This document shows, one piece after another, positions 1 to 38,837 of a stretch of 38,837 bases of DNA. Origin of the DNA: an uncultured Clostridia bacterium (GTDB lineage: Bacteria; Bacillota; Clostridia; TANB77; CAG-508); contig CANQKT010000049.1 of the NCBI GenBank assembly GCA_947624525.1, forward strand, positions 1 to 38,837, given 5' to 3'. The translations under genes were made by a program, and so were the position numbers. A model generated the notes under the pieces. It was not told the DNA's origin. It ran no database searches and saw only the letters and a program-made list of their open reading frames with translations. Numbering within the stretch: position 1 is the stretch's first letter; each line of letters begins with the position of its first letter.

Positions 1-110
1 TATGCTAAAAACGGGCATTTAAACGTGAACCATAAATTTTTCAATGAAAATGGGCAGTTACTATTAAATTCAACGTACTAAAAATAAAAATAAAAAAATT
101 CGACAAAATA

Positions 111-139
111 TTGCAATAAAATACATGGACTGTTATAAT
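111..139 (+). promoter_or_regulatory. sigmaA-type promoter upstream of tdk
   Basis: TTGCAA (111-116), 17-nt spacer, TATAAT (134-139). Confidence 0.7.
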
Positions 140-187
140 AAAATTGAGCGTTAAAAAATAACGCAACAGAAAAAAGCGGAGGATAAA

Positions 188-739
188 ATGGGAGATATAA
201 ATGTATTTACAGGACCTATGAAATGTGGAAAAAGCCATGTGATTTTACAAGAGGCAAAAAGACAAATGATAGCTGGAAAGACAATTCAAATTTTCAAACC
301 AGGTATTGATTGTAGATTTTCAAAAGATTATGTACAAGACAGAAATGGAAATAAATTAAAAGCGATTAATATAGATAGTATAGATGAATTAAAAGAGTAT
401 GATGCAGATGTTTATGTAATAGATGAATTTCAATTTTTAAATGGAGATGTAAAAGTTATAGAAGATTTAGCAGAACAGGGGAAAAAGTTTTTTATAGCTG
501 GATTAAATTTGACAGCTGAAAAGAAGCCTTTTGGTAAAATGGGAGATTTACTTTGTGTTTCAGACCATGTAACAACTATGACATCAATTTGTGATATATG
601 CAAAAGAGATAATGCTATTTTTAGTTTTTACAAGGGTGATACAAAATGTGGAGATATAGAAATAGGTGATTCAGATTATATTCCAGTATGTAGAGAATGC
701 TATAATGAAATGGTTGAAAAATACAAAAGTAATAAGTAA
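188..739 (+). CDS. tdk: thymidine kinase (type II)
   Basis: N-terminal P-loop TGPMKCGKS, DEFQF motif, C-terminal Cys pairs CDIC/CREC. Confidence 0.9.
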   Translation: MGDINVFTGPMKCGKSHVILQEAKRQMIAGKTIQIFKPGIDCRFSKDYVQDRNGNKLKAINIDSIDELKEYDADVYVIDEFQFLNGDVKVIEDLAEQGKKFFIAGLNLTAEKKPFGKMGDLLCVSDHVTTMTSICDICKRDNAIFSFYKGDTKCGDIEIGDSDYIPVCRECYNEMVEKYKSNK

Positions 740-829
740 TAACTATATCACCAAGAATATACAATAGATAATATATTGTATTCTATTAATAAAAAATTTT
801 GGAATTACAGAAAGAGGTGTGTGATTAAT

Positions 830-1717
830 ATGAAAAGATATTTAAAAATATTTTTTAAAATCTCAATTACATTATTTTTAATAACTTGTTTATGTATACA
901 AATCACTAGTAGCCGAAGTCATGCAGATGCAGGTTATCATTCAAGCTATAGTGGTGGTTCATCATCAAGCAGTAGTTCAAGTCATAGTAGTAGTTCAAGT
1001 AGTTCAAGTGGTTCAAGTGGTTCATCAGGAGGCATACACAGCATAGGTTCGGATTTGATGAGTGTGTTTATTTGGATAGTACTTTGTATAATCATCAGTT
1101 GTATAGCTAATAAAGCTAAATCGTCTTCTAGATCAACGAAATTAATTACAAAATTGCAATCAAATAATTTAGTAATTAATAAAATTAAAGAAATATTACC
1201 TGATTTTGATGAAAATAAATTTTTACAAGATGGATATAAAATATTTCTTGATGTAGAGAATGCATGGATGAATTTTGAATTAGAAAAAGTTCGCAATAGC
1301 ATTACTGATGAAATGTTTAATATGTATGAATCACAACTTTCTAGTATGGAAATTAAGGGAGAACAAAATATAATGAGTGACTTCATTATGAGAGATTGCG
1401 CAATAGATAGTTATAATAAACAAAATGATAATATTGAAATTACAGCTAAATACATTATAGAGTTTTATGATTATATTATAGAAAAATCTACTGGAAAAGT
1501 ATTAAGAGGAGATAAATATAGAAAGTTAAGAATGTATTATGACTTTACATTTATAATGAGTGATAAAAAGGAAAATATAGATAAATGTCCAAATTGTGGA
1601 GCACCATTAAAGATTAATTCAGCTGGAGTTTGCGAATATTGTGGTTCTAAGGTTGTTGGAGATAGTACAAATTGGGTAATGTCAAAAAAAGTATGTACAA
1701 GACAAGAAAATTTATAG
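830..1717 (+). CDS. membrane-associated protein: signal/TM segment, Ser-rich tract, TM, Tim44-like domain, C-terminal zinc ribbon
   Basis: ORF 776..1717, better start at 830; S-rich tract then TM helix; CPNCGAPL...CEYCGS ribbon. Confidence 0.6.
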   Translation: MKRYLKIFFKISITLFLITCLCIQITSSRSHADAGYHSSYSGGSSSSSSSSHSSSSSSSSGSSGSSGGIHSIGSDLMSVFIWIVLCIIISCIANKAKSSSRSTKLITKLQSNNLVINKIKEILPDFDENKFLQDGYKIFLDVENAWMNFELEKVRNSITDEMFNMYESQLSSMEIKGEQNIMSDFIMRDCAIDSYNKQNDNIEITAKYIIEFYDYIIEKSTGKVLRGDKYRKLRMYYDFTFIMSDKKENIDKCPNCGAPLKINSAGVCEYCGSKVVGDSTNWVMSKKVCTRQENL

Positions 1718-1788
1718 CAATTAAATAAGTGGGCAGAGACAAGAGGAAAACTCTGCTACTTTGTCTCAAATGAAAGGAAGTATTAAAT

Positions 1789-2331
1789 ATGAGTGTTTTG
1801 GATAATTTAATAAAAGAGGATGTTAATTTTTCAGAGGCAAAATTTAAGGCTAAGGTTGACAATGTGTTTATACAGACATATACAGCAGTAATGAAACAAG
1901 ATCTTCAGAAAGTAAAACATTTTTTATCAAATGAAGTATATGAGAAATATAATAAAAAAATTCAAAATTTGCAAAATAAAAATCAAATACAAATTTATGA
2001 TGAATTAAATGTATCTGATACCAATATTATAAATATTTCAGAACTAGAGGATAAGTTTGTTATAGAAGTTAGTCTTTTGACAAAATATTTAGATTATATA
2101 ATAGCAAAAGACACTAGAAAATATATTTCAGGTGACAAAGAATGTAGAGTAGAAAAAAGATTAAAATTGACTTTTTCAAAAATAAAAAATGCAAAACAAC
2201 AACAAGCTGCAAGAGTATGTCCTGGATGTGGTGCTAATATGGATATTAATAAAAGTGGTGTTTGTGAATATTGTGGGACAATTTATACTCTTAAGGAATA
2301 TGATTGGATTTTAGATAGTATAAATGATTAG
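1789..2331 (+). CDS. Tim44-like domain protein with C-terminal zinc ribbon (paralogue of the preceding gene's C-terminal half)
   Basis: CPGCGANMDINKSGVCEYCG ribbon; similar ...YLDYIIAKDTRKYISGDKECR... to upstream YDYIIEKSTGKVLRGDKYRK. Confidence 0.6.
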   Translation: MSVLDNLIKEDVNFSEAKFKAKVDNVFIQTYTAVMKQDLQKVKHFLSNEVYEKYNKKIQNLQNKNQIQIYDELNVSDTNIINISELEDKFVIEVSLLTKYLDYIIAKDTRKYISGDKECRVEKRLKLTFSKIKNAKQQQAARVCPGCGANMDINKSGVCEYCGTIYTLKEYDWILDSIND

Positions 2332-2421
2332 TAACAAAAAATAGAATAACATAAAATTCTGCATAAATTTTTCCTAAATTGTAATAATAAAAATATAAAC
2401 TGAAAAACAAGGAGGGAAAAA

Positions 2422-2976
2422 ATGAAAGCAACCGGAGTAGTTAGAAGAATAGATGATTTGGGAAGAGTTGTTATTCCAAAGGAAATAAGAAAAACTTTAA
2501 GAATAAAGGAGGGAGATCCTCTAGAAATATTTACAGATAAAGAAGGAGAAATAATACTGAAAAAATATTCTCCAATAGGCGAACTTTCAGAATTTGCTAC
2601 AGAATATGCAGAAACTCTTGCTAAAACTACAGGACATATTGCATGTATAACAGATAAAGATACGGTAATAGCAGTATCAGGAGGTTCTAAAAAAGAATAT
2701 TTGGAGCAAGGAATAAGTCCAGAACTAGAACAAATAATGGATGAAAAAGAAAATTATACAAGTAAGGAAAACAATGACATTGCAATTCCTATCACAAAAA
2801 ATGAAAATAATAGCAAGAAGAATAATGCACAAGTTGTGTATCCAATTATAGCAGATGGAGATGTAATAGGTACAGTTATATTATTATCAAAAGATGAAAA
2901 TACAAAGATGTCTGAAGTTGAACAAAAGGTAGTTCAATCAGCAGCTAGCTTTTTAGGAACTCAAATGGAGTTATAA
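2422..2976 (+). CDS. spoVT: stage V sporulation protein T (AbrB-type N-terminus plus GAF-like C-terminus)
   Basis: MKATGVVRRIDDLGRVVIPKEIRKTLRIKEGDPLEIF; C-terminal sensory domain. Confidence 0.93.
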   Translation: MKATGVVRRIDDLGRVVIPKEIRKTLRIKEGDPLEIFTDKEGEIILKKYSPIGELSEFATEYAETLAKTTGHIACITDKDTVIAVSGGSKKEYLEQGISPELEQIMDEKENYTSKENNDIAIPITKNENNSKKNNAQVVYPIIADGDVIGTVILLSKDENTKMSEVEQKVVQSAASFLGTQMEL

Positions 2977-2988
2977 ATTATTATTAAT

Positions 2989-3030
2989 ATCGGAGATATT
3001 TTATATTATTAAAATAATCTCCGATTTTTA
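2989..3030 (+). terminator. terminator after spoVT
   Basis: atcggagat ... atctccgat stem followed by TTTTTA. Confidence 0.7.
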
Positions 3031-3180
3031 TTGGATGATGAAGCGTGTTTCTATCTCAAGTATTTTATATAATATTACAGAAATATTAAATTTATATTAC
3101 ATTTGTAATATTTGTTACAAATTTTAAATAATGTGATATTATATGATTAACAATTAGTCGAAACAAGAGAGGAGAATAAT

Positions 3181-3642
3181 ATGGAGAAAGTCACGAATGA
3201 GAAAAGTCTAGTAAAGGTTGATAATAGTATCTTTTCAAGAATTAGAAAGTTTTGTGCCAATTTTTTTTATAAATTCAGAAACAATAAAAATAAGGATTTA
3301 GATTATGATGAATATGAAGAAATAGATATTATGGTTGAGAATAATGAAGAACAGCCTGTTGTTAAGACTAACAAGTTATTTAATTATGATGCAGAAGATA
3401 ATATGGAAAGTAATGCAGAAAGTGTTGATGGAGATAAGGAAATGAATAGTGAAAGTGGGATAAATAGTAAATCAACAAATAGTGAAGTAACATATGAAAC
3501 TGTTGAATTAGATAATCAAGATGATGATTCGAATGTTATATATTTATTTGAGAAAAAAAGGGAAAAGAGTGTTTTAGAAGAAAGGGAAGAATTAGAAAGA
3601 AAGTTAAAGAATTATTATGAAAGCATAAAAAGTGGAATTTAA
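3181..3642 (+). CDS. hypothetical acidic protein
   Basis: ORF with RBS agaggagaat; no recognised domain. Confidence 0.5.
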   Translation: MEKVTNEKSLVKVDNSIFSRIRKFCANFFYKFRNNKNKDLDYDEYEEIDIMVENNEEQPVVKTNKLFNYDAEDNMESNAESVDGDKEMNSESGINSKSTNSEVTYETVELDNQDDDSNVIYLFEKKREKSVLEEREELERKLKNYYESIKSGI

Positions 3643-3798
3643 TTTAGAAGCTTGAAAGAAATTTAAGGAACGTCCCCAAATTTCTCAAAAAAATAGAAAG
3701 AGTACTTGAAAAGTATTCTTTTTTGTTATACAATAAAACCGGTTGTGAAAAACAACCGTTAAGTGATGCAATTAATAGCATCGGAAGGAGGAATTTTT

Positions 3799-4812
3799 AT
3801 GTCAGTTAAAGTGGCTATTAACGGATTTGGGCGTATAGGACGTCTAGCGTTTAGACAAATGTTTGGAGCAGAGGGGTATGAAATTGTTGCAATCAATGAT
3901 TTAACAAGCCCTAAAATGTTAGCTCATTTATTGAAATATGATTCAGCACAGGGAACATACGCTAAAGCAGATACAGTTGTGGCAGGAGAAGATTCTATAA
4001 CAGTCGATGGAAAAGAAATAAAAATATATGCAATGCCAAATGCAGCAGAATTGCCTTGGGGAGAGATAGGAGTTGATGTAGTATTGGAATGTACAGGCTT
4101 CTATACAACAAAGGAAAAAGCACAAGCGCATATCGATGCAGGAGCTAAAAAAGTTGTAATATCAGCACCAGCTGGAAGTGATTTACCAACAGTAGTTTTT
4201 GGTGTTAATCAAAATATATTAAAACCAGAAGATACAATAATATCAGCAGCATCATGTACAACAAACTGTTTAGCACCAATGGCAAATGCTTTAAATAAAT
4301 ATGCACCTATTCAATCAGGAATAATGTCTACAATACATGCTTATACAGGTGATCAAATGTTATTAGATGGACCACACAGAAAAGGTGATTTAAGAAGAGC
4401 AAGAGCAGCAGCTTGCAATATAGTTCCTAATTCAACAGGAGCAGCTAAAGCTATAGGATTAGTTATTCCAGAGTTAAATGGAAAATTAATAGGTTCAGCA
4501 CAAAGGGTTCCAGTTCCAACAGGTTCAACAACGATTTTAACTGCTGTTGTTAAAGGAACAGATATAACACCAGATAGTATAAATGCAGCTATGAAGTCAC
4601 AAACTAATGAATCTTTTGGCTATACAGATGAGCCTTTAGTTTCTTCAGATATTATTGGTATTAAATATGGTTCTTTATTTGATGCTACTCAAACTTTGGT
4701 TACTAAGATTTCTGATGATTTATATCAAGTTCAAGTAGTTGCATGGTATGATAATGAGAATTCTTATACAAGTCAAATGGTTAGAACTATTAAGTATTTT
4801 GCGGAATTATAG
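3799..4812 (+). CDS. gap: glyceraldehyde-3-phosphate dehydrogenase, type I
   Basis: [25 protein letters not shown] catalytic motif; RBS ggaagg at 3783-3788. Confidence 0.97.
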
Positions 4813-4874
4813 AAAAATTTTGGGACGGCCTGTGAATTAATTTTGTAGGGCGTTCTTAGTTATGTGGGGGCCGC

Positions 4875-5031
4875 TCAAATTTAATTATTATGTAACATTG
4901 TAAAATATATTAAGATTCCGTTCGTTTGCTGGCGTGAGGATTTGGGAAAAAGACTTTAGGTGGGGGCGCCAAACTGCGCACTCCACTTCATCTTAATATA
5001 TTTTACAATGTTACATAATAATTAAATTTGA
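4875..5031. repeat. long palindromic element, copy A
   Basis: perfect 41-bp inverted repeat 4875-4915 / 4991-5031; centre ttccgttcgtttgctggcg...cgccaaactgcgcactcca shared in part with copies B and C. Confidence 0.85.
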
Positions 5032-5122
5032 ACTACTCTACATTAATATGTTGAGAACACTTTATTGGATTAATTCACTGGTACTCCCTAAATTTTTAGT
5101 AAGAGAAAGAGGTGTTTTTAGA

Positions 5123-6310
5123 GTGAATAAGAAGACTGTTAAAGATATAGATTTAAAAGGAAAGAAAGTTATTGTTAGATGTGATTTTAATGTTCCTTTA
5201 GATGAGAATGGGAATATTACTGATAATAGAAGAATTGTTGGTGCTTTGGATACTATTAAGTATTTATTGGAACAAAAGGCAAAAGTTATTTTGGTTTCTC
5301 ATTTGGGTAGACCAAAGGGAGAAGTTAAACCAGAGTTTTCTCTAAAACCTGTAGCAAAGGAATTGTCTAAATTATTAGGTAAAGAGGTAAAACTTGCAAC
5401 AGATATAATAGGAGAAAGTGCTAAAAAATTAACATCAGAAATGGCAGAAGGAGATGTTGTTCTACTTGAAAATGTTAGATTTGACGCAAGAGAAGAAAAA
5501 AATGATTTAGAATTTGCAAAAGAATTAGCATCAATGGCTGAAATATATGTAAATGATGCATTTGGTACTGCACATAGAGCTCATAGTTCAACAGCAGGAA
5601 TTGCACAATTTTTACCAGCAGTATCAGGATTTTTAATGGAAAAAGAATTAAATTTCCTAGGAACCGCCTTGGAAAACCCAGAAAGACCATTTGTTGCAAT
5701 TTTGGGAGGAGCTAAAGTTTCAGATAAAATTGCAGTAATTGATAATTTATTGGGAAAAGTAGATTCTTTAATAATTGGTGGAGCAATGGCAAATACGTTT
5801 ATTAAAGCAATGGGATATAATGTAGGAAAGTCTCTATGTGAAGATGACAAAATTGATTTAGCAAATGAATTAATAGAAAAAGCAAAATCTAAAAATGTTA
5901 AATTAATTTTACCTATAGATGCAAAATTAGGAAAAGAATTTAGTAAAGACACAGAAAGTAAAATTGTTGATATTTCTGAAGTTCCAGCAGATTGGAGTAT
6001 CTTTGATGTTGGTCCAAAAACAATTGAAACATATAGAGCAGAACTAGAAAAAGCTAAAACAGTGGTATGGAATGGACCAGTAGGATTGTTTGAATTTGAT
6101 CAATTTGCAGTTGGAACAAATGAAGTTGCAAGTATATTAGCATCATTAAATTATAGTATAACAATTATTGGTGGAGGAGATTCAGCAGCTGCTGTTGAAA
6201 AATCTGGATTAGCAGATAAAATGACTCATATTTCAACCGGAGGAGGAGCATCTTTAGAATTTTTAGAAGGGAAGAAATTACCTGGAGTTGAATGTCTAGA
6301 AGATAAATAA
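5123..6310 (+). CDS. pgk: phosphoglycerate kinase
   Basis: [39 protein letters not shown]; likely GTG start at 5123 after AGAGGTG. Confidence 0.95.
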
Positions 6311-6371
6311 AATTAAAAACAAATAAATGAAAGTGTCTAAAAAACAGAATATGAAAGTGAGGAACAGTAAA

Positions 6372-7124
6372 ATGAGAAGAAAAGTAATTGCAGGAAACTG
6401 GAAAATGAATATGCTTCCAAATGAAGCAATAGCATTTATAGAGGCACTAGCACCATTAGTTAAAGATACACAAAATGAAGTTATATTATGTGTACCATAC
6501 ACAGACTTATTTTATAGCCTTTTAACAGCACAAGGAACAAATATCAAAATAGGTGCACAAAATATGCACTTTGAGGAAAGTGGGGCATATACTGGAGAAG
6601 TTTCAGGAAAAATGTTAAAATCTATAGGCGTAGAATATGTAATAATAGGTCATTCTGAAAGAAGACAATATTTTGCTGAAACAGACGAAACAGTTAATAA
6701 AAAAATTAAAGCAGCATTAAGAAATGAATTAAAACCAATAGTATGTGTTGGTGAAACACTAGAACAACGTGAAAGTGGAAAAACAGAAGAGATAATAACA
6801 ACACAAACACGATTAGCTCTAGAAGGTCTAACACAAGAGCAATTAAACAGTGTAATAATAGCCTATGAGCCAATATGGGCTATTGGAACAGGAAAAACAG
6901 CTACATCAGAAGATGCTAATAATAGTATAAAAGCAATTAGAAATGAAATTGCTAAATTATACGGTAATGATGTCGCAGATGAAATAATAATTCAGTATGG
7001 AGGTAGTGTAAAATCTTCAAATGCAAAAGAATTATTTACTACGTCAGACATTGATGGAGGTCTAGTTGGAGGATCTAGCTTAAAAGCTGATGAATTTTCT
7101 AAAATTGTTAATTATATGAACTAA
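6372..7124 (+). CDS. tpiA: triosephosphate isomerase
   Basis: RRKVIAGNWKMN; VIIGHSERR; AYEPIWAIGTGKTAT; QYGGSV. Confidence 0.96.
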   Translation: MRRKVIAGNWKMNMLPNEAIAFIEALAPLVKDTQNEVILCVPYTDLFYSLLTAQGTNIKIGAQNMHFEESGAYTGEVSGKMLKSIGVEYVIIGHSERRQYFAETDETVNKKIKAALRNELKPIVCVGETLEQRESGKTEEIITTQTRLALEGLTQEQLNSVIIAYEPIWAIGTGKTATSEDANNSIKAIRNEIAKLYGNDVADEIIIQYGGSVKSSNAKELFTTSDIDGGLVGGSSLKADEFSKIVNYMN

Positions 7125-7262
7125 AAATATTTAAAATTGCTGAAAAATAAAATTAGTAAGTCAAATTATTTATAAAATTTTTTTACGTAGAAATTAATTA
7201 AAAACATTGAAGAAAGGAGATATGTTAGAACCTAGACATAAAGGGCTAACAGGTGTGAAGAA

Positions 7263-8796
7263 ATGGAAAAAAAGGTTACAATGCTAATGATATTAGATGG
7301 TTTTGGAAATAATCCTAATGAAAAAGGAAATGCAGTAAAACTTGCAAATACACCTAATATTGAAAAACTAATGAAAACATGCCCAACTACAGAGATTTAT
7401 ACAAGTGGTTTAGCAGTTGGACTTCCAGAAGGACAAATGGGAAATTCAGAAGTAGGTCACACAAATATAGGAGCAGGAAGAGTTGTATATCAAGAACTAA
7501 CAAGAATAACAAAATCAATAGAAGATGGAGACTTTTTCAGCATACCTGAATTTGTAAAGGCAATTGAAAATTGTAAACAAAACAACACTAAATTGCATAT
7601 AATGGGATTAGTTTCAGATGGTGGTGTGCATAGCCATATACGCCACTTGTTCGGTTTACTAGAGCTTGCAAAAAGAAAAGATTTTGAGGATGTATATGTT
7701 CACTGTTTCCTAGATGGAAGAGATACTCGGTCCAGCGTCAGCAGAGAATTATATTATGCAATTAGAAGATAAGATGAAAGAAAAAGGTGTAGGAAAAATT
7801 GCAAGTATTTCAGGAAGATTTTATGCAATGGATAGAGATAATAGATGGCAAAGAATTCAAAAGGCTTATGATGCAATGGTAAATGGTATTGGAGAAAAGG
7901 CATCATCAGCAATTGGAGCAATAGAAAGTTCATATCAAAAAGAAGTATTTGATGAATTTGTTGTACCAACAGTAATTTGTAATGGTGATATACCAGTTGC
8001 AACTATTGATAAAAAAGATTCTGTTATATTTTTCAACTTCAGACCAGATAGAGCAAGGGAAATTACAAGAACCTTAGTAGATCCAGATTTTAAAGAGTTT
8101 GAAACAAAAAAATTAGATTTATGTTTTGTTTGTATGAGACAATATGATGAAACAATACCAAATGTTAATATAGCATTTAAACCAACAGTTCTAGTAAATA
8201 CTTTTGGTGAATATGTAAGTAAAAAAGGATTAACACAACTTCGTATTGCAGAAACCGAAAAATATGCCCATGTAACATTCTTCTTTAATGGTGGTGAAGA
8301 AAAACAATATAAAGGTGAAGATAGAATTTTAGTTCCATCACCAAAAGTAGAAACATATGATATGAAACCAGAAATGAGTGCAGGGGAAGTTACAGAAAAA
8401 GTTATAGAAGCAATAAATTCAAGAAAATATGATGCTATAATACTAAATTACGCAAATCCAGACATGGTAGGTCATACAGGAAACTTAGAAGCTGCTATTA
8501 AAGCCCTTGAATTTATAGATGATTGTGTAGGAAAAGTAATTAAGGCAATAAATGAAGTAAATGGTGTAGTATTAATTACAGCAGACCATGGAAATTCAGA
8601 ACAAATGATAGATTATAAAACAGGAGAACCACATACAGCTCATACTACAAATCCTGTCCCATTAATTTTGGTGGGAATGGAAAATGTCAAATTGAAATCA
8701 GGACGTTTAGCAGATTTAGCTCCAACAATGTTAGATATTATGGGCTTAGAAAAACCAAAAGAAATGCTGGGGGATAGCTTATTGTTAAAGAAATAA
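7263..8796 (+). pseudogene. gpmI: 2,3-bisphosphoglycerate-independent phosphoglycerate mutase, split by a +1 frameshift near 7728-7731
   Basis: ORF 7263..7772 ends ...[16 protein letters not shown] 7714..8796 continues in the shifted frame as [15 protein letters not shown]...; together they cover the full family length. Confidence 0.85.
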
Positions 8797-8847
8797 TACG
8801 TATAATTATAAACAATATACAAAAATTAAAATAAAAGGAGGTATATA

Positions 8848-9609
8848 ATGAAAGATACTCAAGATATAAAAAAGATATATACGGGTATTCAACATCAGCT
8901 AAATAATTTAATTCCTGAAAAATGGGAAAGCATATATTTATATGCTGCAGTAATGTATCAATTAAATAATTTAGAAACATGGGAAATGTATTTTTATTAT
9001 ATACCTAAAGGTATTTTAAAAAAGAATCCAATTAATGTATATGAAGTGCCTAATAGGTTCAATGTTGATGAGGAGGAATATTTAGAACTTGTAGATAATT
9101 TGTGTAATACTATAAAAACGTTACATAAAGAATATAAAAATGTTTATAACAAAGAATGGACAAATATGGTAATAGCAATTAAGGATTCGCAATTTTTAAT
9201 AGAGTATAACGACGACAATTTGATAAAATCAAAATATAGAAGTAAGGATAGGCATATAATTTTCAAACATAAATACTTAAATATTGCTTTACAAAGTTTT
9301 AGTAAAAAGGAAAGAAAGATTATACAAGAATATTTAGATGATGAAGAATATAATATGGTTTATGATAGGTATTTTGAATATATACCAAAAGAAGAAGTGC
9401 GTAATTATATAAAATATGAAAAAGATGATGAGTTTGAAGAAAATATATATTCAACTCAATTGATGGAGGCACAAGATAGCAAAGTTGGTATTTTTCGTTT
9501 AATATGGAATTGGTTAAAGCAAAAAAGAATAAACAAGAAAAAAGTAGGTGAACCAATTAGGGAGCCAATGTTAGATCCTAAGATTCAAATTCTTAGTGAT
9601 ATTTTTTAG
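8848..9609 (+). CDS. YezG/DUF600-like (immunity/antitoxin superfamily) protein with C-terminal extension
   Basis: IQHQLNNLIPEKWESIYLYAAV...YFYYIP...; KEWTNMVIAIKDS.F.IEYNDDNL pattern. Confidence 0.55.
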   Translation: MKDTQDIKKIYTGIQHQLNNLIPEKWESIYLYAAVMYQLNNLETWEMYFYYIPKGILKKNPINVYEVPNRFNVDEEEYLELVDNLCNTIKTLHKEYKNVYNKEWTNMVIAIKDSQFLIEYNDDNLIKSKYRSKDRHIIFKHKYLNIALQSFSKKERKIIQEYLDDEEYNMVYDRYFEYIPKEEVRNYIKYEKDDEFEENIYSTQLMEAQDSKVGIFRLIWNWLKQKRINKKKVGEPIREPMLDPKIQILSDIF

Positions 9610-9746
9610 TTACAGTTCAGGTGCTTAAATTATGGGAAATTTAACAACATGAACTGTAACCCATATTTTAATTATTAAAAAAATTTTTTATAAAAGTGTA
9701 GAATAAATTTTTAAAATATGGTATCATATAATGTGTGTATATAAAT

Positions 9747-9821
9747 TGGGGTATCGCCAAGCGGTAAGGCATCGGACTCTGACTCCGACATTCCTGTGTT
9801 CGAATCACAGTACCCCAGCCA
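9747..9821 (+). tRNA. tRNA-Gln (anticodon CTG)
   Basis: TGGGGTA/TACCCCA acceptor stem, anticodon arm tcgga-ctCTGac-tccga, T-arm ctgtgTTCGAATcacag, encoded CCA. Confidence 0.92.
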
Positions 9822-9826
9822 GAAAA

Positions 9827-9858
9827 TAGTGAGTTTTCTATTATAGAAACTCACTAAA
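9827..9858 (+). terminator. hairpin terminator after tRNA-Gln
   Basis: tagtgagttttctattatagaaactcacta followed by AAAATTTT. Confidence 0.55.
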
Positions 9859-9944
9859 ATTTTATAAATATCTCTGTAAACACTTGACTTTTAAGTAAAA
9901 ATGGTGTAAAGTATAATAGCATTACAAATTGAAAGGATAAAAAT

Positions 9945-10298
9945 ATGGAAAAAAATGTTGAAATAAGTGTCTTATGCCAAATCTATGGAAAAGAATTAAC
10001 TAAAAAACAATTTGAAGTTTTAGATGATTATTACAACAACGACTTATCACTTTCAGAAATTGCAGAAAACAATAATATTACTAGGCAAGCAGTTAGAGAC
10101 ATTATAAAAAAGGGTGAAAGTAAATTATATGAATTAGAAGAAAATATTTCTTTAATGAAGAAATCTTTTGAACAAGAAAAAATCATACATAAAATAGAAG
10201 AACAATTAAATGAAATAGAAAACCTAACTAATTCAAATAATAAAGAAATAGCAAATAAACTGCATGATATAAAGAAACAATTAAATGACTTGATATAA
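9945..10298 (+). CDS. ylxM: YlxM-like HTH protein, SRP-associated
   Basis: GKELTKKQFEVLDDYYNNDLSLSEIAENNNITRQAVRD; directly upstream of ffh. Confidence 0.88.
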   Translation: MEKNVEISVLCQIYGKELTKKQFEVLDDYYNNDLSLSEIAENNNITRQAVRDIIKKGESKLYELEENISLMKKSFEQEKIIHKIEEQLNEIENLTNSNNKEIANKLHDIKKQLNDLI

Positions 10299-10312
10299 AA
10301 GGAGGAATCCAA

Positions 10313-11662
10313 ATGGCATTTGAGGGATTGTCTTCAAAACTACAGGAATTTACAAGAAAACTAAGAGGAAAATCAAGAATCACAGAATCAGACTTGAAGG
10401 AAATGCTAAGAGAAGTAAAACTTGCTTTATTAGAGGCTGACGTTAACTATAAAATAGTAAAAGAATTTACAGCAACAATTCAAGAAAAGGCCTTAGGTCA
10501 AGATGTTTTGAAATCACTTACACCTGGTCAACAAGTAATAAAAATAGTTAAAGATGAATTAGTAGAATTACTTGGGGGAACAGAAAGTAAGATTAATTTT
10601 ACACCAAATCCACCAACAGTTATAATGTTAGTAGGTCTTCAAGGTTCTGGTAAAACTACAACAGCTGGTAAGTTAGCAAACTTGCTTAGAAAACAGGGGA
10701 AAAAGCCTTTACTCGTAGCATGTGATGTGTATAGACCCGCAGCTATAAAGCAATTACAGGTTGTTGGAAATCAGTTAAACATACCAGTATATGCAAATGA
10801 AAGCACAAAGGATGTTGTTCAAATTGCAAAACAAGCATATAATACAGCAATCAGCAAATTAAATGATGTAATAATTTTAGATACAGCAGGTAGACTTCAT
10901 ATTGATGAAGAATTAATGCAAGAGTTAAAAAATGTAAAACAATCATTAAGACCACATGAAATTCTTCTTGTAGTTGACTCAATGACTGGTCAAGATGCTG
11001 TAAATGTTGCAACAACTTTTAATGAAAATGTAGGAATTGATGGTGTTGTACTTACGAAATTAGATGGAGATACTCGTGGTGGTGCTGCATTATCAGTAAA
11101 AAAAGTTACAGGAAGGCCTATTAAATTTGCTGCAACAGGTGAAAAATTAAGTGATATTGAAGAATTTCATCCAGAAAGAATGGCATCTAGAATTCTTGGA
11201 ATGGGCGATGTTCTTTCAATTATAGAAAAAGCTGAAGAGGCATTTGATGCAGATGAGGTAGAAAAGCTAGAAAAACAACTTAGAAAAGGTGAATTTGATT
11301 TAAATGATTATCTAGCTCAATTAAAACAAATCAAGAAAATGGGTTCTTTTTCATCAATTTTAAAGATGATACCAGGTATGGGTAAGTTTAAGGATTTAAA
11401 AGTTGATGACAAAGAGTTTACACGAATAGAAGCTATAATTTGTTCTATGACAGATAAAGAAAGACGTAATCCTAAATTACTAAATGGTAGTAGAAGAATT
11501 CGTATTGCTAAAGGAAGTGGAACAAGTGTACAACAAATTAATCAATTTATGAAATCTTTTGAGGTTACCCAGAAAATGATGAAACAAGTAAAGACTGAAA
11601 AAGGTATGAAGGGAATGTTGAAGAATTTAAAAGGTTTTAATCCTAATGATTTAAAGTTTTAG
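10313..11662 (+). CDS. ffh: signal recognition particle protein Ffh
   Basis: GLQGSGKTTTAGKLA, DTAGRLHIDEELM, TKLDGDTRGGAALS, M-domain GMGK. Confidence 0.97.
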   Translation: MAFEGLSSKLQEFTRKLRGKSRITESDLKEMLREVKLALLEADVNYKIVKEFTATIQEKALGQDVLKSLTPGQQVIKIVKDELVELLGGTESKINFTPNPPTVIMLVGLQGSGKTTTAGKLANLLRKQGKKPLLVACDVYRPAAIKQLQVVGNQLNIPVYANESTKDVVQIAKQAYNTAISKLNDVIILDTAGRLHIDEELMQELKNVKQSLRPHEILLVVDSMTGQDAVNVATTFNENVGIDGVVLTKLDGDTRGGAALSVKKVTGRPIKFAATGEKLSDIEEFHPERMASRILGMGDVLSIIEKAEEAFDADEVEKLEKQLRKGEFDLNDYLAQLKQIKKMGSFSSILKMIPGMGKFKDLKVDDKEFTRIEAIICSMTDKERRNPKLLNGSRRIRIAKGSGTSVQQINQFMKSFEVTQKMMKQVKTEKGMKGMLKNLKGFNPNDLKF

Positions 11663-11759
11663 TATAGAGCTTTAAAGTTAAAGGAATTATTTATAATTAT
11701 GTTTTTAATTTTAAATTATATATAAATTAAAAGAATGCAATTTTCGGGAGGTGAAAAAA

Positions 11760-11996
11760 ATGGTAAAAATCAGATTACAAAGACAAGGTGCCAAAAAAGC
11801 TCCTTTTTATCATATAGTTGTTGCAGATTCAAGAAGCCCAAGAGATGGTAAAATAGTTGAAAAAATAGGTACTTATGATCCAATGACAAATCCAGCTACT
11901 ATAGTTTTAGATAATGAAAAAGTACAAAAATGGATTAAAAATGGTGCAAAACCAACTGATACAGTTAAAGACTTAATAGAAAAAGCATCAAAATAA
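11760..11996 (+). CDS. rpsP: 30S ribosomal protein S16
   Basis: [31 protein letters not shown]. Confidence 0.97.
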
Positions 11997-12092
11997 TTAT
12001 ACCTTAAGTAAGCAAGTATAGTGTTAAAAGCACATTAGAGGTGTTTAATAATTCTAAAAAACATCAAATAAACCATGAGTTGGAGGTATATT

Positions 12093-12326
12093 ATGAAAAA
12101 TGTATTAGAATTAATTATATCTAGTCTTGTTAATAATAAAGACGAAATATCAATTGAAGAAGTAATTAACGATAAAAATATTGATTATAAAGTCAAAGTT
12201 GCTTCAGATGATATGGGAAAAGTTATTGGAAAACAAGGTAGAGTAGCAAAATCAATTAGAACTGTTATGAAATCAGTTGCCGGAAAAGAGGGCAAACGCG
12301 TTAATATTGAATTTGTAGAAGAATAA
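12093..12326 (+). CDS. khpA: KH-domain RNA-binding protein KhpA
   Basis: VKVASDDMGKVIGKQGRVAKSIRTVMKSVA; conserved position between rpsP and rimM. Confidence 0.92.
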   Translation: MKNVLELIISSLVNNKDEISIEEVINDKNIDYKVKVASDDMGKVIGKQGRVAKSIRTVMKSVAGKEGKRVNIEFVEE

Positions 12327-12337
12327 GAGGTATTTAA

Positions 12338-12844
12338 ATGCAAGAATATTTTGAAATTGGTCAAATTGTAAATACATTTGGAATAAAAGGTGAGGTTAAG
12401 GTTAATCCTTTTACAGATGATTTAAAACGATTTGAAGAGTTAAAATCAATATTGGTAGTAAAAAATAAGCAATTAATCGAATTTGAAATTGAAAATGTTC
12501 GATATCAAAAGCATTTAGTAATTCTAAAACTAAAAAATATTGAAGATATGAATACTGCTGAAAAATACAAGGGTTGCTACATTAAAATTCATAGAAAAGA
12601 TGCTAGAAAACTTCCAAAGGATACATATTTTATTGCTGATATTATTGGTTCTCAAGTTATTACTGATGATGGCAAGGTTTTAGGAAAAGTTGACGACATC
12701 TATAATACAGGAAGTAATGATATTTATGTTGTAAAAGATGAGTTGGGCAAACAAATACTTTTGCCTAATATTAAAGAAGTTATTTTAGATATTGATGTTG
12801 AAAAACAAATAGTGACAGTTCATTTATTAGATGGTTTAATATAA
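12338..12844 (+). CDS. rimM: ribosome maturation factor RimM
   Basis: FEIGQIVNTFGIKGEVKVNPFTDD; PNIKEVILDIDVEKQIVTVHLLDGL. Confidence 0.95.
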   Translation: MQEYFEIGQIVNTFGIKGEVKVNPFTDDLKRFEELKSILVVKNKQLIEFEIENVRYQKHLVILKLKNIEDMNTAEKYKGCYIKIHRKDARKLPKDTYFIADIIGSQVITDDGKVLGKVDDIYNTGSNDIYVVKDELGKQILLPNIKEVILDIDVEKQIVTVHLLDGLI

Positions 12845-12882
12845 AATCACTTTTTTAAAGTAGAAAGGAATGTCGTAATAAA

Positions 12883-13551
12883 ATGAAATTTGATGTTTTA
12901 ACACTTTTCCCAGAAATGTTTGATTCATTAAATCAAAGCATTATTGGAAAAGCAATTGAAAAAGATTTAATAGATATCAATTTAGTAAATATTAGAGACT
13001 TTTCAAAAGATAAACACAAAAAAGTTGATGACACTCCATATGGTGGAGGAGCTGGTATGGTTATTAGACCAGACGTTGTATATGATGCCTATCAATCTGT
13101 AAAATCAGATGATGCGAAAGTTATATATATGTCTCCACAAGGTAAGGTATTAAACCAGAAAAAGGTTATTGAATTAAGTAAAGAAAAGCATTTAATTCTT
13201 CTATGTGGACATTATGAGGGAATAGACCAACGAGTATTAGATGAGATTGTAGATGAGGAAATTTCAATAGGTGATTATGTTTTAACAGGAGGCGAGTTAC
13301 CTGCAATGGTACTTATAGATTCAATAAGTAGATATGTTGAAGGGGTTATTAGCCAAGAATCAACTAGTGAAGAATCTTTCTCAAATAGTTTATTGGAATA
13401 TCCACAATACACAAGACCAGAAGTATTCAAGGGTGTAAGAGTTCCAGATGTTCTTGTATCTGGACATCATGAAAATATTCGCAAATGGAGAGAAGAAAAA
13501 GCTTTGGAATTTACGAAAATTAAAAGACCAGATCTTTTAGAAGATAAGTAA
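12883..13551 (+). CDS. trmD: tRNA (guanine37-N1)-methyltransferase TrmD
   Basis: MKFDVLTLFPEMFDS; PYGGGAGMV; LCGHYEGIDQRV; SIGDYVLTGGELPAMV. Confidence 0.97.
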   Translation: MKFDVLTLFPEMFDSLNQSIIGKAIEKDLIDINLVNIRDFSKDKHKKVDDTPYGGGAGMVIRPDVVYDAYQSVKSDDAKVIYMSPQGKVLNQKKVIELSKEKHLILLCGHYEGIDQRVLDEIVDEEISIGDYVLTGGELPAMVLIDSISRYVEGVISQESTSEESFSNSLLEYPQYTRPEVFKGVRVPDVLVSGHHENIRKWREEKALEFTKIKRPDLLEDK

Positions 13552-13679
13552 AATATTAATATGGTCTTATCTAAAGGTTAAATTGTAAATTAACAAAAAA
13601 ATTATGAAAAAACAAGGGAGAAGGATACCCTTATGAAACAAAAAAGTCCTAGAAAATAAAAATAAGGAGGAGAATATCG

Positions 13680-14321
13680 ATGGATATCATAAAATCTATT
13701 GAACACGAGCAAATGAAAAATAAAATTCCTGCCTTAAAAGTTGGAGATACTGTAAGAGTTCACCAAAGAATTAAGGAAGGTAATAGAGAAAGAATCCAAG
13801 TATTCGAAGGAATAATAATTAAAAAACAAGGTGGAGGAGTTAACGCAACATTTACTGTAAGAAGAGTGGCTTATGGTGTTGGTGTTGAAAAAACTTTCTT
13901 AGTACATTCACCAATGGTAGAAAAAGTTGATGTAGTTAGAGTTGGTAAGGCTAGACGTGCTAAACTTTATTATTTAAGAGATAGAGTTGGTAAAGCTGCT
14001 AAAACTAAAGAAGATATTGGTGCAAGAATTGAAAATAAGGAAATTACTATTAAAGAAGATTTAGTAGAAGAACCAGTAGCTGAAGAGGTTGTAGCAACAG
14101 AGGAAAATGTAGCAGTAGAAGAAGCTCCAGCAGTAGAAGAAAATGTTGAAGAAGTTGTTGAAACACCTGTTACAGATGCTATGGTTGAAACAGCAAATGA
14201 AGAACTTGCTAAAGATGTTGAAACAGTTGAAGAAGAAGCTCCAGTAGCAGAAGAAGTTCCTGCTGTAGAAGAAACTACAACTGCTGAAGAAGTTAAAGAA
14301 GAAACAAATAGTGAGGAATAG
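13680..14321 (+). CDS. rplS: 50S ribosomal protein L19 with ~90-aa acidic Glu/Val/Ala-rich C-terminal extension
   Basis: L19 core to ~[14 protein letters not shown], then [29 protein letters not shown]... to the stop. Confidence 0.93.
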
Positions 14322-14330
14322 TTATAATAT

Positions 14331-14363
14331 AAAAAAAGCAATGAATATATCATTGCTTTTTTT
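14331..14363 (+). terminator. bidirectional-looking intrinsic terminator after rplS
   Basis: aaaaaaagcaatga-tata-tcattgctttttttt. Confidence 0.85.
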
Positions 14364-14440
14364 ATAAAAAGTATTAAATTATAGGAGTAAAATAAATGAG
14401 CAGAGAACAGAGTTCTCTGCTTTAATTTCTCATACAACCA

Positions 14441-16870
14441 TTAATTATGTTTTCTACTAATTTCTGCATACTTTTTCAATTTCTCATAAGCCAAATAATT
14501 AATACTACCAGCAGGAAATCTACCATTAGAATCTTTCTTTCCAGCAGGAACACCAGTTAAAAGTTCGATTCCTTCATCAATACTAGAAATAGCATAAATA
14601 TGAAATTTCTTATTCTTAACAGCTTCTAAAACATTATCATTCAAATTCAAATTCTTAACATTTTGAATAGGTATAATAACACCATGTGAACCATCCAACC
14701 CACGAGTTTCACATATTTGGAAGAAACCTTCTATTTTCTCATTAACACCACCAATAGGTTGAATTTCACCTTTTTGATTAACTGATCCAGTAACAGCTAA
14801 AGACTGATTAATTGGAACTCCAGATAAACTAGATAAAATAGCATATAACTCAGTACTTGATGCACTATCACCATCAACACCATTATATAATTGCTCAAAA
14901 CATATACTAGCAGTCAATGATAAAGGAATATCTTGTGCAAACATTTCACCTAAATATCCACTTAGAATGTATACACCTTTAGAGTGAGTAGAACCTGAAA
15001 GATCAACTTCTCTTTCAATATTAATTATGCCACTTTTTCCTGTATAAGTGTTAGCTGTAATTTTAGCAGGTTTACCGAAGCTATAATCACCAATACTCAT
15101 TATAGTTAAACCATTAATTTGTCCAACTTTGGAACCAGATGTACTAATTAAAAGTGTATTATCTTTAATCATTTCCAAATAACGAGAATCGTACTTCTTA
15201 ATTCTTTCGATTCTTTCTTGTAAAGCTTTATCAATGTAATCTCCTGTAACAACTTTACACTTATCCATTTTTGCCCATGTTGCAGCTTCACCAATTATTT
15301 GAGATAAATCATTAAATCTTGTTGAAAGTTTCTCTTGGTCATCTGCAAGTCTTGATGAAAATTGCATAACTTTTGCAACAGCACTTCTATCAAGTGGTAA
15401 TAATTCTTCTTGTTCACAAAAACTATGAATAAATCTGGCGATTTTAGTCATATTTTCTAATGTATTTTCAGAAGAATCCTCAAATTCAACTTTGATTTTA
15501 AATAATTTTCTAAAGTCTTCATCTAAAGCAAGTAAAGTTTGATAAATTTGTTCATTACCAACCAAAATTACCTTCAAATCAAGTGGAATAGGTTCAGGTT
15601 TTAAAGAAATCATAACCATACTTGAACGTTGATCTGCTGTATTTTCAATTAATAATTCTTTAGTACGCAAAGCTTTTTTTAAGGCTTCATAACAAATTCC
15701 ATTTGCAACTAAATCTTTAGCTTGGAATATAATATAACCACCATTTGCTTCATGAAGTAGTCCTGGCTTTAGCATTGTGTAATCAGTTTTTAAAGATCCA
15801 TAATAATTTTCATATTCTAGTTTTCCGAATATATTATGATAAGAATAATCAGAATCCATTACAACAGGAGCACCTTCTTGTTTACTATTATCAACAAATA
15901 AATTAACTCTATAATTAAGCCATGGCTTAGGTATCTCAGGTCTAGGACCTGGAGCTTGAGGCATAACTTGTTCTTGAGGTGGTTCAACTAGAAAATAATC
16001 AATATTTTTTAAAATATCCTTTTTTACACTATCTAAGAACTTTGTTATTTTTTTGTTTCTTTTGAACTTTGATTTAATATAATTAATATGATTATTTACA
16101 GTAAGTAATGCAATATTTGATTGCCACTCTTCTAATTTTCTAGCAGTTTGTTTTTCTATTTCTTTAATTTCTCCAATAGCTTGAATGATTTGTTCTTGTA
16201 CAATAACAGATTTTTCTTCAAATTGTTGTTTAATTGTATCATCAAGTTTTTCAAAATCTTCTTGTTCAATAGCTTTACCATTTAAAATAGGCATCATATA
16301 AATTCCATTTTGAGCAGATTTTACTTGAAAACCATATTTTTCAGAATTCTTATTTAACTTTGCCATAAGAATATTTCTTTTTTCTTCATATTCTCCCTTT
16401 ATTAGAGCTTTTTCTTTTTCGAAATCATCATTGTTAAAAGTATTTCGTATATCAACTTGAATATCCTTAATAAAAGAATCCATAGTTTCTTTGAATTCCT
16501 TGCCTTGACCAGCTGAAAGTGAAATTGCAACAGGTTCGTTAGGGTCATCAAAATTGTAAACATAGCACCAATCTGAAGGGATTTTTTTCTTTTTAGATAT
16601 TTTATCTAAATAATTTTTTGTATACATTGTTTTACCAACACCAGTTGGACCTTCCAAGTATAAATTATAGCCTTTGATATCAACATTAATACCGAATTCT
16701 AAAGCCTTAATTCCTCTGTCTTGTCCAATACCAGAAGTAATAGGTTCTAACTCAGCTGTTGTTTCAAAATTAAATAAATCTGGATTACATATCATTTTTA
16801 GTTCTTTGTATGATAATTCATTACGTTTTTTCATTTGTTCCTCCTTATTTGGAAAAGGTATCTTTTCCAT
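14441..16870 (-). CDS. Lon-like ATP-dependent protease (AAA plus Lon C-terminal protease domain)
   Basis: LEGPTGVGKTMYTKNYL Walker A; C-terminal DGDSASSTELYAILSSLSGVPINQSLAVTGSVNQKGEIQPIGGVNEKIEGFF. Confidence 0.88.
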   Translation of the reverse strand: MEKIPFPNKEEQMKKRNELSYKELKMICNPDLFNFETTAELEPITSGIGQDRGIKALEFGINVDIKGYNLYLEGPTGVGKTMYTKNYLDKISKKKKIPSDWCYVYNFDDPNEPVAISLSAGQGKEFKETMDSFIKDIQVDIRNTFNNDDFEKEKALIKGEYEEKRNILMAKLNKNSEKYGFQVKSAQNGIYMMPILNGKAIEQEDFEKLDDTIKQQFEEKSVIVQEQIIQAIGEIKEIEKQTARKLEEWQSNIALLTVNNHINYIKSKFKRNKKITKFLDSVKKDILKNIDYFLVEPPQEQVMPQAPGPRPEIPKPWLNYRVNLFVDNSKQEGAPVVMDSDYSYHNIFGKLEYENYYGSLKTDYTMLKPGLLHEANGGYIIFQAKDLVANGICYEALKKALRTKELLIENTADQRSSMVMISLKPEPIPLDLKVILVGNEQIYQTLLALDEDFRKLFKIKVEFEDSSENTLENMTKIARFIHSFCEQEELLPLDRSAVAKVMQFSSRLADDQEKLSTRFNDLSQIIGEAATWAKMDKCKVVTGDYIDKALQERIERIKKYDSRYLEMIKDNTLLISTSGSKVGQINGLTIMSIGDYSFGKPAKITANTYTGKSGIINIEREVDLSGSTHSKGVYILSGYLGEMFAQDIPLSLTASICFEQLYNGVDGDSASSTELYAILSSLSGVPINQSLAVTGSVNQKGEIQPIGGVNEKIEGFFQICETRGLDGSHGVIIPIQNVKNLNLNDNVLEAVKNKKFHIYAISSIDEGIELLTGVPAGKKDSNGRFPAGSINYLAYEKLKKYAEISRKHN

Positions 16871-16945
16871 GTTATTAATTTATATTATAACCAATTGTGG
16901 TTAAATTTAAGACTTTTTTCGCAAGTAATACATAATTATATTATT

Positions 16946-17395
16946 TTAAATTATAGATAGTTGCATTATTAGTGCCGTGTTTTGATTATTATAATAGGAT
17001 TTTCTAGAACTTATTTTTTTAAATTCAAATTTTTCGTATAATTTTATCGCATATTGGTTTGTTTCGTTAACTTCAAGTGTTATTTTTTTTATCCCATTTT
17101 GTTTTGCAAATTCAATAAGACTTTCAAGAATAGCAGAGCCTATACCTAAATTCCTATATATTTTTTTTGTTACTATATTCATAATATCTGCTTCATCTAG
17201 TACAATTTTAAGACCAGCAAATCCGGCAATTTCATCATTGATCTTTGCTACTAAATAATATGAATTTTCATTTTTTAGTTCATCTTCTAAGGTCTTTTCC
17301 TGCCAAAAATCATCAAAATCAGAATAGAGAATAGCTTTTATATCATTAAAATCATCTAGTGTCATTTTTGAAATTTTTATATTATTATAACTCAT
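16946..17395 (-). CDS. rimI: ribosomal protein alanine N-acetyltransferase (GNAT)
   Basis: GNAT motif IYRNLGIGSAILESLIEFAKQNGIKKITLEVNETNQYAIKLYEKFEFK; adjacent to tsaB/tsaE. Confidence 0.85.
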   Translation of the reverse strand: MSYNNIKISKMTLDDFNDIKAILYSDFDDFWQEKTLEDELKNENSYYLVAKINDEIAGFAGLKIVLDEADIMNIVTKKIYRNLGIGSAILESLIEFAKQNGIKKITLEVNETNQYAIKLYEKFEFKKISSRKSYYNNQNTALIMQLSII

Positions 17396-17437
17396 TTTAA
17401 TCATCCTTAATCTAAAATACAATTATAAATAAAATAG

Positions 17438-18145
17438 TTAGTCAATATTTTCAGATTGCTTTTTTTCTAAATTAATTTCAGCTTGAGATTTTTTTAAATA
17501 TATAGGAGATATGGTATAGCTAGGTTCATAATTTAATGAGTGAAATTTATCAAAGGCTGATAGACCTATACTTATGCTTGTTTGCGCATTTTCAATATTA
17601 GATGCAAAATGACAATTAGTAAATTCTTTTTCTAAAAGTTCTTTATGAACTACTGCTCCATCTCCAACAAAAGTAATTGGGTTAGAGTGAGATTTTAAAA
17701 TTGTAATAATTGTATTGATGTTATCTGAAATAGGGGAGTGTATTAAAGTATAGTTGTTTTCTTTCAACTCAAATAGAGCAAAATAAACATTATCATGTTG
17801 AGCATCTATAAGACTAGCAATTAATCCCTCTGTTTTTATATTATAGCTAAGGGATTCTAATGATGTGACTCCAATAATTGGAATATGTTTTACATCAGCA
17901 AAAGCTTTTATTGTTGAAATTCCAATTCGTATTCCTGTAAAAGAACCAGGACCTTGTGAACATGCTAGTAAATCAATATTATCTAGGCTTAAGTTAGATT
18001 CTTTTAATGCTTCATCAATTAAAGGCATTAATTTTTGAGAATGAGTTTTTTCATCATCATTATGTTTTTCAATTATTACGTTTTTATCTTCTAGAACAGA
18101 AACTGAGCATATTTTAGAAGAAGTGTCTATTGCTAAGATTTTCAA
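17438..18145 (-). CDS. tsaB: tRNA t6A biosynthesis protein TsaB
   Basis: MKILAIDTSSKICSVSVLED; ACSQGPGSFTGIRIGISTIKAFA. Confidence 0.93.
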   Translation of the reverse strand: MKILAIDTSSKICSVSVLEDKNVIIEKHNDDEKTHSQKLMPLIDEALKESNLSLDNIDLLACSQGPGSFTGIRIGISTIKAFADVKHIPIIGVTSLESLSYNIKTEGLIASLIDAQHDNVYFALFELKENNYTLIHSPISDNINTIITILKSHSNPITFVGDGAVVHKELLEKEFTNCHFASNIENAQTSISIGLSAFDKFHSLNYEPSYTISPIYLKKSQAEINLEKKQSENID

Positions 18146-18230
18146 AATGTTTCCTCCTTATTTGTATTTTTATAAAATATACTTGTTATAATTTTTGACA
18201 AGTTTCAAGTATGGTTTGTGGATAGTAAAA

Positions 18231-18695
18231 TTACATTGTAGATATTGTATCTATAATATTTTTTGAGTTTTTTCCGAATGGAACTAGTTCTAATGTTCTA
18301 TAACTTTCATTTTCTGAGTCTTTTGAAAAAGTTATTTTTATATAGTCTTTAGGCAAGATATCTTCAATAATTTCGCCCCATTCAATAATACAAATTCCAT
18401 TATTTAAATATTCGTCTCCACCAATTGCAAAAAATTCATCACTATCTGATAATCTGTAAACATCAAAGTGATAGATGTTTATTGAGTTTTTATGATATTC
18501 ATTGACTATTGTGAAGGTAGGGCTTGAAATTTCATCTTCTAATTCGAAGTGTTTTAGAATTCCTTGTGTGAATTTTGTTTTGCCAGATCCTAAATCTCCG
18601 GAAAGAACAATGATATCGCCTTTTTTTAAGAGTTTTGCTAACTTGCAAGCAAAGTTTATAGTGTCATTTTCACTTTTTGATACATATTTATACAT
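18231..18695 (-). CDS. tsaE: tRNA t6A biosynthesis ATPase TsaE
   Basis: KKGDIIVLSGDLGSGKTKFTQGI; SSPTFTIVNEYH; HFDVYRL; IEWGE. Confidence 0.95.
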   Translation of the reverse strand: MYKYVSKSENDTINFACKLAKLLKKGDIIVLSGDLGSGKTKFTQGILKHFELEDEISSPTFTIVNEYHKNSINIYHFDVYRLSDSDEFFAIGGDEYLNNGICIIEWGEIIEDILPKDYIKITFSKDSENESYRTLELVPFGKNSKNIIDTISTM

Positions 18696-18808
18696 AATTC
18701 CACCTTTTTTATTGTTTTTTTCTTGTTTTATTTTATATTAAATGTGGGAGTTTGTAAAGATGAAATTTGGAAAATTTGTAGGTGTGTGGGGGTGAGAGGG
18801 TAGGTGCC

Positions 18809-19045
18809 TGCAATTAGGAAGTTAATATAAGAATTATGTAAAAGTAGGAAGTATATTAACATTCCGTACGCTTACTGGCTTGTTCTTATCAAAAGGCAAA
18901 AGGGACTTTTTGTTGGAAGAAGGTTTTTGTTTTTGCTTGTCCCTTTTGCGTCTTTTGATAAGCCTCGCCAAACTGCGCGCTTTGTACTCCATTGTTAATA
19001 TACTTCCTACTTTTACATAATTCTTATATTAACTTCCTAATTGCA
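18809..19045. repeat. long palindromic element, copy B
   Basis: 52-bp perfect inverted repeat (18809-18860 / 18994-19045); nested inner hairpin cttatcaaaaggcaaaagggac ... gtcccttttgcgtcttttgataag. Confidence 0.9.
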
Positions 19046-19395
19046 TGGGCACCCGAGTTGGAGTTGGGGTTGGATTGGATTTTTTTATTTGGAGAAAATT
19101 TACGTGAAATAAAATTTTCATTTTTTATAATATACATATTGACTAACATACAATGTGTCGAATTATGTAGATGAAAAAACGTTGATTTTTATGAAAAAAA
19201 GGGTTATATTTTTAATAACGTCTATAGCCATAAACAATATAATATATTCAAAAGAATTAAATACATATTAAAGTCTAGAATCATATAATTTTTTTCAAAA
19301 ATTTTAATAATAAGTAAATTTGTAAAATCTTTCAAAAATTACCTAAAAGTATTTAAAAAAGTTAAATTTAATGATATAATTAAGGAGGTGAATGA

Positions 19396-19662
19396 ATGCC
19401 TGTAGTATCGCAGTTTTATGGAATAATAATATACATATATAAAAAACTTGGAGGACATCATAATAAACCACATTTGCATGCTAAATATAATGAATATGAA
19501 GCAAGTATAATTATAGAAACAGGTGAATGGGAAGGAAATATGCCACTTAAACAGAAAAAATTAATTGATGCATGGATAGAAATACATAGAGATGAATTAT
19601 ATGCTATGTGGTATGCTTATAATAATGATGGAGAATTAATAAAAATAAAAGGATTGGAGTGA
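19396..19662 (+). CDS. DUF4160 family protein
   Basis: MPVVSQFYGIIIYIY...KPHLHAKYNEYEASIIIETGEWEGNMPLKQKKLIDAWIEIHRDELYAMW. Confidence 0.8.
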   Translation: MPVVSQFYGIIIYIYKKLGGHHNKPHLHAKYNEYEASIIIETGEWEGNMPLKQKKLIDAWIEIHRDELYAMWYAYNNDGELIKIKGLE

Positions 19663-19666
19663 TAGT

Positions 19667-19906
19667 ATGAGACCTAAGGCTATAGATGTTAAAGTTTTAG
19701 ATAATTATGAATTATTAATTAAATTTGATAATAATGAAGAAAAGATATTTGATGTAAAACCTTATTTTGACCATAAGGTTTTTGATGAATTGGTATCAAA
19801 AGATATATTTAATACAGTTAAAATTTCAGGGTTATCAATAGAATGGATAAATGGTGCAGATATTTGTCCAGATGAATTATATAATAATAGTAAAACTGTA
19901 AAATAA
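19667..19906 (+). CDS. DUF2442 family protein (predicted partner of DUF4160)
   Basis: IDVKVLDNYELLIKFDNNEEKIFDVKPYFD...; adjacent to DUF4160. Confidence 0.75.
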   Translation: MRPKAIDVKVLDNYELLIKFDNNEEKIFDVKPYFDHKVFDELVSKDIFNTVKISGLSIEWINGADICPDELYNNSKTVK

Positions 19907-19930
19907 AATGTAAACACTAGGAAAGTGTTT

Positions 19931-19959
19931 TTAGACAAGGGGACAGAGTTTTTGTCTAA
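19931..19959. repeat. REP-like hairpin, copy 1
   Basis: ttagacaa-ggggacagagtt-tttgtctaa. Confidence 0.5.
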
Positions 19960-20044
19960 GAAAAGATTATGAAAACAAGAAATTTATTTCACAGCATATT
20001 GAAATGATTTCTTTTTTTGGTAAATTATTAAAAAAGCAAAAAAG

Positions 20045-20235
20045 TCGTTAAGTTAGCTACTTAATGACTTTTCTATAATTTGATTTTATCATATATTAAT
20101 ATATTTTCAAGTGTTTTTTGAAAAATTTTTATTGTAACTTTTGTATAGGAAAATTTTATATAAAAACTTCCAAAATATTGAAATATAAGCAAAGTTTCTA
20201 ATATGTAAAAAATCATTAAGTAGCTAACTTAATGA
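20045..20235. repeat. putative invertible promoter segment 1: IR-L 20045-20067, IR-R 20213-20235
   Basis: IR-L tcgttaagttagctacttaatga vs reverse complement of IR-R tcattaagttagctacttaatga (22/23 identical). Confidence 0.8.
20083..20110 (-). promoter_or_regulatory. minus-strand promoter inside segment 1 (points away from the downstream gene)
   Basis: on minus strand TTGAAA (20110-20105), 16 nt, TAAAAT (20088-20083), extended -10 TGa. Confidence 0.7.
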
Positions 20236-20318
20236 ATAGATAAGGTGAAAGATATACTGAATATATATGTATAATTACATATTTTAAAAGCTGTAAATAG
20301 TTGGAGGTATTATATAGT

Positions 20319-21605
20319 ATGAAAAGAGATACAAATAAAAAAATACATAATAAAAGATTAAGCATAGTTATTTTTATAATATTAGCAGTAGCTATAGTAT
20401 TAATAGTTGGCTACGCTTATGCAAAATATGTAACATCAAAAAGAGGAGAGGCACAGGCAGAAATTGCTGAGTGGAATGTTTCTATAAATATAGCTGATAA
20501 TACTGATGAAAATGTAGAGATTGATTTAGCAAACACAAGAAATAAAGAAAAAGAAGAAGTTGACGTACAGGAAGGGGTTGTAGCACCCGGAACTGCGGGA
20601 AAGTTTAATATTGAAGTTAACGCAGAAAATAGTGATGTATCTTTAGAATATGAAATCACTATGAATGCAGATTATGGAAATAATGAAAAGTTCCCAAAAA
20701 ATCTCATCTTTTATTCTGATGAAAATATGGAAAATGCATTTTATCATACAGACAATGCAATAGAATTAAATGGTTTTATAAGATATGATGAGAGTAATAA
20801 GAAAAGAACGATACCTATATACTGGAAATGGGCGTATCAAACTGGTGCTACAGACGAGGAAAGAGAGAAAAATGATGGACTGGATAGTGAGTGGATGGGG
20901 AAATCAGTAAATCCATTAGAATTAAAAGTGGTTGCAAGGCAAGTAAATGCAAACCAAGAGGAAAACTCAATGGCAAATCAATATGCAGTAACTCTTGATA
21001 CAAATGGTGGAACTTTAGAAGGCTATGGAAATTCAGAAAAGGTTATTAAGCAAGTAAGTTATGGTGGGCAATATGGAGAATTGCCTACACCAACTAGAGA
21101 AGGTTATACTTTTAAAGGATGGAATGGAAAAAATTTATTGAATATACCAAATACGAAAAAGACATTAAACGGTTTAAATCTAGATATAAGTAATAATACA
21201 TTTCATGTTTCTGGTGCAAATACTAAGAGTGATAAAAATTATGGATTAATTGTATTTGGAACGAATCTTCCAACATTAGAAAAAGGAAAAACATATACTC
21301 TTTCTGTATCTAAAAAATTAAATGGATTATTATATGCACAAGTAAATTACTCAAATAATGGGACGGACACAGGTTTAATAAGCACATCAAATTATGGTAC
21401 TGTTACTGTTCCTGAAAGTTATGTTAAAACGAATAGCTTTTTTATAGGAGTTGTTAAAACTGCAACTGCAATTAATGAACAATTTACAGTCCAATTAGAA
21501 GAAGGAAACACAGCAACTCCACATGAGCCGTATTTTGTAACAGAAAATACTTCCGTAACACAAAACAAAAATCATACCCTAACGGCAATATGGGAAAAAA
21601 ATTAG
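20319..21605 (+). CDS. SipW-type signal peptide surface protein (TasA/camelysin-like) with InlB/Flg_new-type repeat
   Basis: VGYAYAKYVTSKRGEAQAEIAEWNV signal motif; YAVTLDTNGGTLEGYGNSEKV...YGELPTPTREGYTFKGWNGKN; RBS ggagg. Confidence 0.8.
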   Translation: MKRDTNKKIHNKRLSIVIFIILAVAIVLIVGYAYAKYVTSKRGEAQAEIAEWNVSINIADNTDENVEIDLANTRNKEKEEVDVQEGVVAPGTAGKFNIEVNAENSDVSLEYEITMNADYGNNEKFPKNLIFYSDENMENAFYHTDNAIELNGFIRYDESNKKRTIPIYWKWAYQTGATDEEREKNDGLDSEWMGKSVNPLELKVVARQVNANQEENSMANQYAVTLDTNGGTLEGYGNSEKVIKQVSYGGQYGELPTPTREGYTFKGWNGKNLLNIPNTKKTLNGLNLDISNNTFHVSGANTKSDKNYGLIVFGTNLPTLEKGKTYTLSVSKKLNGLLYAQVNYSNNGTDTGLISTSNYGTVTVPESYVKTNSFFIGVVKTATAINEQFTVQLEEGNTATPHEPYFVTENTSVTQNKNHTLTAIWEKN

Positions 21606-21609
21606 AGTA

Positions 21610-21648
21610 AAAACTGAAGAAATTATTATCAAAAATTTCTTCAGTTTA
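21610..21648 (+). terminator. hairpin terminator after SipW-type gene 1
   Basis: aaactgaagaaatt ... aatttcttcagttt then TATTATC. Confidence 0.6.
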
Positions 21649-21715
21649 TTATCATATAATCCATTATTTTATTACAACTTATTTGCCAAATCCAACAAAC
21701 TTTCTCTATCACTAC

Positions 21716-21747
21716 CAATAGACAAGGGAACGGGGTTTTGTCTATTG
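21716..21747. repeat. REP-like hairpin, copy 2
   Basis: caatagacaa-gggaacggggtt-ttgtctattg, perfect 10-bp stem. Confidence 0.55.
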
Positions 21748-21910
21748 AAGAAGTAATCCAAACAAATAAATCATACATAACATAAACAAGTGTGATAAAA
21801 TCATAAAAATTAATGAAGGGATACTATGTAAATGTTTAAAAAATAATAGTATTTCTAATTAATTTATGTTATACTATTACTAGAAATTTTTAAAGAAAGG
21901 AGTTAAACAG

Positions 21911-22123
21911 ATGGCAGATGTCAAACAACGAATGATAGATATTTTTAATTCCGTGCCTAATGATTATTTTGATGGTTTAAAACCTACAGAAATGGTATTA
22001 AAACTTATGATGGAATATATAAAAAGATACGGTGAAGATGAGACAACTATTATTCCGGGTACTGATAAGCATTTCAATTATGAAACACTGAAAGAAATGC
22101 TTAAAAATAAAAATCTAAATTAA
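21911..22123 (+). CDS. small hypothetical protein
   Basis: 70-aa ORF with RBS aaaggag. Confidence 0.5.
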   Translation: MADVKQRMIDIFNSVPNDYFDGLKPTEMVLKLMMEYIKRYGEDETTIIPGTDKHFNYETLKEMLKNKNLN

Positions 22124-22138
22124 AAGGAGGTTATATTA

Positions 22139-22318
22139 ATGGATTTTATGAGAAAAACTTTAAGTCAGGTAAATGTACAAGAAAATACTCTATATGATAT
22201 TATATATGATTTATTTTTCTATGCTGAACTTCAAGAGAGTGAAGATGATATAAAAAATGGTATGGTATGTACGTTAGAAGAATTAACAGCTGAAATGGAG
22301 GCGAAATATGCAAGATAA
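22139..22318 (+). CDS. small hypothetical protein, possibly antitoxin-like
   Basis: 59-aa ORF not in the supplied track (MDFMRKTLSQVNVQENTLYDIIYDLFFYAELQESEDDIKNGMVCTLEELTAEMEAKYAR); RBS aaaggagg. Confidence 0.5.
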   Translation: MDFMRKTLSQVNVQENTLYDIIYDLFFYAELQESEDDIKNGMVCTLEELTAEMEAKYAR

Positions 22319-22693
22319 AAGAACATTTTTTGAAGTACATAAAAGTGAAATTTTTAATTTTTTAAATCATTTTTTTTATTAATTCTTTTTGGATATATTC
22401 CAAACTTATCCCAAATATAAATTCAATATTCATAATATGTTTGTAACTAGATTTCGTTAAAAGAAAATTAAAGCCATAGACTCGAAAGATATACAGAAAA
22501 TTATACATAAGTAATCATATAGAGAAAATTAACTTAAAAAGTATAAAAGACGTTCCATTGTCTACATGGAAAGTTATCGAAAAATAAAATAGTTAAAATT
22601 AAAAGAAGAAATTAAGTGACCAAAGTTATTAGAATAATAGTTTAATAATTTTGGTCACTTTTAATTTATATAGTTATTATAAATTTGATATTT

Positions 22694-22887
22694 TCGTTAA
22701 GTTGCATACTTAATCAATTTCTATACACTTTTATTTTACCATAGATTAATATATTTTCAAGTGTTTTTTCAAAAAAATATTTTAGAAAATTTTGGTGTAC
22801 AAGTTATACATTAAAAATTTTGCAAAGTATTGATATATCAGTAAATTATTGAATTTTAGTATTATCATAAAGTATGCAACTTAATGA
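22694..22887. repeat. putative invertible promoter segment 2: IR-L 22694-22716, IR-R 22865-22887
   Basis: IR-L tcgttaagttgcatacttaatca vs reverse complement of IR-R tcattaagttgcatactttatga (20/23 identical, 15-bp contiguous core). Confidence 0.8.
22733..22760 (-). promoter_or_regulatory. minus-strand promoter inside segment 2
   Basis: TTGAAA-N16-TAAAAT on minus strand, extended -10 TGg. Confidence 0.7.
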
Positions 22888-22971
22888 TAGAACAAACATC
22901 ATTTGTATATGGGAAAAAGTTTTAAAGTATAACAAAGAACATAAAAATACTAAAGTTAAGGGAGAGGTAAA

Positions 22972-24432
22972 ATGAAAAAAGATAAGAAGATAAGATTAAA
23001 TATATTAATTGTATTATCATTGTTAATAATAATACTGGCGTCAACTATAGGCTTATATGCTTGGTCAAAATATACCAGTTCATCTTCAGGCGATGCAACA
23101 GCACAAGTAGCAAAATGGAATTTCAAATTAAAGGGAAATTCTACAGCTGAAGCAGAAAACACAAATTTTGCAGTAACAAGAACAGATAGCAATACATCGG
23201 TAGAAACAGGAAAATTAGCTCCAGGAACAAATGGAAAATTTGAAATGGTAGTAGATACAACAGGGACAGAAGTGTCATTGGTTTATAATATAGTATTAAC
23301 ATTAACAAACTGTCCACAGAATTTATTATTTTATAAAGATGCAGAATATCAAAACGAATTGCCAAAAGTAAGCAATAACGGAGTAGATAAATTATATATA
23401 AAAGAATATGTACCAGTAAGTGAAGATAGTGTAAAAAATGGACAACATAATGAAATTCTTTACTGGAGATGGAAATATGAGACAGGTACAAGATCTTGGG
23501 AGAAAGACAATAATGATGAACAGGATACAAACGATAAAGGAAAAACAATGACAATGAAAATAGTGGCAACAGGAACAGAGGTAATGCAGGAGCCAACATA
23601 TACATTGGAAGAACTGGTAAGAACAGCTAAAATACAAATAGGTGACGAGGTAGATTATAATGCAGTAAAAGAGTCAGGAATATCTCTGACAAATGCAAAT
23701 GACACTACCTATATTGCAACAGCTGACAAGACAGGAAGAAGTGAAAATCAAACTTTTAATGTAGAAAGTAATATGAAATGGAGAGTATTAAGTAGAAATG
23801 CACAAAAAGGAACAATAGAAATAATATCAGAGAATGGTACAACAAATAAATTAGCATTATATGGACAAGCAGGATTTATAAATTCAAAAGAAGTATTAGA
23901 TGAAATAGGAAAAATATATAGTTATGGAGAAGGAGCAGAAGAAGGAAGTGGAAGAAGTATAGATATAGGAGATATAGAAAAATACTCAAGTTATGAGCCA
24001 GAAACTTATTTAAATTCTAAAGTTAATTGCTATTGTGGAGAAACATATACATATAACTCTGGGACTTTTATTAAAGAGCGAATAGATAAAGAAACAGGAG
24101 AAGTAATAGGATATGAAAATCAAACAGAGCAAGCGAGTAGCAATCATCCAGTAACAATGCATGCAACACACTATTGGTATACTGCCCAGAAGAATTTTTT
24201 CGCAAATCAAGAAAAAGCCTACGAAGTGCTATTCAAGAACTCAGAAGGACAAAATAAAAATATTTACTGGCTTGCCTCACGCAGTGTTTTCTTTGACCTT
24301 AGCAGTTGCAGTTTTGATGTGCGCAGTGTGAACGACGGAGTTGTGGCCGGCTACAGCTTGTATAATTCTGACGGAAACAGCAACTACCAACGGTTTTGCT
24401 GTTTGCCCAGTAGTGACACTAAAATTAAATAA
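22972..24432 (+). CDS. SipW-type signal peptide surface protein with C-terminal DGR-target-like (C-type-lectin-like) domain
   Basis: GLYAWSKYTSSSSGDATAQVAKWNF; WRVLSRNAQKGTIEIISE...; ...IYWLASRSVFFDLSSCSFDVRSVNDGVVAGYSLYNSDGNS. Confidence 0.75.
   Translation: MKKDKKIRLNILIVLSLLIIILASTIGLYAWSKYTSSSSGDATAQVAKWNFKLKGNSTAEAENTNFAVTRTDSNTSVETGKLAPGTNGKFEMVVDTTGTEVSLVYNIVLTLTNCPQNLLFYKDAEYQNELPKVSNNGVDKLYIKEYVPVSEDSVKNGQHNEILYWRWKYETGTRSWEKDNNDEQDTNDKGKTMTMKIVATGTEVMQEPTYTLEELVRTAKIQIGDEVDYNAVKESGISLTNANDTTYIATADKTGRSENQTFNVESNMKWRVLSRNAQKGTIEIISENGTTNKLALYGQAGFINSKEVLDEIGKIYSYGEGAEEGSGRSIDIGDIEKYSSYEPETYLNSKVNCYCGETYTYNSGTFIKERIDKETGEVIGYENQTEQASSNHPVTMHATHYWYTAQKNFFANQEKAYEVLFKNSEGQNKNIYWLASRSVFFDLSSCSFDVRSVNDGVVAGYSLYNSDGNSNYQRFCCLPSSDTKIK
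24268..24420 (+). other. putative DGR variable-region-like segment
   Basis: locally GC-rich block dominated by NNC codons (GCC CGC TTC GAC AGC TGC CGC AAC GAC GCC GGC TAC AGC ... GAC AAC AGC AAC TAC) in an otherwise A/T-ending gene. Confidence 0.55.
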
Positions 24433-24558
24433 TCAAATGAATAAAAATGCAGAGGGAGAATGGAAATTAATAAATGCTCAAAACTAAAAGTGAAAAAATA
24501 AAAGATGATAGTGGAATATGTGAGATAATAACCAGATAGAATATCCTGTAAAAAAAGA

Positions 24559-24593
24559 ACTCAAATTATAAATTATTTTATAATTTGAGTTTA
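24559..24593 (+). terminator. hairpin terminator after SipW-type gene 2
   Basis: aactcaaattataaa-ttat-tttataatttgagtt then TATTTTTAT. Confidence 0.75.
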
Positions 24594-24629
24594 TTTTTAT
24601 TTACAGGTTATTTTTAATAAACGAAATTT

Positions 24630-24821
24630 TCGTTAAGTTATTTACTTAATCAAGTTTTCATATTCTTATTTTACCATAGAACAATATTATTTCAATAGTT
24701 TTTTTCAAAAATTTTTTGCGAAAATTTAATAGTCAACTTAGATATTACTAACTCCCAAAATTATTGATATATAAGTATTTTCAATTGTTTAGATAAAATC
24801 ATAAAGTAAATAACTTAACGA
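24630..24821. repeat. putative invertible promoter segment 3: IR-L 24630-24652, IR-R 24799-24821
   Basis: IR-L tcgttaagttatttacttaatca vs reverse complement of IR-R tcgttaagttatttactttatga (21/23 identical). Confidence 0.8.
24668..24695 (-). promoter_or_regulatory. minus-strand promoter inside segment 3
   Basis: TTGAAA-N16-TAAAAT on minus strand, extended -10 TGg. Confidence 0.7.
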
Positions 24822-24897
24822 AAAGTGAAAATACTTAAATCAGGCAGAATTTTGATAATTTGAAACTTTTTATAAGAAATAATGGAAGGAGCTATGT

Positions 24898-26358
24898 ATG
24901 AATACAGACGAAATAAAAAAGAAAAATAAAATATTAAAAGTTATTGTGATATTAATTATATTGATATTACTTGTTTCCTTAATAGGATATGGTTGGGCAA
25001 GATATATCAGTTCAAAAGAGGGTGATGCTACTGCTCAAGTAGCCAAGTGGAGTTTTAAGGTGGTAGATGGAGTACCTGAAACAGAAGATGTGCTTGATTT
25101 TGCAATTACAAGAACGGATAGTAATAATGAAGTAAAAGAAGGAAAATTAGCACCAGGAACTTATGGTGAATTTAAGATAGAAATTGATGCAACAGGTACT
25201 GAAACAAATTTGACTTATGAAATAATGATAAATCTTAAAAATAAGCCTAAGAATTTGAAAATTTATAAAGATAAAAACAAAAAAGAAGAAATAAATGTAG
25301 AAAATAATATGTTAGATATAAAGAAATTTCTAACATATACTGATGCACAAACAGTACAAACAGAAATGTTATATTGGTCTTGGCCTCTTGAAACTGGTAG
25401 TACACAAGAAGAAATTGATGAAAATGATATTGAAGATTCAAAGTCTATGAATCAAACTATGTCAATGGAGATTGCTGTAACTGGAGTGCAAACAAATTCT
25501 ACAGGAGGAAATATTGTGTATGGTGGAAATGGTGCTACATCAGGGGGAATGTTTAGTGAAGTGGTAGTGGATAATGAAAATACGAAGTTGGCTGATAATG
25601 CTTATAAGAGAGAATATATAGTGAAGTTAGATGCTGATGAGGGAGAAGTTGAAAATAATGAATTGTTATCAAAATATCAGTTTTCTCATTGGAGTACAAG
25701 TAATAAAAATGAAAATGTTCTTTTTTATAGTCCTAAAGAAGTGGATGTTGATAATGATGCTTTTAATAGCAATAGAAGTGAATTTATGCAATATGAAGAT
25801 TTAGCACCCTATATAGATAATAATGGTTTAGGAAAATATTATTTAAGTTTTGATATTAAATCTGAAAATGTAGATAATAATTCTGGAGTACTAGTTTATT
25901 TCCAAAATGGTAGTAATTCTAAATATAAGTTGTGGAAAGATGAAAATTCTGAAATTAGTGGTGTTTCGGTTAATGTTACAACAGAATATCAACATAAAAA
26001 TTTAAATGTGTATGTTACTAATAACGATTTAGCAGAAACAAAAGCAATGTTAGCATTTTATGGAACATATCATACAGAAAATTATCCAGTAGTAAAAAAT
26101 GTAACATTTGACATAGGAGGTGGATATGAAAATAAACAAGAGGTACAAAATGAAATATTGAAAAATGCAGAAGGAGGCAATATAAATTTATATGCAAAAT
26201 GGATACCACAACCTGTTAAATTACCAACTCCAACAAAATCTGGGTATACATTTTTAGGTTGGTACACAGAAAAAGAGAATGGAACAAAAGTTGAGAATAC
26301 AAATTCATATATTCCAACAAAAGATGTTACTCTATATGCCCATTGGCAGCAGAATTGA
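24898..26358 (+). CDS. SipW-type signal peptide surface protein with InlB/Flg_new-type repeats
   Basis: IGYGWARYISSKEGDATAQVAKWSF; C-terminal KLPTPTKSGYTFLGWYTEKENGTKV...DVTLYAHW. Confidence 0.8.
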   Translation: MNTDEIKKKNKILKVIVILIILILLVSLIGYGWARYISSKEGDATAQVAKWSFKVVDGVPETEDVLDFAITRTDSNNEVKEGKLAPGTYGEFKIEIDATGTETNLTYEIMINLKNKPKNLKIYKDKNKKEEINVENNMLDIKKFLTYTDAQTVQTEMLYWSWPLETGSTQEEIDENDIEDSKSMNQTMSMEIAVTGVQTNSTGGNIVYGGNGATSGGMFSEVVVDNENTKLADNAYKREYIVKLDADEGEVENNELLSKYQFSHWSTSNKNENVLFYSPKEVDVDNDAFNSNRSEFMQYEDLAPYIDNNGLGKYYLSFDIKSENVDNNSGVLVYFQNGSNSKYKLWKDENSEISGVSVNVTTEYQHKNLNVYVTNNDLAETKAMLAFYGTYHTENYPVVKNVTFDIGGGYENKQEVQNEILKNAEGGNINLYAKWIPQPVKLPTPTKSGYTFLGWYTEKENGTKVENTNSYIPTKDVTLYAHWQQN

Positions 26359-26490
26359 TAATATATTAATAGATTAATTATAATTAATAGCAAAAAAATA
26401 AGGCTTAACAAAATAATTCTAATGTATTTATACAATAATTTTAGTTTAATATATTAGGATTAATTCAAAGCCTTATTTTTATTAATATTT

Positions 26491-26513
26491 TCGTTAAGTT
26501 ATATACTTAATCA
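26491..26513. repeat. orphan left-type inversion site (fourth copy)
   Basis: tcgttaagttatatacttaatca matches the IR-L consensus; no intact partner before lepA. Confidence 0.65.
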
Positions 26514-26598
26514 ATTTCTATATAATTATACAGTTATATAACTTCAATAGCTTTCTTGAAAAATCAGGTCTAAGACCTTGTTAATTAAATGTTAGTTG

Positions 26599-26627
26599 TT
26601 GCAATATACAAATATTTTTGGTACAAT
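26599..26627 (+). promoter_or_regulatory. promoter upstream of lepA
   Basis: TTGCAA-17 nt-TACAAT. Confidence 0.55.
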
Positions 26628-26741
26628 AGACTAGAAAAATATTAAGGATACAAATGTTAGCGAAGCTTTTATATACTAGGAATATTGATTTGCTTTTACA
26701 AAAATAAATGCAATTATGCAGAGTCAATCAGGAGGAAATAA

Positions 26742-28556
26742 ATGAAAGATAGAAAACAATTCATCAGAAATTTTAGTATAATAGCACATATTGATCATGG
26801 AAAATCAACTTTAGCAGATAGATTAATAGAAATGACAGGTGTACTTTCAAAACGTGAAATGGAAAGTCAAGTTCTAGATAATATGGATATAGAGCGTGAA
26901 AGAGGTATCACAATAAAATCTCAAGCAGTTCGTATGTTGTATAAGGCTAAAGATGGAAATGAATATGAATTTAATTTAATAGATACACCAGGACATGTTG
27001 ATTTTAATTATGAAGTATCAAGAAGTTTAGCAGCATGTGATGGTGCAATTTTAGTTGTGGATAGTAGTCAAGGTGTGGAGGCACAAACACTTGCAAATGT
27101 GTATTTGGCATTAGATAATAACCTAGAAATTTTGCCTGTTTTAAATAAAATAGATTTACCTAGTAGTAGACCTGATGAGGTAAAAAATGAAATAGAAGAT
27201 ATAATAGGAATTCCTGCCCAAGATGCACCTTGTATTTCAGCAAAAACAGGGCTAAATGTAGAACAAGTTTTAGAGAGAATAGTTACAGATATACCAGCTC
27301 CAACAGGTGATGAAAATGCAAATTTAAAATGCCTAATTTTTGATTCTTTATATGATAATTATAAAGGTGCATTAGCTTATGTTAGAGTTAAAGATGGAAC
27401 AGTAAAGGTCGGAGATGAAATTTTATTAATGGCATCAAATAAAGTTTTTACAGTAACAGAAGTTGGATATTTTGAGCCAGGTTCTTATGTTCCAACTGAG
27501 AAGTTAGAAGCGGGAGAAGTTGGATATATAGCAGCTAGTATAAAAACTTTATCAGATATAAGAGTAGGTGATACAATCACTTTAAAGGACAACCCTGCAA
27601 CTGAGCCATTACCAGGATATAAAAAAGTAAATCCTATGGTTTATTGTGGATTATATCCAATGGATGGAAGTGAGTACGAAAATTTAAAAATAGCACTAGA
27701 AAAGTTGAAATTAAATGATGCAGCATTAGAATATGAACAAGAAACATCAGCAGCATTAGGCTTTGGATTTAGATGTGGATTTTTAGGATTATTGCATTTA
27801 GAGATTATTCAAGAAAGATTAGATAGAGAGTTTGATTTAGCACTTATAACAACATCACCTTCTGTTATATATAAAGTACATAAAACAGACGGCGAAATAC
27901 TTGAATTGTACAATCCATCAGAATTACCACCACCAAATGAGATTTCATATATAGAGGAACCTTTTGTATCAGCAGAAATAATCACGCCTAAAGATTATGT
28001 AGGAGGTATAATGGAAATATGTCAAAACAGGCGTGGAATATATATAGATATGAAATACTTAGATGCTAACAGAGTAACATTAGTATATGAACTACCATTA
28101 AATGAAATAATATATGATTTCTTCGATAGTTTAAAATCAAAAACAAAGGGATATGCTTCATTTGATTATGAATTCAAAGAGTATAAAAAATCAGATTTGG
28201 TTAAATTAGATATTTTAGTAAATGGTGAAAATGTTGATGCACTATCTTTTATAGTTCATAGAAGTAGTAGTTATGAAAAGGGTAAAAAAATGGTAGAAAA
28301 GTTGAAAACAGTAATACCAAGACAATTATTTATTATCCCAATACAAGCAGCCATAGGAGGAAAAATAATTGCCAGAGAAACTATATCAGCAATGAGAAAA
28401 GATGTTTTGGCTAAATGCTATGGTGGAGATATTACTAGAAAGAAAAAATTACTAGAAAAACAAAAACGTGGAAAGAAAAAGATGAGACAGATTGGTAATG
28501 TTGATATTCCACAGGAAGCATTTTTGAGCGTACTTAAATTAAATGATGAAGATTAA
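26742..28556 (+). CDS. lepA: elongation factor 4 (LepA)
   Basis: [23 protein letters not shown]; full-length EF4 architecture, C-terminal [43 protein letters not shown]. Confidence 0.97.
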
Positions 28557-28600
28557 AATTGGTAAGTATTTAATAAATAAAATTTATAAGGGGACAGATA

Positions 28601-29188
28601 ATGAAAATAGGGATAGATTTAGATGGAGTAGTGTTTAATACAGAAATGCTATGGTCAGCTTATGCGGAATTGTATGACTGTATTGAACTTAATCAAAATA
28701 GTATAATAAATAAAAATGCAACAATAATTCAAGAAAAATATGATTGGACAGAAGATGAAACAAATATATTTTTTGATAGATATGCAGATATAAAGGATTT
28801 TGACATTATGCCAGGGGCAAAAAAAGTAATTAATTTGTTGAAGAAAGATGGACATGAATTAGTGGTTATAACTGCTAGAGGCACTGTACAAAACCAAAAA
28901 CAAGGAGAAGATATAGCATTTTACAGGCTTGAGAGAGAAGGTATAAAATTTGATAAATATTATTGGAAGCAAAAGAACAAATTAGAAACATGTCAAAAAG
29001 AAAAAATTGATATTATGATAGATGATAATTATAGTATTTGCAAAACATTAATAAAAGGGAATATTCCAACAATTTATTTTCATTCTTTGAATAGAGAACA
29101 TATTCAAGAAAGTGAAAATGTAAAAGAGGTTACAAATTGGGGGGAAGTATACAGATATATAAGAAGTAAAGAGAGAGTGAAAGAATAA
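28601..29188 (+). CDS. HAD-superfamily 5'-nucleotidase-like protein (NT5C-type)
   Basis: [15 protein letters not shown] motif I, VVITARG, IMIDDN. Confidence 0.75.
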
Positions 29189-32100
29189 TGGGAGTAGAAT
29201 TATTAGAGCACAATCAACGTGCCTATGATGAAGTGAAAAAATTGTACGAACAAGGAAACAGAGCTGCAGTAATACATCCAACAGGAACAGGAAAAAGTTT
29301 TATAGCTTTAAAATTAATAGAAGAGAATAAAGATAAAAAAGTAGTTTATTTATCATCAGGGGTGCCTATTCTTAATCAATTAAAAAGGAATATGATAGCT
29401 TCTGATGTACATTGTGAAAAATTAAAAAGAATGACATATCAAAAACTTACACTTATGAATGAAGCTGAAAAAACGGATTTAGAAGCAGACATTATAGTTT
29501 TAGATGAATTCCATCATTGTGGTGCACCAGAATGGGGAAAAGCTGTAGAAGAATTACTATCAAATAATCCAAATGCAAAAGTTCTTGGGCTTTCTGCTAC
29601 ACCAATGAGATACTATGATGACTCAATAAGAGATATGGCAGAAGAATTGTTTGATAATTGTGTTGTATCAGAAATGTCATTAGAAGAAGCTATTACTTCA
29701 GGAATACTACCAGAACCAGAGTATACTGCAGGATTTTATGAATATAGTGAAATAATAAGTCAGTTAGAAGAAAAGATTAATAAATGTACAGATCCTGAGA
29801 AAAAGAGACTAGCAGAAGAAGAAATTGAAAAATTAAGAAATATGCTAGAGGCAAGTGTAAGTGGTTTGCCAGAATTACTGGAAAATAGTATGACTAATAA
29901 GTCAGGTAGATATATTGTATATTGTAGAGATATTGAAGATATGCAAAAGAAAATGTCAGAAGCACAAAAAATGTTTGAAAAAGTAAATCCAAATATGGAA
30001 ATAATGAGTGTATCTAGCAGCGAAGAAGATATTAGAAAAAATGCAAGTACAATTAGAAAATTTGAAAAAGATAGTGATGATGGAAAATTAAAATTGCTAT
30101 TTTCAGTAAATATGTTAAATGAAGGATACCATTTACCAAAATTAGATGGAGTTATAATGATGAGACCAACACATTCACCAACATTATATTATCAACAACT
30201 AGGTAGAGCAATGACAGTTGGAGAAGTGAAAAAGCCTGTAATAATTGATTTAGTTAATAATATTGATTCAATAGAAATTATGCAAAATTTTAGTAAATCA
30301 TTAGAGCAAGAAAGAAGAAAAAGAAATAAAACTGAAAGTAAGTCTAGAATAGGATTTTCAATCTCTAAAGAAACAAGAAATGCAGAAGAAGTAATAAGAA
30401 AAATAGAAGACTTTGTAAAAAGAGAAAAAACCGATATAAGTAATGAAGAAAAGTTAAGATTAATGCTGGAGTATATGGAGAAAACAGGAGAAAAAATTTC
30501 GTTTGATACGCAGTATGAAGGCTATCGCATAGGTTATTTTAAGTCAAATTTAAGACAAATGTATAGAAACGGAACTTTAAATATTAGTGAAGAATTATTA
30601 CAAAAGTTTATTGAAAGTGGAATTATAATTGAAGGAAGAGAAAGACGAAATCAAACTACTCAACAAGAAAAATATGAATTTCTTATGCAAATGGTAGGGA
30701 AGACTCCAGAAGAAATTGCAAGTGCTAGAATGAGAAATGGAATGTCTGTAAAAGAAGTACTAAAAATCCTTAGAAGTGAGATTAATAGAGGAAAAAATAG
30801 TTTAACTCAAAAGCAAATAAAAGAACTAAAAGCAGAGAAATTTTTAAAATTATCTTCAGAAGAAAAAAGTGAATTAGCAAAAAAATATGGATTACCTGAA
30901 AAATATGCAGTAAAAGCAGATGAAATATGGAATTCAAGAGAGGAGTTTATGAAAGCTTTTAAAACTGCTGGGGATATTTCAAAAGATAGCCCAGAAAATC
31001 AGCTATTTAAAGAAATTTCTGAAATGAAACAATCTAAATTTTTTCATGGACCAAGAATACTTACCATATCTTCTAAAGATATGACTGAAAGGAAAAAATT
31101 AATGTATGCAAAACTACTAAGTGATGTTTTTCCAATAGACATAAATAAATTTGATAATTCTTATTATTTTGATATTGATGGAGTAGATGAAGCTATATCT
31201 ACATTAAATGAACAAGAACAAAAAACAGTAAAAATGAGGAATGGACTTGATGGAGGTAAAGTATATACATTTGAAGAAACCGGCAAAGAGCTAAATATGA
31301 GTAAAGCTCGTTGTGCACAAATTTATGCAAAAGCAATAAGACGATTACAGAATCATAGTAGATTATCTAAAATAATAAGAGATGTAAGTGATATTCATAA
31401 ATTAAAAGAAGGATATGAAGGAATAAAACAAAATAGAGATGATATTTCTAAAATAATAGAAATTTTGGGTAAATTACAAAAACATATAATTGAAAATGGA
31501 GAAACAGATAGTATAGATGAAATTGAAAGTAAAATACGTGAAATTTCTGATAATGATATAGATTTGCCAAAAAGTCTAGAAAATAATACTGACTCAAATT
31601 TAACTATAGAAGAGCTTGATTTAAGTGTTAGATCATATAATTGCTTATATAAAGCAGGAATAAGAACTTTAGGGGATTTAATGTCTAAAAGTGAAAATGA
31701 AATTAGAGTGATGAAAAATTTAGGCCAAAAAAGCTATGAAGAAATATTAGAAAAAATAAAGAAATATAAAAATCCAATAATCAAGATATTGTTAATATCT
31801 GATAATAATGAGCAAGAAAGAAATGAATTAAATGATGATAAAGAAGATGATGAAGTTGAAAAACAAAATGATGTAAGAATAGAGGAACTTGATCTAAGTG
31901 TTAGAACATATAATTGTTTATATAGAGCGGGAATAAAAACTTTAGGAGATTTAATGTCTAAAAGTGAAGAAGAATTTAAAAAAATAAAGAATTTAGGCAA
32001 AAAAAGCCATGATGAGATATTAGAAAAATTAAAAATGCATGGAATCGGATTAGGTGATGGTGAACAAACTGAAAAACCAAAAAAATTTAATGCTAAATTC

Positions 32101-32376
32101 TTTGATGAACGAATAGAATTTTGTGAAAAAACAAAAAGTAAAATGCAACATGAGTTAGAGGAAAAAATGAAAGTAGTAGAAGAAAAAATGGAAATATATA
32201 ATAGTGCAATGGATTTTTACCTAAATGAAGAAGATATATTTAATCCAGATGCAATTATTCCTGGTATAGAAAGATTAAGAAAGATAAAAAGAGCCAAGGA
32301 TTTAATAGAACTAAATGCGGAACAAGATAAGGTGATAGAAGGATTGGAATCTCAAAAGAAAGGAATTGATCGATGA
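29188..32376 (+). CDS. SF2 DEAD/DEAH-type helicase fused to sigma-region-4-like HTH and two tandem RNA polymerase alpha-CTD-like domains
   Basis: [139 protein letters not shown] and its repeat. Confidence 0.85.
31606..32035 (+). repeat. intragenic tandem duplication encoding two alpha-CTD-like domains (~31606-31761 and ~31879-32035)
   Basis: high nucleotide and protein similarity; offset 273 nt (in frame). Confidence 0.8.
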
Positions 32377-32735
32377 TTAACAATAAAGGAGAAAAAGAAT
32401 CAATATTTAATAAAATAAAATTGTTTTTTAAAAGAATCTTTAACATGAATTTTAATCAAAAGCTTTTACCAACAGATAATACAGAAATTCAAAAAGATAA
32501 TCAAACATCTAACATAAATTTTAAAATAGACTTTTTAGAAAATATTAAAACTAATGTCAGTGATGAATATAATAAAGAATTTAAATTAAAAGCGTTTATT
32601 AAAGAGCTTGAAGGAAATCCGGATTTAGTTGAAAATTTATCAGATGATAGATTGGATAAATTAATAGCTTTTTATGAAAAGATGACAAATGAAAAAGCAG
32701 AAAAGATAAAGAGATTGAAGAGTGAAGTAATGTAA
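32373..32735 (+). CDS. small hypothetical protein, start overlaps the helicase stop
   Basis: ATGA overlap at 32373; charged C-terminal helix. Confidence 0.65.
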
Positions 32736-32815
32736 ATAATGTGTGGAAGTAAATTAAGTGCAATGGATGGGAGGAGTCTATTGCTCTTATTTTTTTTAGT
32801 GCTTTTTAATAGGCC

Positions 32816-33030
32816 GTCAAATTCAATAGTTATGTAAAAGGGAGAAATATATTAACATTTCGTACGCTTACTGGCTTGGACTTATCAAAAGGCAAAAGGG
32901 ACTTTTATATAGAAGAAAGTAAACTTTTATGTTTGTCCCTTTTACTTCTTTTGATAAGCCTCTCCAAACTGCGCGCTTTGTACTCCATTGTTAATATATT
33001 TCTCCCTTTTACATAACTATTGAATTTGAC
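32816..33030. repeat. long palindromic element, copy C
   Basis: 41-bp perfect inverted repeat 32816-32856 / 32990-33030; central ~130 bp nearly identical to copy B. Confidence 0.9.
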
Positions 33031-33093
33031 TACTCTACAAAATCTTCTTACGTGAGAAGTGTTAAAATGAAATGAAAAAATTTCAAAAAATAA

Positions 33094-33107
33094 CGAACAT
33101 GTGTTTA
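33094..33107 (+). promoter_or_regulatory. LexA/DinR SOS box overlapping the -35 of the Y-family polymerase promoter
   Basis: CGAACATGTGTTTA vs Gram-positive consensus CGAACRNRYGTTYC (one mismatch); -35 TTTACA 33104-33109, 17 nt, -10 TATAAT 33127-33132. Confidence 0.75.
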
Positions 33108-33161
33108 CAAATACGGAATTAAGTGGTATAATAAGATATAAATTGAGTATGGAGGTGGGTT

Positions 33162-34664
33162 ATGCAAAACAATGAACAAAATGTGTACATATCAATAGAT
33201 TTAAAAAGTTTCTATGCTTCTGTTGAATGCAAAGAGCGTGGTCTTGATCCAATTACAACAAATCTAGTAGTTGCAGACAGTAGTAGAACAGAAAAAACAA
33301 TTTGTCTTGCTGTAAGTCCAGCTTTAAAATCTTATGGAATACCAGGTAGAGCACGATTATTTGAAGTAATACAAAAACTAAAAGAAATTAATATAGAAAG
33401 AAAAAGAAGAGCACCTCAAAACACATTTTCAGGCTCATCTTATAATGATATAGAATTAAAAAATAATCCACAATTGGAGCTTGATTATATTATAGCACCA
33501 CCACGAATGTCCTATTATATGAAATATAGTACAAACATTTATAATATTTATTTAAAATATTTTTCATCTGAAGATATATATGTATATTCAATTGATGAAA
33601 TTTTTTGCGACATTACTAAGTACTTAAAATATTATAAAATGACTCCAAGAGAATTAGTAACAATGGTCATAAAAGACGTATATGAAACAACAGGAATAAC
33701 GGCAACAGCAGGAATTGGAACCAACTTATATTTATGTAAAGTAGCAATGGACATTGTTGCAAAACATGTCAAACCAGATAAAAATGGGGTTAGAATAGCA
33801 GGACTTGATGAAATGACTTATAGAAAATATTTATGGGCACATAGACCATTAACAGATTTTTGGAGAGTTGGAAAAGGTTATGCAAAAAAGCTAGAAGCAC
33901 ATAGAATTTATACAATGGGAGATATAGCCAGAACATCCATAGAAAATGAAGAATTGCTATATAGATTATTTGGAATAAATGCGGAGCTACTAATAGATCA
34001 TGCTTGGGGTTGGGAACCTTGCACAATTGAAAGCATAAAATCATATAAACCGATTTCAAATAGCATTAGTTCAGGGCAGGTACTGCACTGTCCTTACGAT
34101 TGCGAAAAAGCCAGATTAATAGTAAAAGAAATGACAGAATTGCTCACATTAGAATTAGTTGAAAAAAAGCTAATTACAAATCAAATAGTGTTAACAATTG
34201 GGTATGATATTGATAATTTGAAAAATAAAGAAATAAGTAAAATATATAATGGAGAAATTACTACTGACAGATATGGAAGAAATGTTCCAAAACATGCTCA
34301 TGGAACGATAAATTTAGATCATAAAACATCATCTACGAGAGTTATAATGGATGCTGTAATGGAATTGTACGAAAGGATTATAAACAATAAACTTCTAATA
34401 AGAAGAATTAATATTACAGCAAATAATGTAATTAGTGAAGATTGTTTAAATGAAGAAAAAACATATGAGCAAGTCGATTTATTTACAAATTATGAAGAAT
34501 TAGATAGAAATAGAGAAAAAGAGAAACAAGAAAAGCAGATACAAAATGTAATGATTAATATAAAAAAGAAATATGGAAAGAATGCAATCCTAAAAGGAAT
34601 GAATTTTGAGGAAGGAGGTACTACTATTGAAAGAAATGGTCAAATAGGAGGGCATAAAGAATAG
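33162..34664 (+). CDS. Y-family DNA polymerase (UmuC/DinB-like)
   Basis: YISIDLKSFYASVECKERGLDP; VYSIDEIFCDIT; TATAGIGTNLYLCKVAMDIVAKH. Confidence 0.92.
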   Translation: MQNNEQNVYISIDLKSFYASVECKERGLDPITTNLVVADSSRTEKTICLAVSPALKSYGIPGRARLFEVIQKLKEINIERKRRAPQNTFSGSSYNDIELKNNPQLELDYIIAPPRMSYYMKYSTNIYNIYLKYFSSEDIYVYSIDEIFCDITKYLKYYKMTPRELVTMVIKDVYETTGITATAGIGTNLYLCKVAMDIVAKHVKPDKNGVRIAGLDEMTYRKYLWAHRPLTDFWRVGKGYAKKLEAHRIYTMGDIARTSIENEELLYRLFGINAELLIDHAWGWEPCTIESIKSYKPISNSISSGQVLHCPYDCEKARLIVKEMTELLTLELVEKKLITNQIVLTIGYDIDNLKNKEISKIYNGEITTDRYGRNVPKHAHGTINLDHKTSSTRVIMDAVMELYERIINNKLLIRRINITANNVISEDCLNEEKTYEQVDLFTNYEELDRNREKEKQEKQIQNVMINIKKKYGKNAILKGMNFEEGGTTIERNGQIGGHKE

Positions 34665-34784
34665 ATTAACGAAAAAGAAAATTAGGGAGATGATGTTGAA
34701 AAATAATATAGAAAAAAATTTATGATAAATATTTGTGCCTTTTATAGACTGAGCAAAGGCAAGAAAGGAAAAAAGCGATAGTGT

Positions 34785-35222
34785 ATGAATGATAATGTTG
34801 AAAAATATAATGATATTATAAATCTACCACATCACATATCAAAAAAACATCCTCAAATGTCAATAGATGCAAGATCAGCACAATTTGCATCATTTGCAGC
34901 GTTAAAAGGATATGATGATGAAGTAGAGGAAACTTCGAGGTTAACAAGTGAAAAAATAGAAATTACAGAAGGATTAAAAATGTTATTAGATGAGAAAATT
35001 AACTTAATAAAACATAAAATATCATTAAAACCTAAAATAAGTGTTACATATTTTATAAAAGATGAAAAAAAGAGTGGTGGTAAATATATAACAGTTGTGG
35101 GAAAAGCAAGAAAATTAGACGAATATAAAGATTTAATAATATTAGAAAATGGAGAGGAGATACCAATTATAGATATTAGTGATATTAGAGGAGATATCTT
35201 TAAAATTAATGATCTAGAGTAA
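34785..35222 (+). CDS. YolD-like protein
   Basis: ARSAQFASFAALKGYDDEVEETSRLT; follows a Y-family polymerase gene. Confidence 0.8.
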   Translation: MNDNVEKYNDIINLPHHISKKHPQMSIDARSAQFASFAALKGYDDEVEETSRLTSEKIEITEGLKMLLDEKINLIKHKISLKPKISVTYFIKDEKKSGGKYITVVGKARKLDEYKDLIILENGEEIPIIDISDIRGDIFKINDLE

Positions 35223-35401
35223 TAAAAACATGTATAAGAGCTTGCGAAAGGAATATAGAGATGATATAATGGCTCAGAAAAATATATTTCTGTAAACAAT
35301 TCATTAGTTATGTAAAATAGAAGCATAAAAAATTGATATAAATAACAGATGCTATAAATAAACGCGTATAAAGTGTCTGAAAGTAAAAAAAGGAGAAATT
35401 T

Positions 35402-35965
35402 ATGGACGAAATTCTAGATGTATTTACAAGAGAAGGAATATATATTGGAACAAAAACAAGAGCACAATGTCATAGTAAGAAACCAGGTGGCTATCATAAA
35501 CCTGTTTGGGTATTTATAATAAATAATAACAATGAAATATTAGTACAAAAAAGGTCAAAGATTAAGAGCATACTACCTGACTTATGGTCTCCATCCAGCG
35601 CAGGACATGTTGAAGCCGGAGAAATGATGATTGATGGTGCAATTAGAGAAACAGAAGAAGAATTGGGTATTAAAACTAAAAAAGGTGACTACAAATTTTG
35701 TGGAGAATATATTTTGGACGACTCATGGGAAATAGTTCAAATATTTGTTGCAAAATTGAACTTTAATATAAAAGATTTGAAATTGCAAGAAAAGGAAGTA
35801 TCTGAAACTAAATGGGTATTGTTTGAAGAATTCAAGAATTTAGTGAACTCAGATCAATTTATTCCATTAGAAGAAAGTTTTAAAGATTTAATTTTTAGCA
35901 TTATTGAAGAAAATATGAATGAGCATAGGTATATAAAAAATAATAGAAAGGAGAAATTCGCATAA
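35402..35965 (+). CDS. Nudix hydrolase (isopentenyl-diphosphate-isomerase-like subgroup)
   Basis: Nudix box GHVEAGEMMIDGAIRETEEELG. Confidence 0.88.
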   Translation: MDEILDVFTREGIYIGTKTRAQCHSKKPGGYHKPVWVFIINNNNEILVQKRSKIKSILPDLWSPSSAGHVEAGEMMIDGAIRETEEELGIKTKKGDYKFCGEYILDDSWEIVQIFVAKLNFNIKDLKLQEKEVSETKWVLFEEFKNLVNSDQFIPLEESFKDLIFSIIEENMNEHRYIKNNRKEKFA

Positions 35966-35994
35966 TAGATGTTTAAATTATGTGAAGCAAAAAT

Positions 35995-36780
35995 ATGAGA
36001 AAAGAAAACAAAAAAGAACAACAAAAACAATATCAAGACCAAGTAGAAGGCAGAAATGCAGTTCTAGAATTATTGGAATCTGGACGAGATATCAACAAAA
36101 TATTTATTAGTAATGGAGAAAAAAATGGTTCTATTAATAAAATTTTGGCGATTGCAAAAGAAAAAAGAATTATTGTAACAGAAGTAAATAGAAAAAAACT
36201 GGAAGAAATGGCCACATCAGATAACCATCAAGGAGTAATAGCAATTGTACCACCTTATGAATATTGTGATATTGATGATATTTTAGAATGTGCTAAAAAC
36301 AAAAAGGAAGACCCTTTCATATTAATATTAGATGGTATAGAAGACCCACATAATTTAGGTGCAATTATCAGAACGGCAGAAACTGCAGGTATACATGGAG
36401 TAATAATTCCAAAAAGAAGAGCAGCATGTGTCAATAGTACAGTTGCAAAAGTTGCAGCAGGTGCGGTTGAACATATGAACATAGCAAGAGTTAACAACAT
36501 AAATGAAGCAATAAGATATTTAAAAGAAAAAGGTGTATGGATTTGTGGAACTGATATGGATACAAATACATATTACTATGATCAAGACTTAATAGGCCCT
36601 ATTGCAATAGTTATAGGCAGTGAAGGTTTTGGAATGGGAAAACTCGTAAAAGATAATTGTGATTTCATTGTTAAAATTCCGATGAAAGGAAAAATTACAT
36701 CACTAAATGCATCTGTATCAGCAGGAATAGTGGTATATGAAGCATTAAGACAACGTGAAAATTCATATAAAAGAAAATAG
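35995..36780 (+). CDS. rlmB: 23S rRNA (guanosine-2'-O)-methyltransferase RlmB / TrmH family
   Basis: VEGRNAVLELLESGRDINKIFIS; ILDGIEDPHNLGAIIRTAETAG; SLNASVSAGIVVYEALRQR. Confidence 0.93.
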   Translation: MRKENKKEQQKQYQDQVEGRNAVLELLESGRDINKIFISNGEKNGSINKILAIAKEKRIIVTEVNRKKLEEMATSDNHQGVIAIVPPYEYCDIDDILECAKNKKEDPFILILDGIEDPHNLGAIIRTAETAGIHGVIIPKRRAACVNSTVAKVAAGAVEHMNIARVNNINEAIRYLKEKGVWICGTDMDTNTYYYDQDLIGPIAIVIGSEGFGMGKLVKDNCDFIVKIPMKGKITSLNASVSAGIVVYEALRQRENSYKRK

Positions 36781-36847
36781 GAATGTTAGTATAGTAATTT
36801 TATTGAAATGTATATTTCTATTAGTGTGATTATAAGAAATATAAAAG

Positions 36848-38185
36848 TTGATGAAAGTGAAAATTATTATGAAAAATGTGAAATGCTTATTAAAAAGAAA
36901 AAATAAAATTTTGTATATTGTTATCTGGATATTATGCATATTACTAATTACAACAATTTTATACATAAAAACAGATGTATTAAAAACAAAAGAACAGTTA
37001 TTTTGGAAATATATGTTGTCAGAAGTAGATAATATTATGCAAATAATATCAAATGACAATGTAAAAAAATATAATAAAACCTTAAAGGGTTCATATTATA
37101 TAAAAGAAAGTGAGATATCAATCTTTAGTAAACTAAAACTTTTTAAAACAATAAATGCAAAAATAAGCCAAAAGGGAAATAATGTAGATAAAATAACAAA
37201 TACAAATATACAATTAAAATATAATAATCAAAATATGACTGAACTATCAATGATTAAGGATAAAGATTATTTTATAGTTAAGAATGATTATATTAGTGAG
37301 GATTACATTGGATTTGAAAATAAAAATTTAAAAATACTTGCACAAAAATTTGGAATAAAAAATACAGAATTAATTCCTAATAAAATAAAAAAAATCGACA
37401 TAGCAGAATTGTTTTCAATAACACAACAAGAAAAAAATCATATTATTTCTAAATATATATCTATATTTAGAAATAATATAAAAAACGAAAATTACAGTAA
37501 GCAGGTTAACAAAAATAAAGAGGATGATACTATTATAGAATATAAAATGAGTATATCAGAAAATGAATCAAAAAATACATTAATAGAGATTTTGAATGAA
37601 TTATACAATGACGAAATTAGTTTGAGAATTATAAGTAGTAAAATAGAAATATTAGATAATGAAAGTATATACTGTAATATTGATAATATAAAAGAAAAAA
37701 TTAAAGAGGTAATATCCTACATTGAATTCAAAGAAACAAATGAAGAAGATATTATTTCTGTAACAATATATAGAAATATGCATGATATTGAAAAAATAGA
37801 ATTGAAATTCAAAGACAATAGGACTATAAGTATACAAAATGATAATAAAAATAATAAGATTATAATTAAACAGTCAAATGTAAAAAGACAAATAACAAAT
37901 TTGAATAATTTAAACAATATAGCAAATAGTGTGCTAGATTCAATAAACGAAATCACATACTCTAAAAATATAACAAACAATAATAAGAATAACGTAGATA
38001 TAAATGTTATATTTGATATAGGAATAGATAAAGTAATTTTTACTTATAGTTATGTAGAACAAATTGAAAATTTTGTCGATAATATAATAGATAAGAATAA
38101 CATAGATTATATAGATGTCGAGAATATAGATAAGGAATTCTATGATAAAATACTTGGAAGTTATAGTTCAGGTGTCTACAGTTAG
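36848..38185 (+). CDS. hypothetical membrane-anchored protein
   Basis: single N-terminal TM (ILYIVIWILCILLITTILYI) and long extracytoplasmic domain. Confidence 0.6.
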   Translation: MMKVKIIMKNVKCLLKRKNKILYIVIWILCILLITTILYIKTDVLKTKEQLFWKYMLSEVDNIMQIISNDNVKKYNKTLKGSYYIKESEISIFSKLKLFKTINAKISQKGNNVDKITNTNIQLKYNNQNMTELSMIKDKDYFIVKNDYISEDYIGFENKNLKILAQKFGIKNTELIPNKIKKIDIAELFSITQQEKNHIISKYISIFRNNIKNENYSKQVNKNKEDDTIIEYKMSISENESKNTLIEILNELYNDEISLRIISSKIEILDNESIYCNIDNIKEKIKEVISYIEFKETNEEDIISVTIYRNMHDIEKIELKFKDNRTISIQNDNKNNKIIIKQSNVKRQITNLNNLNNIANSVLDSINEITYSKNITNNNKNNVDINVIFDIGIDKVIFTYSYVEQIENFVDNIIDKNNIDYIDVENIDKEFYDKILGSYSSGVYS

Positions 38186-38233
38186 CAAGTTAATATAAGA
38201 ATAAAAGTAGGAAGTATATTAACTTGCTAACTG
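38179..38233. repeat. truncated palindromic element (copy D)
   Basis: cagttagcaagttaatata / tatattaacttgctaactg, 19-bp perfect IR; internal arm matches copy B left arm (aagttaatataagaat...aaaagtaggaagtatattaac). Confidence 0.7.
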
Positions 38234-38292
38234 CATGGACATCAAAGCTGTAACCTGGAAAAAATTACTACTAAAAAAATTTAAAAAAAGTG

Positions 38293-38321
38293 TTGACTTT
38301 TTATTTGGACCGTGGTAAGAT
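38293..38321 (+). promoter_or_regulatory. rRNA operon promoter P1
   Basis: TTGACT-17 nt-TAAGAT. Confidence 0.7.
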
Positions 38322-38409
38322 TAATATCGTTGCTAGGGCAACAAAATAACATAATAAATTTGATAGAAATCAACAATAAAAAAAATTTAAAAAAAGTTTA
38401 AAAAATTTG

Positions 38410-38438
38410 TTGACAACATATCAAAAAGATGTTAAAAT
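38410..38438 (+). promoter_or_regulatory. rRNA operon promoter P2
   Basis: TTGACA-17 nt-TAAAAT. Confidence 0.75.
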
Positions 38439-38631
38439 AAAAAACGTCTTCGGAACAAAATGAAGACATAAAGTACATTGAAAAATAAACAATAAACCTT
38501 TAGAGAAATAAAACCAAAAGCGGTAGTTTTTAGTACTACCAAAAACAAAAACTAATAAGAGCTTTAAAACTCAAGATGAGAAATCATCAATCAATTAGAT
38601 TTATAAAATCGCAAGATTATATAAATACAAC

Positions 38632-38837
38632 AAATTGAGAGTTTGATCCTGGCTCAGGATAAACGCTGGCGGCGCACATAAGACATGCAAGTCGAACGGA
38701 AGTCGTTATAATGATTCTGATATAGATTTGAAGATTTATCTGATTTGAAATTGAAGTTGATTTATAACAATGGCTTTAGTGGCGGACTGGTGAGTAACGC
38801 GTAAGCAATCTGCCTATTAGAGGGGAATAACAGTGAG
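38632..38837 (+). rRNA. 16S ribosomal RNA, 5' part (continues beyond window)
   Basis: gagagtttgatcctggctcaggataaacgctggcggc...catgcaagtcgaacgg...agtggcggactggtgagtaacgcgt. Confidence 0.98.

What the first reader, a model, noticed from the sequence alone, without database searches (positions are those of the whole stretch)
4875..5031. Palindromic element family with conserved centre and divergent yet perfectly complementary arms (copy A, inside the gap-pgk intergenic)
Seen: 41-bp arms are perfectly self-complementary, but differ at many positions from copies B (18809-19045) and C (32816-33030), although all copies are homologous (TTATGTAA...AATATATTAA). The centre (CGTxCGxTTxCTGGC...CCAAACTGCGCxCT...CTCCA) is conserved. 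Perfect complementarity despite divergence implies arm-to-arm correction (template switching/cruciform conversion) or strong hairpin selection. Here it sits within a glycolytic gene cluster and could affect pgk transcript processing.
Basis: partly seen in the sequence, partly recalled or inferred. Interest (0 to 1): 0.7.

Follow-up and report, generated by a model that had tools for sequence, protein, structure and literature searches.

The report
Mobile hairpin DNA with self-matching arms
These gut bacteria carry dozens of small jumping-DNA hairpins whose two arms keep changing together letter for letter, which suggests that the cell repeatedly copies one arm onto the other and offers a natural test of how matched double mutations arise.

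Summary
Copies A, B and C have 42-, 53- and 42-bp perfect arms. They belong to a family of intergenic palindromes with more than 20 copies in this 1.39-Mb genome. The family is found in 12 of 16 genomes of the genus and in no other genus tested. It has no Rfam match. Across 112 copies, 86 have perfect arms and only 0.8% of 4,736 arm pairs mismatch, while arms of different G000 copies differ by 19%.

Covariation reaches all four Watson-Crick pair types with almost no wobble. Mismatches are not enriched for G-T over A-C. Of 42 private paired changes, 25 are transversions. At seven loci shared with a sister species, at least 9 pairs changed on both sides and 3 on one side only. The neutral expectation is 0.5 and 23; inter-arm copying predicts about 12 paired changes, close to what is seen. 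This favours DNA-level arm-to-arm correction, most simply template switching in the hairpin, over RNA-structure selection.

Empty sites, some with short direct repeats, show that the element moves. It fits no named family: no transposase was tied to it, and Y1/RAYT genes are absent from three copy-rich genomes. An effect on pgk is untested.

The parts
4839..5085 (+). Copy A, whole element (approximate ends), between gap and pgk
   Evidence: Absent from the gap-pgk interval of relative G002, where gap and pgk matches resume 19 bp apart
4875..4916 (+). Copy A left arm
   Evidence: 42/42 complementary to 4990-5031
4917..4989 (+). Copy A conserved centre, 73 nt, imperfectly self-complementary
4990..5031 (+). 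Copy A right arm
4813..4838 (+). Left half of the GGGACGG-type hairpin that hosts copy A
   Evidence: The uninterrupted GGGACG..CGTCCC hairpin is seen in G002; outer inverted repeat I4
5086..5097 (+). Right half of the host hairpin (CTCCCTAAATTTTT region)
18809..19045 (+). Copy B palindrome (arms 18809-18861 and 18993-19045); subfamily with AGGTGCC foot
   Evidence: not found at the orthologous site of G013
18885..18963 (+). Nested second hairpin inside the copy B centre
32816..33030 (+). Copy C palindrome (arms 32816-32857 and 32989-33030)
   Evidence: G013 has a different palindrome with the same feet here
32881..32958 (+). Nested second hairpin inside the copy C centre

Best explanation
This is a genus-restricted, non-coding mobile repeat of roughly 230-310 bp. 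It consists of a conserved asymmetric core flanked by long complementary arms and conserved feet. SHOWN: it is dispersed, intergenic, absent from some orthologous sites, and its arms evolve in concert. INFERRED: when the element is single-stranded at the replication fork it folds into one long hairpin. A polymerase or repair enzyme then copies across the stem (template switching, or quasipalindrome correction), so a mutation in one arm is either erased or written into the other. Arms therefore drift at about the neutral rate while staying complementary. INFERRED: movement is carried out by an unidentified enzyme acting in trans on the core or feet, sometimes into the loops of existing hairpins such as terminators or REP-like repeats.
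For: Covariation: 30 of 42 arm pairs changed on both sides, 204 cells against 54 shuffled, and no pair varied on one side only. Mismatches: 37 of 4,736 pairs, G-T 13 and A-C 17; G000 1 of 642, against 19% between copies. Private paired changes: 42, of which 25 are transversions. Orthologous G000/G013 loci: 9 pairs changed on both sides, including G:C>T:A, C:G>G:C and A:T>C:G, plus one paired one-base indel, and 3 one-sided, in 297 pairs with about 3.9% flank divergence. Mobility: an empty site for L006 in G013 and for L166 in G000, with imperfect 9-11 bp direct repeats; copy A absent in G002. 102 of 103 copies lie outside ORFs of 100 aa or more. Genus restriction: 1 of 39 genera.
Against: Ectopic conversion between copies explains some haplotypes (L005/L163). 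Seven orthologous loci is a small set. No transposase was tied to the element and the direct repeats are imperfect, so ends and duplication length are uncertain. Elements show orientation bias in same-direction gene pairs (49 against 13), which leaves room for an RNA role. All genomes identified here are metagenome assemblies.
Confidence: 0.72

Rival explanations
1. The arms are held together by purifying selection on a transcribed RNA hairpin (mRNA stability, RNase III site or terminator), with ordinary compensatory mutations.
For: Strong RNA fold; orientation bias with flanking genes; conserved asymmetric core.
Against: Almost no G-U pairs or one-sided changes; G-T not enriched over A-C; most private pair changes are transversions that cannot pass through wobble; pair substitution close to the neutral rate; loci gained, lost and replaced between relatives.
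Confidence: 0.1
2. Arms are homogenised by ectopic gene conversion between dispersed copies, or are made perfect only at each new insertion, rather than by in-place inter-arm copying.
For: G013 L163 carries three linked changes that match another copy's arm; different palindromes occupy orthologous sites.
Against: 42 paired variants have no donor among sampled copies, 14 of them in the well-sampled G000; orthologous copies diverge by isolated paired changes while flanks and centre stay alignable.
Confidence: 0.15
3. Perfect arms are an artefact of metagenome assembly of inverted repeats.
For: All genomes seen are draft MAGs, and several contigs end at the elements.
Against: Several species assembled separately agree; a four-contig genome (G008) also has near-perfect arms; both arms are single-copy in the same molecule, so there is no low-coverage branch to remove.
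Confidence: 0.03

Closest known systems
REPINs / REP elements with RAYT (REP-associated tyrosine transposase)
   Same: Dispersed intergenic hairpins with compensatory changes across the stem (PMC3116915). The CGTC and GTAG tags reported for REPs (PMC3733652) also occur at the feet here (CCGTC and GTAGAGTA).
   Different: REPs are 20-40 bp; here the element is 230-310 bp. REPINs have conserved ends and a variable middle; here the core is conserved and the arms vary. No Y1 transposase was found in copy-rich G002, G013 or G014.
MITE-like palindromic repeats such as ERIC, BOX, RUP, YPAL, NEMIS, EFAR and bcr1 (from memory, apart from the BOX/RUP paper hit)
   Same: Small non-coding intergenic repeats of 100-300 bp that fold into long stems; gain and loss at orthologous sites.
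   Different: No sequence match was tested against these families directly. The near-perfect concerted evolution of long arms and the nesting in other hairpins are not features I know for them.
Quasipalindrome correction by template switching
   Same: Perfect stems and simultaneous two-sided changes; described for RNA genes (PMC8794818) and for coding palindromes of Nematomorpha mitochondria, where arms also evolve in concert (PMC6649704).
   Different: A mutational process rather than a family. Here it would act on a mobile bacterial repeat with dozens of replicate loci.

Membership tests
REP/REPIN | 20-40 bp unit with GTAG or CGTC tag at the foot | tested here: not met
   CGTC and GTAG strings occur at the feet, but the unit is 230-310 bp with 40-50 bp arms
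REP/REPIN | Associated RAYT (Y1) transposase in the genome | tested here: not met
   PF01797 found in 10 of 16 genus genomes but not in copy-rich G002, G013, G014; the G000 gene is flanked by GGGACGG repeats, not by this element. Draft genomes leave some doubt
MITE | Dispersed non-coding copies with empty sites in relatives | tested here: met
MITE | Target-site duplication of fixed length | tested here: inconclusive
   Two clean sites have imperfect 9-11 bp direct repeats; other sites have small indels
MITE | Ends shared with an autonomous transposon | tested here: inconclusive
   The end motif was searched in 16 genomes; no transposase gene was recognised, but the search was not exhaustive
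Rfam structured RNA | Score above a family's gathering threshold | tested here: not met
Quasipalindrome correction (template switching) | Two-sided changes at one locus without wobble intermediates | tested here: met
Quasipalindrome correction (template switching) | Dependence on replication enzymes or exonucleases | not testable with these tools
   Needs mutants

The most novel reading that the evidence does not exclude
The element multiplies through an obligatory hairpin intermediate, so that each cycle rebuilds one arm from the other by snap-back synthesis, and it inserts by preference into the loops of existing hairpins, giving nested palindromes.
Probability: 0.14. Interest if true: 0.85.

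Novelty: new variant of a known kind. Interest (0 to 1): 0.6.

Why it matters
Two-sided compensatory changes are normally read as proof of a functional RNA. Here dozens of replicate loci suggest that they can arise from DNA copying alone, at about the neutral rate and across transversions. That gives a natural data set to measure inter-arm correction and warns against calling structured RNAs from covariation alone.

Tried and rejected
(1) Rfam at gathering and relaxed thresholds: only chance miRNA-like hits. (2) Y1/RAYT as mobiliser: absent from three copy-rich genomes. (3) A 15-base pattern scan of genome contigs was too short and mostly returned chance matches; only 3 of 80 listed loci were real copies. 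(4) Integron attC-like sites: the core did not match the boxes I remember (inspection only). (5) An autonomous transposon with the same ends: none seen among the end-motif loci. (7) The two one-sided counts for L039/L161 are a register effect of a paired indel and were not counted as mismatches.

Full report
WHAT IS THERE. The window holds three palindromes with perfect arms: A 4875-4916/4990-5031, B 18809-18861/18993-19045 and C 32816-32857/32989-33030. A has a 73-nt centre. B and C have 131-nt centres that hold a second hairpin. Copy A folds far better than shuffled sequence as RNA (z -11) or DNA (z -10). There is no Rfam match.

THE FAMILY. Searches of the same genome found more than 20 copies. 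A covariance model from 27 copies found the family in 12 of 16 genomes of the genus. The weak matches in G001, G004, G010 and G012 point to a divergent subfamily, examples of which were read. A 145-genome sample of the taxonomic family gave matches in only 1 of 39 genera. Three relatives can be named by matching contig lengths: G013 is 'uncultured Clostridia bacterium Lapin-022__bin89', G014 is 'uncultured Lachnospiraceae SRR873610_bin.4', and G008 is 'Lachnospiraceae bacterium Phil5'. The element has an asymmetric conserved core, variable complementary arms, and feet (GGCC-GTC ... GAC-TACTCTAC) that continue into an outer stem.

ARMS EVOLVE TOGETHER. In 112 copies, 86 have perfect arms; 37 of 4,736 pairs mismatch, with G-T 13 and A-C 17. 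In G000 alone, 1 of 642 pairs mismatches in copies with 42-44 bp arms, while arms of different copies differ by 19%. In the 27-row alignment 30 of 42 pairs changed on both sides, no pair varied on one side only, and sliding the partner destroys the signal. Of 42 private paired variants, 25 are transversions. These cannot pass through a G-U intermediate.

ORTHOLOGOUS LOCI. Seven copies are shared by G000 and G013. Across 297 arm pairs, 9 changed on both sides and 3 on one side only, once two register artefacts from a paired one-base indel are set aside. Flank divergence is 154 of 3,947 sites (3.9%, summed). With no constraint one expects about 23 one-sided and 0.5 two-sided changes. Selection on pairing alone predicts few of either. 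Unbiased copying of one arm onto the other predicts about 12 two-sided changes. The data fit the last. In L008/L159 the two changes are G:C to T:A and C:G to G:C. In L010/L167 the nested hairpin also shows a paired G:C to T:A change.

MOBILITY. Copy A is missing between gap and pgk in G002, where a short GGGACG..CGTCCC hairpin occupies the site; in the window the two halves of that hairpin flank the element. L006 is absent at a 93-96% identical site in G013, and L166 (G013) at a 95% identical site in G000; both filled sites have imperfect 9-11 bp direct repeats at the junctions. G013 carries a different palindrome with the same feet at the copy C site, and a deletion between 9-bp repeats at the L014 site. 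102 of 103 copies lie outside ORFs of 100 aa or more. ORF calls are mechanical.

NESTING. The same core is found with unrelated outer arms: terminator-like stems in L066 and L077, a GTTACAGTTCAGGTGCC stem in L334 whose like exists without the core at window 9609-9660, and GGGACACC repeats in G008. The suggestion that the core enters the loops of existing hairpins is inference.

MECHANISM. Shown: concerted evolution of arms, gain and loss of copies. Inferred: hairpin formation at the fork and template switching as the copying step. The process is described for other stems (PMC8794818, PMC6649704). The mobilising enzyme is unknown. Y1 transposases do not track the copies, and the G000 Y1 gene is flanked by GGGACGG repeats instead.

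LIMITS. The genomes identified are draft metagenome assemblies. Orthologous loci are few. Ectopic conversion may contribute to at least one haplotype (L163). Families such as ERIC or bcr1 were compared from memory only. Orientation bias in same-direction gene pairs (49 against 13) is unexplained and could reflect replication direction or an RNA role.

Noticed in passing
window 20045-20235, 22694-22887, 24627-24824: A second inverted-repeat family (TCGTTAAGTT..TACTTAATGA) lies upstream of three similar ORFs that look like cell-surface proteins (20301, 22972, 24898).
   Followed up: no
window 9609-9660: Stand-alone hairpin GTTACAGTTCAGGTGC..; a similar stem carries the palindrome core in relative L334.
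   Followed up: partly
window 7263-8796: The phosphoglycerate mutase gene reads as two overlapping ORFs (169 and 360 aa), which suggests a frameshift or an assembly error.
   Followed up: no
L116 1317 and 2166: The single Y1 transposase gene of this genome is flanked on both sides by GGGACGG repeats, the type that also flanks copy A.
   Followed up: partly
L088 (G001), gap-pgk interval: An unrelated palindrome with roughly 50-bp arms sits in the same intergenic interval in another species.
   Followed up: no
L242 (G013), copy C locus: A different palindrome with other arms and centre but the same feet occupies the orthologous site.
   Followed up: partly
103 copies: Elements are oriented with transcription in same-direction gene pairs (49 against 13).
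   Followed up: no

Follow-up and report, generated by a model that had tools for sequence, protein, structure and literature searches.

The invertible promoter is a known kind of system, of which the fimS switch, with its short repeats and accessory proteins, is one case. As is proposed for the elements described below, fimS of Escherichia coli holds its promoter within the invertible segment and is served by tyrosine recombinases, FimB/FimE (PMC2784873, PMC9993118), and the cwpV and flagellar RecV switches of Clostridioides difficile combine ~21-bp imperfect inverted repeats, segments of 154-195 bp and a tyrosine recombinase in the control of surface structures (PMC2784873, PMC5386303). The cwpV switch is mostly OFF, with ~5% ON, and the two RecV switches share no recognisable sequence identity (PMC2784873, PMC5386303). 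The Mpi-controlled capsule promoters of Bacteroides fragilis likewise depend on one master recombinase acting in trans on many segments, surface loci included (PMC5386303, PMC5903667). For the Clostridia themselves, the main text of one study describes inverton group 139 and tyrosine invertase group 35, in which the recombinase lies near the invertons, both orientations occur in reads and the orientation of some invertons is linked to surface-attached growth; SipW and pilin are absent from this main text, the repeats and targets being given in supplements (PMC11892184).

Here, we analysed a 38,837-nucleotide stretch of DNA (the window) from the genome of an uncultured gut Clostridia bacterium (contig CANQKT010000049.1). 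The original prediction placed three segments with 23-bp arms ahead of three SipW-type surface-protein genes and read them as a multi-gene ON/OFF array. Their coordinates and lengths were confirmed (Table 1), and the right arms, said to end ~76-84 bp from the start codons, lie 83, 84 and 76 nt from the respective ATGs. The window holds 13 inverted-repeat clusters of equal quality and spacing, a count that takes in unrelated long hairpins; 100 Markov-shuffled windows gave 0.03 on average. Rfam gave no match at the elements. After the third SipW-type gene, upstream of a gene at 26742, there is in addition half of a decayed element. BLAST and pattern searches, which may miss diverged elements, recovered at least nine complete elements genome-wide, i.e., the three of the window and six elsewhere, all preceding SipW-type genes and all OFF, plus this half element. 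Judged from sequence alone, it is very probable that they form an invertible promoter bank run by one recombinase and OFF by default, with flipping and enzyme activity both inferred. The bank looks like a wardrobe of surface proteins kept mostly switched off.

Table 1. Features of the three switch elements and their surroundings (positions within the window)
Feature	Position	Strand	Details
Terminator-like hairpin upstream of element 1	19975..20020	+	-10.4 kcal/mol, z -2.1, modest
Element 1	20045..20235	-	191 bp invertible element (putative); promoter faces away from gene = OFF; arm identity 22/23
Element 1 left arm	20045..20067	.	TCGTTAAGT-TAGCT-ACTTAATGA; spacer 20054-20058
Promoter of element 1	20083..20110	-	TTGAAA-16-TAAAAT, extended -10 TGA; -10 ends 15 nt short of arm
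Element 1 right arm	20213..20235	.	TAGCT spacer, inverted register, 20222-20226
SipW-type surface-protein gene 1	20319..21605	+	428 aa; Listeria-Bacteroides repeat domain
Intrinsic-terminator-like hairpin upstream of element 2	22614..22660	+	-22.8 kcal/mol, z -8
Element 2	22694..22887	-	194 bp, OFF; TGCAT spacers 22703-22707 / 22874-22878; arm identity 20/23 (22694-22716 vs 22865-22887)
Promoter of element 2	22733..22760	-	TTGAAA-16-TAAAAT, extended -10 TGG
SipW-type surface-protein gene 2	22972..24432	+	486 aa
Terminator-like hairpin upstream of element 3	24556..24600	+	-18.1 kcal/mol, z -5
Element 3	24630..24821	-	192 bp, OFF; TATTT spacers 24639-24643 / 24808-24812; arm identity 21/23 (24630-24652 vs 24799-24821)
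Promoter of element 3	24668..24695	-	TTGAAA-16-TAAAAT, extended -10 TGG
SipW-type surface-protein gene 3	24898..26358	+	486 aa; Listeria-Bacteroides repeat
Orphan left arm, decayed fourth element	26491..26513	.	TCGTTAAGT-TATAT-ACTTAATCA; without right arm, without promoter

Every arm is palindromic around a 5-nt spacer (core TCRTTAAGT-N5-ACTTAAYSA) and is, by its predicted structure, a recombinase core site in its own right. The spacers vary among loci, yet agree between both arms of one element. This agreement can be read off directly: the nine pairs of this genome contain no spacer mismatch (permutation P = 2e-5), and 98 pairs including those of relatives contain one mismatched base in 490, against ~274 with arms shuffled among loci. 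Half-site positions 2, 3, 21 and 22 mismatch freely across the same 98 pairs. Dyad half-sites around a short crossover identical in the partner sites, as expected for inversion by a tyrosine recombinase, are thus present. Such an enzyme would invert each promoter cassette via strand exchange between its two arms, each arm acting as two 9-bp half-sites that flank a 5-nt (at most 7-nt) crossover, and the locus-specific spacers would direct recombination to both arms of one element. Their role as addresses is inferred and would be only partial, since some spacers are common to several loci (TAGCT, TGCAT and TAGGT twice each in this genome; ACAAT 13 times in the pool).

The predicted TTGAAA-N16-TAAAAT promoter with a TGN extended -10 is present in all three segments, and a search of the entire window for TTGAAA-N13-TGN-TAAAAT gives these three sites, one per segment, and no other. 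The promoters are nearly identical across the nine elements of this genome, and in 85 of 89 promoter calls, relatives included, the end of the -10 lies 14-17 nt from the arm. A strong promoter at a fixed arm distance is thus kept in nearly all elements across genera. Promoter assignment rests on consensus and conservation without transcript data, and on that basis the elements show one hallmark of an inverton, inverted repeats enclosing a promoter-bearing segment. The original prediction did not remark on orientation: all three promoters of the window lie on the minus strand and point away from the genes, the OFF state in the assembly. As assembled, the strong extended -10 promoter would fire away from the gene and the upstream hairpin terminator would shield the gene, which would therefore be silent. 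After inversion, transcription would start ~110-120 nt ahead of the start codon and turn the surface protein ON, although that transcription follows orientation is an inference.

Scanning a database turned up ~80 elements of this type in MAGs of other Clostridia and Bacilli, where most precede prepilin-like genes. Orientation could be assigned to 65 elements, the nine of this genome included: 59 OFF and six ON. Three of the six ON calls are also backed by paralogue alignment in which the promoter was not used; in three relatives, L118, L142 and L141 match their paralogues with identities of 0.79, 0.79 and 0.71 when flipped and 0.62, 0.59 and 0.58 when not. Both orientations are therefore found among paralogues in relatives, and this species is represented by one assembly with nine of nine elements OFF. 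The array reading of the original prediction gains from these flipped paralogues, from the matched spacers and from a recombinase gene adjacent to elements in relatives, and inversion in this species remains unobserved. In genus relatives, 15 regions preceding SipW-type genes contained a single, diverged element (G010:C22, L087 2757-2950), and the arm-pair pattern was not found in viral contigs. A match in Neobacillus (L116), whose spacers differ, was rejected as chance, and L137, L245, L246 and L248 were judged likewise.

The candidate enzyme is a Tn1549-Int-like tyrosine recombinase of 323 aa with an intact ORF (G000:C1:17697-18665), which is previously uncharacterised and, in the genomes compared, appears to travel with the elements; its nearest solved relative is Tn1549 Int. 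The catalytic residues R164, K208, H272, R275, H298 and Y308 are conserved in 30 subfamily members. Of 23 other genomes with elements, 20 encode a member of the subfamily, compared with ~8 of the 143 family genomes that lack strict-pattern elements (Fisher p ~1e-15, with 10 counted); these counts are not independent, as the genomes are related. In four genomes, the subfamily gene adjoins an element. An R-K-H-R-H-Y enzyme linked to the sites, as a tyrosine-recombinase system should have, is thereby found through co-occurrence and adjacency in relatives; in this genome the gene adjoins no element and sits between core genes. By inference, this single enzyme would act in trans on each of the nine elements.

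That the promoter bank is real and the enzyme a different one, be it XerC/D-like, the XerA-like one of C38 or one of nine large serine recombinases encoded in this genome, has a small but real chance of being correct; it concerns the enzyme only and overlaps with our preferred explanation. In its favour, the subfamily was not found in the element-bearing genomes G021, G024 and G037 or in G067, which has a related six-element bank, and this genome does encode the nine serine recombinases. Adjacency in four genomes and the strong co-occurrence, a comparison that leaves out the serine recombinases, speak for the candidate, a 9-5-9 site suits a Tn1549-type tyrosine recombinase, and a control recombinase of this genome (L036) is closely matched in just three other genomes with elements.

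It is improbable, though the uniform OFF state and the isolated position of the recombinase gene would fit, that the elements flipped in the past but have become fixed OFF in this lineage, as remnants of a defunct inversion system, of which the half element at 26491-26513 would be an already decayed member. At the ON fraction of the relatives, none of nine would be ON with P = 0.42, so an all-OFF array does not contradict inversion, and a locked array would look alike. However, the recombinase has an intact ORF with all catalytic residues, promoter sequences hardly differ among the nine elements, and the spacers match perfectly in nine of nine pairs despite diverged half-sites. Arms that had been locked for long should have drifted.

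The original prediction had compared the array with cwpV, which works by a different mechanism, its promoter being located outside the segment that inverts (PMC2784873). A switch of that kind, with a promoter upstream and the segment as a switchable terminator, is very unlikely here: the arms can fold as hairpins, the left arm of element 1 being listed as terminator-like, and the segments and arms are about as long as those of the cwpV switch (PMC2784873), but the strong promoter lies inside the segment at its conserved distance to one arm, and a terminator-like hairpin precedes each window element. Least credible are repressor-bound operator dyads around a fixed antisense promoter without inversion, for although the arms are 23-bp dyads and all elements of this genome share one orientation, operators need no spacers that match in inverted register within pairs and differ among loci, flipped paralogues and element-adjoining tyrosine recombinase genes exist, and no gene is placed to use the promoter as assembled.

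The label 'TasA/camelysin-like' given to the surface proteins in the original prediction is only weakly supported. No TasA/camelysin family HMM matched at E 0.1 (Pfam, NCBIfam) or at E 5 (NCBIfam). The AlphaFold model of the gene 2 protein (pLDDT 71.6) is a predicted beta-sandwich, and a structure search placed TasA (5of1) at Z 5.0, with an rmsd of 4.2 over 137 residues, a score that unrelated beta-sandwiches reach as well. Protein-based searches with gene 2 against the genome and viral contigs found no relatives. As the genome has no PF00078 reverse transcriptase and no template repeat, we rejected the idea that a diversity-generating retroelement targets the C-terminal regions encoded by gene 2 and its paralogues.

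Returning to the invertible promoter bank, we offer a broader picture only tentatively: the 5-nt crossovers would serve as addresses by which one master enzyme, derived from a lineage of conjugative-transposon integrases, flips each promoter independently and leaves the chromosome unrearranged, the OFF bias would mean that usually none or one of the nine proteins is displayed, and the same chassis would have been coupled to proteins of two secretion classes that are unrelated, SipW-type and prepilin-like, in uncultured gut Clostridia. Should the promoter bank itself be confirmed, its recombinase would have a name and its sites could be searched for as pairs of TTAAGY-N5-RCTTAA; since this site rule lists switches from assemblies alone and scores orientation in any metagenome, host-driven ON/OFF selection would become testable. 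Together with its 23-bp sites, whose 5-nt spacers can be exchanged, the candidate enzyme could also supply useful DNA switches that work independently of one another.

The proposed bank departs in the following points from its described relatives other than inverton group 139. Tn1549 Int acts on 11-bp repeats that flank a 5-bp crossover, and the sites of Tn1549/Tn916-type integrases have in common with the present arms inverted, AT-rich half-sites separated by a 5-7 nt crossover; Tn916-type enzymes, however, tolerate crossover mismatch, whereas the present arms match within the pair (PMC5871717). Unlike these integrases, the candidate has no separate arm-binding domain in Pfam and is located between core genes. 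The fimS switch is a single locus of 314 bp with adjacent invertases (PMC9993118, PMC2784873), and the C. difficile flagellar repeat, AAGTT(A/G)CTAT(A/T)TTACAAAAAA, is not the TTAAGT-N5-ACTTAA site (PMC2784873, PMC5386303). Mpi is a serine recombinase whose known targets include polysaccharide loci and whose repeats have a 10-bp core consensus (PMC5386303, PMC5903667). If the bank is confirmed, uncultured gut Clostridia would have a defined system for switching antigens or adhesins, much as Bacteroides has its capsule switches.

Three segments of 191-194 bp with inverted arms stand ahead of SipW-type genes 1–3, and their arms, lengths and positions were correctly given in the original prediction of a three-gene invertible promoter bank, made from sequence alone. 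The promoter proposed inside every segment was also borne out: the window has three copies of TTGAAA-N13-TGN-TAAAAT, one per segment and each on the minus strand, so that in this assembly every promoter is aimed away from its own gene (OFF; ON being toward the gene). Inverted-repeat clusters of comparable quality and spacing, a count that also takes in unrelated long hairpins, far exceed chance (13 in the window vs 0.03 in shuffled windows). Terminator-resembling hairpins lie upstream of elements 1, 2 and 3 (-10.4, -22.8 and -18.1 kcal/mol), that of element 1 exceeding shuffled sequences only modestly. Three long perfect inverted repeats in the window have short motifs in common; a genus relative also carries long hairpins close to SipW-type genes (L085, L088).

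Coordinates of the elements, the candidate recombinase and other features of the source genome (G000)
Feature	Location	Description
Element 1	window 20045-20235	23-bp inverted arms
Element 2	window 22694-22887	23-bp inverted arms
Element 3	window 24630-24821	23-bp inverted arms
Unpaired fourth left arm	window 26491-26513	after gene 3; no partner arm
Long perfect inverted repeat	window 4875-5031	42 bp arms, 73 nt loop
Long perfect inverted repeat	window 18809-19045	53 bp arms, 131 nt loop
Long perfect inverted repeat	window 32816-33030	42 bp arms, 131 nt loop
DUF4160/DhiT-like toxin gene (below NCBIfam cut-off) and small downstream reading frame	window 19396-19907	upstream of element 1; possibly a toxin-antitoxin pair
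1062-aa protein	window 29188-32376	helicase, sigma-70 region 4 and RNA polymerase alpha C-terminal domains
Candidate recombinase	G000:C1:17697-18665	323 aa; Tn1549-Int-like; flanked by YebC and diacylglycerol kinase genes
Five SipW-type genes (L080)	G000:C19, 151-8138	near-identical N-termini, alternating orientation, no TTAAGT elements

The arms approximate TCRTTAAGT-N5-ACTTAAYSA, i.e., a pair of opposed 9-bp half-sites separated by a 5-nt spacer, which in the source genome reads TAGCT, TGCAT, TATTT, TAGGT, TAGAT or TAAAT. Within each element the spacers are equal in inverted register (0 mismatches over nine arm pairs vs 14.9 expected with arms permuted; P = 2e-5); 14 mismatches fall in the half-sites of these nine pairs. 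When 98 arm pairs from the source genome and relatives were pooled, positions 10-14 showed one mismatched base in 490 vs about 274 after shuffling, position 15 was also free of mismatches and position 9 almost so, and positions 2, 3, 21 and 22 were mismatched within 13-28 pairs. Such a profile is what a 5-7 nt strand-exchange region would be expected to leave, and it points either to recombination between the paired arms of an element or to a constraint that keeps them alike.

The window, contig C49, belongs to a 1.39 Mb draft genome in which six further complete elements were located (two on C6, three on C30, one on C22), all of them ahead of genes whose products share the N-terminal type of the window's three, and all nine complete elements are OFF. 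In the sequence checked, other SipW-type genes, on C18 and C19, lack this kind of element; the five of L080 could recombine through their common 5' ends. A model of the N-terminal domain common to the target proteins (32-45% identity), built from the three sequences in the window, reached a mean pLDDT of 71.6 and shows a signal/transmembrane helix together with a beta-rich domain. TasA/camelysin HMMs gave no match and a structure search placed TasA (Z 5.0 over 137 residues) level with unrelated folds, so the TasA/camelysin-like assignment is only weakly supported and the label "SipW-type", based on the appearance of the signal sequence, is not proven.

A scan of 84,980 species genomes for two core sites spaced 130-160 nt apart gave 90 matching stretches, 80 of which were retrieved. 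Setting aside a chance match in Neobacillus, the records are MAGs assigned to uncultured Clostridia, Bacilli or Eubacteriales; chicken and ruminant guts are the source of several, and many carry the label "Lapin". The pattern was not found in viral contigs. Spacers were equal in 79 of the 82 elements analysed, and 85 of the 89 promoter calls put the end of the -10 box 14-17 nt from the arm. Identifiable downstream genes in relatives encode mostly proteins with a prepilin-like N-terminus (GITLIALVITIIVLLILAGV), and one gene of a Bacilli MAG encodes a protein that resembles the SipW type. Three of the prepilin-like proteins (L112, L126, L163) have at their C-terminus a C-type-lectin/FGE-like tail (RGGG...GFR) reminiscent of diversity-generating retroelement targets; the available sequence of these loci yielded no convincing reverse transcriptase.

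Orientation was callable in 65 elements, including the nine of the source genome, with 59 OFF and 6 ON, a strong OFF bias among assemblies of element-bearing genomes. Three ON elements (L118, L142, L141) align with an OFF paralogue of the same genome at identities of 0.79, 0.79 and 0.71 when reverse-complemented vs 0.62, 0.59 and 0.58 when not, in a comparison that makes no use of promoter calls; a fourth (L164) is weaker (0.69 flipped vs 0.62), and the calls for L107 and L119 depend on weaker promoter calls. Since L118, L142 and L141 align well only when reverse-complemented, inversion has most likely occurred in the families of these relatives.

When reading frames near elements were compared with the tyrosine recombinases of the source genome, one of the latter, the candidate recombinase, proved to have close relatives among these frames. 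Its homologues (38-58% identity, E <= 1e-46) occur in 20 of the 23 other element-bearing genomes, the subfamily being absent from G021, G024 and G037, and in about 8 of 143 family genomes without strict-pattern elements (Fisher p about 1e-15, counting 10 among the 143). A second source-genome recombinase, the control, was closely matched among other element-bearing genomes only in G022, G025 and G035, and also in G010. In four genomes (L194, L196/L100, L206/L143, L219) the recombinase gene is followed within about 200 bp by a spacer-matched element. All six catalytic residues of the candidate are conserved, and among solved structures it is closest to Tn1549 Int, whose sites have a 5-bp crossover flanked by 11-bp inverted repeats and whose circular intermediates have 5-7 nt crossovers (PMC5871717). 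In some relatives a +1 frame change splits the recombinase gene (L201 in G018, L206/L143 in G029, L207/L218 in G034, L225 in G153). It falls at one and the same place, the LTG motif near residue 240, in at least three lineages whose local sequences differ, and may be a programmed frameshift, a slippage switch or decay. Genome G067 lacks the candidate subfamily despite a six-element bank (L247, L251, L254, L257) with TCCTTAAGT-type arms and spacers matched within pairs and all different.

The predicted invertible bank is thus supported at the level of sequence by its promoter cassettes, core sites and matched spacers and, in relatives, by orientation polymorphism among paralogues and linkage to a recombinase; inversion in the source species itself is inferred. 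There, the recombinase would act in trans, the elements would invert and inversion would switch transcription. The spacers may address recombination to their own locus, which can only be partial since some are common to several loci.

Precedents exist for invertible promoters, tyrosine invertases and master recombinases. A Clostridia inverton group, 139, has been linked to a tyrosine recombinase family (PMC11892184), and overlap with the present elements is possible. No paper in the literature searched links SipW to invertible promoters, and we regard the SipW-type bank as a variation on known invertible-promoter systems that is new as a variant.

Follow-up and report, generated by a model that had tools for sequence, protein, structure and literature searches.

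Diversity-generating retroelements (DGRs) use an error-prone reverse transcriptase (RT) that copies the RNA of a template repeat (TR) and misreads its adenines, and the resulting cDNA takes the place of the variable region (VR) in the 3' terminal part of a target gene. Asparagine AAY codons of the template are thereby turned into NNY codons, free at their first two bases. A second kind of system, invertible promoters, serves phase variation of surface proteins in gut bacteria (for which Jiang et al. 2019 is cited). DGR targets that lie remote from their RT and TR and are diversified in trans have been documented (PMC10907252), and the large 2021 DGR survey declares that such remote targets escape its method (PMC8144416).

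The window analysed here, a stretch of 38,837 nucleotides, is contig C49 of a draft assembly (G000; 1.39 Mb, 58 contigs, 96.7% complete) that was searched and read in stretches. Its forward strand carries an open reading frame of 486 aa (22972..24432) for a surface protein that is either anchored in the membrane or secreted. It has a hydrophobic signal or anchor at the N-terminus, a secreted middle part and a C-terminal domain that bears the variable tail; the annotated stop at 24432 lies past a frame break described below. The tail lies in the 3' terminal part of the coding sequence (24268-24411 of a gene that starts at 22972 and ends at 24432 or 24487) and, judged from its sequence, is very probably the VR of a DGR target. 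Neither Pfam nor NCBIfam returned anything useful for the target domain when scanned with the protein, and a scan of genome contigs with the window protein as query gave no match. The best homologue elsewhere in the genus, with one genome per species compared, is 35% identical. Paralogues in the same assembly include C6:1532-3106 (C6b) and C30:3963-5546 (C30b). On contig C19 (1-8139; L162), five short genes paralogous to the N-terminal domain are clustered, some in one orientation and some in the other; their N-termini are near-identical, and VR tails are absent from them. The window also contains two copies, 84% identical, of a MITE-like repeat of ~210 bp (18809-19045 and 32816-33030), with perfect inverted-repeat ends of 53 and 42 nt and 131 nt between them.

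The sequence-only reading had described an abrupt shift from A/T-ending codons to a GC-rich block full of NNC codons, and the counts agree with it. The block, which runs for 84 bases from GCCTCACGCAG to CTACAGC, lies exactly at 24274-24357 and has G or C at 45 of the 84 positions. In the in-frame part of the VR (24268..24387, forward strand; WLASRSVFFDLSSCSFDVRSVNDGVVAGYSLYNSDGNSNY), whose peptide framework was also given there as it stands, 23 of 40 codons end in G or C, against 78/432 upstream in the gene (Fisher p = 1.7e-7). NNY codons make up 32 of the 40 and NNC codons 18; upstream of the VR the gene has 34% NNY and 18% GC3. Among 4446 forty-codon blocks drawn from the other ORFs of the window and from four other stretches of the assembly, the means were 17.5 NNY codons and 6.3 GC3 codons, and the values of the VR were reached by only one block for NNY and two for GC3. 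Adenine accounts for 19% of the VR and 42% of the whole window, and this GC-rich, A-poor composition is like that of one TR/VR pair in the genus. When six stretches of the assembly (~100 kb) were scanned for 40-codon blocks rich in NNY and GC3, ignoring sequence, only the window VR and the VRs of paralogues on contigs C6 and C18 were returned. This ties the window block to a pair of VRs that carries the DGR signature. No DNA copy of the block was found elsewhere in its assembly, and a DNA search with the VR in 195 genomes of the family gave, besides the VR itself, only short matches, mostly to its AT-rich 3' part.

The DGR signature is found in paralogues with a second type of tail (GYWLASPSAD...CLPSD), located at C6:192-1142 (L062; C6a), C18:152-1471 (L160, reverse strand) and C22:231-1595 (L161, reverse strand), the last of which has drifted. 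The VRs of C6a and C18 differ at 14, 10 and 2 sites in codon positions 1, 2 and 3, respectively, and the corresponding differences in the parts upstream are 63, 47 and 69. The pattern in the VRs is exactly the one expected from adenine-directed mutation of AAY codons in a template, and it is unlike ordinary divergence.

Complete DGRs were identified in two relatives, G150 of the same genus and G168 of the same family, and DGR-type RTs are present in many genomes of the family. On contig C21 of G150 (CAMEHU010000021.1, labelled uncultured Lachnospiraceae), the genes are ordered target, MutS_I protein, bAvd-like protein, TR and an RT bearing the DGR-type motif GNMTSQ, and the target is the closest homologue of the window protein outside its own genome. 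Over 150 positions, TR and VR mismatch 22 times here; 20 of the mismatches fall at TR adenines and the other two at the 3' end. The same target framework recurs in the DGRs of G150:C33 and G168:C42, where 28 of 38 and 20 of 27 TR/VR mismatches, respectively, fall at TR adenines and most of the non-A changes lie at the ends of the repeat. Shared between the window protein and the targets of the relatives is the framework W-L/V-A/S-S/A-R-x-V ... F-x-V-R ... G-x-V ... L-Y/F-N ... P-V. In both G150 and G168 the bAvd-like protein adjoins the RT; that of G150:C21 matches PF22296 and NF033474, below both curated cut-offs. The RT of G168:C42 is intact (346 aa, motifs IGAMTSQ and YVRYQDDF).

Two features of these cassettes were noted in passing. 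Between the target and bAvd, both of the DGRs that were checked encode a small protein with MutS domain I (PF01624; L064:7019-7474 and L072:6841-7308), which is likely a DGR accessory. Both G150 RTs (C21 and C33), which are paralogous (L064:8245-9260 and L165:3503-4531), are interrupted by a frame break at one shared site, immediately before GNMTSQ/GSMTSQ. The overlap in the L064 RT contains GGGTTTA in X XXY YYZ phase, and the L165 RT has a second break; a conserved break, decay or a programmed frameshift are possible readings.

Comparison with the templates of the three complete DGRs (G150:C21, G150:C33, G168:C42) defined 16 columns at which at least two of the three have Asn. At these columns the window carries 15 codons, every one of them NNY. 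Setting aside the AAx codons leaves 11, again all NNY, against a background of 0.343 (p = 7.6e-6, computed as if codons were independent and sensitive to the alignment). Alternation is frequent among the Asn columns (8/10, 13/15/17, 20/22 and 25/27 in the VR), which suggests one face of a strand. The VR most likely serves to diversify a binding face. The template behind the tail would have been similar to the family's type-1 templates (WLASRxVNxNxxNCNFNVRNVNxGNVNxNNLYNSxGN...). Mismatches of the window VR were biased to the adenines of the three foreign templates with p = 0.02, 0.10 and 0.23, one of which is significant; such a weak bias is expected if none of the three is the window's own template. 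No partner VR sharing a template with the window VR was found. Identity between the window protein and its C6 paralogue amounts to 88-98% in the first, N-terminal 240 columns of the alignment and to 42% in the VR, and the tails of C6b and C30b differ from the window VR at third codon positions too. These two tails keep the framework, with NNY at 11/16 and 10/16 of the Asn columns, the strict NNY pattern having decayed in both.

The reading frame is broken by one nucleotide within the 3' part of the VR (24383..24392, forward strand), a frame change near 24388 that the sequence-only reading had missed. The annotated frame ends in QRFCCLPSSDTKIK and a stop, and the conserved C-terminus GFAVCPVVTLKLNNQMNKNAEGEWKLINAQN with its own stop (24392..24487, forward strand) is intact in another frame. 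In the paralogues C6b and C30b this C-terminus is in frame, where 8 codons separate the framework G-(N/Q/S) from CPV; in the window this interval is longer by one nucleotide. The break may be real, or it may be an error that arose when a mixed population was collapsed into a consensus.

In order to locate the machinery, the 96.7%-complete bin was searched for an RT (with PF00078 and the genus RT), for Avd (with the genus bAvd as query) and for a TR (by DNA, by degenerate template pattern and by Asn-rich template peptide), and none of the three was found in it, which, in an incomplete bin, need not mean absence from the cell. The type-2 template pattern matched only the two VRs on C6 and C18 in the assembly, and the weakest peptide match, C1:93215, was rejected as a TR. 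Viral contigs scanned with the VR and the genus RT gave no match, and a scan of genome contigs with the genus RT matched only the G150 contig. The proposal of the sequence-only reading, a DGR-type variable region whose RT and TR lie elsewhere, has good support from the homology to complete DGRs in the genus and family, from NNY at the Asn columns and from the C6a/C18 pair; the RT and TR did not come to light in the bin.

The variation in the VR would have a trans or past origin, with RT, bAvd and TR either acting in trans from DNA outside the bin or recently lost. These are two versions of the same VR explanation. In the first, an RT and TR on an unbinned contig, plasmid or prophage are still diversifying the tails, and the frame break comes either from an erroneous consensus of mixed reads or from a dead allele carried by the population. 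To this version we would give not quite an even chance. It accords with the fresh composition of three VRs and with the near restriction of C6a/C18 differences to positions 1 and 2, with the occurrence of DGR-type RTs across the family and with remote targets documented elsewhere (PMC10907252, PMC8144416); moreover, the bin is split into 58 contigs, and some of those bearing paralogues are very short (C22, 4.3 kb; C19, 8.1 kb). Standing against it is the outcome of the machinery searches, the negative viral-contig scans included.

In the second version, a past DGR wrote the tails, RT, Avd and TR were then lost, and the VRs have since been drifting, the frame break being part of their decay. 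This is a serious possibility, if the lesser of the two. Besides the absence of RT, Avd and TR from the bin, it would account for the broken frame of the window VR and for the C6b and C30b tails that lack the strict NNY pattern. Another genome of the same genus, G163, offers a parallel: its three paralogues (C48, C13 and C35; L070, L164 and L168) are nearly identical in their upstream flanks and diverge strongly in their VR-like tails, where third codon positions vary too, and no RVT_1 match was found in this genome. However, the composition of the window, C6a and C18 VRs is unameliorated, so that any loss of the machinery would have to be recent, and repeat-rich, hypervariable loci can escape draft bins.

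Outside the VR explanation, a fast-evolving or horizontally acquired tail, produced by paralogue recombination or imported cassettes and GC-richer by chance, is improbable: it would suit the lack of a TR in the bin and the divergence from C6b that reaches beyond the VR into the codons just upstream (40% amino acid identity), as in segment exchange, but it leaves unexplained the NNY codons at template Asn columns, the third-position conservation between the C6a and C18 VRs and the homology to complete DGRs of the same genus.

Returning to the VR explanation, we modelled the VR-bearing domain of C6b, an intact paralogue, by AF2 from 27 sequences, obtaining a pLDDT of 87 and a pTM of 0.87. Foldseek with this model gave no significant match in the PDB, and neither did a profile search against the PDB; the best viral matches of the model were weak, and two of the top three were named DUF6273. 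The C-type-lectin (or Ig) fold expected for the VR domain was thus neither confirmed nor excluded by the model and the fold search.

The region upstream of the gene has the anatomy of an invertible promoter. Two inverted-repeat arms (left, 22694..22714, forward strand; right, 22867..22887, reverse strand) flank a segment with a sigma-70-like match (TTGAAA-16-TAAAAT, 10/12; 22733..22760, reverse strand) that points away from the gene and would, if real, represent the OFF orientation. Such sites are no more frequent than expected from shuffling, and a similar motif lies in most of the other inner segments. Inverted repeats of this kind precede nine paralogues in the assembly, those starting at 20301, 22972 and 24898 in the window and others on C6, C22 and C30. 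Their arms measure 15-23 nt, their inner segments 145-162 nt, and they end 42-92 nt before the start codon, with all nine inner segments in one orientation in the assembly. By their layout, these segments are probably invertible promoters, and matches to the tyrosine recombinase family PF00589 are present on five contigs of the assembly. No inverted repeat of this kind was found upstream of the C18 paralogue. Upstream of the G150 target lies a perfect inverted repeat of 37 nt, which was rejected as conserved evidence for promoter inversion, its inner part being a nested palindrome that gives it a MITE-like look. Given this MITE-like palindrome and the C18 paralogue without an inverted repeat, the combination of inverted repeats with DGR targets is not general.

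The window protein had been proposed to be both switchable and hypervariable. Switchability stands as far as the anatomy of the nine inverted repeats goes; the tail may still be hypervariable, but the allele is frame-broken and no RT, Avd or TR was found in the bin. That two systems are stacked on one family of surface proteins in a gut-type bacterium, with invertible promoters selecting among at least nine paralogues and a trans-acting DGR rewriting several of their tips, is plausible, though less likely than not. If switching is real, the cell combines a choice of surface protein with the rewriting of its tip, and this joining of promoter inversion to a DGR tail is, if true, the interesting part. 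No description of surface-protein choice and tip rewriting on one gene was found in the portions of the literature covered by the search.

The inverted repeats resemble the invertible promoters of gut bacteria in arm length, in the length of the inner segment and in distance to the start codon; they differ in that no inversion was observed, and all nine segments share one orientation in the assembly. The Thiohalocapsa PB-PSB1 DGRs, which act on remote targets in trans (PMC10907252), likewise have VR genes without a local RT or TR, but there the remote TR was identified, whereas none was found here. With the cellular DGRs that have membrane-anchored targets (Roux et al. 2021, PMC8144416), the locus shares an N-terminal membrane segment, a C-terminal VR and the AAY-to-NNY pattern of codons, and its genus relatives also share the placement of RT, bAvd and TR beside the target. 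It departs from them in a target and machinery that do not share a bin, several targets per genome, invertible-promoter-like repeats before the targets and a domain in which the lectin fold is not recognised. The cassettes of G150:C21, G150:C33 and G168:C42 have a homologous target domain and the same VR framework as the window; in contrast to the window, RT, bAvd, the MutS_I protein and TR adjoin the target there. Surveys that look for a VR beside an RT overlook targets far from their machinery (PMC8144416). The codon-composition scan by itself picked out three VRs in ~100 kb, and orphan targets can therefore be found without an RT.
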